DNA of 50,963 bases from Verrucomicrobiia bacterium (lineage in GTDB: Bacteria; Verrucomicrobiota; Verrucomicrobiia; Limisphaerales; UBA8199): positions 1 through 50,963 of the forward strand of contig DASYZB010000047.1 of NCBI GenBank assembly GCA_035946615.1, written 5' to 3'. Below the pieces are notes generated by a model. That model was not told where the DNA came from, ran no database searches, and saw only the letters and a program-made list of their open reading frames with translations. The translations under genes were made by a program, and so were the position numbers. Shown in pieces: positions 1 through 50,963 of the stretch. The first letter of the stretch is position 1. Each line of letters begins with the position of its first letter.

Positions 1-126
1 ATAGGCAGGCATAACCGCGGCGCCAATGTGCTCTTCTGCGATGGCCGCGTGGAATACGGCAAAACCAACGTCTGGAAAGGCCTGCAGAATGCGCAAAAAT
101 GGAACTACGATCACCGGTGGCACTGA
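1..126 (+). CDS. Pseudopilin-like H-X9-DG protein, C-terminal end only (gene starts before the window)
   Basis: The window opens inside this frame, which runs to a TGA at 124-126. The visible 41 residues contain the H-X9-DG motif (H4 ... D14-G15) typical of the C-terminus of pseudopilin-like proteins that carry a type II secretion prepilin N-terminus. The segment is closely similar to the 3' end of the next gene (783-908): about 110 of 126 bases match by eye, and most residues are conserved. The two genes are therefore tandem paralogs. The N-terminus, and any prepilin peptidase site, lies outside the window. Confidence 0.8.
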
Positions 127-128
127 AT

Positions 129-908
129 ATGCCTGTTTTCGGTAAACGCCCCGTCTCCGCCACGGAGTTGCGCGCGGATGCCGCGTCCGCACCCAGCCAA
201 ACGGGCCGTGGGTTTACCCTGATCGAGTTGCTTGTGGTGATCGCTATCATCGCAATCCTGGCGGCGATGCTGCTTCCGTCTCTAACGCGAGCAAAGGCGC
301 AGTCGCAATCTGCTCGATGCAAAAGCAATCTTCACCAGATGGGCATTGCGCTCCGGATGTACCTGGACGACTTTCAGAAATATCCCCGGTATTGGGTTCC
401 CACACCGCCTGCGGTGAATCCGCGCCTCGGTTTTTGGGATTACAAACTGCTCCCCTATTGCGGTTCCAACCAGAGCCTGTTCCTGTGTCCTTCGGTTATT
501 GGTCCGATCAACAACGTAATCAAGAATTGGTCCCCCATGGAGGATGCGACCGGGCTTCATCCGAACCGAAGCTACGGCTATAATGCCTCAGGCTGGTCGA
601 ATGAATGGCGGTTTGGGTTGGGAGGCAGCCCTGTGGGCCAGGAAAACCCGCCGTTTCCCGTCGTGCCAGAAAGGCAAGTGTTTGTGCCTGCCGATATGAT
701 TGCAGTGGCAGATTATGATCCCCTGCTCACGGATGATGACAACGACGCCGATCTCAATGCGGATTTTCTCTTTATGGGCCTGATGGGCAGGCATAACCGC
801 GGCGCCAATGTGCTCTTCTGCGATGGCCACGTGGAGTACGGCAAGACCAACGTCTGGAAGAGCTTAGAGAATGGGCAGAAATGGAATTACGATCATCAGC
901 GGCATTGA
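129..908 (+). CDS. Pseudopilin-like protein with prepilin N-terminus and H-X9-DG C-terminus
   Basis: 259 residues from the ATG at 129, which lies 2 bases after the upstream stop. An in-frame ATG at 99 inside the upstream gene is also possible, but the later start gives a normal short leader. About 35 residues in, a Gly precedes the [18 protein letters not shown] hydrophobic helix, the prepilin peptidase cleavage and methylation site of type II secretion and type IV pilin proteins. The C-terminus carries H-X9-DG ([12 protein letters not shown]), the signature of a large family in Verrucomicrobia, Lentisphaerae and Planctomycetes whose function is unknown. It is probably processed by a prepilin peptidase and exposed on the inner membrane or surface. 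It follows a tandem paralog. Confidence 0.88.
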
Positions 909-939
909 ATACTTGAATTTTGAAGCTTCTCTGGCCCTG

Positions 940-1042
940 CTTGACTCCATTGACTAGCTGCGCCAAGCCTTGGATGCGGACTTCGAAGCGATTCGCCCGA
1001 CTCAATCCGCCCCACGCCGATGGGTGTGCCAGTCAGGATTAT
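940..1042 (-). pseudogene. Decayed 3' fragment of an FAH-family hydrolase gene
   Basis: Read on the minus strand, this stretch encodes [15 protein letters not shown] and then, after a one-base insertion, [16 protein letters not shown]. That is the C-terminus of the intact FAH-family gene at 2171-2926, which reads [15 protein letters not shown] then [16 protein letters not shown]. The stop codon has been replaced by CAG. The fragment sits directly upstream of the next pseudopilin gene and cannot make a functional product. It looks like the scar of a duplication or rearrangement that also moved a pseudopilin gene. Confidence 0.82.
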
Positions 1043-1065
1043 GCTCTCTTAGCTTGAAAGGAAAA

Positions 1066-1965
1066 ATGAAAAGAGCTGTCAGACCGTCCGAGTCCGTCTC
1101 AAGCCTCGGAAATCACGCGAGGTTACGCTTTAATACCGTATCTGCCTCCGGCCAAACGAGCCCCCCTAGCTTCACCCTGATCGAACTCCTCGTGGTCATC
1201 GCCATTATCGCCATCCTCGCCGCGATGCTCCTGCCGGCGTTATCTCAGGCCAAGGCCAAGGCGCAAGGCATCAAATGCATGAGTAATCTGCGGCAGTTAC
1301 AATTGGGCTGGCACATGTATGCGTGTGATGCCGCCGATGCCATGGTCCCTAACGCTCCGCTGGGCGCCAACTCAGCCACCGACCCGACCGTTAATGCCAC
1401 ATCCTGGTGCAGCGGTGCGGTGGAGGGCTGGGGGCCGGCGGATGCCAACACCAATTACTTCTATTACAGGACCTCTATCATGGGTCCGTACATGGGAAAC
1501 CAAGTCGGCGTGTACAAATGCCCCTGCGACATCATCCCCTCGGCCAATGGCCAGCGCCTGCGCAGCTATTCAATGAATGGCCAGATGGGAAACCTTTATT
1601 CCAAAGCGTTCACGCTCGGTGTCAATCCCGGCTACCGCGCGTACGTGGGCGTTGGCGAATTGACCACCCTGAGTCCCTCGCTGGCTTTTATCTTTTGTGA
1701 ACAGCACATTTGCAGTCTTCATGACGGTTATCTGCAAGTGAATGACAATGCGCCCGAATGGCCCGAGGCGCCGGGGTCCTACCACCGCTGGGCTGCCGGG
1801 TTCTCGTTCGCCGATGGCCACACCGAATTGCACCGATGGCTGACGCCTTCGCTCAAAATCCCTGTCATCTACGGTGTTAACTGGAACACCGTTTATGCCC
1901 AGCCCGGCGGCGCAAACAACCCTGATTATGCCTGGTTCAAGGCGCGTACCGCCGCGCCCCGGTGA
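1066..1965 (+). CDS. Pseudopilin-like protein with prepilin N-terminus and H-X9-DG C-terminus
   Basis: 299 residues from the ATG at 1066, which has a GAAAGGAA ribosome-binding site just upstream. An in-frame ATG at 970 would start inside the FAH remnant and is less likely. After about 36 residues comes [18 protein letters not shown], the prepilin-type cleavage and membrane helix, followed by [20 protein letters not shown], the usual amphipathic stretch of this family. The C-terminal H-X9-DG motif is [12 protein letters not shown]. The partner or substrate of this family is unknown; the N-terminus predicts processing by a prepilin peptidase and export through a type II secretion or type IV pilus system. 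It is only distantly similar to the pseudopilin at 129-908. Confidence 0.88.
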
Positions 1966-1975
1966 ACCCCCGGCA

Positions 1976-2102
1976 TGCTGAGAGCCTGTTTTAAAAATAA
2001 AATTGCCGCCATTCGCCCTCGCCTCGTCCTCGCTCTCGAAAGACTGAAAAATCGAGGACGGGGAGGAACGGGAGCCGTCCATTTTCAAAACACGCTGAGA
2101 TG
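1976..2102. repeat. Imperfect inverted-repeat intergenic element (MITE-like)
   Basis: The spacer between a pseudopilin gene and the FAH gene folds almost end to end. The left arm (CTGAGAGCCTGTTTTAAAA) matches the reverse complement of the right end (CTCAGCGTGTTTTGAAAA), and inside it the CCTCGTCCTCG stretch faces CGAGGACGGGG. No coding potential is apparent. Either a small non-autonomous mobile element or a REP-like unit would fit. Confidence 0.5.
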
Positions 2103-2170
2103 GCGCTGTGCGCACTTCGCTGCCCGATTCTTCCCCAATGCGTTGGGAAACCTCTGTTTCAGTTTCGCTG

Positions 2171-2926
2171 TTACTTCACCCCATTGACGAGCGGGGCCAG
2201 GCCCTGGATGCGCACTTCGAGGCGGTCGCCCGATTCAATGCGCCCCACCCCGCTGGGCGTGCCGGTCAGGATAACATCCCCGGGCAACAAGGTGAGATTG
2301 GTGGAGATAAAACTGACCAGCCTAAAACAATTGAAGATGAGATGGGCCGTGTTCGAGTTCTGGCGCAACTGGCCGTTTTGGAAAAGCTGGATGGTGAGAT
2401 CGTGCGGGTCGATCTTGGTCTCGATGTAGGGGCCCAAAGGCGTAAACGTATCGAAAGACTTCGCCCGGGTCCATTGGCTCTCCCCGTTCTGTATCGTGCG
2501 GTCGCTGATGTCCTGGGCGGGGGTGTAGCCTAAAATATACCGGGAGGCGGCGGCTGGGGTGACGTTGCGCACGCGGCGTCCGATGACAACCGCCAGTTCC
2601 GCCTCGAAATCCGTGCGATGGTTGGGGAATGGCACTTCGATCTTGCCCCCATCGGGCAGCAGCGACGTAGTGGCTTTAATCCAGAACAACGGCTCCTTGG
2701 GCAAGGGCTTGTTGGTCTCCCGGGCGTGGTCGGCGTAATTGAGGCCCACCGCAATAATCTTGGACGGCACCACCGGCGTCAGGGTGCGGACCCCTTTAAG
2801 CAAGGTGGGCTTCCGATCAAAGGAAGGGGAGCCGAAAACATCTCCGCGCAAGCGGAAGACTTCGCCGTCCACGACTTTGGCGTAAAAGATTTCTTCGCCC
2901 TTCTGAAATCGGCCAATGGCTGCCAT
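2171..2926 (-). CDS. Fumarylacetoacetate hydrolase (FAH) family protein
   Basis: 251 residues from the ATG at 2926; an upstream TTG at 2947 is an alternative start. The protein has the FAH-domain pattern: KIIAVGLNYADHA in the N-terminal part, then TDFEAELAVVIG with the acidic metal ligands, YTPAQDISDRTIQ, WTRAKSFDTFTPLGP and the C-terminal LLPGDVILTGTPSGVG. Members use Mg2+ or Mn2+ to cleave C-C bonds or decarboxylate acylpyruvates, oxaloacetate or hydroxy-dienoate compounds in the cytoplasm. The substrate cannot be read from sequence. It is the last gene of a minus-strand run after ribD, about 150 bases away, and a frame-broken copy of its 3' end lies at 940-1042. Confidence 0.88.
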   Translation of the reverse strand: MAAIGRFQKGEEIFYAKVVDGEVFRLRGDVFGSPSFDRKPTLLKGVRTLTPVVPSKIIAVGLNYADHARETNKPLPKEPLFWIKATTSLLPDGGKIEVPFPNHRTDFEAELAVVIGRRVRNVTPAAASRYILGYTPAQDISDRTIQNGESQWTRAKSFDTFTPLGPYIETKIDPHDLTIQLFQNGQLRQNSNTAHLIFNCFRLVSFISTNLTLLPGDVILTGTPSGVGRIESGDRLEVRIQGLAPLVNGVK

Positions 2927-3073
2927 AAAGCGGCTGATTTCTAGCAAAGACCAGGCCCTGCTCGCAAGGTAAAAGGAAGCGAAGCGGGCGCAAGTCAGGA
3001 TTCCTCGAATGCGCGTTTTTTCAGGGAACTGCTTTCAAGACTATGAGCTACTCAAATTGAACGGTGGGGAGCA

Positions 3074-4204
3074 CTACCGGAGCGCGACCTCAGCTTCCAA
3101 AAGCCAATCGGGACCGATTCGGCGCCATTTGACGTTCTCAAGCTGGATGATTTCATCGAGGCGCCCGGCGCCCTTGCCCGCAACGGCTTTGCGCGAATTG
3201 CTTCCACCGAGAATCTTTGGCGCATAAAAAAAGGCCACGCGATTTGCCAAACCGCTGAACAAGAAAAACGCGTTGATTTCTCCGCCTCCTTCGACCAACA
3301 AACTGGTGATGTCTTGGCTTCCGAGTTTTTGCAATAACCAGCGCAGGTCGATTTTGCCGTCGCGGGCCGGGGCGGTCCAAACTTGGACCTTTCGGCCCAA
3401 GGCTCGCGCGCGCCGGGGCGGGGCCGACCGGCTGATGACAATGGTGGTAAGGTCTGCTTGCATGTCGGTCACGACCTTGGCGGTCAAAGGTGTGCGGGCG
3501 TTTGCGTCCAGAATAATCCGGCGCAAGTCCTTTCGGGGCTGGGGGGTATTTTGCCTTTTTCCCACGGCTCGGAACGTGAGGCTCGGATCATCGGCGAGGA
3601 CGGTGTTGATTCCCACCAGAATGGCATCCGCACCGCGGCGCATCTGCATGGCTTCGAGGCGGGCGGCGGGGCTGGTAATCCATTTGGATTCGCCGGTGGC
3701 GGTGGCGATTTTCCCATCGAGGGTCATGGCAGCCTTCACCGTGACCAACGGGGTATGGTGAACGACCCAGTGATTGAACGCTTCGTTGAGTTGCTCGCAT
3801 TCCCTGGCCAGGATACCCGAGGTGACCGCGATGCCTGCGCGGCGCAACAGCCTGAATCCCTTGCCGCAGTGCGCCGGGTTGGGGTCGGTGGCGCCGGCTA
3901 CGACTCGCGTTACCCCGGCGGCGATAATGGCCTGGGTGCAGGGGGGGGTGCGGCCCGTCGTGCAACAGGGCTCGAGAGTGACGTAGAGGGTTGCGCCGCG
4001 TGTGGCGTTTCCCTTCTTTTGCGCGTCGCGCAGGGCCTCAATTTCGGCGTGGGGTTCGCCCGCGCGACGATGCCAGCCTTGGCCGATGATTTCGCCGCCT
4101 TTGACCAGGAGCGCGCCGACCATGGGATTGGGGGAAGTCTGCCCAAAGCCGCGGCTGGCTAAACGCATCGCTCGGCGCAGAAAGCGTTCAGGAAGTGTAG
4201 GCAT
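3074..4204 (-). CDS. ribD: Bifunctional riboflavin biosynthesis deaminase/reductase RibD
   Basis: 376 residues from the ATG at 4204, preceded by GGAAAG at a good distance. The N-terminal zinc deaminase domain shows H52-A-E54 and P79-C80 ... P-P-C89, the cytidine-deaminase-like metal site and proton shuttle. The C-terminal reductase domain (about 150-376) begins VTVKAAMTLDGKIA and includes ILVGINTVLADDPSL and the SLLVEGGGEINAFFL stretch near the NADPH site. The enzyme deaminates the GTP-derived pyrimidine and reduces its ribosyl side chain in the cytoplasm, the second and third steps of riboflavin synthesis. No other rib genes are in the window. The length is normal for the family. Confidence 0.95.
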   Translation of the reverse strand: MPTLPERFLRRAMRLASRGFGQTSPNPMVGALLVKGGEIIGQGWHRRAGEPHAEIEALRDAQKKGNATRGATLYVTLEPCCTTGRTPPCTQAIIAAGVTRVVAGATDPNPAHCGKGFRLLRRAGIAVTSGILARECEQLNEAFNHWVVHHTPLVTVKAAMTLDGKIATATGESKWITSPAARLEAMQMRRGADAILVGINTVLADDPSLTFRAVGKRQNTPQPRKDLRRIILDANARTPLTAKVVTDMQADLTTIVISRSAPPRRARALGRKVQVWTAPARDGKIDLRWLLQKLGSQDITSLLVEGGGEINAFFLFSGLANRVAFFYAPKILGGSNSRKAVAGKGAGRLDEIIQLENVKWRRIGPDWLLEAEVALR

Positions 4205-4504
4205 CGTTAGAGCTTTCCGGGTCTGGTGAAATGATCGCATGGAGAGGACCCCTCTCCCAGAGATGCCACAGCTTTCGGCAGGTCACCCCTACGGGGTTTG
4301 GTGTGTTCAGGGCAGGGGCGTTCACTATAAACAGGCCACCCCCTAGCGGGGGTTTGGGGACCAGGCGCCGCAAGTCCACAGGTACCCCTTCGGAAGGGGC
4401 GAGGGAGAAGCATCGGAAGAGTAGAGATGTAGTTCATGTTAGGGAGTCCTCAAATTATGAGAATGGCCTTCTCATTGGCTCAGCGTACATCTGCGCCTCG
4501 GCGG
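4205..4504. repeat. Non-coding spacer with three GC-rich hairpins
   Basis: No gene was found in this roughly 300-base gap between ftsY and ribD. It contains three compact palindromes: ACCCCTACGGGGT at 4285-4297, ACCCCCTAGCGGGGGT at 4338-4353 and CCCCTTCGGAAGGGG at 4385-4399. None is followed by a T-tract in the minus direction, so they do not look like standard intrinsic terminators. They may be REP-like units, a transcript-stability element or an unrecognised structured RNA. Confidence 0.45.
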
Positions 4505-5416
4505 TCACTCCTCGAAAAGCGCCTCGGCGAATTGTTTGGCATCGAAGGGCTGCAGGTCGTCGGCTTGTTCGCCGAGGCCGACGAATTTAATCGGCAAGCC
4601 CAGTTCCTTCTGGATGGCAACCACCATGCCGCCTTTGCTGGTGCCGTCGAGTTTGGTCACCACCAGGCCGCTCAGGGGGACGGCCTTGTTAAACTCGCGC
4701 GCCTGGTTCAAGGCGTTCATTCCGGTGGTGGCATCCAACACCAGCAAGACCTCGTGCGGAGCGCCGGGCAACTGCCGGTTCATGACCCGATGCACTTTTT
4801 GGAGTTCCTGCATGAGATTATGCTTGGTGTGCAAACGCCCGGCGGTATCAACAAAGACATAGCCGGCATTGCGGGCCTGTGCGGCGGCGATGGCATCGTG
4901 CGCCACGGCTGCGGCATCAGCCCCATACTTGCCCGCAATGACATCGATCTTGAGGCGTTCCCCCCAGAGTTTAATTTGCTCGATGGCGGCGGCGCGGAAG
5001 GTGTCGCAGGCAGCCAATAACGCGGTCTGGCCGCCGGCCTGGACCCAATGAGCGAGTTTGGCGGCGGTGGTGGTTTTGCCGGTGCCATTGACCCCGACGA
5101 TGGAGACGATGGTCGGCCCGGACTCAGCGCGGCGCAACCCTGGGGCGTTGGCCGAAAGGCTGCGTTCCACCTCGCGTTTGGCGATAGTGAACACGTCCAA
5201 GCCCTCGGCGCCCTGGGTCTCGAAGGCCTTCCTGATGGCTGCCACGATCTGCGTTGTCATGTCCATGCCCAAATCGGCTGAGATGAGGGCCGCTTCGAGT
5301 TGCTCAAGGGCTTGGGCATCGAGCCGTGGCGAGCGCGTGACGATGCGCTTGATTTCGTGGGTGAGCTTCTGATGGGTCTTCTGTAGGCCCGCCTTGAATT
5401 TGTCGAAGAGACCCAT
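4505..5416 (-). CDS. ftsY: Signal recognition particle receptor FtsY
   Basis: 303 residues from the ATG at 5416 (MGLFDKFKAGL), one base after the stop of the upstream PHP gene, so probably translationally coupled. It has the short N domain (about 1-95) and the SRP-type GTPase G domain: G1 GVNGTGKTT at 108-116, CDTFRAAAIEQ, DTAGR, TKLDGTSKGG and the closing GLGEQADDLQPF. The acidic A domain of E. coli FtsY is absent, as in many bacteria. It docks SRP-ribosome complexes at the inner membrane for co-translational insertion. It belongs to a compact nusB-PHP-ftsY minus-strand operon. Confidence 0.95.
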   Translation of the reverse strand: MGLFDKFKAGLQKTHQKLTHEIKRIVTRSPRLDAQALEQLEAALISADLGMDMTTQIVAAIRKAFETQGAEGLDVFTIAKREVERSLSANAPGLRRAESGPTIVSIVGVNGTGKTTTAAKLAHWVQAGGQTALLAACDTFRAAAIEQIKLWGERLKIDVIAGKYGADAAAVAHDAIAAAQARNAGYVFVDTAGRLHTKHNLMQELQKVHRVMNRQLPGAPHEVLLVLDATTGMNALNQAREFNKAVPLSGLVVTKLDGTSKGGMVVAIQKELGLPIKFVGLGEQADDLQPFDAKQFAEALFEE

Positions 5417-5417
5417 G

Positions 5418-6263
5418 CTACTGGCCAGAGCGCGCTGCTGCGGCCTTGCGTTGTGCGCCCCTGCTTTTAAGGGCTTCGACATGCTGGTAGGGCAGCTTGA
5501 TAATCCCGATGACCGGTTTGCCTTTGCTCATGCCATGGCAATCCGAGCCGCCCGTAACCAGGAGATGATACCGGTCGGCGATTTCCAAATAGTGTTCGGA
5601 GGTGGCGGTCGAGTGTTTGGTATGGAAACATTCAATCCCGTCCAGGCCGGCTTGGGCCATGCCGGGAATGACTTCATCGGCTCGATTCAAGCCGGGGTGT
5701 GCCATGACGGCAACACCGCCGGCCTGGTGAATCAATTCAATCGCTTCGGCGGCGGACATTTTGAATTTAGGGACCCAGGCGGGCCGGTTCCTCTTGAGGA
5801 AACGTTCGAATGCTTCATCAAGGCTCCCGCAGAGCCCCGCTTGAACCAGGGCGCGGGCCACATGCGGACGGCCCGGGGCGCGGCAATTGGCGAGGTCAAA
5901 TACGGCCTGGCTTTCGAGTGGCACGTTGAGTTGGTTGAGCCGCGTCACCATTTCGCATACCCGATTGCGGCGTACGGCTTGAAAGCGTTCCAGTTCGACC
6001 AGCAACCGCGCATTGTTCACATCCACGCAATAACCGAGTACGTGAATTTCGTGGCCATCCTGTTCGGCGGTCAGTTCGGTGCCGGGGATAAATTCGATAT
6101 GCAGGGCCTCGCATTGCAGAGAGGTTGGAGCGCAGCCCTCGACGGTGTCGTGGTCGGTCAAGGCGACGGCAGCCAATCCATGGGAATGGGCCTGGCCGGC
6201 TACTTCCTCCGGCGAGTAGGTGCCATCGGAAAAGAAACTGTGCAGATGGAGATCGGCAAACAT
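5418..6263 (-). CDS. PHP-domain phosphoesterase (YciV/RNase AM-like)
   Basis: 281 residues starting at MFADLHLHSFFSDGT. The PHP metal-binding motifs are all present: H6-x-H8, TDHDT, the GTE in FIPGTELTA, AHPG and GSDCHG. The order and length match the bacterial YciV/TrpH group, whose characterised members hydrolyse 3',5'-nucleoside bisphosphates or act as 5'-3' exonuclease on short RNA. The stop lies one base from the ftsY start, and the start lies 8 bases after nusB, so all three are probably co-transcribed. The exact substrate is inferred only from family resemblance. Confidence 0.85.
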   Translation of the reverse strand: MFADLHLHSFFSDGTYSPEEVAGQAHSHGLAAVALTDHDTVEGCAPTSLQCEALHIEFIPGTELTAEQDGHEIHVLGYCVDVNNARLLVELERFQAVRRNRVCEMVTRLNQLNVPLESQAVFDLANCRAPGRPHVARALVQAGLCGSLDEAFERFLKRNRPAWVPKFKMSAAEAIELIHQAGGVAVMAHPGLNRADEVIPGMAQAGLDGIECFHTKHSTATSEHYLEIADRYHLLVTGGSDCHGMSKGKPVIGIIKLPYQHVEALKSRGAQRKAAAARSGQ

Positions 6264-6271
6264 TCAGGCCT

Positions 6272-6772
6272 TCACTTAACCACGCGGGCGGGGCGGAGGA
6301 GTTCGCCCTTGATCTTGTCCAGGATGCCATTGACGAATTTGCCGCTGTCCTGGGTGGAGAATTTTTTGGCGATATCGACGGCTTCATTGATGCTGACGAC
6401 GGGCGGGATGTCATCCCGGTGCAGCATCTCGTAAATGGCCAGCCTCAGAATGTTCCGGTCCACGGCGGCAATCCGGTGCAAGTCCCAGTTCCGCGCGTGT
6501 TTTTTGATGATTTCGTCGGCCTCAATGCGGTGCTCGATAGCTCCGCGGATGAGGGGGTCGGCAAAGAGGCGAATGGCGGCTTCATCGGCGCTGGGAGGCG
6601 GCAGTTGCACCGGTTCGCCCCAGGTTGCCCCGCCTTTGTCTTCCGCAATGGCGGCGGCGCGCTGAGTTTCCCAGAATTGGCCCAGCGCCGCATCGAGGTC
6701 CTCCGGCGGATTTAAATCGTGCTGAAACAGAAATTGAACCGCGCGTTCGCGCGCTTCCCGTCGCTTTCCCAT
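6272..6772 (-). CDS. nusB: Transcription antitermination factor NusB
   Basis: 166 residues from the ATG at 6772 (MGKRREARERAVQFLFQ), the canonical NusB opening, with GGTGAG upstream. The C-terminal half is typical: AAVDRNILRLAIYEML, then VVSINEAVDIAKKFST and FVNGILDKI. The product binds boxA RNA with NusE/S10 in rRNA antitermination complexes. Around residues 32-62 there is an insertion rich in Ala, Pro and Gly compared with the compact family core. It is the first gene of the minus-strand nusB-PHP-ftsY run. Longer in-frame starts up to 6850 exist but do not look like NusB. Confidence 0.93.
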   Translation of the reverse strand: MGKRREARERAVQFLFQHDLNPPEDLDAALGQFWETQRAAAIAEDKGGATWGEPVQLPPPSADEAAIRLFADPLIRGAIEHRIEADEIIKKHARNWDLHRIAAVDRNILRLAIYEMLHRDDIPPVVSINEAVDIAKKFSTQDSGKFVNGILDKIKGELLRPARVVK

Positions 6773-6886
6773 GCACTCACCATGCCGCAGAAAGGCCCCT
6801 CTTGAAACCAAAATCTTCACCCGAAGCGATGTTCCACACATTATTATCAATGCGCGTACCGCACGGCTCCAGTTTAGGCTGGGGCC

Positions 6887-7063
6887 ATGAAAACAAATCC
6901 TCGCGCGTGGCAGCTTTACCAGATTCGGATTTGGGCTGGTCTGGGGCTGATTCTTGTTTTAGCATTGGCGTCGTTCGGCAGGGTGTTTCGTTTCGAGGCA
7001 ACTGGTGGTGCTGCGGCGGCAGACCCGGAGCGTCAAATGGGTGAAGCCGGGAGTGCTTTTTAG
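6887..7063 (+). CDS. Small single-span membrane protein, unrecognised
   Basis: 58 residues, MKTNPRAWQLYQIRIWAG then the hydrophobic run LGLILVLALASF, followed by a short Ala/Gly-rich tail. A basic N-terminus, one predicted membrane span and a polar tail fit a small inner-membrane protein. The upstream GGCTGGGG can serve as a weak ribosome-binding site. The stop is 28 bases before the large DUF2339 gene on the same strand, so it may be an accessory subunit of that protein. No family was recognised, and similarity in relatives would be needed to confirm it. Confidence 0.55.
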   Translation: MKTNPRAWQLYQIRIWAGLGLILVLALASFGRVFRFEATGGAAAADPERQMGEAGSAF

Positions 7064-7091
7064 TAAGCGCGGGGCCGTGTCGTACTCGATC

Positions 7092-10010
7092 ATGAACGAA
7101 CCAGAGCGAGCAGAATTGGCGCAGCTCAAAGAGCAGCAGGCCCAGCTTGAACGGGAGGTGGGCCAGTTGTCCGCTCAACTCAAGCTGCTCGAACAGCGCC
7201 TGAGCGTGGCGGCACCGCCAAAGGCCGTTGCTCCTGCGGCCAGTCAATTGGGAGCATCCCCTGCGCCTAACAGGCCAACCGCTGCGCCCGTGGCAGAAGT
7301 GGCAAGACAGACTGCTGCCCGGGAACCGTTCCCAGTGCAACCGGCGCAGGCTTTACCACCTCCATTGCCGCCAATTGTTCCACCCCCTCGTGTGACTCCA
7401 AGCCTCGGCTCACAGGCGCCCAGGATGAGCCCTGTCCAAGGGGCGCCAGAGGTCAGGCGGCCATCCATTGGCGCCGCCGCAGCGCCGCCAATCTCGAAAC
7501 CTGCGGAATCGCGTTCGTTCGAGATGCGCCTTGGGACGTATTGGGCGCCGCGGATTGGGATCGTGGTGTTGCTGACCGGCCTGGTGTTTTTCGGGAACCT
7601 GGCCTACGAACAGTACATCAGCCGGCTGGGGCCTGCTGGAAAGGTCTTGTTGCTCTATTGCGCCAGCGCGCTGTTGTTGGGGGCGGGATGGTGGTGGCAG
7701 CGCAAAGCGGCCAAGGAATCCCTCAAGAACTACGCCCAGGTGCTGTTTGCCGGGGGGTTGGCCTCCCTTTATTTCACGACCTACGCCGCCCATCACATCG
7801 AGCAGCTTCGGGTCATTCAAAGTCCGCTGCTGGATGGTTTCCTGCTCCTGGCTTGCGCGGCGTTCATTGTGTTTCACGCAGACCGCAGGAAGTCCGAGTT
7901 GCTTGCGCTCTTGGCAATCGGGCTGGCCTATTATACCTCGATCATCACGCGGGTTGGCTCCTTCACCCTGTACTCGAACCTGGTCCTGACAGCGGCAGCG
8001 GTGTTTTTCCTGGTGCGCAACCGCTGGGCGGTGGTCTCCTACGGCAGCCTGGTGGCGAGTTACGCCGCATACGCCTTTTGGCGATTCTACGATGGCAGCG
8101 CCTGGCATTGGGCTTCGCCCGCAGAAGGGCTGTGGTCGGGCACTTGCTTTCTGGTCTGCTACTGGGCCGTGTTCAGCGCGGGCGTCTTTCTCTCGCGGGA
8201 CGAGAAGTTTGCCGGAGAGAACCGCTCGGGCTTTCTGACGCTAAACAACGGCGCATTCTTCACAATGTTCCTGCTCACCATGCTGCAGGTCAGGCAGGGC
8301 GGTTTTTGGGAATTCTCGTTGATTTATGGAACGGTGCTGCTGGCCTTGTCCGAGCTGGCGCTGCGCGTCCTGCCACGCGAACCGCTGGCGCGCAATGCCT
8401 ATCTGACCCAGGGCTTGCTGCTCGTTACGCTCGGCTTTATTTCAAAATTTGCGGGCCTGAATCTTGCCCTCATCCTTGCAACAGAGAGTTTTGTTTTGCT
8501 CAGTCTTGGGCAGCAGCGCCGCAGTTTAGTGCTTCTGACGGGGGGCTATATTGCCGCCGCGTTGGGCGCGGGTTGGGGCATTGATGGGATGCAGCAGTTC
8601 GATCGAGAAGGGCTTTACCTGGGCATGGGACTGGGCGCATTGCTCCTGGCCGACGCGCTCCTGATGCATCGCCGGACTGCGGAAAAGCCCTTTTTGCTGC
8701 GCGCGCAAGTCTCGTTCTTCACGGTGCTGGCGCTGGCGGTGTGGTTGGTCACCACCTGGGACAACAGCAGCCACGCGCATTTCCCACTCGTGCTGGCAGT
8801 CGAATCGGTCTTGCTCACCTTTTCAATTTACCTTCTAGGCGCGCCGGAGATTGCGCTGTTGAGCCAGAGTTTTTTAGTTCTGGCCCAGACCGCCTGGGTG
8901 TTGAACAGCTTGGAATCCTCGCCGCGCTGGTGGGAGCCGGCGCTGCTGATTGCTGTGTCCCTTGGGATGAGCCATTGGTGGCAAAAACAAAAAATCCTCT
9001 CCTGCAATTCCAATGCGCGAGGTTTCTGGGAAGGGCTGTATGCGCTCGGGATAGTTGCGATTCTCTACTTATGGGTGCATCGGCTGGTCACCCCGCCGGA
9101 TTGGATGCTGCTGGCCAGCCTCCTGGCCATCGGCATTACCGCCTACGGCGTGGCAACCCGCGCGTGGTTTCTGGCCGCTGCCGCCCAATTGTTTGTCCTG
9201 TTCAGCGGGGCGCAATTTATCGAAGAATTTTGGCAAACCAAAGCGCCATGGTCATTGGCCTTGGCGCCGCTAGCGACGCTGGTGGTGCTGTCCTTGGCAA
9301 CCGTCCGCTGGTTTCAGCAAAGGCCTCAAGCCGATGCGCGCGTTCGAGGGCCCTTGCTGCAGATTGCCTTGGTTTATCGCTGGGCCGCGCTCGTGATGGC
9401 TCTCATCTGGGTTTTTCAATACATCCCCGAGCGCGAGTGGATGTGGGTCCTGGTACTGACGGGATTTGTGGTCTTTCTGTGCGCTGGCCGCCTGCGAACG
9501 CCCGAGGCGGCGCTTTTTGGGGCGGTGTTCACTCTCACAGGTCTGATTGTTTTTTGGCTCCCACAGAACTCTGAGCCGGCAGGGGTTTACTGGCCGAACT
9601 TGCTGGCGATTCTAGCTGTATTGGCCCAGCAACAAATCGCAAAACGGCGCCCACAGGATTACCCGTTCGACTCACAAATCCATATGGCGGCCATCTTGCT
9701 GGGCAGCTTGAGCCTGTGGCTGTTCCTGACGCGCTGGGTCCTCGAGAAGGCGGGTGGATTCTACCTGACGGCGAGTTGGTCGGCGCTGGCGCTGGTTTTA
9801 TTTGTTTGCGGAATGGTGCTGCGTGAACGGGTTTACCGCTGGCTGGGTTTGGCTGTGCTGGGCTGCGCCCTGGGGCGGATCGTGATATTCGATGTCTGGA
9901 AACTCGAGTCGCTCTACCGGATTCTGAGCTTCATGGCTTTGGGCATCGTCCTGCTTGTCCTGGGCTTCGTTTATAGCAAGTACCAGGAGAAGCTCAGGGA
10001 ATGGCTGTAA
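7092..10010 (+). CDS. DUF2339 family large polytopic membrane protein
   Basis: 972 residues from the ATG at 7092 (MNEPERAELAQLKEQQAQLE). A GTG at 7077 or an ATG at 7005 are possible but less natural starts. The first 45 residues form a coiled coil, followed by a Pro/Ala-rich linker to about residue 140. From there the protein is almost entirely hydrophobic helices, well over 20 spans. MRLGTYWAPRIGIVVLLTG and the C-terminal RIVIFDVWKLESLYRILSF are typical of DUF2339. Its function is unknown; proposals include envelope biogenesis or transport. It probably forms an operon with the 58-residue protein just upstream. Confidence 0.85.
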   Translation: MNEPERAELAQLKEQQAQLEREVGQLSAQLKLLEQRLSVAAPPKAVAPAASQLGASPAPNRPTAAPVAEVARQTAAREPFPVQPAQALPPPLPPIVPPPRVTPSLGSQAPRMSPVQGAPEVRRPSIGAAAAPPISKPAESRSFEMRLGTYWAPRIGIVVLLTGLVFFGNLAYEQYISRLGPAGKVLLLYCASALLLGAGWWWQRKAAKESLKNYAQVLFAGGLASLYFTTYAAHHIEQLRVIQSPLLDGFLLLACAAFIVFHADRRKSELLALLAIGLAYYTSIITRVGSFTLYSNLVLTAAAVFFLVRNRWAVVSYGSLVASYAAYAFWRFYDGSAWHWASPAEGLWSGTCFLVCYWAVFSAGVFLSRDEKFAGENRSGFLTLNNGAFFTMFLLTMLQVRQGGFWEFSLIYGTVLLALSELALRVLPREPLARNAYLTQGLLLVTLGFISKFAGLNLALILATESFVLLSLGQQRRSLVLLTGGYIAAALGAGWGIDGMQQFDREGLYLGMGLGALLLADALLMHRRTAEKPFLLRAQVSFFTVLALAVWLVTTWDNSSHAHFPLVLAVESVLLTFSIYLLGAPEIALLSQSFLVLAQTAWVLNSLESSPRWWEPALLIAVSLGMSHWWQKQKILSCNSNARGFWEGLYALGIVAILYLWVHRLVTPPDWMLLASLLAIGITAYGVATRAWFLAAAAQLFVLFSGAQFIEEFWQTKAPWSLALAPLATLVVLSLATVRWFQQRPQADARVRGPLLQIALVYRWAALVMALIWVFQYIPEREWMWVLVLTGFVVFLCAGRLRTPEAALFGAVFTLTGLIVFWLPQNSEPAGVYWPNLLAILAVLAQQQIAKRRPQDYPFDSQIHMAAILLGSLSLWLFLTRWVLEKAGGFYLTASWSALALVLFVCGMVLRERVYRWLGLAVLGCALGRIVIFDVWKLESLYRILSFMALGIVLLVLGFVYSKYQEKLREWL

Positions 10011-10091
10011 GACCGAGACACTAATTTCACGAATTAACAACGAATGTTTTTGCGATCCCAGCGAAACTTGACTTAACACAAGGGGCGGACT

Positions 10092-10138
10092 AAAAAGCGC
10101 CAGAGGATTGGCGCAGTCCACGACGCTTCGCGCGGACT
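10092..10138 (+). repeat. Dispersed intergenic repeat, copy 1
   Basis: The core AAAGCGCCAGAGGATTGGCG is followed by CAGTCCACGACGCTTCGCGC. The CGCCAGAG/TTGGCG part forms a small stem. The same unit occurs in reverse orientation at 23443-23488 and as a variant at 23570-23610. It is non-coding and lies between the DUF2339 gene and hemB. Confidence 0.6.
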
Positions 10139-10170
10139 GGAGCAGGTTGCAAATCCGCGCTACGGCTTAG

Positions 10171-11178
10171 TTATCCCTCGCGCAGCCAGCGGGCGGCATC
10201 AGTCGCGGCGTACGTAATGAGGATGTCGGCTCCTGCGCGGCGCATGGCCAGCAACGTCTCCAATGTTGCGGCCCGTTCATCCAGCCATCCGTTGGCTGCG
10301 GCCGCTTTGAGCATTGCGTGCTCGCCGCTCACGGCGTAAGCAGCGGTGGGATAGCCAAACTCGCTTTTTACCCGGTGCAGGATGTCCAGGTACGCCAAAG
10401 CCGGTTTAACCATCACAATGTCCGCCCCTTCCTGGATGTCCAAGGCCACCTCCCGCAGTGCCTCCAATGCATTGCCCGCGTCCATTTGATAGGCGCGCCG
10501 GTCCCCAAATTTCGGGGCCGATTCTGCAGCCTCACGAAACGGCCCATAAAAAGCCGAGGCGTACTTGGCGGCGTAGGACATAATCGGCGTGTCGCTGAAG
10601 CCCAGCTTATCCAGTCGCTCGCGGATGGCGCGCACGCGACCGTCCATCATGTCGCTTGGTGCGACCATATCCGCTCCGGCCTCGGCATGGCTGGCGGCGG
10701 TTCGAGCCAGCAAGTTCAAAGTCGGATCATTCAGGATGGTTGCTCCGGTGTTGGTCCGTCGCACGATGCCGCAGTGGCCGTGAGACATGTACTCACAAAG
10801 GCAGACATCTGTAATGATGAGGCTTTGAGGAAGCTCCTTTTTCAGCAGACGTACCGTTTGCTGCACGATGCCGTTGGCCGCATACGCGCCCGAGGCCTTG
10901 GCATCTTTTTGCTCTGGAATCCCAAATAGCAGGAAGGCCCGCACGCCGGCCTCATGAGCCTGGGCAGCTTCCTTGAGCAATTCGTCCGGAGAAAGCTGAC
11001 ACACCCCGGGCATAGCGGCAATGGGGCGGCGCAGGCGCCGTCCACTTCGGACAAATAGCGGCAGAACCAATTGTGCCGAGTTCAATTGGGTTTCGCCGAC
11101 CATGCGTCTGAGCAACGCCGATTGGCGCAGGCGGCGTGGCCGGTAGCTGGGGAATTGTCCAACAGGATGCAGACTCAT
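10171..11178 (-). CDS. hemB: Delta-aminolevulinic acid dehydratase (porphobilinogen synthase) HemB
   Basis: 335 residues from the ATG at 11178 (MSLHPVGQFPSYRPRRLRQS). It condenses two 5-aminolevulinate molecules to porphobilinogen in the cytoplasm, an early step of haem and cobalamin synthesis. The two Schiff-base lysines are K205 (SYAAKYAS) and K258 (VMVKPAL). The active-site metal region DVCLCEYMSHGHCG keeps all three cysteines (C126, C128, C136), so this is the zinc-dependent type rather than the Asp-containing Mg type. The length is normal. It appears to stand alone, with no other hem gene in the window. Confidence 0.95.
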   Translation of the reverse strand: MSLHPVGQFPSYRPRRLRQSALLRRMVGETQLNSAQLVLPLFVRSGRRLRRPIAAMPGVCQLSPDELLKEAAQAHEAGVRAFLLFGIPEQKDAKASGAYAANGIVQQTVRLLKKELPQSLIITDVCLCEYMSHGHCGIVRRTNTGATILNDPTLNLLARTAASHAEAGADMVAPSDMMDGRVRAIRERLDKLGFSDTPIMSYAAKYASAFYGPFREAAESAPKFGDRRAYQMDAGNALEALREVALDIQEGADIVMVKPALAYLDILHRVKSEFGYPTAAYAVSGEHAMLKAAAANGWLDERAATLETLLAMRRAGADILITYAATDAARWLREG

Positions 11179-11271
11179 AGGCCCACAGTGTACGCGCCGG
11201 GCCATGTGTGCAAAGCGCAAAACTGTCTGCAATTGACCAGGACGTGCCTCAATTCAGGCCAATTGGCGCAT

Positions 11272-11302
11272 TGCAGGAGCTGACGTAAAGGGGCTTCCTA
11301 CA
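11272..11302. repeat. Possible deletion relic of the TGTAGGAG repeat element
   Basis: TGCAGGAGCTGACGTAAAGG followed by GGCTTCCTACA resembles the two outer ends of the elements at 37411-37509 and 44184-44288 joined after loss of the middle. It also forms a short imperfect hairpin. The similarity is short, so this could be coincidence. Confidence 0.35.
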
Positions 11303-11329
11303 AGAAGCGGTGGCGGAGGGCTGTCCTGG

Positions 11330-11548
11330 CTAAATGTAAACGATCCGCACCGGCTCAGGGATGTCCGGCAGGTCCTGCATCTGGATTTGGAGGGTGCGCC
11401 TGCGGTAGGCCGCTGTGGCTTTGAAAGTGCGCGTGCGCAATTGGACCGCGAACTGGCTGGGAACGCGATGCTCTGATTGCGGGCTGGGGAAATTAGCCAG
11501 GCCGCGCACTTCTTGCAGCAGTTTCATCATGTTCACTCGGGTAGCCAT
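11330..11548 (-). CDS. Small hypothetical protein
   Basis: 72 residues (or 66 from the internal Met pair), MATRVNMMKLLQEVRGLANF at the N-terminus and a basic middle ending QMQDLPDIPEPVRIVYI. No signal peptide or membrane span is visible. The composition is protein-like and there is no competing gene on the other strand, but no family was recognised. It lies between the divergent hemB and lptD genes. Confidence 0.45.
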   Translation of the reverse strand: MATRVNMMKLLQEVRGLANFPSPQSEHRVPSQFAVQLRTRTFKATAAYRRRTLQIQMQDLPDIPEPVRIVYI

Positions 11549-11664
11549 ACGCTCAATTCTTAAGAATATGAGCGCAATTCACGTGCCATCCGCACACGGG
11601 CTTTTACGGATGGGAAATCAATCTTGGCAGTTCTGGCGGGTTTTGGTTAGCTCGCCCTGCCCTA

Positions 11665-13902
11665 ATGAGAATCTCGCGCCCAATCTTTCTGCTTGCGTTA
11701 AGCTGGCTGGTTTTGCCCTGCCGGCTTTTCGCGCAGAAACACGCGCAGGAAGAACCGGCCTCGACGCCAATCGATATCCAGTCGCTTTCGCCCAATCCAG
11801 CCGCCGGCGTGGAGTATCACTTGGACACGGGAATTTTCACGGCTACCAATGGGGTAATCGTCAGGTACGGTGGCACCGTATTGACCGCTGAACGAGCGGC
11901 CTTGAATCAAAAAACGGGAGATGTCACGGCCGATGGCCAAGTGCGCATCCAGCAGGGCGATCAACTCTGGGCCAGCGAGCACGTCCGTTACAATTTCAAC
12001 ACCCGGCAGATGGAAGCCGAACAATTCCGGACTGGCGAGACGCCGGTTTTTGCGGCGGGCAAAGGGCTGTATGGCGACTTAACCAACCATCTCTATATAG
12101 CCACCAACGCGCTGGTCACAGCCGATGATGTGTCCCAGCCGGCGATTTATGTTCGAGCCCGGCGAATCAAGCTCATTCCGGGCAAAAAGATCGAGGCCTA
12201 TAGCGCGACGTTGTATGTGGATGGCATTCCGATGTTCTATTTTCCATTTTACTCGCGCAACATCGGACCGCACGCGAACAACTTCAACGCCACACCCGGA
12301 GACCGCAGCCTCTTTGGCCCCTTTATCCTGGGGACTTACACGTGGTACCTCAACAACCAACTGGACGGCGTCATGCGCTTGGATTACCGGGAACTGCGCG
12401 GCCTGGGTGCCGGACCGGATTTGAACTATCACCTGGGACAATGGGGGGAGGGGACATTCCGGTACTATAATACTCAGGATAAGGACCCCAGTATCGATGG
12501 GCTCGGCGCCAGCATTCCCGGGGATCGCCAGCGCGTCTATCTTTCCTATCAAGCCAATCCCGCCACCAATCTGTTTATCAAAGGGCTTTTCCGTTACGAG
12601 GACGACCTGGCCGTCGTGCGCGACTTTTTCCCTGGCGAATACCTCCTGGACCCGCAACCGGACTCGTATTTCGAGGCCAACAAATTCTGGAACAATTTCA
12701 GCGTCGATGCGTATGTCCAGCCGCGCCTGAATACGTTTCTGCAAACCGTCGAGCGTCTGCCCGATGTGAGGTTGACCGGATACCGCCAAGAGCTAGGCGA
12801 TACGCCCTTCTATTATGAAAGCCAGAGTTCGGTCGGCTATTATCAGCAGCTCTTCGCTCAAAATGCCGGCATTCTCGGCCCGCCTCCCGGATTGGACTAT
12901 GCGGCGACCCGGGCCGATACGTACCACCAGGTTACCCTTCCAGAAACCTTTTTCGGATGGCTGAACGTGGCCCCGCGCGTCGGTGGCCGGCTCACTTATT
13001 ATGGCGAGGCCTCCGGTCCGGGGGCAACGACCGATGAAGAGCTTCGGGGCGTTTTCAATACCGGGGCTGAGGTCTCGTTCAAGGCATCGCGCCTCTGGCC
13101 GGGGGTGAAGGACGACCTCTTCGAAGTGGATGGCCTGCGGCATATCATCGAACCCTCGGCGGATTATGTTTTTGTGCCCGCGCCCAGCGTTCCCCCGACT
13201 CAACTGCCGCAATTCGATTACGAACTGCCCAGTCTTCGGTTGTTGCCGATTGAATACCCCGATTACAACGCGATTGATTCAATTGACAGCCAGAACGTCA
13301 TCCGGTGGGGGCTGCACAATAAGTTGCAAACCAAACGGGCCGGGCAGGTGGTCAACCTGGTCGATTGGAACCTCTATACCGATTGGCGGCTTAAACCTCT
13401 GCCGGGACAAACTACGTTCGCCGATCTCTATTCAGACCTGACGTTTAAACCGCGCTCGTGGCTGACGCTGGAATCGCTGCTTCGCTATGACCTCAACGAC
13501 CGGTTCTGGCGCATGTCCTACACAACCGTCACTATCCAACCTAGCACCGTCTGGAGCTGGCGCTTGGGCCAATACTATCTCCGCGACGATTTTAGCCCTT
13601 CGCCCATAGCCCTGGGCGCGGGCAACAACGTTTTTACCAGCACGATCGATTATCGCCTGAATGAGAATTGGGGCTTTCGGATGTCTCATTACTTCGAAGC
13701 GCGCACCGGCAGTCTCCAGCAGCAGTCCTATACGGTTTATCGCGACCTGCGGAGTTGGACGGCTGCGCTCTCCTTTATCCTGACTGACAACGTCATCGGC
13801 CCAAAGGATTATACGGTGGCGTTCACATTCTCCCTCAAGGCTTATCCGCGTTTGCCTGTGGGCGGCGATGTGGGCGGCCCATTCGCTCTTTTGGGACAGT
13901 AG
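11665..13902 (+). CDS. lptD: LPS-assembly outer-membrane protein LptD
   Basis: 745 residues, starting MRISRPIFLLALSWLVLPCR, a clear signal peptide ending near residue 24. Residues 45-180 form the OstA/LptD jellyroll repeats (ATNGVIVRYGGTVLTAERA, GDVTADGQVRIQQGDQLWAS). The rest is an outer-membrane beta-barrel rich in Tyr/Trp and alternating strands, with the LptD stretch IPMFYFPFYSRNIG near residue 190. It inserts lipopolysaccharide in the outer leaflet together with LptE, which is not seen here. Its presence argues for a diderm, LPS-bearing host. The short spacing and lack of a clear SD make 11665 the natural but not certain start. Confidence 0.88.
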   Translation: MRISRPIFLLALSWLVLPCRLFAQKHAQEEPASTPIDIQSLSPNPAAGVEYHLDTGIFTATNGVIVRYGGTVLTAERAALNQKTGDVTADGQVRIQQGDQLWASEHVRYNFNTRQMEAEQFRTGETPVFAAGKGLYGDLTNHLYIATNALVTADDVSQPAIYVRARRIKLIPGKKIEAYSATLYVDGIPMFYFPFYSRNIGPHANNFNATPGDRSLFGPFILGTYTWYLNNQLDGVMRLDYRELRGLGAGPDLNYHLGQWGEGTFRYYNTQDKDPSIDGLGASIPGDRQRVYLSYQANPATNLFIKGLFRYEDDLAVVRDFFPGEYLLDPQPDSYFEANKFWNNFSVDAYVQPRLNTFLQTVERLPDVRLTGYRQELGDTPFYYESQSSVGYYQQLFAQNAGILGPPPGLDYAATRADTYHQVTLPETFFGWLNVAPRVGGRLTYYGEASGPGATTDEELRGVFNTGAEVSFKASRLWPGVKDDLFEVDGLRHIIEPSADYVFVPAPSVPPTQLPQFDYELPSLRLLPIEYPDYNAIDSIDSQNVIRWGLHNKLQTKRAGQVVNLVDWNLYTDWRLKPLPGQTTFADLYSDLTFKPRSWLTLESLLRYDLNDRFWRMSYTTVTIQPSTVWSWRLGQYYLRDDFSPSPIALGAGNNVFTSTIDYRLNENWGFRMSHYFEARTGSLQQQSYTVYRDLRSWTAALSFILTDNVIGPKDYTVAFTFSLKAYPRLPVGGDVGGPFALLGQ

Positions 13903-13994
13903 AACGCATTTGAATAATTAAATCGCGAAGCAGCAAAACACCCCATGGCAGCCGCGCAGCCTTGATGTAAAGGTTTGTTTAACAATTATTCTTT

Positions 13995-14441
13995 ATGCAA
14001 ATGTTCAAATTCAAACAGGCAGTCTTGATTAGCAGTTTAGGGGCAGCGCTCGTTCTCACTGGCTGCAGCACCATGCACTCTCAAGCTAATGGACGCAGTG
14101 AAGGCCAGGTCATCAACGATGATCGCATCACTTCCATCCTGAAAGCGGACCTCGCCGATCAACCGGTATATAAGTACAACCAGGTCGATGTGAAGACCTA
14201 TGACGGCATCGTTCAGTTGAGCGGCTTCGTCAATAACGACGGGCAAAAACAGGAGGCCCAACGCCTCGCGCAGCAGGTGCCGGGCGTCCGCCGGGTCGAA
14301 AACGCTATCTCGGTCGTTCCGGCCCCCGCGCCCACTGGCCGCTATAATTATCAGCCTGGTGAACCAAACCAAAATCAGAACCAGGGCTCCCCTGCCAGCC
14401 AGAACAATCAGCCCTCTCAACACGGCCAGAGCCAGCCTTAA
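13995..14441 (+). CDS. BON-domain lipoprotein (OsmY/YraP-like)
   Basis: 148 residues. The N-terminus MQMFKFKQAVLISSLGAALV is followed by LTGCSTM, a type II signal peptide with a lipobox, so the mature protein starts at Cys24 and is lipid-anchored. Residues 38-105 form one BON domain: ITSILKADLADQPVYKYNQV, then VDVKTYDGIVQLSGFVN and AQQVPGVRRVENAISVV. BON domains bind phospholipid or envelope components, and OsmY/YraP proteins help maintain the envelope under stress. The C-terminal tail is low-complexity Pro/Asn/Gln. There is no obvious SD and the second Met (14001) could be the start. Confidence 0.82.
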   Translation: MQMFKFKQAVLISSLGAALVLTGCSTMHSQANGRSEGQVINDDRITSILKADLADQPVYKYNQVDVKTYDGIVQLSGFVNNDGQKQEAQRLAQQVPGVRRVENAISVVPAPAPTGRYNYQPGEPNQNQNQGSPASQNNQPSQHGQSQP

Positions 14442-14493
14442 TAACACCGTTAAAAGACCAGAGCTTTGGATTTTAAGTCCGCCGTGGAAGGGG

Positions 14494-15304
14494 CTATTTT
14501 GAGGATACCCTGCGCCGGGATTCGCGTCCAAAATCCACCTGGGATTTTCCTGCGCGTCCGCCATTGCCTTCCGGGGCGCTGATAACAAACGAACCGCTAT
14601 AAATCCTGCCCGCGAACTCGATGCGCACTTCGCCGTTCGGTCCACCCGGGCAGGAGCCTTTATAAGAATTGACGAACGCCACGACCTTTCGGCAATCGGC
14701 TGGCGCCTCGAATTCGATGAACTCATACTCACGCCCGGGCGAGGAGCGATGGTCTTTGTAGTAATAGCCCTCGGGCGAACGGGTGTGTTGAAAGAATAAC
14801 GTTTCCGCGCCGGATCGAGCAGTGGCATAGAGGTCAAGGTCAATAGCTTGTTTCCAGTGAATCCCGATCTTCATCGGGCCAATGAAAGTTTCTGGCGGGC
14901 GTGGGGCATTTTCCAGCGAGCCGTCGCGGGTGAGCCAGTCGGCTGCATCGACCTCGCGGGTGATCCGCAGCATCTCGATTTTGCTCTGTTGCGGGTCCAG
15001 TGCTCACCGATTCAGGTTGGTCGCGAACCCGGTGGGGCGCTGACAGAAAGCCCGCATGGCGGCAGGCAGATCGCCGCAGAAGGTGGCCAGGCGTCCCAAG
15101 TTTCTTAAGTTCGCGAGCCAGTTCCTCGCGCGCCTTAAGCAGCGCCTTGAGTTGCTCTTGTTTTCCATCGTTCAAGAGCGTGTCTTTCTGCTCCTGTTGC
15201 GACTTCATGTCACGATTGAGCTCTTGCACCGCTCGTTCGGCCTGTTTCGCAGCCCTTTTGCTTAGTAGAAAGTAAAACAAAGACGACTCCCTTGTAGCTT
15301 TCAA
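14494..15304 (-). pseudogene. Frame-broken gene: coiled-coil N-part and beta-rich C-part
   Basis: Two overlapping minus-strand frames look like parts of one ancestral gene. The first (15304 down to about 15090) has a short hydrophobic stretch SLFYFLLSKR and a coiled coil of Lys/Glu/Gln (AVQELNRDMKSQQEQKD, LKALLKAREELARELKKLG). The second (14973 to 14494) reads MLRITREVDAADWL, then a compact domain with IGIHWKQAIDLDLYA, FQHTRSPEGYYYKD and PGGPNGEVRIEFAGRIYSGS. The join needs a +1 shift and crosses a TGA near 15000, and the N-terminus lacks a good start codon. The second part alone (159 residues) could still be translated. The DLDL core loosely recalls TerD or DUF2135-type folds, but this is not a firm assignment. 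Confidence 0.5.
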
Positions 15305-15382
15305 GACGACTGCCGCAAAAGAAACTCACAGAACGCAAAGGAAAGGGATATGGACCGCAGATATTCTTTTAGGCGACGTGGA

Positions 15383-15413
15383 AGAGGATTTTTGGCTTGC
15401 CCGATAATCCTCT
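15383..15413. promoter_or_regulatory. Inverted repeat upstream of the GH92 gene
   Basis: AGAGGATT and AATCCTCT are exact reverse complements separated by 15 bases, ending 28 bases before the GH92 start codon. This could be an operator or a leader hairpin. No consensus promoter was recognised next to it. Confidence 0.35.
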
Positions 15414-15441
15414 CTGCCCAATAGTTGAAAGGAGCTTATTC

Positions 15442-18234
15442 ATGCTTTGTATGAAATCGAATCTCGTTTTGACTTCTTTCGCCAGTTCCCTGCTGTTGCT
15501 CCAATCGGCTCATGCGCTTCCTGACCCGACCGAGATGCCCTTGCCACTGGTGGGCACCGCCGAGCACGGCCATGCCTATCCGGGCGCCATCGTCCCTTTC
15601 GGGATGGTGCAGCTTAGCCCCGACACCCCCTTGCGCGGCTGGGATGGCGCCTCCGGTTACCATTACTCCGATTCAGCCATCCTCGGTTTCAGCCACACGC
15701 ATTTAGCCGGCACGGGCGTTGGTTGCCTGGGCGACGTGCTGGTCACGCCAACGGTGGGCGAACTCTTCCTGAACGCCGGTTCACCGGGGCACGGGTATGT
15801 TTCAAGCTTTTCCCATTCCAACGAGGTGGTCACACCCGGGTATTATCGGGTGTTCCTCGATGACCCCAAAGTCACCGCGGAACTGACGGCCACGGCCCGT
15901 TGCGGCTTTCACAAGTACACCTTTCCCGCCTCGGACCAGGCCCACATCATTTTGGACCTGGTGCATGGAGTGGACAGCCGGGCAGTCGAAACGACTCTCG
16001 CCATCGAGGGAGATAACACGGTCATCGGTTCGCGCATTTCGGAAGGCTGGGGCGGGCGCCGCGCAGTTTATTTTGTCATGGAGTTCTCAAGGCCATTCGC
16101 CTCGTATGGTATCGAGCAAAACGGCCAAAAGCTGGGTGCGGGAGAACGCGCGGCCCATGGCCGCGATCTGAAGGCCTATTTCAATTACAAAACATCAGAA
16201 AATGAGGTCCTGCTGATCAAGGTGGGCATCTCGGGCACCGGCATCGAGGGCGCGCGCAAGAACCTGGCAGGCGAAATCCCCGGCTGGGATTTCAATAAGA
16301 CGCGCGCCGCGGCAGTTCGCCAATGGAAGGACTTGTTCAACACCGTCGAGGTGGAGTCGTTTGATCCGCACATCCGCGCCACGTTTTACGCGAACGTGTA
16401 CCTCGCTTGCCAGGCGCCTGTACTTTTTAATGATATCGATGGAACCTACCGCGGCATGGACCACAAAAACCACTCCTCGCCCGGATTCCAGAACTACACC
16501 ACCTTCTCGTTGTGGGATACCTATCGCGCCGAGCATCCCCTATTGACGCTGCTGCAACCGCGCCGAGTGGACGACCTGATCAAGTCGATGCTTGCCGAAT
16601 ACCACGAGTCCGGGTTGCACACCACACCCATCTGGCCACTGTGGGCCAATGAAACCTGGTGCATGATCGGCTACCATTCCGTGCCGGTCATCGTTGATGC
16701 CTATTTCAAAGGATTCAGAGGATGCGACCCCGAAGAGGCCTACCAGGCCATGCGCGACACCGCTACCCAGGACCGCAACGGGCTGAAATCTTACAAGGAA
16801 CTCGGCTATGTAGCCTCGAAGTCCGGCGAGCAGGCGACCTCGCGCACCCTCGAATACGCCTTCGACGACTGGTGCCTGGCCCGAATGGCCGAGGCCCTCG
16901 GTCATTCCGACGATGCCCGCCTGTTCTACTCCCGCGCAGCCAACTATCGCAATCTCTTCGACCGCACGACGCAATTCTTCCGTGGCCGCAAAGCCGATGG
17001 CGCCTGGCGCTCGCCCTTCATCGACAATGCCCTGGTCGGTGACGAATACACCGAGGCCGATGCCTGGCAGTATGCCTTTTGCGTCCAGCAGGATTTGCCT
17101 GGGCTTATCTCGCTGTACTGGGGTGACGAGGGATTTATCAAGAAGCTCGACGCCTTGTTTGCGGCCAACTCCACCATACAAACCACGATCCCGGACATCA
17201 GCGGCCTGATCGGGCAGTACTCACAAGGAGACGAGCAGTGCCATCACGTGGCGTATCTTTATAATTATGCCGGCGCTCCCTACAAAACCCAACAACACGT
17301 CCGCCAGGTGATGGCCCAGATGTACAATGACACCCCTGCCGGCCAATGCGGCAATGTCGATTGCGGGCAGATGGCCGCCTGGTACGTCTTCAGCGCCCTG
17401 GGCTTTTATCCCGTCAACCCGGATAGCGGCATTTACGTCATCGGCAGTCCGGCGGTTTCGAAGGCCGTGTTGCGCCTCGACCGCCAGAAGTACCATGGCA
17501 AAAAACTCGAGGTCATTGCCCTCAACAACTCGCCTGAGAATATTTACATCCAGTCCGCCTCGTTCAATGGCCAGCCGCTCGAAAAGGCTTGGCTCAGTCA
17601 CCAGCAAATCACTTCCGGCGGGACCCTGCGGCTGGTGATGGGCTCGCAACCCAATACCACTTGGGGCAGCGCGCCTGAAAACCGGCCGCCGGCGACCATG
17701 CCCGCCGGATTCAAATACCCTGAACTGCCTCCTCCCGCTTCGGACAAACCGGTCGCCCTGAAGCTGCCCATCCGGGTTATTTGCGGCAGCGATGAACCGG
17801 CCGGCGATTTCTTGCCCGACCCGAACATGGTGGACGGGGCCGTTAACGCCAGCCGCTCAGCCATTGATACCAGCGTCCCCAACGCCGCCCCGGCTGCAGT
17901 GTATCAAACCGAGCGCTACGGCCAGGATTTCAGCTATTCGTTCTCCGTTCCCCAAGGCGGCCATTACCGCGTGCGCCTGCACTTCGCCGAGGTGTTTGAT
18001 GACGGCGCGGGACGGCGCATTGAGGATATCCAGATCAACGGCCAGCCGGTCCTTACCAATTTCGACATTTTTTCTGCCGCCGGCGGCATGAATAAAGCCG
18101 TCGTCAAAGAGTTCGACGGGATTCATCCCAATAGCCAGGACAACATCGTTATCCGAATTTTCTCTCCGGACGCCAGCCCGGATCGCAACGCGAAGATCAG
18201 CGGCATCGAGATTCTTCCCGAACAGCAATCCTGA
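15442..18234 (+). CDS. Secreted GH92 alpha-mannosidase with C-terminal malectin-like domain
   Basis: 930 residues from the ATG at 15442, which has an AAAGGAG SD 7 bases upstream. A signal peptide (MLCMKSNLVLTSFASSLLLL) precedes the GH92 fold: PLVGTAEHGHAYPGAIVPFG, MVQLSPDTPLRGWDG, FSHTHLAGTG and QMAAWYVFSALGFYPV. GH92 enzymes are Ca2+-dependent exo-alpha-mannosidases acting on mannans and N-glycans outside the cell or in the periplasm. In the usual GNxDCGQ motif the x, often acidic, is Val here (GNVDCGQ). Residues about 790-930 form a malectin/CBM-like beta-sandwich (FSYSFSVPQGGHYRVRLHF). It is followed within 51 bases by a GH28 gene and likely shares its transcript. Confidence 0.92.
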   Translation: MLCMKSNLVLTSFASSLLLLQSAHALPDPTEMPLPLVGTAEHGHAYPGAIVPFGMVQLSPDTPLRGWDGASGYHYSDSAILGFSHTHLAGTGVGCLGDVLVTPTVGELFLNAGSPGHGYVSSFSHSNEVVTPGYYRVFLDDPKVTAELTATARCGFHKYTFPASDQAHIILDLVHGVDSRAVETTLAIEGDNTVIGSRISEGWGGRRAVYFVMEFSRPFASYGIEQNGQKLGAGERAAHGRDLKAYFNYKTSENEVLLIKVGISGTGIEGARKNLAGEIPGWDFNKTRAAAVRQWKDLFNTVEVESFDPHIRATFYANVYLACQAPVLFNDIDGTYRGMDHKNHSSPGFQNYTTFSLWDTYRAEHPLLTLLQPRRVDDLIKSMLAEYHESGLHTTPIWPLWANETWCMIGYHSVPVIVDAYFKGFRGCDPEEAYQAMRDTATQDRNGLKSYKELGYVASKSGEQATSRTLEYAFDDWCLARMAEALGHSDDARLFYSRAANYRNLFDRTTQFFRGRKADGAWRSPFIDNALVGDEYTEADAWQYAFCVQQDLPGLISLYWGDEGFIKKLDALFAANSTIQTTIPDISGLIGQYSQGDEQCHHVAYLYNYAGAPYKTQQHVRQVMAQMYNDTPAGQCGNVDCGQMAAWYVFSALGFYPVNPDSGIYVIGSPAVSKAVLRLDRQKYHGKKLEVIALNNSPENIYIQSASFNGQPLEKAWLSHQQITSGGTLRLVMGSQPNTTWGSAPENRPPATMPAGFKYPELPPPASDKPVALKLPIRVICGSDEPAGDFLPDPNMVDGAVNASRSAIDTSVPNAAPAAVYQTERYGQDFSYSFSVPQGGHYRVRLHFAEVFDDGAGRRIEDIQINGQPVLTNFDIFSAAGGMNKAVVKEFDGIHPNSQDNIVIRIFSPDASPDRNAKISGIEILPEQQS

Positions 18235-18284
18235 CCCTGATGTTTTACTGGCGCTTTTCAAAGGCTCTTTCCGCAAAGGACACC

Positions 18285-19841
18285 ATGCCTTGGCGGGTCC
18301 TCTCTCTTTTCTTTGCGGCCCTGGCCCTCTGGTATAGCGGGACCTCGAATGTCCGGGCCGCCACGGGCGCCAGCGGGTTGTTCAATGTCCGCGATTACGA
18401 CGCCGCCGGTGACGGTAAAACCCTGGACAACCCGGCCATAAATCAGGCCATCGAGGCCTGCTCAGCCGCCGGCGGCGGAACGGTTTTAGTCCCGGCGGGC
18501 ACTTATTTGAGCGGCTCGATTCATCTGCGCAGCAATGTTCATCTGGTCATCGACGCCGGCGCAACCCTTCTCGGCGCGCCGCAAAACATGAATGCCTATG
18601 ACGAAACCGAGCCCTACGCGCTAGGTGGCTATCAGGATGGAGGTCACTGTTATTTCCACAACAGCCTCATCTGGGGCGAGAATCTCACCAACGTTTTCAT
18701 CACCGGCCACGGTCTGATTAATGGCGGCGGGCTGGTTCGCAGTGACGGCGTTCTGGACCGCATGGTCGGTTTCAACAAATTCAATCCGCCAGTCACAAAC
18801 CCCGCGCCGCCCATCCGCCTGGGCAACAAAGCCATCGCCCTCAAGTTGTGCAGAAATGTCCTCATTCGTGATGTGACCATTTATCATGGAGGCCATTTCG
18901 CGATTCTCGTGACGGGATGCGATAACCTGACAGTGGACAACGTCACGACGGATACGGACCGCGACGGCATCGATATTGATTGTTGCCGCAACACGATGGT
19001 TTCCAACTGCCGCATCAATTCGCCAAATGATGACGGCCTCTGCCCTAAAAGCACCTATGCCCTGGGCGAGACGCGTCTGACCGAGAATCTCACCATCGTG
19101 AACTGCCAGGTCTGCGGCTTCGAGGAGGGCACCCTGTTGGACGGCACGTTCAAGCCCAGCAAGAATCATAATGGCCGCATTAAATTCGGCACAGAATCCA
19201 GCGGGGGCTTCCGCAATTGCACCGTGGCCAACTGCGCGTTTCGCAGTTGCCGTGGCCTGGCCCTTGAAGAGGTGGATGGAGGCGTTATGGAGAACATCAC
19301 AATCAATAATATCACGATGATGGATGTGCCCGACTATGCGATTTATATCACCACGGGAAAACGCAATCGCACCCCGGGCGCCGCAACAACCAGCCGCGCT
19401 AAAAGCATTTTGATCTCGAACGTCATCGCCGATGGAGTCGGCAAAATGAGCGGCATCCAGATTATGGGTTTGCCGGACCTGCCGGTCGAAGGCGTGCGGC
19501 TGCAAGACATCCGGCTCACCAGCAAGGGAGGCGGGACCAGGCAAGACGCTGCCCGCCATCCAAAGGAGTTGGGGGCCGGTTATCCGGAGCCCAGAAGTCT
19601 TGGGGTCTTGCCGTCCTACGGAATTTACGCGCGGCACGTCCACGACCTGGAAATCGCCGATGTCCACTTGGCTTTTGAAAACCAGGATGAGCGCCCTGCC
19701 ATCGCCTGCATCGATGCCGAAGGAGTGACTATTGACGACTTGAGCGCGCAGGTGGCGGACGGGGTTTCTGCTGCCCAATTTGAGGCAGTAAGAGGACTCG
19801 CCATTAGAAACTCACCCGGCTTGGAGAATCAGAAACCGTAG
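18285..19841 (+). CDS. Secreted GH28 family (polygalacturonase-like) glycosidase
   Basis: 518 residues from the ATG at 18285, with AAAGGA upstream; an ATG at 18240 is the alternative. A signal peptide (MPWRVLSLFFAALALWYSG) is followed by the parallel beta-helix opening FNVRDYDAAGDGKTLDNPAI. Catalytic-region motifs are DTDRDGIDIDCC (family NTDGxD), NDDGLC (family DDxx) and GRIKFGTESSGG (family RIK). The family GHG motif is not evident. Members hydrolyse polygalacturonans or rhamnogalacturonans. It is paired with the GH92 gene, suggesting attack on a mixed plant or microbial heteropolysaccharide. Substrate specificity is inferred only. Confidence 0.9.
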   Translation: MPWRVLSLFFAALALWYSGTSNVRAATGASGLFNVRDYDAAGDGKTLDNPAINQAIEACSAAGGGTVLVPAGTYLSGSIHLRSNVHLVIDAGATLLGAPQNMNAYDETEPYALGGYQDGGHCYFHNSLIWGENLTNVFITGHGLINGGGLVRSDGVLDRMVGFNKFNPPVTNPAPPIRLGNKAIALKLCRNVLIRDVTIYHGGHFAILVTGCDNLTVDNVTTDTDRDGIDIDCCRNTMVSNCRINSPNDDGLCPKSTYALGETRLTENLTIVNCQVCGFEEGTLLDGTFKPSKNHNGRIKFGTESSGGFRNCTVANCAFRSCRGLALEEVDGGVMENITINNITMMDVPDYAIYITTGKRNRTPGAATTSRAKSILISNVIADGVGKMSGIQIMGLPDLPVEGVRLQDIRLTSKGGGTRQDAARHPKELGAGYPEPRSLGVLPSYGIYARHVHDLEIADVHLAFENQDERPAIACIDAEGVTIDDLSAQVADGVSAAQFEAVRGLAIRNSPGLENQKP

Positions 19842-19856
19842 CAAGGGCCTCTTGGA

Positions 19857-21968
19857 TTAGTATTTCAGGGTCACCATCCCGCCGGCGGCGGATATCCTGG
19901 CGATTCTCACCGGCACAATGGCGCCCAGGCGATAAAACCGGGCCGCCCCAGCCATGGGAATGGTAATTGTCCGCGCGCCAACGTTGACCGTCGCCGTGGC
20001 ATCATTGGCGTAAGGTCCTGCGGCCAGCGAAGAGGATTGGACCGTAATTTGAGCTGGCACGAGCAGCAGATAATTGCGCACCTCGAGCCGATCATCCGAT
20101 TGAACGCTGGAATCGCCCAACTTCGTCAAGCGAAGCGTGTTGGCGCCCGACAGATTCAGAATTGCGCCCAGGCCGTTGGTGTCCAACAGGGGGATATACC
20201 TGAAATTGGATTTGCGTATTTGGTTGGGGATATTAAAGGCGCCGAGGTTCAGTGTTGTCTGGTTAGCTTGCGCCGGGTCGCTCGTTACCAGGCTGAGCAA
20301 GTTGGTTGTGGCGCCCCAGGAACCGACGCGCAGAAACGCGAAGTAATTGCTCGAACTCGAATTGAACACTCGCGTGTAATTTTGCCAATCGCCCGCGTGA
20401 GTGCGAATCACCAGGTATTCAGCCAGACCGGCATCGAGGTACTTTTGCCGGGTGTTATCGTTCGGACGATCATACGTCTCCGAAGTCACATTGGTGTTCC
20501 ACCCCGGTCCGCTGGGCGTGCTGTTGCCATCTGACAAAAAACCCGCAAAAGGAGTCCCGTCAGGCCATAAGCTGTTAAACTCATCGCGGATTCCTTCGCC
20601 GGTCATGACGCCGTCATTCTGGCGGTAATCATCCCATCCTGTGCTGGGGCCAAGTTGATTCGGGGTGAAAATATCCACCCCCTGGCTGGCCATCGTCGAG
20701 AAGCCACCGTCATTAGGGTCAAAGTACCCTTGGCCATTATCCCCGATCAGAACAGGATTACCGTTGGTCGGATTGCCGGAAACCGGGATGGGATCAAGCT
20801 GGAACACCCCGTTCGAATAATTGTAGTCCTCACATTCGATCGTCTTTACAGGCTCGCTGGACACATAGCCATCGCTGAATGTATCGAACCAAAAAGTATT
20901 GGTGGAAATGAGCGGCGGCACGTCGGTGCTCTGCACAACAATTTGGGCGCTATAGACTGCGTTGGACACCAGCGTTCCGGGGCCCGCGCTGAAGCTGACC
21001 GTCGAACCGTTCGCCGGGAGCGGCGCCAACGCCGCCGAGGAATCCACTCCATTGAGGTACAGCTTTGTGGCATTAGCCTTGATCAGGCCCGTCGTAAACG
21101 TGCTGGCTGTGAAGCTGATGCCTGAGTTGGGGTTGTGAAAATTCTGCCAGCGCCCGGCGGGCATGAAGCGGGTCTTCACGACCGGTGTGCCGGGAATCGA
21201 ATGCGGTATTGCCGGGAGGGTGGCTGTGTTCGGATCGCTTGCCGCTGCGTAGTAGTTGTCCACCGTCACATCAGAGGTGCCGGTGGTGCCATTCCGGCTG
21301 TAAGAAAGAATGCCGCTGATGCCGGAGCTGTAAGTCGCATCGTAATTCTGCAGTGTAGCCAAAGGCGCGGTCAGGTCCTCCATATCATAAACCTGAGCGG
21401 TGTACAGCGTGCCGACCCCCTGAAAGATGAAGCGGTAAGAGTTCCCTGGCACCAGGGTCATTTCGCATTTGGCAATCGTAGTGGCGCTGAACCCAGGGTT
21501 AACGATGTTGATTTGAAATTCACCCCCGTGCCTGTTTCCCGCATTCTCCCCCGCCTGCGCGGCGTCATAGTTGAGAATCATCCCCGCGCCTCCATCCAGC
21601 CCAAAACTGCCGCCCGGCGTAAAACGCGCAAACAAAACCACCGCCTGATCCTCGACGACCCAATTAACCAGGTCCACTGCCACGTAAAAGTCGCTATAGA
21701 CATTGGTCGGAGCGACAGCAGCCACCGCGGGCACTCCTGCAGCGGCGAATGGGTAGGTTTGAATCCGCAGTCCCTTGCCACTTCCAACGGTGGGGAACGA
21801 GAAGGTTACAAGAGACGGGTCCGCGTAATACTTCGTCCAGCGAGCGCTTAAGGCGCCCGAATCAAAATTGTCGGATTGACCTTTGGCCCCCAATGGCAAG
21901 GCAAGAGCAGTGACAATAGAGAGCAAAGAAACAAGCTGCTGGCGGCGGTGGGTAGGTTGACTTTTCAT
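19857..21968 (-). CDS. Large secreted protein, concanavalin-like and CBM-like regions
   Basis: 703 residues from the ATG at 21968 (an in-frame start at 21995 is possible). The N-terminus has a signal peptide (SLLSIVTALALPLGAKGQS). Residues about 30-240 resemble a LamG/concanavalin-like beta sandwich, starting DNFDSGALSARWTKY and containing FARFTPGGSFGLDGGAGMIL. A central stretch VKTIECEDYNYSNGVFQLDP is reminiscent of carbohydrate-binding modules of the CBM6/35 kind. It has no catalytic motif and is rich in Asn, Thr and Ser, typical of surface or secreted proteins of Verrucomicrobia. It converges with the GH28 gene 16 bases away. Role inferred: polysaccharide binding. Confidence 0.65.
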   Translation of the reverse strand: MKSQPTHRRQQLVSLLSIVTALALPLGAKGQSDNFDSGALSARWTKYYADPSLVTFSFPTVGSGKGLRIQTYPFAAAGVPAVAAVAPTNVYSDFYVAVDLVNWVVEDQAVVLFARFTPGGSFGLDGGAGMILNYDAAQAGENAGNRHGGEFQINIVNPGFSATTIAKCEMTLVPGNSYRFIFQGVGTLYTAQVYDMEDLTAPLATLQNYDATYSSGISGILSYSRNGTTGTSDVTVDNYYAAASDPNTATLPAIPHSIPGTPVVKTRFMPAGRWQNFHNPNSGISFTASTFTTGLIKANATKLYLNGVDSSAALAPLPANGSTVSFSAGPGTLVSNAVYSAQIVVQSTDVPPLISTNTFWFDTFSDGYVSSEPVKTIECEDYNYSNGVFQLDPIPVSGNPTNGNPVLIGDNGQGYFDPNDGGFSTMASQGVDIFTPNQLGPSTGWDDYRQNDGVMTGEGIRDEFNSLWPDGTPFAGFLSDGNSTPSGPGWNTNVTSETYDRPNDNTRQKYLDAGLAEYLVIRTHAGDWQNYTRVFNSSSSNYFAFLRVGSWGATTNLLSLVTSDPAQANQTTLNLGAFNIPNQIRKSNFRYIPLLDTNGLGAILNLSGANTLRLTKLGDSSVQSDDRLEVRNYLLLVPAQITVQSSSLAAGPYANDATATVNVGARTITIPMAGAARFYRLGAIVPVRIARISAAGGMVTLKY

Positions 21969-22072
21969 ATAGAGCCGACATGTGTTGATGTACATGCTAG
22001 ACCGTCCACGTTTGGGTTAACGCGCCAATCTTGCCACGAGCAGCCCATTTGTCAACTGAATTATGGCTTTTG

Positions 22073-23323
22073 TCACTCGGCGCGGCCCGGAACAGGAGAG
22101 CTATTGACCAGTTCGAGCGCTGCCTGTTCGAGAACTTCGCAGGTGCGTTCACCCAGACTGGTGCGCGTCACATAGGCATAGCGTTTGAAGCTGTCGAAAT
22201 CCTCCTTTGTGAGAATATAGCCGTAGGCGTCATTGGTAAGGCCGAAAAGGAAGTCGTTTTGGCCCCGCATTTTTCGTTTGAGATAGTAACCAATATTCGG
22301 CAGCGCCTCGCCGGGAATTGTAAGGATTTGGGCTGTCCCCAGGTTCACCAGATTCAGTTGCACCTTCACGCTCGCTGCTCCGCTCGAATCAAATCCCGGC
22401 ATCCGGCTCATCAGCGCCCGCATCAGGGGCGAGTCCACTGGAAACGAGACCATTCGGGCGGCACAGAACAGCTCCGGCGAGCTTTGGACCGGTGCATCAC
22501 GGATGATGAGCAAGGCCTGGTCCGCCAGCAGGTTGCCAATGCGCTGGCACTCCGGCCAGGTCCGGGCTTCCCCTCCACCGGCAAGGCGGTTGTCGGCAGT
22601 GACCATCCCGCCTTGGGCGCTATTCATGAAAATGCCAGTTCCACCGCCATGCTGCTCGATGCGCTCGTAAAGGGGCCCGATGAGGTCCGGGCTGCATACC
22701 CCGGCATGGTCGCCCAGAACCTCGGGATGAATGGCATAGTTGACCAGGGTGGCCAGGGGCTGGCCGGAGAGGCTCAGAAACTGCATCACGTTACAGCGCG
22801 GGTCATACAACTGCTCCGCGTAATAATTATAAGCGATCTTGCCCCTGGCTTCGCCCGTGGCCACACGCAGCTTGACGGGTTGAAGGCCCGCGAGCGCTTC
22901 GTGTATCGCTTCCGCCATCTTCCGGCAGACACTCGCCAGGTATTTCGGATCGCTCGACGTGCCGCCCATTTCGTCTGGAAACCCGTAACAATCCGGCGCG
23001 CTGTGGGTGTGTGTTGCGCCAATCAGGATGTTCGAAGGAGGGATTTCCGGCACGGCGGCGCGCACTTTGTTACCCAGCACCGATGGGAACCCAAGAAAAT
23101 CGGCGCTGACAATCGCCACACGATTGGCGCCTTCCTCGACAACCAGTGCACGAACGGTCAACTCCCCTTCTTTGCGTGTGACCGGCTGGCCCGAACCAAT
23201 ACCTCCAATGACAGGCAGCAGCGGGTCGGGTGTTACCTGCCGGACCGCAACACCGGCGCGTAGAGCCGCTGAGGCGTCGAATAAAGCGAGAAAGCAACAA
23301 ATGAGGATTAGATTCACTTTCAT
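22073..23323 (-). CDS. Secreted neutral/alkaline ceramidase-like hydrolase
   Basis: 416 residues from the ATG at 23323, with a signal peptide (MKVNLILICCFLALFDASA). The N-terminal domain of neutral/alkaline non-lysosomal ceramidases is recognisable: AGVAVRQVTPDPLLPVIGG, VRALVVEEGANRVAIVSADF and the zinc-site signature GATHTHSAPDCYG. Related short proteins, lacking the C-terminal ceramidase domain, are common in Planctomycetes and Verrucomicrobia and have no proven substrate. The mature enzyme should be periplasmic or outer-membrane associated. It lies directly behind the large secreted protein on the minus strand, about 100 bases upstream of it. Confidence 0.78.
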   Translation of the reverse strand: MKVNLILICCFLALFDASAALRAGVAVRQVTPDPLLPVIGGIGSGQPVTRKEGELTVRALVVEEGANRVAIVSADFLGFPSVLGNKVRAAVPEIPPSNILIGATHTHSAPDCYGFPDEMGGTSSDPKYLASVCRKMAEAIHEALAGLQPVKLRVATGEARGKIAYNYYAEQLYDPRCNVMQFLSLSGQPLATLVNYAIHPEVLGDHAGVCSPDLIGPLYERIEQHGGGTGIFMNSAQGGMVTADNRLAGGGEARTWPECQRIGNLLADQALLIIRDAPVQSSPELFCAARMVSFPVDSPLMRALMSRMPGFDSSGAASVKVQLNLVNLGTAQILTIPGEALPNIGYYLKRKMRGQNDFLFGLTNDAYGYILTKEDFDSFKRYAYVTRTSLGERTCEVLEQAALELVNSSPVPGRAE

Positions 23324-23442
23324 AGGATTTTGCCAACCGGTTTTAATCCGCAACCTGCTGTTGCTTTCAACCGGGGGAGCGCCTGTCTATGATGGCATGA
23401 AGGGTGCATCGGCGTCAACAGCGCCGCACGGCGTTTGGCGCC

Positions 23443-23488
23443 GGTCCGCGCCACGCGTCGTGGACTGCGCCAGCGCTCTGGCGCTTTT
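23443..23488 (-). repeat. Dispersed intergenic repeat, copy 2 (inverted)
   Basis: The reverse complement reads AAAAGCGCCAGAGCGCTGGC followed by GCAGTCCACGACGCGTGGCG. This matches copy 1 at 10092-10138, including the GCAGTCCACGACGC block. It lies in the roughly 500-base spacer before the histidine-kinase operon. Confidence 0.6.
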
Positions 23489-23569
23489 GGGCCGCGTCTT
23501 GCGTTGAATTGTCGCTATCGCCTTCATCGGGATTGAATTTGGGGGGCATGGAGAAACGGGAGGACATCC

Positions 23570-23610
23570 AAAAGCGGTAGAGGACTACCGCAGTCCCAAG
23601 ACGCTGCGCG
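23570..23610 (+). repeat. Dispersed intergenic repeat, copy 3 (variant)
   Basis: AAAAGCGGTAGAGGACTACC followed by GCAGTCCCAAGACGCTGCGC. The stem GGTAG/CTACC replaces the GCCAG/TTGGC stem of copy 1 while keeping the GCAGTCC and ACGCT blocks. The stem changes are compensatory, so the hairpin itself seems conserved. Confidence 0.5.
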
Positions 23611-23679
23611 CCCTGGGTCAGCGGTCGATTAAATAAAAAGACCGTTCAAAATGCCGATAATAGGGGCCATGAATTTCAA

Positions 23680-23708
23680 TTGACATCCTGGCTCCATTTT
23701 CCTATAAA
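23680..23708 (+). promoter_or_regulatory. Consensus sigma70 promoter for the two-component cluster
   Basis: TTGACA at 23680-23685 and TATAAA at 23703-23708 are separated by exactly 17 bases. Transcription would start near 23715, about 110 bases before the histidine-kinase start codon. A 41-codon frame (MVNLDFALDSMALLQELGG..., 23719-23844) begins about 4 bases after that point and overlaps the kinase start, so it may be a leaderless leader peptide. Confidence 0.75.
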
Positions 23709-23827
23709 TCGTGCTGAGATGGTGAACTTGGATTTTGCTTTGGACAGCATGGCTTTATTGCAGGAATTGGGAGGGGTAGCTGGCTGGCGTAAGGGGCCGG
23801 CTGGCCCGTGCCACGAATGGGCGCCAA

Positions 23828-26067
<2,240 letters not shown>

Positions 26068-26071
<4 letters not shown>

Positions 26072-26550
26072 ACAAATTAGAAGGTGACGTGGTGGAGATT
26101 CTCCTGGTTGAGGATAGCCCAAGCGATACGGAGCTAACCATCGAAGCCCTCCGCGAAGCCAAGGTCCGCAATCACCTCAGCATCGTCGAGGACGGTGTCG
26201 AGGCGATGGATTTCCTTCATCGGCGGGGTGGCTATGCCGACGAGCCGCGCCCGGACCTGATCATGCTCGATTTGAATTTGCCACGCAAAGATGGGCGCCA
26301 GGTCCTGGCCGAAATCAAAGGCAACGAAACTCTCAAGAACATTCCCGTGGTCGTCTTAACCACCTCCCGGGCTGAACAGGATGTCCTGCGGGCCTATAAC
26401 CTGCACGCCAATTGTTACATTACCAAGCCGGTGGATTTTGGTCAGTTCCTGAAAGTGATTCGTTCGATTGAGTCGTTTTGGTTGTTTGTCGTTACCCTGC
26501 CGCCCAAGGCGCCCCTCTCCCAAAGTGTGGCGATTGAGAGCCGGCGTTGA
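26068..26550 (+). CDS. Stand-alone receiver response regulator (Rcp1-like)
   Basis: 160 residues, a single receiver domain with the acidic pair E15-D16 (LLVEDSPSD), phospho-acceptor D68 (LIMLDLNLPRKDG), the conserved Thr in VVVLTTS and Lys in YITKPVDF. The extended region with VEDGVEAMDFLHRRG is typical of Rcp1-like regulators paired with phytochrome-type or bacteriophytochrome kinases. It has no output domain, so it should act by protein-protein contact or as a phosphorelay step. Its ATG overlaps the kinase stop (ATGA), indicating translational coupling with the upstream kinase, its likely partner. Confidence 0.92.
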
Positions 26551-26650
26551 GTGGCGTTCCCTGGGCATCTGGCGGTCTTGTTTGACGCCGATCACGGGAT
26601 AAATTGTCATTGTAATGGAGCAAGAACCGCAATCGAGAGTTCCCGGGTAG

Positions 26651-27856
26651 ATGAAAAGCGGCGCGTTAAGAATCCTGCTGGTCGAAGACAGCCCGTCGGA
26701 TGCGGTGCTTTTGCAGGAGAGCCTTATGCAAAATGAATTGGGCAACTTTCACTTTACCCATGCCGAGACCCTCGCCGAAGGCATCAAACAGCTCTGCTCC
26801 CGCTCCTTCGACCTGCTGATGCTGGATTTATCGCTGCCCGACAGCGCCGGCTCGGATACCTTCCTCCGGGCGCGCGCCGCGGCGCCCCAAGTGCCGATTG
26901 TTGTTTTGACTTCCGTGGAAGACGAGGCCGTAGGGTTGGAGGCCGTCAAGGGCGGGGTGCAGGAATACCTCATCAAAGGCCAGGCCTACGGGCGGCAGAC
27001 CGCCCGCTCGATTCGATATGCCATCGAGCGCAAACGAGCCGAAGAGGCCCTGAAACAGGCCGAAGCGGCCCTGCAACGCGAAAAGGATCAGTTGGAAGAG
27101 CGGGTGCAGCAGCGCACAGCTCAATTGTCCCAAGCCAACCAGGCACTCCAAGCCGAAATCCTCCAGCGGCAGCGGGCCGAAAAAGGCCACCGGCAGGTTT
27201 TGCGCCGCCTATCACAAGCCCAGGAGACCGAGCGCGGGCGCATCTCGCGGGAACTGCACGACCGGCTAGGCCAGGACCTGACTGCCCTCAAGCTGGGCCT
27301 TCAAATCCTCCGCAAACAAGGTCCCTTCTCTGGCGCCGTCCAAGAAAGCATCAGTAAGCTCGAAGGACTCGCCCGGGGCCTGATGCGCGATATTCATCGG
27401 CTCGCCTGGGAATTGCGGCCTCCCGCTCTGGACGATCTCGGCCTGGAATTGGCTTTGCGACGCTATGCCACCGAATGGTCCGAGGCCAGCGAAATCCCAA
27501 TTGATTTTCACAGCGCCGGCTTGGAAGGCTGCCGGTTGCCTCCTGAATTTGAGACCACTCTATACCGGGTGGCGCAGGAAGCCCTCACCAACGTGTTGCG
27601 GCATGCAGAGGCAAAGCGGGTCAGCGTCTTGCTCGAGCGGCGAGCGTCCGGTGTGTCGCTCATCCTTGAAGATGATGGCTTGGGATTTGATTGCGAAGCC
27701 TTGATGCGCGCGCCTGCAGCGCGGGGAAAGCTCGGGCTTTTGGGCATGCAAGAGCGGCTTAAACTTCTGGGAGGGTCATTTGAGATTGAGTCGGCCCCAG
27801 GCACTGGGGCCACCCTCTTCGCCCGCATCCCGCTGGACGAGGCGTCCGCAGGCTGA
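26651..27856 (+). CDS. Receiver-fused NarL-family histidine kinase
   Basis: 401 residues. An N-terminal receiver domain (about 7-125, LLVEDSPSDAVL, phospho-acceptor D59 in LLMLDLSLPDS, LTSVEDE) is followed by a coiled coil (about 130-185) and a HisKA_3 dimerisation domain with H203 in RISRELHDRLGQDL. The C-terminal ATPase domain has VAQEALTNVLRHA and LEDDGLGFD. There is no membrane span, so input comes through phosphorylation of the receiver, probably from the upstream kinase via the Rcp-like protein. The NarL-type regulator follows 36 bases downstream and is its likely target. The 100-base gap before it has no gene. Confidence 0.93.
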   Translation: MKSGALRILLVEDSPSDAVLLQESLMQNELGNFHFTHAETLAEGIKQLCSRSFDLLMLDLSLPDSAGSDTFLRARAAAPQVPIVVLTSVEDEAVGLEAVKGGVQEYLIKGQAYGRQTARSIRYAIERKRAEEALKQAEAALQREKDQLEERVQQRTAQLSQANQALQAEILQRQRAEKGHRQVLRRLSQAQETERGRISRELHDRLGQDLTALKLGLQILRKQGPFSGAVQESISKLEGLARGLMRDIHRLAWELRPPALDDLGLELALRRYATEWSEASEIPIDFHSAGLEGCRLPPEFETTLYRVAQEALTNVLRHAEAKRVSVLLERRASGVSLILEDDGLGFDCEALMRAPAARGKLGLLGMQERLKLLGGSFEIESAPGTGATLFARIPLDEASAG

Positions 27857-27892
27857 ACCACGGCACAAACGAAATTAGAGCATGGCACCGCG

Positions 27893-28570
27893 ATGAAAAC
27901 CCGGAAATTGCGCATCGTCCTGGCAGACGACCACCAGATGCTGCGGGATGGGTTGCGCTTACTCATCGACAGCCAACACGACATGCACGTCATCGGCGAG
28001 GCCGCCAACGGGCGCGAGGCGCTGGACCGGGCGCGCCAGCTTAAGCCCGACGTGATGGTGATGGACCTGTCGATGCCCGAACTCAATGGACTCCAGGTCA
28101 CCGAACGACTCAAGGCGGAATTACCCGAGCTGAAAATCATTGCCCTGACGGCCCACGAAGACGAGAGCTACTTGACCGAGTTGTGCAAAGCCGGGGCAGT
28201 GGGATATGTGCTCAAACGCTCGGCTGGCGAGGAGTTGATCCAGGCAATCGGCACTGTTGCCAAGGGCGGCGTGCACTTTGAACCGACACTGGCGGCTAAA
28301 GCTTTGGCCAAGCAAATCGGCGGGGCGAATCCGGGCCGTGATTCGGCCGGAGCGGCCCTGAGCGAGCGTGAAAGAGAAGTGCTGCTGCGCCTGGCCTGGG
28401 GTTACAGCAACAAGGAAATAGCCGGCGAGTTGGGCCTGAGCGTCAAAACCGTCGAAACTTACAAACTCCGTATTACCGAGAAGCTCGGTTTGCACAGCCG
28501 GACCGATATGGTTCATTACGCCTTGCGCAAAGGCTGGATGAGCGAAAACTCCTCGTCCCCCGGAAAATAG
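27893..28570 (+). CDS. NarL/FixJ-type response regulator
   Basis: 225 residues. Receiver domain about 5-125 with D12-D13 (VLADDHQMLRDG), phospho-acceptor D58 (VMVMDLSMPELNG) and Lys in GYVLKRSAGEE. A LuxR-type helix-turn-helix follows (about 155-215): LSEREREVLLRLAWGYSNKE and GLSVKTVETYKLRITEKLGL. It binds DNA when phosphorylated and is the transcriptional output of the four-gene cluster. It pairs naturally with the HisKA_3 kinase just upstream. Target genes are unknown; the downstream SRPBCC gene 104 bases away is a candidate. Confidence 0.94.
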   Translation: MKTRKLRIVLADDHQMLRDGLRLLIDSQHDMHVIGEAANGREALDRARQLKPDVMVMDLSMPELNGLQVTERLKAELPELKIIALTAHEDESYLTELCKAGAVGYVLKRSAGEELIQAIGTVAKGGVHFEPTLAAKALAKQIGGANPGRDSAGAALSEREREVLLRLAWGYSNKEIAGELGLSVKTVETYKLRITEKLGLHSRTDMVHYALRKGWMSENSSSPGK

Positions 28571-28674
28571 GCGTCTTCTTCCATCCGCCTTTCTCGCACG
28601 TTGCAACAATCCGCTGGGTCAAAACCCCATAGTTTGATCCGGCGCCGGGCTTAAGTTGAAATGAGAGGAGTTTT

Positions 28675-29181
28675 ATGAAAACAATCGAGAAGACCATCGA
28701 AATCAAGGCCCCCCTAAATGAGGTTTATAATCAATGGACGCAGTTTGAGACTTTTCCGGCTTTTATGGAGGGGGTCGAAGCGGTGAGACAAATTGACGAG
28801 AAGCACCTGCATTGGGTCGCGAATGTCGCTGGAAAGAAAAGGGAATGGGATGCGGAGATTGTCGAGCAGGTCCCCGATCAACGCATTGCCTGGCGCAGCC
28901 TCACTGGCGCCCCGAACGCAGGCACTGTGAATTTCCGCCCTAAAGACCACCAGCACACTCTGGTCACCCTGCAAATGAACTACCAACCCGAAGGCGCCGC
29001 CGAGAACGTGGGCGATTCCCTCGGCCTGCTCTCGCGTCGAGTCGAAGGCGATCTGAACCGCTTTCGCGATTTTATTCAGCACCGCACGACGGCCACGGGC
29101 GGCTGGCGCGGCGAAATTAAGGGGCCCAAAATCAAACCCCGGTCCGATTATGGCACCAGCGGCAAAAGCGGTCTGCCGTAA
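28675..29181 (+). CDS. SRPBCC family (polyketide cyclase/dehydrase-like) protein
   Basis: 168 residues with a strong GAGAGGAG SD. It opens MKTIEKTIEIKAPLNEVYNQ, followed by WTQFETFPAFMEGVEAVRQI, the helix-grip opening of the START/SRPBCC fold, and continues with WDAEIVEQVPDQRIAWRS. Such proteins bind hydrophobic ligands in a central cavity; in many bacteria stand-alone members of this subfamily are stress-associated and of unknown ligand. No signal peptide. The C-terminal tail is Gly/Lys-rich. It is 43 bases upstream of a DUF2892-type membrane protein on the same strand and probably co-transcribed. Confidence 0.85.
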   Translation: MKTIEKTIEIKAPLNEVYNQWTQFETFPAFMEGVEAVRQIDEKHLHWVANVAGKKREWDAEIVEQVPDQRIAWRSLTGAPNAGTVNFRPKDHQHTLVTLQMNYQPEGAAENVGDSLGLLSRRVEGDLNRFRDFIQHRTTATGGWRGEIKGPKIKPRSDYGTSGKSGLP

Positions 29182-29223
29182 CATTGAGTTTCAACGAAAA
29201 GTATTGAATAAAGAGGAGACAAT

Positions 29224-29709
29224 ATGGCTTTAAAGCTTATGAGCGATTCCTCGGCGCCCAAGGAGGACCGTGTCCGGGCTCAGACTTGCGAGGCGCTAAA
29301 CCGGAAGCTGGACATCGAAATGGAACGGCGGCTGCGCTTTTACTCGTATCAAGATGAACAGGCGATTTCGGAACGAATAGCCGAGTTGGACCGCGAGTGG
29401 GATATTGAACGTGTGTTGGAAACCAACGCTGCGTCTTTGGCATTATTGGGCATGCTCCTGGGCGCAACCCGCAGCCGGCGCTGGTTCCTCTTGCCCTTCA
29501 TCGTCTCGGGGTTTTTGCTGCAGCACGCTATCCAGGGATGGTGCCCGCCAGTGCCGATTCTCCGCAGACTCGGTGTGCGGACTCGACTCGAAATTGAGCA
29601 GGAACGCTATGCTCTGAAGCTCCTGCGCGGCGACTTCGAGGGGGTCGAACGCCAAGAGGCCACAGGCGCCCCCAACACGGCGCATTTGACCGAGGCGCTG
29701 CGGTCATGA
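29224..29709 (+). CDS. DUF2892/YgaP-type membrane protein
   Basis: 161 residues with an AGAGGAG SD. The N-terminal 60 residues are charged and helical. Then comes VLETNAASLALLGMLLGATR and a second hydrophobic stretch (FLLPFIVSGFLLQHAIQG) followed by WCPPVPILRRLGVRTRLEIE, the signature of the membrane domain found at the C-terminus of YgaP rhodanese proteins (DUF2892). There is no rhodanese domain here. Two membrane spans are predicted in the inner membrane. Its partner is probably the SRPBCC protein upstream. Function not established. Confidence 0.82.
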   Translation: MALKLMSDSSAPKEDRVRAQTCEALNRKLDIEMERRLRFYSYQDEQAISERIAELDREWDIERVLETNAASLALLGMLLGATRSRRWFLLPFIVSGFLLQHAIQGWCPPVPILRRLGVRTRLEIEQERYALKLLRGDFEGVERQEATGAPNTAHLTEALRS

Positions 29710-29880
29710 GATGCCCGGAGTATTTGCAGGGGCCATTTCGATAGCCGGCGCGCGGTTGTAGAGGGCGTTGCGCACGGTTTCCAGCAGGTGCTCCTAGGTT
29801 TGCCCCTGGAAAGCTGAATCCATAGTGAAACGCGCCTCGGACCTGGCTTGGGGCGGAGCCTCGTCGAAAAGTTCCGCCGC
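29704..29880 (-). pseudogene. Unrecognised gene remnant with an in-frame stop
   Basis: A minus-strand frame different from the receptor remnant reads FDEAPPQARSEARFTMDSA, a TAG at 29794-29796, then EHLLETVRNALYNRAPAIEM and a further 9 residues to TGA at 29704. The residues after the TAG look protein-like, as the C-terminus of a small protein. It lies between the DUF2892 gene and the TonB receptor remnant and may be the end of another gene brought there by deletion. Confidence 0.3.
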
Positions 29881-29888
29881 CACAACCG

Positions 29889-30545
29889 CTCGTCGGTCGC
29901 CGAGTCGCGCGCGTCCGCATAGGTGTAACTGACGCGTCCTTGCCAACCGCCGCCCCAGTTTGCGTCCAACTCAACCTCGCCTCCTTTGGAGGTGGCGGCC
30001 GCCACATTGCCGAAAACGACATTGCTCGCCGAATCGGTCTTGAAGTTGATTAAATCGTTAATGTCTTCGTAAAAAATCGTCGAGGTCATGCGAACGCGAC
30101 GCTCATCGACCACCTCAAGACGCGAATCGTTAAACACGGCCCCATAAGCGGCTGTTGGCAGGTGTTTGGTCCGTTCCATGTAAGCCCCCTCGAGGGTGAA
30201 ATCCCCATAACTCACCGACGCGAAACCGCTTCCTAACCGGGTCCCGTCAGCATCTTGGGCGACGCCATTGTTGACAACGGCGAACTCCGGATAAAACAGC
30301 GTATCATGGCCGCCGCTATCGTAGTAGGTGCCCGAGAGCGCCAGTTCGAGCCCGCTCTTAAACTTGTTTCCGTAGGTCAGGCGTCCGCTGTAGGTATCAT
30401 AACTGGCATAAGCCCCGGAGACCTCTGCCCCATGAACATCCCGGCCCCGTCGCGTGATCACGTCGATCACCGCAAAAAAGGCATTGTTCCCATACAGCGA
30501 TGAGCCGGGGCCGCGGATGACCTCGACCCGGTCGATCAAATCCAC
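29889..30545 (-). pseudogene. Decayed TonB-dependent receptor
   Basis: The frame starts inside the plug domain: MDLIDRVEVIRGPGSSLYGN, then NAFFAVIDVITRRG, the end of a TonB-receptor plug. It runs into barrel strands and then jumps from RLEVVDERRVRM directly to TSTIFYEDINDLINF, a much later barrel position, so several hundred residues appear deleted. After YTYADARDSATDER the frame continues as non-barrel sequence into the unrelated remnant at 29704-29880. No N-terminal signal peptide, TonB box or first half of the plug is encoded upstream. Originally it would have imported a siderophore, vitamin or oligosaccharide. Not functional as it stands. Confidence 0.82.
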
Positions 30546-30661
30546 ATGAGACAGTTTTCCCTAAGTTCGCCTGGCCAACCCGATGAAGAGCAGCCGCTAA
30601 GCCAAGCTGATAAGAATTTAAGGGTGATAAGAATTAGGAATAACTTAAAGGAGGCGAATCC

Positions 30662-30796
30662 ATGCTCAACTCGGGCGACCCGCTAATGGAGGCGAAATCG
30701 CAAAAGAAAGTCAAGGGGAAAAACGCTATTCCAGGTTTCCGATTCTGCCTGGATGGCTTATGTTCAGGCCATGTGAACGCTCCTCTGTCGGCGTAA
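30662..30796 (+). CDS. Possible 44-residue peptide gene
   Basis: The ATG at 30662 has a strong AAAGGAGG sequence 7 bases upstream and opens MLNSGDPLMEAKSQKKVKGK, ending in LSA. No signal peptide or membrane span. The residues are not obviously a known family. An 11-base direct repeat (TGATAAGAATT, starting at 30609 and 30625) lies just upstream. The good ribosome-binding site is the only strong support; it may be a relic of a longer gene. Confidence 0.3.
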   Translation: MLNSGDPLMEAKSQKKVKGKNAIPGFRFCLDGLCSGHVNAPLSA

Positions 30797-30850
30797 TTGA
30801 ACTTTGGCCTGTTTTTACATTGAACCGCTTTTACCCGCAATCCTCCCGCG

Positions 30851-33445
30851 ATGTCTGTTTCACCCTTAGCCGAACTGGCAGCCCTCAACCAGGTTGCCAT
30901 TCCCGACCTGTGGCAGCAGCAGGCCGTCAGCGCCCTGCGCGAAGGCCATGACGTCGTCGTCCAGGCCCCCACCGGCTCCGGCAAAACCCTCATCTTCGAG
31001 CTATGGTCGAACCAAGGCAAAAATCGGGGCCAGGCAATTTACACTGTCCCTACTCGGGCCCTTGCGAATGACAAACTGGCCGAGTGGCGCGCCCGAGGTT
31101 GGAATGTGGGAATTACGACCGGGGATTTGGCGGAAAACCTCGATGCTCCGGTGCTGGTTGCCACGCTGGAAACCCAAAAGAACCGCTTGATCCAGGGAGA
31201 CGGCCCTTCTCTTTTGGTGGTGGATGAATACCAGATGTTGGGCGATTCAGACCGCGGCCTGAATTATGAATTGGCGCTCGCCTTGGCCCCGCCTCAAACG
31301 CAACTGTTGCTGCTCAGCGGCAGCGTCTCCAATCCCCAGGACGTCGTCAAATGGCTTGGACGTCTCGGGCGCAAGGCCGTTCTGATTCGGCATGAGCAGC
31401 GCCCGGTACCGCTCGAGGAAGTGGATGCCCATAACCTCAGTTACTATGTGCCTGCCGAAATCCGTGGTTACTGGCCGAGGCTCATCGCCAAGGCCCTCGC
31501 TGAAGACCTCGGGCCGGTCTTGATCTTCGCCCCACGCCGCCAGGCCGCAGAGGCCATGGCCGCCGACCTCGCACGGCAATTGCCTATCCCCAATCCGCTC
31601 CAATTGAGCACCGACCAAAAGGTCCTGCTCGGCGAGCATCTCTCAAAGCTCCTAAAAAGCCGGATTGCCTGCCATCATAGCGGCCTGAGCTACGGCGCGC
31701 GCGCGGGGGTCATCGAGCCTCTGGCCAAGGCGGGCCAACTTCGGGTCGTCGTTGCCACCATGGGCTTGGCGGCTGGCATCAATTTTTCCCTCCGCAGCGT
31801 TGCCATGGCCGGCGACTCCTATCGCCGCGAGGCCATCGAGCAGCCGTTGCGGCCCGACGAGATGATGCAGATGTTTGGCCGGGCAGGCCGCCGCGGGTTG
31901 GATGAAACCGGGTTTGTCATTATCACCGCCAACCAATTGCGGCTGCTCGACGCGCATCCGGGCCATCTGTCCCGCAGCGGCGCAGTTGATTGGGGCGCGC
32001 TCCTGGGTGTCATGACCGCCGCTGCGCATCGGCGCCGCGATCCTTTTGCCGAGGCGGTTCGGGTCCAGGAACGGCTCTTCACGACAAAACCCATCGTTCT
32101 TGGGGTCGAGGAATCACTCCACCACCCCAATGTCCCTTGCGGCCTGCACACGGACCCCGAGCGCGCCCGGCATGTTCGCAAACGCGTCCGCGAAATGCGC
32201 AACAGCGCCGGCCAATGGGAGACCATGGGTGAATTTGTGGCCAGGCCGTTGCGCGAAATTTTTGCGCACGAAGACCTGCTCGGGATGCAAGCAAAAGACG
32301 ACGGACCTCCTCTCGATGGCTGGCCAGACTCAACCCATCCTCCGGATGGCGTTCGGCCCACAGCCCATCACGCCCCTCATGCCGAGCCTCCTCGGCTACA
32401 CCCTCGGCTTGTGCCCGTTTTATCCGTGCCTCAAGCCCTGGAAAAGGCCGGCGTCGGAACGCTTTGTGTCCTTTCCGACGGCCCGCGAGAAAAAATCTTT
32501 GGCCGGGCGCTGACGGTGGCCGATCGCCTGGGCGCGGAGCGCGTGCTCATTGCCAAATGGATACGGCGCCTGACCAATTGGAATGGCCGCCAGGCCGCGC
32601 TGTCGGTTTGGGAGCAACAAATCGCCCCACTGGTCGAACAACGGCTGGCAGAGCAGAAAACGCCTCTCGTCCGGTTCACCAATAACGGCCATCAGATTTT
32701 AGCCCAGGTGAGCATCGCCGAACTGACCACGCGCGTCCCGGTAGATTCCCACGGCATTGCCTTGTGGCATCCGCTAACGCGGGAAGTGTTGCCCTGCGAT
32801 TGCGCGCAATGCTCGCTCGTGCCGATTTGCAAGCAATTGTCCACCGCCACCGGCACTGCAATGCTATGGCGCAGATTGAGCCTGGTCGATGTGGAGGGCG
32901 CCCCGACCCTTCGCGGGCAAATCGTGAGCTTCTTCTCTCAAGGCGACGGCCTGGCTATCGCAGCGGCCCTCGAAGATGAGACCTACCCGCTGGACGAACT
33001 CATCTATGATGTCGCCAACCTCGATGCCGGGTTCCGCTTTTGCGGCGAGGATAACCGCTGGGGTGGCCGGCTGGCGGTCGTTTGCCATGGGAAATACGGA
33101 CTGCAATCCATTCCCGGTTACCTCGAAAACGGGGTGCCGCCCAAATACGGCGCCGGCGCAGAGCAGGTGGTGGCGTCCGTCCACAGAAATCCGTTGACCA
33201 AGCAGACCTGGATAACCGACCTCCTGGGGCCGGGCGACATTGACCGCGTGATTATCGAATGGCGCAGCCTCCTGAGGCAGATTGCCCATTCGCCCCCCCT
33301 GGACTGGCCGCGCTGGCAATCGTTGCAGGCGATGGCCAGGGCTATTTTGAATGAAACCGAATCCCCCACCCTCACCAACCTGCCGCCCCTCGAGTATCAC
33401 CAGACCCGGCGCGTGGACCACCGCCTCATCCTCCGGCGGCATTAA
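30851..33445 (+). CDS. Superfamily 2 Ski2-like DEAD/DEAH helicase with a Cys cluster
   Basis: 864 residues. Motif I is APTGSGKT at 39-46, motif II is DEYQ at 125-128, motif III is LSGSVSNP, and the C-terminal RecA domain has VVVATMGLAAGINF and motif VI QMFGRAGRRGLDETG. The Q-containing DEYQ box and GRAGRRG place it near Ski2/Suv3-type RNA or DNA helicases. Beyond about residue 420 the protein has no recognised domain but contains C649-D-C651-A-Q-C654-x5-C660 (CxCx2Cx5C), a possible zinc or iron-sulfur site. No nuclease or defence partner adjoins. Substrate unknown; a role in RNA turnover or DNA repair is inference. Confidence 0.88.
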   Translation: MSVSPLAELAALNQVAIPDLWQQQAVSALREGHDVVVQAPTGSGKTLIFELWSNQGKNRGQAIYTVPTRALANDKLAEWRARGWNVGITTGDLAENLDAPVLVATLETQKNRLIQGDGPSLLVVDEYQMLGDSDRGLNYELALALAPPQTQLLLLSGSVSNPQDVVKWLGRLGRKAVLIRHEQRPVPLEEVDAHNLSYYVPAEIRGYWPRLIAKALAEDLGPVLIFAPRRQAAEAMAADLARQLPIPNPLQLSTDQKVLLGEHLSKLLKSRIACHHSGLSYGARAGVIEPLAKAGQLRVVVATMGLAAGINFSLRSVAMAGDSYRREAIEQPLRPDEMMQMFGRAGRRGLDETGFVIITANQLRLLDAHPGHLSRSGAVDWGALLGVMTAAAHRRRDPFAEAVRVQERLFTTKPIVLGVEESLHHPNVPCGLHTDPERARHVRKRVREMRNSAGQWETMGEFVARPLREIFAHEDLLGMQAKDDGPPLDGWPDSTHPPDGVRPTAHHAPHAEPPRLHPRLVPVLSVPQALEKAGVGTLCVLSDGPREKIFGRALTVADRLGAERVLIAKWIRRLTNWNGRQAALSVWEQQIAPLVEQRLAEQKTPLVRFTNNGHQILAQVSIAELTTRVPVDSHGIALWHPLTREVLPCDCAQCSLVPICKQLSTATGTAMLWRRLSLVDVEGAPTLRGQIVSFFSQGDGLAIAAALEDETYPLDELIYDVANLDAGFRFCGEDNRWGGRLAVVCHGKYGLQSIPGYLENGVPPKYGAGAEQVVASVHRNPLTKQTWITDLLGPGDIDRVIIEWRSLLRQIAHSPPLDWPRWQSLQAMARAILNETESPTLTNLPPLEYHQTRRVDHRLILRRH

Positions 33446-33745
33446 TCTTTGTCCACCTTTAGTTGGCATTATGAGCATCGAAAATTTTTGCGGCGGCACC
33501 GGGTGAACCTAGCAAAGGCGTGGGAAGAAGTTTTTCTAACCTTGGATAGCCCCGGATAGGCGCAGACAGGCACGGAAGAAGGGTAGGACGGCAGCCTCCT
33601 GTTTATCGGCCGGCTCGTTGATCCCGTTTCGTGAGGATGCAGTCGAAATGGACAGGGTTGAGGGCACCTGATGTTACGGAACGCCCCTGAACGTTTGTTC
33701 GATTGCAGGCTGAGGTTTCCTTCCGCAGAATTGCCGCGCGGAACA
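33446..33745 (+). other. Intergenic spacer, no gene seen
   Basis: About 300 bases between the helicase and the orphan response regulator. No convincing coding frame, RNA gene or consensus promoter was found. The stretch near 33540-33570 (CTTGGATAGCCCCGGATAGG) resembles short imperfect direct repeats. Confidence 0.4.
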
Positions 33746-34372
33746 ATGGCCATCCGAGTTTGCATCGTGGAAGACGATTTAGGGACGCGCGAGAGCCTCA
33801 GCGAATTGCTGGGGCGCTCGGCGGCTTTGCGGTGCGTCGGCGCTCATCCAAACGCGGAAGAGGCCTTGCTGCAAATCCCCATCGAACATCCCGATGTGGT
33901 TCTGATGGACATCAACCTGCCCGGCATGAGCGGGATTGAATGCGTTCGGCGGCTCAAAGAGCATTTGCCCAAAACGCAGGTCCTGATGCTCACCACCTAT
34001 GAAGAAAGCGACCTGATTTTCGACTCCTTGCGCAACGGGGCCAGCGGCTATTTGCTCAAGAACCTGCCGCCCGTGGAACTCATCCAGGCTGTCGAGCAGG
34101 TCCACGCGGGCGGCGCGCCGATGTCGATGCCCATCGCGCGCAAGGTCGTTAATCATTTCCACCAAATCAAGCGGCCAGGGTCCGCGGCGGAGCAACTCAC
34201 CAAACGCGAGAAAGAAATCCTGGCCCTTTTGGCCAAGGGTTTTTTGTATAAGGAGATTGCCGACCAATTAGGGATCAGCTTAAGCACCGTGCGGGCGCAT
34301 TTGCACGCCGTTTACGAGAAGCTCCACGTCCAGTCCCGGACCCAAGCGGTGGTCAAATTCCTGGATAGGTGA
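33746..34372 (+). CDS. Orphan NarL/LuxR-type response regulator
   Basis: 208 residues from the ATG at 33746 (MAIRVCIVEDDLGTRESL); longer upstream starts exist but do not encode receiver sequence. Receiver domain with E9-D10-D11, phospho-acceptor D55 (VVLMDINLPGMSG), Thr in VLMLTTYEES and Lys in GYLLKNLPPVEL. LuxR-type HTH at about 143-205: LTKREKEILALLAKGFLYKE and LGISLSTVRAHLHAVYEKL. No kinase gene adjoins, so the cognate kinase must be elsewhere or in the cluster at 23828-28570, though that cluster has its own regulator. Confidence 0.92.
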   Translation: MAIRVCIVEDDLGTRESLSELLGRSAALRCVGAHPNAEEALLQIPIEHPDVVLMDINLPGMSGIECVRRLKEHLPKTQVLMLTTYEESDLIFDSLRNGASGYLLKNLPPVELIQAVEQVHAGGAPMSMPIARKVVNHFHQIKRPGSAAEQLTKREKEILALLAKGFLYKEIADQLGISLSTVRAHLHAVYEKLHVQSRTQAVVKFLDR

Positions 34373-34615
34373 CACTGCTGGCCAAGGCAAGTCGCAACTT
34401 GGAAGCGGCACGATGCGATTCACCTAAGAAACCAGATGAAGAAGCGGCTTTCGTTAAGGCCATCGAACTGGGCGCCCGCCGCCCTGGACCCACATCAGCC
34501 CCATAGGCGCCCCATTGGCCCCCCTCGGTCTGGCCGGTTTCACGAACGGGTCTAAACCGCCAAAGCGTCAGTTGTTAGGCACGATTTGTGCATGAGGAGG
34601 AACTGCAAAGATGCC

Positions 34616-35284
34616 ATGCACTTAGATGTACGTAATTCTTCCTCGACGGGAGCCTCTCCGCAAATCCTGCTGGACGGCCTGCCCATTTCCTTGCCACCCC
34701 AGCGCCATTCGCTTGCAGCCATTCGGTCGTTTCTCGAGACTATGGCCTACGAACAGCAGCGGATTCTCTATTCCCTGCGGGTTGATGGACGGCCAGTGAG
34801 CCTGGCTGAGCCTCTCCTGAGCCATAAACCCTTCGGGCGAGTCGAGGGGCAATCGATTGATTTAGCGCAAATGCCGCTCCAGCTTGTTAAGATCGCCCGC
34901 CGCCAAACGGCTCAAGCGCTCAAGCAAGTCCTCACCGCAGTGGCCCTGGTGCTCATCAATGATGCCCGAAAAGCCCGTGAATACTGGTGGAATCTGACTC
35001 AAGACCTCAAGCAACCTCTGCTGACCTTGAGCTTCATGCCCGATACCAGCCCTGCCGCCCTCAATGGCAGCGCCTCCCTGACACAGTTGCGCAAATGGCA
35101 ACTCCAACAGTTGGCGGCCATTATCAAGGATGTGGACCAGACCTGCTGGGCAGAGGACTCGACGGCCTTAGCCAATGCGCTTGAAACCCGTGTGTTACCC
35201 TGGCTTGCTGGGCTCAAGGACTCCCTCGAACTGTGGCATGAGACACTCTCGATAGCCCCGGCCCCGGCTTGCCAAAGCACCTGA
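34616..35284 (+). CDS. Hypothetical protein, unrecognised
   Basis: 222 residues from the ATG at 34616; in-frame ATG 34592 and TTG 34586 are alternatives, and AGGAGG at 34594-34599 is too far from 34616 to decide. The protein is soluble, with a short N-terminal part containing ILLDGLPISLPPQRHSLAAI and ILYSLRVDGRPV, then long predicted helices (VKIARRQTAQALKQVLTAVA). No signal peptide, membrane span or catalytic motif was recognised. It follows the orphan response regulator on the same strand after about 240 bases. Confidence 0.6.
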   Translation: MHLDVRNSSSTGASPQILLDGLPISLPPQRHSLAAIRSFLETMAYEQQRILYSLRVDGRPVSLAEPLLSHKPFGRVEGQSIDLAQMPLQLVKIARRQTAQALKQVLTAVALVLINDARKAREYWWNLTQDLKQPLLTLSFMPDTSPAALNGSASLTQLRKWQLQQLAAIIKDVDQTCWAEDSTALANALETRVLPWLAGLKDSLELWHETLSIAPAPACQST

Positions 35285-35476
35285 TCCCGGGCCAACCACA
35301 GCGCTTATCCGGGAGGACCCGCGGCGAGGTCCAAAGTCCGCCTTTGTGAAGGGCTTGCAGGGAAGATGAGGCCTCGCGCAGCTCGTCCTTCCGCAGTGTC
35401 CTGCAACTGGACAGCCTGTCCAGCTTTCCGGCTTGCAAACCTATTATGCATTCCTATGTTGCACGGACGGACTAAA

Positions 35477-37351
35477 GTGAAAACAACCCGTCTCTTGGCT
35501 TGTGTCAGCATTTCAATCCCGCTGCAGTTGTGCGCCGAAACTCTCCCGCTGCCCGACGATATAGCGCCCGTCCGACCGGACCGGCAGGAGTGCCAATCCC
35601 CGCAAGCAGAGCGGCTGACCGGCTGGGTTGGTGAGCGTATCAACGTCAATGAAGCCAACCGTTTGGTAAAGCTCGATCCGGCTCGCCTGCTCGAGGGCTA
35701 CCGCAAACGACCGGGCCGCCAGGCCTGGGACGGCGAGCACGTCGGCAAATGGCTTCATGCGGCCAGCCTGGCCTGGGCTTATACCGGCGACCCCGCCCTC
35801 CGAGAGAAGCTCGATTATGTGGCCTCGGAATTAGTCAAATGCCAGCTTCAAGACGGTTACCTGGGCACTTACCTGGACAAGGACCGTTGGACCGAATGGG
35901 ATGTCTGGGCGCACAAGTACAACCTCATCGGACTCATCACCTACATGCGCTACACCGGAAACCTGGGGCCCCTGCCCGCTTGCCGGCGTATGGCGGACCT
36001 TCTTTGTGACATGTTCGGCGATGCGCCGGGCAAACGCGACATTATCAAAGCCGGCCATCACGTTGGCATGGCCCCCACGAGCGTCCTGGAACCAATTGTC
36101 CTGTTATATCGCTTTACCGGTGAACGGCCTTACCTCGAATTTTGCCAATATATCCTCCGCGCATGGGAACACCCTAATGGCCCCAAAATCATTTCCACCC
36201 TGCTGACGCTGAAGAGGGTGGACAAGGTCGGGAATGGCAAGGCCTATGAGATGCTCTCCTGTTTGAACGGCGCTCTCGAGTATTACCGAACCGTGGGCGA
36301 CCCTCAAATCCTCGAAGCCTGCCTCAACGCCTGGCAGGACATCGTCCAGAACCGGCTCTATCTGACCGGCGCCGCAAGTTACGGCGAGGTGTTCCATGAC
36401 AATTACGACCTGCCTAACGTGAGCAACGTTGGCGAAACGTGTGTCACGGTGACCTGGCTGCAGTTCAACGCCCAACTGTTGCGCCTGACGGGCGAAGCCC
36501 GCTTTGCCGAGCAGCTCGAACATGTGATTCTCAATCAACTCTTTGGCGCCCAGCGCTGCGATGGCGCTGCATGGGGATACTACGTTCAAATGGAAGGCAA
36601 AAAACCATACAGCAGCAACCTCGATGGACATTGCTGCCTATCGAGCGGGCCGCGCGGTGTCGCTCTCATCCCCACTTTCGCCTTTACCACCGACGCGCAA
36701 GGCATCGTCGTAAATCTTTATGACAGCGCAACCGCAACGCTCGACCTGCGAGACCACACGCCTGTTCAGCTCGCCGTCCAGACCCGCTACCCGGCTGATG
36801 GGCGGGTCCAAATCGAGGTCGAGCCGGCCGTCAAAAAGGCATTTGCGCTTAAGTTACGCATCCCGGCTTGGTGCCAGGACGCCCGCATTCGCCTTAACGG
36901 ACGCAAGACCACAAGCATACGCGGGGTGGACGGCTACACTGCCCTGAACCGGGTTTGGGAAAAAGGGGACAGGGTCGAACTGGACCTCAAACTCGAACCG
37001 CGCGTCATTGTTGGCGATCATAAGAATGATGGAAAAATCGCAGTGCTTTATGGCCCGCTCGTCCTGGCGGCGGACCAGGCGCTGCTCGGCAAACCTGGCC
37101 TGACGCTGGATTCCATTTCGCTGCCCGGGCCGGCTCTTTCCCGGCTCCGATTCAAACCGGAACCCGCCCCTGCGAGCGTTAGATTCTGGCCGGATGAGGA
37201 AGTCTTCCGGGTCGATGCGCAAATTCATCGCGAGAGCGGCTCTCTCAACCGGGGGAGCCCAGCACGGATTCGGCTGATCTCCTTCGCCGATGCGGGCCAG
37301 ACCGGTTCGCAGTATAAAATCTGGCTGCCGCTGGCCCAACTACACAATTAA
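35477..37351 (+). CDS. Secreted GH127 family (beta-L-arabinofuranosidase-like) protein
   Basis: 624 residues from the GTG at 35477, which gives a clean signal peptide (MKTTRLLACVSISIPLQLCA). ATG 35456 is the alternative. The (alpha/alpha) barrel region shows LVKCQLQDGYLGTYLDKDRW and WAHKYNLIGLITYMRYTG. The catalytic area has GETCVTVTW with the acid Glu, and DGHCCLSSGPRG with the nucleophile cysteine pair of GH127. The C-terminal beta domain ends with KIAVLYGPLVLAADQ. GH127 enzymes remove L-arabinofuranose by a Cys-Zn mechanism; related DUF1680 members have other targets. It is unlinked to the GH92/GH28 pair at 15442. Confidence 0.9.
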   Translation: MKTTRLLACVSISIPLQLCAETLPLPDDIAPVRPDRQECQSPQAERLTGWVGERINVNEANRLVKLDPARLLEGYRKRPGRQAWDGEHVGKWLHAASLAWAYTGDPALREKLDYVASELVKCQLQDGYLGTYLDKDRWTEWDVWAHKYNLIGLITYMRYTGNLGPLPACRRMADLLCDMFGDAPGKRDIIKAGHHVGMAPTSVLEPIVLLYRFTGERPYLEFCQYILRAWEHPNGPKIISTLLTLKRVDKVGNGKAYEMLSCLNGALEYYRTVGDPQILEACLNAWQDIVQNRLYLTGAASYGEVFHDNYDLPNVSNVGETCVTVTWLQFNAQLLRLTGEARFAEQLEHVILNQLFGAQRCDGAAWGYYVQMEGKKPYSSNLDGHCCLSSGPRGVALIPTFAFTTDAQGIVVNLYDSATATLDLRDHTPVQLAVQTRYPADGRVQIEVEPAVKKAFALKLRIPAWCQDARIRLNGRKTTSIRGVDGYTALNRVWEKGDRVELDLKLEPRVIVGDHKNDGKIAVLYGPLVLAADQALLGKPGLTLDSISLPGPALSRLRFKPEPAPASVRFWPDEEVFRVDAQIHRESGSLNRGSPARIRLISFADAGQTGSQYKIWLPLAQLHN

Positions 37352-37410
37352 TCCGGGTCTTCCATACAGGACCAATGACAAAGTCGAAGCAACGAGCCGC
37401 CCTTGCTAAA

Positions 37411-37509
37411 TGTAGGAGAGGACGTAAGGAGTCTCTGATTAGCAACGTCTTGATGAAGCAAGGGCGGCTGGCAGACAATGATCAGAGACTCCTTACATCG
37501 TCTCCTACA
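37411..37509. repeat. TGTAGGAG inverted-repeat element, copy 1 (MITE-like)
   Basis: The arms TGTAGGAGAGGACGTAAGGA and, at the other end, TCCTTACATCGTCTCCTACA are reverse complements with two mismatches, and the match continues through GTCTCTGAT. The 41-base middle is unlike the arms. A second copy with the same arms and a related middle lies at 44184-44288. The element cannot encode a protein, so it is a candidate non-autonomous mobile element. Confidence 0.75.
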
Positions 37510-37560
37510 ACTCCCCCACAAAGGGTTGGAACCTTTCCTCGTCATTGTGCCTGATGTTCC

Positions 37561-38316
37561 ATGAATGGACAAATAATCGAGCCCGGCGTGTGGACTGAGC
37601 ATTTCACCGTTCATTCTTACGATGTCGATTTTAAACACGCCGCCTCATTGGAGGCGCTGTGCCGCTATTTCCTGGAAGCAGCTTGGAATCACGCCGAAGC
37701 CCTCGGCGTCGGCTTCAAAAACCTGCTCAGCCAAAAGAAGGTTTGGGTTTTGTCCCGCCTGCTGGTAAAGCTCGAACGCTGTCCGCGCTGGGGGGATGCG
37801 GTTGTTCTGAAGACCTGGCCACGCCTGAGCACCCAGGTTTTGGCGCTGCGCGATTTTGAGATGCTGACTCCGCTCGGCGCGCCACTGGCCGCAGGCACCA
37901 GCGCCTGGCTGGTTCTGGATGCCACCACCAGAAAACCTCAGCGCCTCGGCAAAATCCTCTCGGCGCTCGGGACACTCTCTGGCCGCAGGGTGCTGGACAC
38001 TAATCCGGCCAAGCTGACCGCTTTCGATGCAGGCTCTGAAGTATTGAGGGCCCGCGTTCGCTACAGCGACATCGACCTCAATGGCCACGTTAACAGCGCC
38101 AGGTACATCGGTTGGATTTTCGATTCATACTCCTTAGAATTCCACGCCGCCCACTTCGCCAGCCTCTGTGAGGTGAATTATTTGGGCGAGACTTTGGCCG
38201 GCTCCGAAATCTCAATGCGCTCGAACGAATCTGTTCCCGGCCATTTTTCACATTCTCTAACCAAACCAAGTGGCGACGAAGTCTGTCGCGCCCGGGTAAA
38301 ATGGATAAAAATCTAA
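37561..38316 (+). CDS. Acyl-ACP thioesterase-like protein (FatA/YbgC type double hotdog)
   Basis: 251 residues. Two hotdog domains: the first with EHFTVHSYDVDFKHAASLEA and the long helix around YFLEAAWNHAEALGVGF, the second beginning after about residue 155 with RVRYSDIDLNGHVNSARYIG, the DxNxHVN catalytic region of acyl-ACP thioesterases. WVLSRLLVKLERCPRWGD and WLVLDATTRKPQRL are also typical of FatA-like proteins. It would hydrolyse acyl-ACP or acyl-CoA in the cytoplasm and so set the acyl pool. The Nudix gene starts 10 bases after its stop. The cognate chain length is unknown. Confidence 0.88.
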   Translation: MNGQIIEPGVWTEHFTVHSYDVDFKHAASLEALCRYFLEAAWNHAEALGVGFKNLLSQKKVWVLSRLLVKLERCPRWGDAVVLKTWPRLSTQVLALRDFEMLTPLGAPLAAGTSAWLVLDATTRKPQRLGKILSALGTLSGRRVLDTNPAKLTAFDAGSEVLRARVRYSDIDLNGHVNSARYIGWIFDSYSLEFHAAHFASLCEVNYLGETLAGSEISMRSNESVPGHFSHSLTKPSGDEVCRARVKWIKI

Positions 38317-38325
38317 AACAGAGTC

Positions 38326-38835
38326 ATGACGCAACCCAAAGCTGCAAAAGACGGAACACCATCCGTGGAGCCCAGACCTGGCCAGTGGCTCGAGTCCTGG
38401 GAGTTCGAGCATATTGTCCGGCTCACGCCGTTGGTTGCTATGGATTTAGTGGTCGTGCGATCCGATGGCTGCGTCCTGGTTGGACGGCGCGTCAATGAAC
38501 CGGCCAGGGACACGTTCTTCGTGCCTGGCAGCCGGATAACAAAAAATGAAAGCCGTGCTGCGGCCTTCAGACGCATTACGCGCGAGGAACTCGGCGTCGA
38601 ACTGCCGATCGAACAGGCCCGTTTCCTGGGCGTTTACGAGCACATGTATCCCGCAAACCGGTTCGAAAAACCCGGCTTCGGCACGCATTATATCGTGCTG
38701 GCCTACCAACTCTCTTTAGCCGTGGACTTGAGCGCGTTGCCCAAAGACCAACACGGAGAATATCGATGGATGACACCGCAGGAACTGCTGGCAACCCCGA
38801 AGGTGCACGCCAATACCAAGGCGTATTTTAGTTGA
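38326..38835 (+). CDS. gmm: GDP-mannose mannosyl hydrolase-like Nudix protein
   Basis: 169 residues. It has the Gmm form of the Nudix box: VPGSRITKNESRAAAFRRIT followed by REELGVEL, with the N-terminal region EFEHIVRLTPLVAMDLVV typical of Gmm. Other family features are LGVYEHMYPANRFEKPGFG, THYIVLAYQL and EYRWMTPQELL. Gmm hydrolyses GDP-mannose or GDP-glucose in nucleotide-sugar metabolism. The start ATG is 10 bases after the thioesterase stop, so the two are probably co-transcribed. The gene symbol is an inference from the family, not from synteny. Confidence 0.82.
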   Translation: MTQPKAAKDGTPSVEPRPGQWLESWEFEHIVRLTPLVAMDLVVVRSDGCVLVGRRVNEPARDTFFVPGSRITKNESRAAAFRRITREELGVELPIEQARFLGVYEHMYPANRFEKPGFGTHYIVLAYQLSLAVDLSALPKDQHGEYRWMTPQELLATPKVHANTKAYFS

Positions 38836-38910
38836 GCGTCTGTGCACGCTCTCACGCGCCGGGGCCCCACGCCCCTCGCCTGGTTCCAATCTCGGAATCG
38901 GGGGAGGACT

Positions 38911-38946
38911 AAGAGTAAGCGCAAGAGCAAGAGTAAGAAAAAGAGC
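38911..38946 (+). repeat. Degenerate hexamer tandem repeat
   Basis: Six consecutive hexamers: AAGAGT, AAGCGC, AAGAGC, AAGAGT, AAGAAA, AAGAGC, all starting AAG. The strand is nearly all purine. It lies in the 130-base spacer between the Nudix gene and panE. Confidence 0.6.
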
Positions 38947-38967
38947 GACTCGTGGGGTTGCTCTAGC

Positions 38968-39954
38968 TTAGCCAGAGATGGCGCGAGGGGCGGAGTCGAG
39001 CTTCGCCAGCAGCCGGCACAGGGACTCCAGCCGCGGAACGGCTACGCCGGCCTTTCGGGCTTGCTGCAAGGGCTCAAAAAACAGGCTCTCCAGCTCCATC
39101 GGTTGTCCGCGTTCGAAATCGAGCAGAGTCGAGGCCTTGTAAGCCCCCATCGCGCGTGTGCGCTCGATGTGTTTGTCGGGCATTGAATCGGGAATGTCGA
39201 AACCCAGAGCGCCTGCCGCGCGAATGATTTCGAACATCAACTCGCGAACCAGTGCCGTCCATCGCGGGTCCGCCAGCAGTTGGTCCGTCGAGACGGTTTT
39301 TGGCCTGGCCGCTGGAACAGTTGAGTTCCATTCGCCGCTCAGGATCGCCTCAAGTCCCGCTCCTCCGGCCACGCCCAACCCGTTGAAAGGGATGTTCCAG
39401 GTCAGTTTCTCCCAATGCGTCCGGGCGAGATTGTCGCTGAGAGCGCACTGAACGCCCGCAGCCTGAAACATCCTGGCAGCGTCCTGCGCGCGCTTTTGGG
39501 GTGGTCCCTGGAATTCGCCCAAAACGACCTGGCCATGAGCGATATGATGAATCAAGCCCGGTTCCAACCGGTTCAGGCAAACAAAACAAAGCCCACCGAG
39601 AATCTGCGCGGGTGGAAAGAATTGGGCGAGTTGCTCTTCGTTTCCCAATCCGTTTTGCAACGTCAGCACGGCTGTGTCCGGGCCCGCCAGCGGCGGCAGC
39701 AGCCGTCCGAACTGGTCGTTGGCCGTCGTCTTCAGCCCAATGAGGACCATGTCCCCCGGCCCAACCTCTTCGGGTTCCTTCGCGCAGTGGGGCCGCACGC
39801 GAAAATCGCCCTGCGGACTGCGAATGAAAACGCCCTGCCGCCGGACGACTTCATAGTCCGAACGCAGCAGGAAATGAACTTCATGCCCGGCGTGGGCAAG
39901 TTTGGCCCCGTAAAAGCTCCCAATCGCCCCGCAGCCGACGACTGCCACCTTCAT
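38968..39954 (-). CDS. panE: 2-dehydropantoate 2-reductase (ketopantoate reductase family)
   Basis: 328 residues from the ATG at 39954 (MKVAVVGCGAIGSFYGAKLA). The NADPH site is VGCGAIGSFYG. Internal conserved parts are LIGLKTTANDQ, LTLQNGLGNEEQLAQFFP, LARTHWEKLTWNIPFNGLGV with the catalytic Lys, and MGAYKASTLLDFERGQPMEL near the C-terminus. It would reduce 2-dehydropantoate to pantoate in coenzyme A synthesis, but many proteins of this family reduce other 2-oxo acids. It lies 58 bases behind the HU-like gene, from which it is separated by a terminator. Confidence 0.85.
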   Translation of the reverse strand: MKVAVVGCGAIGSFYGAKLAHAGHEVHFLLRSDYEVVRRQGVFIRSPQGDFRVRPHCAKEPEEVGPGDMVLIGLKTTANDQFGRLLPPLAGPDTAVLTLQNGLGNEEQLAQFFPPAQILGGLCFVCLNRLEPGLIHHIAHGQVVLGEFQGPPQKRAQDAARMFQAAGVQCALSDNLARTHWEKLTWNIPFNGLGVAGGAGLEAILSGEWNSTVPAARPKTVSTDQLLADPRWTALVRELMFEIIRAAGALGFDIPDSMPDKHIERTRAMGAYKASTLLDFERGQPMELESLFFEPLQQARKAGVAVPRLESLCRLLAKLDSAPRAISG

Positions 39955-39962
39955 TCCCAAAC

Positions 39963-39992
39963 AAAAAGGCACCCTGAACTCCTCAGAGTGCC
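39963..39992 (-). terminator. Intrinsic terminator of the HU-like gene
   Basis: On the minus strand GGCACTCTGAGGAGTTCAG then GGTGCC forms a 10-pair hairpin with one mismatch, followed by TTTTTG. It lies 20 bases after the stop of the HU-like gene and just before the panE start, a standard rho-independent structure. Confidence 0.85.
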
Positions 39993-40011
39993 TGTTCCGA
40001 AAAGGGGTTTC

Positions 40012-40308
40012 TTACTTGGCACCCAGGATGGCGTCTTTGGCGGCTTTGGCTACGCGGAACTTCACGACGCGTTTGGCAGGAATTTTGATCGATTGCCCCT
40101 TGTTGGGGCCGAACTGCATAGTCATCTCACGAGCGGGACGATTCACCAGGACCAGCTTGCCAAGGCCCGGCACTGTAAAGGTGTTCTTGGCCTGCTTATA
40201 GGCCAGTTCGGCGACCGTGTCCAGGGCTTGAGCGGCCTGCTTCTTCGTGATGCCGACCTTCTCAGCAACCGTGGCGGCGATTTGTGATTTCGACATTGCT
40301 TTTGCCAT
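40012..40308 (-). CDS. HU/IHF-family nucleoid protein
   Basis: 98 residues, MAKAMSKSQIAATVAEKVGI, then TKKQAAQALDTVAELAYKQA. The DNA-binding arm carries GKLVLVNRPAREMTMQFGPN, with Arg and Pro in the position used by HU to bend DNA, followed by KIPAKRVVKFRVAKAAKDAI. It is a small basic histone-like protein. There is no SD, but the Met-Ala start is normal for the family and the gene ends in a strong terminator. It could be HU or another DNABII protein; sequence alone does not tell. Confidence 0.93.
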   Translation of the reverse strand: MAKAMSKSQIAATVAEKVGITKKQAAQALDTVAELAYKQAKNTFTVPGLGKLVLVNRPAREMTMQFGPNKGQSIKIPAKRVVKFRVAKAAKDAILGAK

Positions 40309-40503
40309 AGTCTGTTTAGTGTGTTTTGTTGTTGTTTGGTTTAATCAAAAAGTCATTCGACTTGGCTCGATTAAACTCTTTCACCGAAGTGGCGCAAGCA
40401 GAAAATAACAATTTTTCAGCGAAAACTCGCATCTTTTTGCGCGGCGCTCGATACGCCCGATGCCAGGGCTTGACTTCAAATACGGTTTCTTCACCATCAT
40501 CCG

Positions 40504-41511
40504 GTGGTTCTCTTCACGATTCAAAACGAGTTTCGATACGAGATCGTTCGCAAGTTGTACGAAGGCGGCATGGGTATCGTGTATGAAGCTGAGCAACTGG
40601 GCGCCCGGGGCTTTGTCAAACGCATCGCGATCAAAGTCATCCGGCAAAACTACGCCAACCAGAGTCAATTCATCGAAAACTTTATCGGCGAGGCCAAATT
40701 GGTCGCGGACCTGATTCATACCAACATCGTCCAGACCTATCACCTGGGTGAGACGCAGGGCCTTTATTTCATCGCGATGGAACTGATTCGCGGGGCCAAC
40801 CTCGAGCAATTCTCGCAGCAGCTCCTCGATGCAAAGCGTGTTCTGCCCAAGGAACTGGCCGTGTTCATCGTCAGCCGCGTGGCGCGCGGGCTGGCTTACG
40901 CCCATGCAAAGACAGATAAAGACGGGCGGCCATTGGGGATCGTTCACCGCGATGTGAGTTTCAAGAACATCATGATCGCTTTCGAAGGCGACGTAAAGCT
41001 GACCGATTTTGGCATCGCCAAAGCCAAAGGGTTCCTGGTGGATAACGAGGGCGAGGTAGTCGCCGGCAAAGCCGATTATATGAGCCCCGAGCAGGCCAAT
41101 TTCCAAATCACCGACAAGCGGTCGGACCTCTTCTCGGCGGGCGTGGTGCTGGCGCACCTGCTTCTGGGCAAGAACATTTTCAAAGGCCCTTCTGCCGAGG
41201 AATCCAGGCAACGGATGATCAATATGGCCGTCCCGGATTTCCGCGCCCTGGATTCCCGAATCGACCAGCGCCTCAATGAAATCCTCCACCGCGCCCTGGT
41301 CCGCGACCTTGACAAGCGCTACCCCAACGCCGACGAGTTGCTTTATGATTTGGAGCATTACATTTACCACTCCGGTTACGGACCAACCAATGAGACGATG
41401 GGCAAATTCATGCGCGAACTCTTTGCGCAAACGGCGCCCCCGGCAGCACTTTCCCCAGTGCATGGCACCACGGCGTTGCTTGAAGCCGCCCACCCTTACA
41501 TTCAGCAATAG
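40504..41511 (+). CDS. Serine/threonine protein kinase
   Basis: 335 residues from the GTG at 40504. No other start keeps the glycine-rich loop LYEGGMGIVYEA near the N-terminus. The catalytic Lys is K44 (IAIKVIRQ). The HRD loop is IVHRDVSFKNIMI with D150, and the Mg-binding loop is LTDFGIAKA (168-170). The activation region ends ADYMSPEQANF, as in Hanks-type kinases. No membrane span or extracellular domain follows the kinase fold, so it is probably cytoplasmic. It lies 24 bases upstream of the amidase gene. Its substrate is unknown. Confidence 0.9.
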   Translation: MVLFTIQNEFRYEIVRKLYEGGMGIVYEAEQLGARGFVKRIAIKVIRQNYANQSQFIENFIGEAKLVADLIHTNIVQTYHLGETQGLYFIAMELIRGANLEQFSQQLLDAKRVLPKELAVFIVSRVARGLAYAHAKTDKDGRPLGIVHRDVSFKNIMIAFEGDVKLTDFGIAKAKGFLVDNEGEVVAGKADYMSPEQANFQITDKRSDLFSAGVVLAHLLLGKNIFKGPSAEESRQRMINMAVPDFRALDSRIDQRLNEILHRALVRDLDKRYPNADELLYDLEHYIYHSGYGPTNETMGKFMRELFAQTAPPAALSPVHGTTALLEAAHPYIQQ

Positions 41512-41535
41512 AGTGGCATTTGTGTTCCAAGGGTC

Positions 41536-42429
41536 ATGCGCCCCTCCACTCCAAAGACCCTGATCAAGATCGGGTTGCTCCAAACCTCCTGCTCCCCTGA
41601 GCCGGAAGCGAATCTGAAGAAGACCCTTTCCGCCGCCAGCCGGGCGGCCAGCCAGGGCGCTCAAATCATTTGCACCCAGGAGTTGTTCCGGTCCCAATAC
41701 TTTTGCCAGGTTGAAGACCACAAATACTTTGAGCTGGCAGAACCAGTGCCGGGCCCAACTATCCGGGCTTTTCAAAAACTCGCCCGGAGCAAGGAGGTGG
41801 TCGTTATTGCTTCCATTTTTGAAAAACGAGCTGCAGGGCTTTATCACAACAGCGCAGCGGTAATCGATGCGGACGGCTCGTTGCTGGGGCTTTACCGCAA
41901 GATGCACATCCCGGATGACCCGCTGTATTTTGAGAAATTCTATTTCACTCCGGGTGACTTGGGGTTCAGGGCGTGGCAGACGCGTTATGGCCGGATTGGG
42001 GTTTTGATTTGCTGGGACCAATGGTATCCCGAGGCCGCGCGCCTGACAGCGCTCCAAGGCGCCGAAATTCTTTTTTACCCGACAGCCATTGGCTGGCATC
42101 CAGCGGAAAAGGCCGCCGAAGGCGAGCGGCAGCACAGCGCCTGGGAAACCATCCAGCGCGGTCATGCCATTGCCAACGGCTGCTACGTGGCGGCCACCAA
42201 CCGGGTGGGCCACGAGAGGCTCGCTGGGGAGGGCCTCGAGTTTTGGGGCCAAAGCTTTGTGGCCGGCACTTCGGGGGAACTCCTGGCGCGCGCCGGCGCC
42301 GTGAACGAGGAGGAATTGATTTGCCCAGTTGACTTGGCGCGGGTGGAAGTCACCCGCACGCATTGGCCCTTCCTGCGGGACCGGCGCATTGACGCCTATG
42401 GCGACTTGCCCCGGCGCATGATCGACTAG
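41536..42429 (+). CDS. aguB: N-carbamoylputrescine amidase (nitrilase superfamily)
   Basis: 297 residues from the ATG at 41536. The nitrilase triad is Glu49 (CTQELF), Lys122 (LYRKMHIPDD) and Cys159 (GVLICWDQWYPEAAR). LPLYFEKFYFTPGDLGFRAW-like spacing and the GQSFVAGTSGELLA segment fit plant- and bacterial-type AguB/CPA. It converts N-carbamoylputrescine to putrescine with release of ammonia and CO2. No agmatine deiminase was found next to it, so the pathway partner must be elsewhere. An RmlD-like gene starts 17 bases after its stop. Confidence 0.9.
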   Translation: MRPSTPKTLIKIGLLQTSCSPEPEANLKKTLSAASRAASQGAQIICTQELFRSQYFCQVEDHKYFELAEPVPGPTIRAFQKLARSKEVVVIASIFEKRAAGLYHNSAAVIDADGSLLGLYRKMHIPDDPLYFEKFYFTPGDLGFRAWQTRYGRIGVLICWDQWYPEAARLTALQGAEILFYPTAIGWHPAEKAAEGERQHSAWETIQRGHAIANGCYVAATNRVGHERLAGEGLEFWGQSFVAGTSGELLARAGAVNEEELICPVDLARVEVTRTHWPFLRDRRIDAYGDLPRRMID

Positions 42430-42446
42430 CGGCCTCGTTTTGCTTT

Positions 42447-43292
42447 GTGATTCAGACCAACGCGGAACCCATTTGGATCACCGGCGCCGGGGGCCTGATT
42501 GGCAGTTGGCTGGTCCGCACTGCAGGCCAAGCTGCACACTCTGTCCTGGGCCTTACTCGCGCCCAACTCGATTTGACCGATTTCCCGGCTGTCCGCCGAT
42601 TCTGTAACCAGCACGCCCCGCAGCTTGTCATCCATTGCGCCGCTTTGAGCAGAAGTCCGGAGTGCGAAGCCGATCCTGTCTCGGCCCGGCGCCTGAACGT
42701 CGATGCCACGGCGTTCCTGGCCGAGTTGGCGGCCAATATCCCATTCGTCTTTTTCTCCTCGGATTTAGTCTTCGACGGGTGCGCCGGCAATTACGATGAA
42801 GCTTCAGCGGTCAACCCGCTGAGCGTCTATGCGGAGACTAAAGTTGCCGCCGAAAAAATCGTACTCTCGAACCCGCGGCACACCGTTATACGCACGTCCC
42901 TGAACTGCGGCGCCTCGCCCACTGGCGATCGCGGATTCGACGAGCAGATGTGCCGCGCCTGGAAACAAGGCCGCACCCTGCGCCTGTTCACCGATGAATT
43001 CCGCTGCCCGATTCCGGCCGAGACAACAGCCCGCGCGGTTTGGGAACTTGCGACTCAGGGCCAGGCTGGGCTGTTCCACGTGGCTGGAGCGGAACGGCTT
43101 TCACGCTGGCGAATCGGCGAAATCATTGCCGCCTGTTGGCCAGAGTTGGAGCCCAGAATCCAATCCGCTTCTCTGAGTGAATACTCTGGCGCACCGCGCC
43201 CACCGGACACCTCTCTAAACTGCGCCAAGGCCCAACACCTGCTCTCATTTGCACTGCCGAAATTCAGCGACTGGGCTCAACGTCGGCCCTGA
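42447..43292 (+). CDS. RmlD-like NAD-dependent reductase (extended SDR)
   Basis: 281 residues from a GTG. A Rossmann fold begins IWITGAGGLIGSWLVRTAGQ, with the active-site pair YAETKVAAEK (Tyr-x3-Lys) and the segment FFSSDLVFDGCAGNYDE typical of RmlD. RmlD reduces dTDP-4-dehydrorhamnose in rhamnose synthesis; related proteins act on other nucleotide sugars or on methionine adenosyltransferase (MAT2B-like). It follows the amidase by 17 bases, perhaps co-transcribed but without a shared pathway. No rmlABC partner was seen. Confidence 0.8.
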   Translation: MIQTNAEPIWITGAGGLIGSWLVRTAGQAAHSVLGLTRAQLDLTDFPAVRRFCNQHAPQLVIHCAALSRSPECEADPVSARRLNVDATAFLAELAANIPFVFFSSDLVFDGCAGNYDEASAVNPLSVYAETKVAAEKIVLSNPRHTVIRTSLNCGASPTGDRGFDEQMCRAWKQGRTLRLFTDEFRCPIPAETTARAVWELATQGQAGLFHVAGAERLSRWRIGEIIAACWPELEPRIQSASLSEYSGAPRPPDTSLNCAKAQHLLSFALPKFSDWAQRRP

Positions 43293-43313
43293 AATTGCTC
43301 GAAATTGACCGGC

Positions 43314-44153
43314 ATGAGCATAGTATCCAATGATGTGAATCGGCCGCAATTCAAAGCCTTTACGCTCATCGAGCTTCTGGTTGTCATTGCGATCATCGCC
43401 ATACTGGCGGCGTTGCTCCTGCCGTCGCTCTCGCGGGCCAAATCAAAGGCTTATCGGACCCGGTGTTTGAGCAACCTGCGCCAATTAGCCGTTACTTGGG
43501 AGCTTTATGCGGATGACAATCAGCAGGTCCTGGTTCCAAACGGATACGGGAGCGAGAATGATCCGAATGCCCCCAGACTCTGGGCCGTGGGCGATGAACA
43601 CATCCATCCCGAGGCGTTCACCAACACCAGTTACCTGCTCGATCCCAAATATGCGGCATTCGCACAGTACCTCCATACAAAGGATGTCTATAAATGTCCC
43701 GCGGACCGAACGACAATCTCGATAGGCGGCCAGAACATTCCGCGAACGCGCAATTACGCCCTGAACGGTTACCTGGCCTGGAGCTATCCCTCCGATAACG
43801 CGCTATTGAGCCCCTCATGCCAGGCGTTTAATAAAGCCTCCGATCTGGCCGCAGCCGGCCCAAGCCGCATTTACAGCTTTGTCGATACTTCACCGGAGAA
43901 CATTTGCTTCTCAGCATTTGTGCTCTTTATGGGAAACTCAGGATGGTTTTGGCATCGGCCCACGATCGAGCACGACAACTCCGGTGTGGTTGCTTTTGCC
44001 GACGGACATGCGGAGGTCCGTCGCTGGCTCGACCCCGCGACTATGAAAGCAGCGCGCGACGGCGGCAACGCCGATGGGGCGCACTTCACTTTCGTGGACC
44101 CGAATAATGGGGACCTTTTATGGCTGCAGCAACATGCCACCATCAGGAAGTAA
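43314..44153 (+). CDS. Pseudopilin-like protein with prepilin N-terminus and H-X9-DG C-terminus
   Basis: 279 residues from the ATG at 43314; a TTG at 43305 would be in frame. After 15 residues comes [18 protein letters not shown], then [20 protein letters not shown], as in the pair near the window start. The H-X9-DG motif is [12 protein letters not shown], followed by [12 protein letters not shown]. Prepilin peptidase processing and membrane anchoring are expected. It is a separate locus from 129-1965, showing that the family is scattered. Confidence 0.87.
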
Positions 44154-44183
44154 GGCTCAGGCTGGATGAAGCGAAGATATAAA

Positions 44184-44288
44184 TGTATGAGACGACGTAA
44201 GGAGTCTCTGATCAGCAACTTCCGGGTAAAGCAAAGGCGGTCGGCAGAAACTCATTTTGATTAGAGACTCCTCACGTGGTCTCCTACA
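44184..44288. repeat. TGTAGGAG inverted-repeat element, copy 2 (MITE-like)
   Basis: The arms TGTATGAGACGACGTAAGGA and, reversed, TCCTCACGTGGTCTCCTACA enclose a middle related to copy 1 (AGCAACTTCCGGGTAAAGCA). Length about 105 bases. Both copies lie after the 3' end of a coding gene, as expected for a neutral insertion site. Confidence 0.75.
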
Positions 44289-44336
44289 AAAGTTTGATTG
44301 GCCCTGGCGAGCGGCCTGAACGAGCCCAATAACCAG

Positions 44337-44366
44337 TTGACAAACGCCCGAAGCGTGCCTTAGAAT
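44337..44366 (+). promoter_or_regulatory. Sigma70 promoter upstream of the structured RNA and tRNA-Asp
   Basis: TTGACA at 44337-44342 and TAGAAT at 44361-44366 are separated by 18 bases. Transcription would begin near 44373, at the 5' end of a long stem (44372-44386), and then reach tRNA-Asp at 44497. Confidence 0.7.
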
Positions 44367-44371
44367 AAATT

Positions 44372-44491
44372 AAGTTCGGGTGGCAGTACGTTTCTTCAGC
44401 GGGGTTCCCCACCCCCACCTCCTTGGCGTCTGCTGCCCGGACTTGGGTTCTGCTTGACGGCTGGGGAAAGGTTCCTTACGTTCTGCTGCCC
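44372..44491 (+). ncRNA. Candidate structured RNA, unidentified
   Basis: From the predicted start, AAGTTCGGGTGGCAG (44372-44386) pairs with CTGCTGCCCGGACTT (44430-44444) over 15 positions, three of them G-U. Alternatively GGGTGGCAGTACGT (44378-44391) pairs with ACGTTCTGCTGCCC (44478-44491) with one mismatch, closing just 5 bases before tRNA-Asp. The two stems share their 5' side, so they are mutually exclusive. No SRP RNA, 6S, tmRNA or RNase P motif was recognised and no open frame of note is present. It may be a stable RNA, a processed tRNA leader or an attenuator-like switch. Confidence 0.5.
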
Positions 44492-44496
44492 TAAGC

Positions 44497-44573
44497 GGGG
44501 GCGTAGCTCAATTGGTTAGAGCGCTGCCCTGTCACGGCAGAGGTTACGGGTTCGAGCCCCGCCGCTCCCGCCA
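44497..44573 (+). tRNA. tRNA-Asp (anticodon GTC)
   Basis: 77 bases including an encoded CCA. Acceptor GGGGGCG pairs with CGCTCCC, D arm GCTC/GAGC, anticodon stem CTGCC/GGCAG with loop CTGTCAC (anticodon GTC), T arm ACGGG-TTCGAGC-CCCGC with one A-C mismatch, discriminator G. It ends 6 bases before the convergent gene at 44579. Confidence 0.95.
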
Positions 44574-44578
44574 CTGTT

Positions 44579-46093
44579 TTACCGGCACAATTTAACGATT
44601 TTGCTGGTCTTCGTCCTAACAGCCGTCCTAATTTTCCAAGATATGAACGCCTGGAACGTGGCCTTTTCCCGGTGGCGCACGCGCTGGCGCTCGGCGCAGT
44701 GAGGTTCACCTGGACTGTCGCCCTGGTCGTGGACCGTATCTGCGAAGTGAAATGGGCCGACACCGATGGTATTTGTCCACAGCGATTGCCAAACCGACAT
44801 TGCCAAATCCGTGCAAGCCTCGACACTGACCACTTCGTTGGAATACCCCGCAACATCAAATTCAAAACCACTGGGTCCCATTCCGTTTCCAGCGACGTCA
44901 ATCCGCGGTGCGATGTTCAGAGCGGTGAGCGCGCCTGCGCCTGCGTTCCCGCCCTTGTAGGGCGTCCCGTATAATGTTCCGCCATACAGCGTCAAGGGAC
45001 CCGGCTCGGCTCCATCGCTGTTGATGAAGAATTCTGTACCGTTGCTCGTCCTGGTAAAATGGTGCAGCACGGTGTACCCGCAGCCGTCCATCCGCAATGC
45101 GAACAGAACGCCGCTGCCGTAGTACCCCCCCACGCGCGTGCTGCCAAATAACGCGCCGCCGCAAGATTCCAAACCGGATTGCGTATAGTAACCGTCGGTG
45201 TTCGTTCCCGATACGGGGTCGAGGGGTGAGAACGTTTTCAAAATATTATACTGGGTGCCATCGGTGCTGAGTTCGTAAACCATGCCGCCCGAGTTGCCTC
45301 CATCGGCCGTGCCGTAAATCCACCCCCCGGAGCCAACCAAGTGGTATCGGGGACTGGCTCCGTCCGCACCGCTAAAGTTTTTCACCGTTGTGAAGCCGCT
45401 TCCATCCAGACTAATCGAAAAAACCGTGCCATTACTCCCGGACCCTCCCCCGACGGTTGTTCCGTAAAGCACACCACCGGAGAGGGTCAGCCCGCCAACC
45501 GGCAGCAGTCCATCACCGCCGCCAAAGCTGTGCAGCACGCCGAAGCCCGAGCCATCGGTATTGACTTGGAAAACCGTGCCCTTGCCGAAATCACCACCTG
45601 CCGCCGTAGTGCCGTAAAGGATGTTGCTCACCAGGAGCAATTCCCCATACGGCGCTTTGCCGTCGGGACCAGAGAACTGTTTGAATGCATTGAAACTCAG
45701 CCCGTTTGTCTTCAAAGAAAACAAACTGCCCAGGCCGTATAGCCCGCCCTGCGATGCCGTGCCGTAAAGCGTATCGCCATCTACAATAACGCCGCCGAGC
45801 AGAGTCGCGCCGTCTGAGTTGGTGTTGGCACTCGTACCGTTGTAAACCGTGGGCGGAAAGGTCTTGATTATTATGTAGCCGGTCCCGTCGGAATTGATTC
45901 GAAAAATCCCAGCACCGCCCGGTCCATACAGACAGTTCCCTGTGTAGAGCGGTCGGGCAAAGCCACCCGGCGGAAAGGAAGTCGGGAAACTGTAAAGGGC
46001 CTTAAAGCTTTGCGCCTCCGTTGTTACCTGGCTTGCCAGTATGCAGCCGAGAAAAAACAACACAGCCGAACGGGCGCTCGATGTGGTTTTCAT
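44579..46093 (-). CDS. Secreted Gloeo/Verruco-type repeat protein
   Basis: 504 residues from the ATG at 46093, with a signal peptide (SAVLFFLGCILASQVTTEA). It consists of about ten repeats of roughly 40 residues built around LYGTTxxGGxxGxGTVFxxx and xDGSGFxxLhxF, the signature of the Gloeo_Verruco (TIGR03803) family, predicted to fold as a beta propeller. The extreme C-terminus after FHFADTVHDQGDSPG turns into basic, unrelated sequence (EPHCAERQRVRHREKATF), which may reflect a frameshift that removed the usual ending. Function in the family is unknown. It faces tRNA-Asp tail to tail. Confidence 0.8.
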   Translation of the reverse strand: MKTTSSARSAVLFFLGCILASQVTTEAQSFKALYSFPTSFPPGGFARPLYTGNCLYGPGGAGIFRINSDGTGYIIIKTFPPTVYNGTSANTNSDGATLLGGVIVDGDTLYGTASQGGLYGLGSLFSLKTNGLSFNAFKQFSGPDGKAPYGELLLVSNILYGTTAAGGDFGKGTVFQVNTDGSGFGVLHSFGGGDGLLPVGGLTLSGGVLYGTTVGGGSGSNGTVFSISLDGSGFTTVKNFSGADGASPRYHLVGSGGWIYGTADGGNSGGMVYELSTDGTQYNILKTFSPLDPVSGTNTDGYYTQSGLESCGGALFGSTRVGGYYGSGVLFALRMDGCGYTVLHHFTRTSNGTEFFINSDGAEPGPLTLYGGTLYGTPYKGGNAGAGALTALNIAPRIDVAGNGMGPSGFEFDVAGYSNEVVSVEACTDLAMSVWQSLWTNTIGVGPFHFADTVHDQGDSPGEPHCAERQRVRHREKATFQAFISWKIRTAVRTKTSKIVKLCR

Positions 46094-46610
46094 GGGTTGA
46101 GCATTTTCGGACCTTACGAAAAATTCTACTTCCACAAGTCCTTTTTCGTCGAACAGCGCGTTCTGTCGCACAGCCTGGGCTGCGAATCGGCGGTTGCATT
46201 CAGGGCTGCGTTCTTAATACGGAGGAAGCTTGGCCGAGAGAGAACCGGTCGAGACGAAGGCGGCTGACGCCGTGCTCGTGGCCATCCCGCTGGTCGGCCC
46301 CGGCTCCGAAGGCGGGCGCTGGCCATCGACGAGTGCCGGGTCAACGCTGGCGTCGCGGCAGCGCAACTTCCAGATGCACATCAACGCTTTGGGCGGATAG
46401 CAGAACATCGGGGAGTTCCCCGATTAGACGGAATCACGCAACTGACGCACACTTTTATTCAGTGACATACCAGTATCCACGGAAGGAATCACTGTCCTAT
46501 CGTCGCAATTCCAAGAAGGTATTGGACCGCTGCGGCGTCGAGAGAGAAAATCGATTCGGTTCAATCGACCGGTTCAGCAAACCGACATTATTGAGAAAGG
46601 TTCAAGCTTT
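46094..46610. other. Intergenic spacer of about 520 bases, no gene assigned
   Basis: Short open frames occur (for example EREPVETKAADAVLVAIPLV at about 46235, plus strand), but none has a clear start, SD or recognised family. The stretch may hold remnants of a degraded gene. No tRNA or consensus promoter was recognised. Confidence 0.35.
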
Positions 46611-47105
46611 ATGAGCACGCACCAAACAGAAACGGCCTTTTTGAGGCGCATCATTCTGTATGACGACGGTGAGGAGCGCCGTAAACTGGAGACAAGCATT
46701 GCACAGGTTCAGCGTGACCAGCGTTGCGTGCAACGCGTGGCGTACGTGATGGCCCCGTTCCCCCTGCTGGCGATAGCTGGCGTTTTCTATGCGGAAATTT
46801 TGCAGGAGGGTTTTCCGTACAGCGGGTTTGGGCTTGGCCTGAGGCTTCTTTGCGTGCTTGGGCTGGCATCGCTGATTTGTTTAGCCGGCTTCGCGGGTCT
46901 TTTGACGGTCTATCGCCTGAAGCTGAACCGATTGCGCAAGGAATGCCTCCAGTTGGTCAACGGACTCCTGGAGTCGCGCTTGGGCAAGCCTCAGGTTCCA
47001 ACGTTGCCAACCAGCCATCGAGTATTTGACGGCGGCGAAGCCTTCCAAGCCTCAGCACCGCAAACTGGACTGTCACCGGCGGCTCCAGTCACCGTCCGCG
47101 CGTGA
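46611..47105 (+). CDS. Small membrane protein with two predicted spans, unrecognised
   Basis: 164 residues, MSTHQTETAFLRRIILYDDG at the N-terminus. The first 45 residues are charged and helical, followed by two hydrophobic segments (VMAPFPLLAIAGVFYAEIL and LLCVLGLASLICLAGFAGLL) and a second charged helix (RLKLNRLRKECLQLVNGLL). The tail is Pro/Ala-rich. The AGAAAGGTTC sequence upstream can act as SD. No family was recognised; the layout suggests an inner-membrane helper protein. Confidence 0.65.
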   Translation: MSTHQTETAFLRRIILYDDGEERRKLETSIAQVQRDQRCVQRVAYVMAPFPLLAIAGVFYAEILQEGFPYSGFGLGLRLLCVLGLASLICLAGFAGLLTVYRLKLNRLRKECLQLVNGLLESRLGKPQVPTLPTSHRVFDGGEAFQASAPQTGLSPAAPVTVRA

Positions 47106-47565
47106 GCTCGTGAAGGCTGCCGAATCTCGGCCCTTGGTCGCCTGGGGGCCGCTCGCGGCTACCGTTACCGCGTAAGTGCTCGACACGATGCCGGGGTCGC
47201 CATACCAGTTCACGATATAATGCTGCGCCATGTCGAGATACTCGGGGCGCACGTCCAATGCCGGCCCGAATCACCCCAGAATGGTTGGCCGTTGCTGCCA
47301 TCAATGACCTCGCCAACCGAATCATCATTTGCCGAGGTAAGTAAGGATCTGTCTCCCAAATTCACATCCTGACCGCCCGAAGACTGGTCATGGCAGTACA
47401 GGGGTCCGTCAATGAAGAGCGAAGCCCCAGGAGAAAACTTGACCGCCGTGCCCGGATCAAAATCCGCGTTTGCTAAATGGCAGGGCCCATCCACCAAATA
47501 GGTGTAGTAGCAGGAGAATTGGAACCCAGGCCAGTCATAGACCAAAAAATAGTCCCAGACGACGC
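47073..47565 (-). pseudogene. Fragment of a secreted beta-rich protein
   Basis: Minus-strand frames show protein-like blocks: VVWDYFLVYDWPGFQFSCYY, LVDGPCHLANADFDPGTAVK, SPGASLFIDGPLYCHDQ and SANDDSVGEVIDGSNGQPFW. These recall secreted beta-helix-like proteins of Verrucomicrobia. After PFWGDSGRHW the sense continues in another frame (LDVRPEYLDMAQHYIVNWYG), so a frameshift has occurred. Upstream there is no signal peptide. Its minus-strand 3' end overlaps the 3' end of the membrane-protein gene at 46611. Not functional as it stands. Confidence 0.55.
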
Positions 47566-47822
47566 CCGGCCGATCTGAGCGCGATGCAACCTCGTCGAGT
47601 TGTGAATCCGAGGCGGTGCTGGCTAACCGTGGCTGCCTTGCTGAGAGCGGCGGCATGCATCCCTGAGCGAACCATCGGGTAAGGTTGCGGGTACTTGCGT
47701 TGGTCCCCGTTGTGCTCGGCGCGGTCGTACTCGCCAGAGCCGCGGCTGGCAGCTTCAGGAACTCGGGTTGTATTCGCCGATACGGGACGCGCTCGACGAT
47801 CAACCGCTTCGCCCGAACCCAG

Positions 47823-48581
47823 CTACTCCCACACCCCTAACTCGATGAGTTGCCGGGTTGCCACGGCGGCCCAGTCCCGGTTGGCGGCTGGACTGGCCGG
47901 GCTGGGATGGAGGATGCGCCCCAACTTGGGAGGGCCTTGGGGAAAGGCAGTTTGGGCCCGCCGCCAGGCGAAATCACCCACTCCAATGAGCCACTCGGGT
48001 TGCAGGGCCTCGACCGAGGCGCGCAGCGCCTTGTCGCAAGCCGCAAAGAGCGAGGCCCTCTCGGCAGCCGGTAGCTTATCGGGTGTGCGATTGCGTCCGC
48101 TGACCTCAATGAAGGCCAAGGGGCAATAGTTCAGAATGAGATGCTCGGGAAAGAACCGTTCGGGTTGCCCGAATCGTTCGGCAAAAAGGCTCCACAACCG
48201 GCGCCCGCTAACCTCCGAGCGCGCGCAGGCAAAACCTTTCACTGGCCGCCGAGGATGCTCGATGGCTGGGCGCAGGACTTTCTCCTCGAGCCCCAACCAA
48301 TCCCGTACGGCGCAGATCTCGCCGAAAGGCACCCCGGTTTGCACCATGCCGAATGGGCCGGGGTTCATGCCCAGGAAAACAACTCGTTTGGGACTTGCGG
48401 CGAACCGGCCAATATAAGCGGCGTAAGGCGCCCAGGCGTAGGTGAGCGGGTTATAAACGCAGGCTATGGGCGGCGCAAAAGTCATCCTCTCCAACGCGCG
48501 TCTCAGGCGCTTTGCCGTTTCCAGGAGGCGCGCGCTGGTGCGGGAAACGTTCGGCCCCGGCCAGTCCGGGTCAGTGGCCAC
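47823..48581 (-). CDS. SMUG1-type uracil-DNA glycosylase
   Basis: 252 residues from a GTG at 48581. The catalytic loop motif GMNPGPFGMVQTGVPFG (71-87) is diagnostic for SMUG1 (family 3) uracil-DNA glycosylases, and the C-terminal HPSPASPAANRDW is the second active-site motif. FAPPIACVYNPLTYAWAPY is the family opening. It removes uracil and some oxidised pyrimidines from DNA in base excision repair. SMUG1 is common in animals and sporadic in bacteria such as Planctomycetes and Verrucomicrobia. The GTG overlaps the stop of the upstream basic protein by about 11 bases, so they are coupled. Confidence 0.92.
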   Translation of the reverse strand: MATDPDWPGPNVSRTSARLLETAKRLRRALERMTFAPPIACVYNPLTYAWAPYAAYIGRFAASPKRVVFLGMNPGPFGMVQTGVPFGEICAVRDWLGLEEKVLRPAIEHPRRPVKGFACARSEVSGRRLWSLFAERFGQPERFFPEHLILNYCPLAFIEVSGRNRTPDKLPAAERASLFAACDKALRASVEALQPEWLIGVGDFAWRRAQTAFPQGPPKLGRILHPSPASPAANRDWAAVATRQLIELGVWE

Positions 48582-49122
48582 GGTGCGAGTGTTGGCCGCC
48601 CTCGCGCGGGCGCTGCAGTTGGCGCACGGCGCGCCGGAGTGTTTCTATTTCGCGTTCGTCGGCCCCGGTTTGGCGTTCGAGACTTTCGAGCATCTCGAGC
48701 ACCTCCTCCATTTCTTCCAAGGCCTCCCGGAGGTTGTGGACGACTTGGTTGACCTCATCGATGGCCTGCTGGACCGTTGGCGGCGGGCCAGAGCCGGCAG
48801 CCCGTGCTGGCCGAACCGGCTCGTCGGAAATCCTGGCTTCCATCGGCTCAGCCGCGAGCGGCTCTGACTCGGTTGTCACCGGCTCGATAGGGACTTGGCT
48901 GGCAGGAACAGATGCCTCCATAGGTTCGGATTCACGCGCAGCGATTTCCTCGACGGGCATTGGCTCGGCGTGCTGGGCTGATGGTTGATGTGGCTTGCGG
49001 CGAGGACCGCGCCCTCTGTGGCCACGGCCCGGACGACGGCCACGTGGAGGACTTTGACCAGGTTCGGCACGCGGCTGCGCAGCCGCGCCGGGATTGAATT
49101 CTGATTCGGGACCCATCTTCAT
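48571..49122 (-). CDS. Hypothetical basic protein with C-terminal coiled coil
   Basis: 183 residues from the ATG at 49122, with GAAGGG upstream; M3 at 49116 is nearly as good. Residues 15-45 are Arg/Gly/Pro-rich (PPRGRRPGRGHRGRGPRR), a likely nucleic-acid-binding stretch. The middle is acidic (SEPMEASVPASQVPIEPVTT) and residues about 115-170 form a strong coiled coil (VNQVVHNLREALEEMEEVLE, then MLESLERQTG). No family was recognised. Its stop overlaps the SMUG1 gene, so the two are co-translated. It may be a DNA- or RNA-binding partner, but that is inference. Confidence 0.65.
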   Translation of the reverse strand: MKMGPESEFNPGAAAQPRAEPGQSPPRGRRPGRGHRGRGPRRKPHQPSAQHAEPMPVEEIAARESEPMEASVPASQVPIEPVTTESEPLAAEPMEARISDEPVRPARAAGSGPPPTVQQAIDEVNQVVHNLREALEEMEEVLEMLESLERQTGADEREIETLRRAVRQLQRPREGGQHSHRGH

Positions 49123-49216
49123 TCCCAAATTGCCCTTCTGCGGCCTAAATGCAAAGCCAAATAATGCTGAAATTGGTTGGACGGCTGGGCCGGTCTTGTC
49201 CAGAATGCAAGCGATA

Positions 49217-50665
49217 ATGAGCAATCTTGTTTGTGTCTGGCTTCGATTGTTTTTCCTGTTCTGCCTGGCGGCAACCCAGTGCCTGCTGGCCGCGCCGGCC
49301 CGCACCAATTTCTTTTCCATCAGGCCCCCAGCGCCGCGCCGGCCCAACATCATCCTGATTCTGGCTGACGACCTGGGCTATGGGGATTTGGGGTGCTACG
49401 GCCAAACGAAAATCAAAACCCCAAATATAGATAAACTGGGCGCCGAGGGCGCGCGGTTTACTGATTTTTATGCCGGCAGCACCGTTTGCGCCCCCTCGCG
49501 GTGCGCGTTAATGACCGGCTTTCACACCGGCCATGCCGTTATCCGCGGCAACGCGACTGTCCCCCTGCCACCCGACGCCATAACGGTGGCGCAGCTCCTC
49601 AAAGGCGCCGGCTATCATACCGGTCTGATTGGCAAATGGGGTCTGGGCAATGAAAATACCAGCGGGGTTCCGCAGAAACAGGGTTTCGATGAGTTCGCCG
49701 GTTATCTCGACCAGGTCCATGCGCACGATTATTACACCGATCACCTTTGGCGCTATGATTCGCACACGGGTTTCGACGGCCTGGAGCCGCTGCCGGAAAA
49801 CCAGGCCGGCAAAAAGGGGCTTTATATCCACGACCTTTTCACAAAAGCCGCCCTCAATTTCATCCGAATCAATCAGCCCGACGCTTTCAATCAGCACCGG
49901 CCTTTCTTCCTGTATTTGGCCTACACCATTCCGCATGCGAACAATGAAGAAGCCCGCCGCACAGGCAACGGCATGCAGGTCCCCAGCGATGCACCCTATT
50001 CCGCCGAGCCCTGGCCGGAGCCCGAAAAGGACAAGGCGGCGATGATCACCCGATTGGACCGCGATGTGGGCCGGCTTGTGGATAAGCTCAAAGAGCTCAA
50101 GTTGGATGACCAGACGATTATCCTTTTCACCAGTGATAACGGGCCGCACAAGGAAGGCGGAGTTGATCCGGCCTTCTTCCAAAGCGCCGGCCCGCTGCGC
50201 GGCATCAAGCGGGACCTCTATGAAGGAGGCATTCGCGTGCCCTTAGTTGTCCGATGGCCCGGTCGAATTAAGCCGGGCCGGGTCAGCGACCAGGTTTGGG
50301 CGTTCTGGGATTTCCTGCCCACAGCCGCCGCAATCGCCGGGACCCGTCCGCCCCAGAACATCGATGGCATCTCGATGCTTCCAGCACTGCTGGGCCAGAC
50401 CCAAACCAACCAGCACGCCTTCCTTTATTGGGAATTCCACGAACGGGGTTTCCAGCAGGCAGCGCGTATGGGCGACTGGAAGGCCGTGCGCACCCAAGCC
50501 GATGCGCCGTTGGAACTGTATAATCTCAGGACCGACCTGGGCGAAAAAAAGAATGTCGCAGCCCAGCACCCGGAGATCGTCGCGAAATTCGAGCAGTATC
50601 TAAAGAGCGCGCACACTGATTCCGACCAGTGGCCGATCCAGAAACCCACGGCGCGGAAAGGATGA
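49217..50665 (+). CDS. Secreted arylsulfatase-family sulfatase
   Basis: 482 residues from the ATG at 49217 (MSNLVCVWLRLFFLFCLAAT), which gives a signal peptide cleaved near residue 25. The sulfatase signature is C91-A-P-S-R95, the cysteine type converted to formylglycine. Metal ligands are D51-D52 (ILADDLGYGD) and the later SDNGPH pair; GLIGKWGLGN and YEGGIRVPLVVRWPG are also typical. It would remove sulfate from polysaccharides or steroids outside the cytoplasm. Maturation needs a formylglycine-generating or anaerobic sulfatase-maturating enzyme, not seen here. It is divergent from the SMUG1 operon. Confidence 0.92.
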   Translation: MSNLVCVWLRLFFLFCLAATQCLLAAPARTNFFSIRPPAPRRPNIILILADDLGYGDLGCYGQTKIKTPNIDKLGAEGARFTDFYAGSTVCAPSRCALMTGFHTGHAVIRGNATVPLPPDAITVAQLLKGAGYHTGLIGKWGLGNENTSGVPQKQGFDEFAGYLDQVHAHDYYTDHLWRYDSHTGFDGLEPLPENQAGKKGLYIHDLFTKAALNFIRINQPDAFNQHRPFFLYLAYTIPHANNEEARRTGNGMQVPSDAPYSAEPWPEPEKDKAAMITRLDRDVGRLVDKLKELKLDDQTIILFTSDNGPHKEGGVDPAFFQSAGPLRGIKRDLYEGGIRVPLVVRWPGRIKPGRVSDQVWAFWDFLPTAAAIAGTRPPQNIDGISMLPALLGQTQTNQHAFLYWEFHERGFQQAARMGDWKAVRTQADAPLELYNLRTDLGEKKNVAAQHPEIVAKFEQYLKSAHTDSDQWPIQKPTARKG

Positions 50666-50815
50666 AGGGTTTTCACCTTTCATCGTTTTCAGGGCGCGGC
50701 TGCGGTTCCTCGGTTGCGGAAGATGGCTGCAACAGCTATCCTTAGGTCATGAAGTTCCGTGTTCCACCGATCCTTAGCCAGGTGAGGAAAAATGCACAGG
50801 TAGGTGAAAAATCTG

Positions 50816-50844
50816 TTGACACAACATCACCATTATGGTGATGT
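50816..50844 (+). promoter_or_regulatory. Transposase promoter with overlapping palindrome
   Basis: TTGACA at 50816-50821 is followed by a perfect inverted repeat of ACATCACCAT, one base, ATGGTGATGT (50824-50844) that covers the spacer and the -10 position. A -10 near TGATGT (50839-50844) gives 17-base spacing. The palindrome could be an operator that silences the transposase, or a structural signal of the IS end. Confidence 0.5.
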
Positions 50845-50850
50845 ATAGCC

Positions 50851-50963
50851 ATGCCCGCATTCACCAAGCGAAAAACCAAACTCCACCTCCAACTGACCAA
50901 CTCCGACCAGGCCACTGCCCATGGCGGCCAAGTGCTGGTTGATGCCCTCTGCCGTCGTGCCGG
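50851..50963 (+). CDS. Transposase, N-terminal part (runs off the window)
   Basis: The frame from the ATG at 50851 reads MPAFTKRKTKLHLQLTNSDQ then ATAHGGQVLVDALCRRA before the window ends. The basic start and TAHGG...LVDAL pattern resemble the N-terminus of DDE transposases of the IS1380/IS4 type, where a THGG-like stretch precedes the catalytic region. The catalytic residues lie outside, so the family is tentative. The start follows the palindromic promoter region by 6 bases with no clear SD. Confidence 0.6.
   Translation, partial: MPAFTKRKTKLHLQLTNSDQATAHGGQVLVDALCRRA

Follow-up and report, generated by a model that had tools for sequence, protein, structure and literature searches.

Several bacterial RNAs have been described that resemble the one analyzed here. 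In α-r14/NfeR1, an ultraconserved anti-Shine-Dalgarno (anti-SD) motif lies in unpaired regions, and the stems are highly divergent (PMC10746234). RepG of Helicobacter pylori pairs to G-repeats through its C/U-rich terminator loop (PMC8295292), and the OLE RNA contains a perfect anti-SD mimic, which is required for bS21 binding (PMC12054373). A further small RNA, the 88-nt sRNA-Xcc1, belongs to Xanthomonas (PMC2996969). As for the ribosome itself, the tail of the 16S rRNA is held by bS21, bS18, and bS6 in Bacteroidia (PMC9976891), and some Verrucomicrobia have been listed as scarce in Shine-Dalgarno (SD) sequences yet retaining CCUCC (PMC10783764).

We analyzed a stretch of 50,963 nucleotides from a Verrucomicrobiia bacterium (GenBank assembly GCA_035946615.1, contig DASYZB010000047.1), hereafter referred to as the window, where an RNA hairpin, its promoter, and a tRNA-Asp gene with its own likely promoter all lie on the forward (+) strand. 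A σ70-type promoter that matches the consensus at 11 of 12 positions was found at 44337–44366, with TTGACA at 44337–44342, an 18-bp spacer, and TAGAAT at 44361–44366. This was the sole promoter match in 44100–44700, a region for which shuffled sequences average 0.2 matches, and it confirmed an earlier sequence-only reading that had placed such a promoter before a structured RNA. Based on the position of the −10 box, transcription of the small RNA (sRNA) would start at about 44373. The hairpin itself, of about 75 nt, occupies 44371–44445 and is defined by its fold, by a family of similar sequences in relatives, and by covariation. Its folding energy was −38.6 kcal/mol (z −5.0), a value equaled by none of 200 shuffles, and the fold of the full 44337–44573 segment was unremarkable (z −1.05), with 32 of 200 shuffles as stable or better. 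The 5′ arm of the outer stem, formed by the covarying helices 1 and 2, spans 44374–44391 and has the core GGGTGGCAG at 44378–44386, and the 3′ arm spans 44427–44445 and includes the first of two copies of CTGCTGCCC, at 44430–44438. Enclosed by these arms are an apical hairpin, GGGG-UUCCCCA-CCCC, at 44401–44415, where four pairs covary, and the unpaired strand CACCUCCUUGG at 44416–44426, which is nearly invariant in the alignments and whose CACCUCCUU is also that of the 16S rRNA 3′ tail of relatives. A terminator scan of 44100–44700, limited to loops of 3–8 nt, found nothing, and no good T-run lies 3′ of the hairpin in the window copy, so that read-through into tRNA-Asp is possible at this locus. 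Upstream of these elements, the gene at 43305–44153 encodes a pilin-like protein whose N terminus has a methylation motif, and a palindromic repeat of about 105 bp, REP/MITE-like, is found at 44184–44288 and again at 37407–37510. More copies of this repeat were observed in the source genome (L235, L236, and L034/L221) and in a relative carrying the family (L030/L129); in L034 and L030, a repeat copy is also near an sRNA copy.

The hairpin was then compared with known RNA families. At the gathering cut-off of Rfam 15, the tRNA was the sole match in the window, and no family covering the hairpin was retrieved from 44150–44650 at E values up to 5, in agreement with the sequence-only reading, which had recognized no known family. 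A divergent 6S RNA (RF00013), likewise a small RNA with its own gene, was rejected as a candidate: the hairpin was unmatched by this family, and the 6S RNA proper is located elsewhere in the source genome (contig 81, 69.9 bits). The sRNA-Xcc1 family (RF02221) was also discarded, with no match in the source genome at E ≤ 10. Searches of the open-access literature returned, among the matches listed, no paper on such an RNA, which is weak evidence. This is a conserved RNA, undescribed in the sources searched.

Covariation was assessed in two alignments. The first, A1, contained 57 of the 74 copies found, and the remaining 17 were left out for being more than 93% alike, cut, or with N. In this alignment, 93.3% of the cells were paired, double changes were present in 18 of the 20 pairs, and 146 cells with double changes were counted, versus 32 in shuffles; none of 500 shuffles matched any of these measures. 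The second, A2, was made of 93 matches, all but one of the sequences being distinct (92), taken from 86 loci of our choice, and because these were fitted to the model, it leans to the model. Here, all 20 modelled pairs showed double changes, with 389 double-change cells versus 94 in shuffles, and when the pairing partner was shifted by 1–3 columns, pairing dropped from 93% to 44–53%. Such covariation scores can be inflated by relatedness among the copies. The apical hairpin, with the general form GGGG-UUCYYCA-CCCC, had four covarying pairs and 98.6% of its cells paired in the 92 distinct sequences. The sequence of the stem varies freely while its pairing persists, and both the apical hairpin and the strand ACCUCCUUGG are conserved; within the loop, ACCUCCUUGGCG is the best conserved piece and is nearly invariant in the alignments. 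The four copies of the source genome have a nearly identical loop and clearly different stems. In the weakest members, L262, L265, L266, and a second match in L101 (23 bits), the apical region is only partly kept, and the last of these is doubtful as a family member. The distant variants L262 and L265 retain CUCCUUGGCG and UCCUUGGCG, with the apical part reduced. A coding peptide is an unlikely explanation for the conserved segment, as the length of the loop region shifts by single bases; it ranges from 41 to 45 nt over columns 24–69 in the 57 copies. Frames were open over 78 nt in 48, 48, and 35 of these copies, numbers that say little on coding.

A DNA search with a 164-base query at E ≤ 1 generated matches in 92 of the 97 genomes of the order, the weakest being probably due to chance, and the best ones had 91–100% identity across most of a 65-base core. 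When the covariance model R1, built on A1, was used at E ≤ 0.001, the sRNA was found in 89 of the 97 genomes, and in 58 of the 60 good ones, at 1–11 copies per genome; the source genome has four. We also inspected 387 genomes drawn from the phylum as a whole, in which R1 at E ≤ 0.01 detected 34 positive genomes, two of them from the order, and the model R2 at E ≤ 0.001 likewise detected 34, in nearly the same set. As 12 candidates were scored per genome, this corresponds to at least 32 positive genomes outside the order. Judged by these sequence comparisons, the hairpin RNA is a family spread through Verrucomicrobiota. Outside the phylum, the search was based on one exact loop pattern and returned at least 118 stretches; among the 80 matches listed, three titles were from another phylum and five read only ‘bacterium’. 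L101 and L126 look mis-binned, because the former adjoins a tRNA-Asp-like gene and the latter has a flanking gene in common with L065. In L102, a contig labelled Candidatus Taylorbacteria, an sRNA copy (2458–2536) is found 267 bp before an IS110-family transposase (2802–3872), and this copy may reflect either transfer or mis-binning. Tandem pairs of the sRNA, about 100–140 bp apart, were observed in L065, L126, L070, and L256, with stems that are different in L065 and L070 and nearly alike in L256.

The presence of multiple copies, up to 11 per genome, the four tandem pairs, and the L102 copy placed 267 bp before a transposase are all traits that a mobile or repetitive DNA hairpin of the REP/MITE type, with no RNA gene, would display. 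We regard this explanation as very improbable, however, since most of the tRNA-linked copies have a promoter at a fixed place, many copies have T-runs, and the loop is conserved above the stem across the phylum. In addition, a 75-base query at E ≤ 0.01 had no match among 72,556 plasmids and 50,697 phages, a result that also led us to reject plasmid or phage cargo. Among IMG/VR viral contigs, L245 and L246 carry the loop, one along with an Abi_alpha gene and the other with DUF4055; in L246, two copies of the loop (at 803 and 1310) are beside the Abi_alpha gene.

The anatomy of the gene was examined in 185 distinct copies, selected because they matched the loop, ungapped, at 24 or more of 35 positions, a sample that is biased to the order and is not random. 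A tRNA motif within 330 nt was found in 77 of these copies and was absent in 108, some of which are cut by contig ends. Among the first 30 loci, ARAGORN placed a tRNA-Asp next to 21, and L004, L006, L017, L020, L022, and L029 contained copies with no tRNA. The stretches of 2–4 kb examined at 30 loci in other orders and classes contained no tRNA. A promoter with a score of at least 9/12 was present in 68 of 75 tRNA-linked copies, versus 6.5% of mononucleotide shuffles, and in 58 of 107 copies not linked to a tRNA, versus 5.2% of such shuffles; the other 49 of the latter group scored below 9. The −10 box was within 1 nt of one fixed place in 54 of the 75 tRNA-linked copies and in 25 of the 107 others, a position from which transcription would begin at the foot of the stem. 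Among the tRNA-linked copies, 56 of 75 had a T-run of four or more after the hairpin, as did 50 of the 107 others (106 of 182 in total, counted with no shuffle control); the remaining 57 of these 107 non-tRNA copies had no T-run of four. Because of the promoter at the hairpin base, the many T-runs, and the 108 of 185 copies with no tRNA, the element looks like a stand-alone sRNA gene, and it is highly probable that 44371–44445 is such a gene. Analysis of the flanking genes revealed no partner common to the family. The largest flank cluster had 16 left-hand members, and the three that were scanned were histidine kinases carrying a cNMP-binding domain. On the right-hand side of sRNA copies flagged with a tRNA (L013, L016, L019, and ten more loci), 13 proteins formed a cluster; when three of these were scanned, Phage_integrase was matched by one above the cut-off and by another below it, and the third gave nothing. 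The tRNA-Asp gene may be an integration site.

In the window, the tRNA-Asp (GTC) gene is located at 44497–44573, and the sequence-only reading had joined it with the promoter and the hairpin in a single unit, a two-state leader in which the 5′ arm would pair with either copy of CTGCTGCCC and thus govern RNase P processing or termination. Both copies are indeed present, 52 and 105 bases after the 5′ arm, and the second one, at 44483–44491, ends five bases before the tRNA, as had been stated. The frequent vicinity of tRNA-Asp (21 of the first 30 loci) and the possible read-through at the window copy, which has no good T-run, are also compatible with such a leader. The two pairings fared differently when compared across copies. 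The first extended to 11 bp or more in 75 of the 77 tRNA-linked copies, and its stability (z −5.0, reached by 0 of 200 shuffles) and strong covariation within Verrucomicrobiota uphold this half of the proposal. The second arm is not conserved: two of the 77 copies, those of the window and L005, had its core, TGCTGCCC, in the 26-nt stretch that precedes the tRNA, and the longest helix between the pre-tRNA stretch and the 5′ arm had a mean of 5.65 bp, versus 5.92 in shuffles, that of the window being 9 bp. Since the arm is found in 2 of 77 copies and its pairing is no better than that of shuffles, the second stem is taken as a chance likeness. Moreover, TTGAC was present between the hairpin and the tRNA in all 77 copies, where shuffles expect 6.2, and in 71 of 77, the best-scored promoter of this gap had its −10 box 12–18 nt ahead of the tRNA; the gap promoter score on its own is weak evidence, as 35% of shuffles reach 8/12. 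In the window, the best-scoring pair of boxes in the gap is TTGACG-17-TACGTT at 44454–44482, a likely tRNA-Asp promoter, and the second CTGCTGCCC is placed directly after its −10 box (44477–44482). From the TTGAC in 77 of 77 gaps and the placement of the −10 box, the tRNA-Asp is most likely a separate downstream gene with its own promoter, which speaks against the single unit, as do the copies with no tRNA: 108 of the 185, those in six of the first 30 loci, and those in the 30 tRNA-free loci outside the order. With this promoter and these copies, control of the tRNA by RNase P is not supported. The two-state switch was unsupported across the 77 tRNA-linked copies, and we consider it extremely improbable.

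The stand-alone sRNA gene leads to the question of how its product would work. A 16S tail was located in 11 of 40 relatives, but not in the source genome, and its sequence was GGCTGGATCACCTCCTT; the loop strand and these tails have CACCUCCUU in common. Hfq (PF17209) was detected in none of the 40 genomes, the source genome included, in a search whose controls were positive in 5 of 14. Because the loop is conserved while the stem drifts, the loop strand is anti-SD-like, and Hfq was not found, we propose that the sRNA acts in trans. According to this proposal, transcription driven by the sRNA promoter would begin at the foot of a single long hairpin, which in many copies would double as a terminator with the T-run that follows. 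The RNA would then act independently of Hfq through the ACCUCCUUGG strand, which could pair with a limited number of mRNAs where their translation start regions are rich in purines (GGAGG-like) and in this way block or retune translation, in the manner of anti-SD sRNAs; α-r14/NfeR1 and RepG are precedents for action through such a strand. The ACCUCCUUGG strand is probably the working site, and for pairing with mRNA rather than binding of protein, our confidence falls slightly short of even. The chain as a whole, with the first two steps, sRNA gene and working site, weighted most, stands at about an even chance. In short, the sRNA gene is well supported, the working site is likely, and the partner is a candidate mRNA or protein.

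Two observations weigh against mRNA pairing: the order shows little SD signal, and a search for complements produced no clear target. In the first start-site test, a crude one on 159 sequences, an SD match of at least 4 nt was found in the order at 23.3% of 632 first versus 22.4% of 2255 internal ATGs, compared with 51.4% of 37 versus 17.9% of 134 in the E. coli control, and 41.5% of 41 versus 25.5% of 98 in other classes carrying the RNA. A second test, at 120 aa, gave 54.7% versus 57.7% of 655 in the order, 71.0% versus 45.2% of 31 in E. coli, and 75.0% versus 41.7% of 24 in S. meliloti; at 200 aa, the separation of the controls was weak (S. meliloti, 72.7% versus 63.6% of 22; E. coli, 72.0% versus 56.0% of 25). 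In the window alone, GGAG or GAGG preceded 7 of 36 first versus 14 of 149 internal ATGs, a hint of some SD use. With regard to targets, and in favor of pairing, the complement of the loop strand had, with up to two mismatches, 351 sites in the source genome versus 212 for the reversed pattern, the sRNAs included. Exact 13-nt complements were seven, four of them the sRNAs, and at the other three, any start codon of a frame longer than 50 aa overlaps or abuts the motif, too close for an SD sequence. Ten of the 24 one-mismatch sites listed were examined, and a start codon was found 3–10 nt on in L224, L229, and L244. The complement search of the source genome thus returned no clear target.

The protein bS21 was found in 93 of the 97 genomes of the order, and GGAWGTGA was present upstream of the rpsU start in 12 of the 13 genes placed among 30 loci. 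In the rpsU leaders L273, L281–L285, L289–L292, L296, and L300, this motif ends 6–7 nt before a TTG or GTG start; by our reading, its fit is slightly closer to the 16S tail than to the sRNA. An alternative to mRNA pairing is that the RNA imitates the 16S tail, binding a protein or factor that holds it, such as bS21, bS18, bS6, or a maturation enzyme, and that it would tune start-site choice or ribosome assembly. The CACCUCCUU common to RNA and tail, the presence of bS21 in 93 of 97 genomes, the little SD signal in the order, the listing of some Verrucomicrobia as SD-scarce with CCUCC kept (PMC10783764), and the OLE mimic needed for bS21 binding (PMC12054373) are in line with this alternative. 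Yet the RNA is also found in other classes with an SD signal (41.5% of 41 versus 25.5% of 98), G045, G064, G066, G068, G080, G089, and G090, some of them incomplete, have bS21 but no copy of the RNA, and the ATG counts of the window (7/36 versus 14/149) hint at some SD use, so we consider both the imitation and its tuning effect less likely than mRNA pairing. A bolder form is that, in a lineage that seems to have abandoned most SD initiation yet retains the anti-SD sequence, a phylum-wide imitator of the 16S tail binds the bS21-type proteins holding this tail and sets which ribosomes use rare SD messages such as that of rpsU; this form is speculative and unlikely. A different sort of RNA, serving as a scaffold or bound by a protein and resembling the anti-SD sequence as a secondary matter, would agree with the conservation of both the internal loop and the apical hairpin, with the lack of a clear target, and with L262 and L265, where CUCCUUGGCG and UCCUUGGCG outlast a reduced apical part; we find it rather unlikely, because the best conserved strand is precisely the anti-SD core and no candidate partner protein comes with this explanation.

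Returning to the proposed Hfq-independent sRNA, the RNA is likely important, since it is present, frequently as multiple copies, in 89 of the 97 genomes of the order, and its loop is near-fixed while the stem drifts. An anti-SD sequence is here carried by an RNA in a lineage with little SD signal and with Hfq in 0 of 40 genomes, and this raises the questions of RNA regulation with no Hfq in such Verrucomicrobiota and of the role of the anti-SD sequence retained in SD-scarce bacteria.

When compared with the described systems, the hairpin RNA shares with RepG a C/U-rich loop strand, and a T-run of at least four follows it in 106 of 182 copies, though not in the window copy. Like the OLE RNA, it is a non-ribosomal RNA carrying a copy of the 16S anti-SD sequence; the OLE RNA is about 600 nt long and has its mimic paired in the P6 stem, whereas the hairpin RNA is of 75 nt, with the mimic in an internal loop. 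With α-r14/NfeR1, it has in common a conserved anti-SD motif that is unpaired and stems that are free to vary, and both traits were found here. NfeR1 has three hairpins with CCUCCUCCC, and the verrucomicrobial RNA consists of a single one, in which ACCUCCUUGG is found and the apical hairpin is conserved; moreover, NfeR1 is rhizobial, and the hairpin RNA belongs to another phylum, Verrucomicrobiota.
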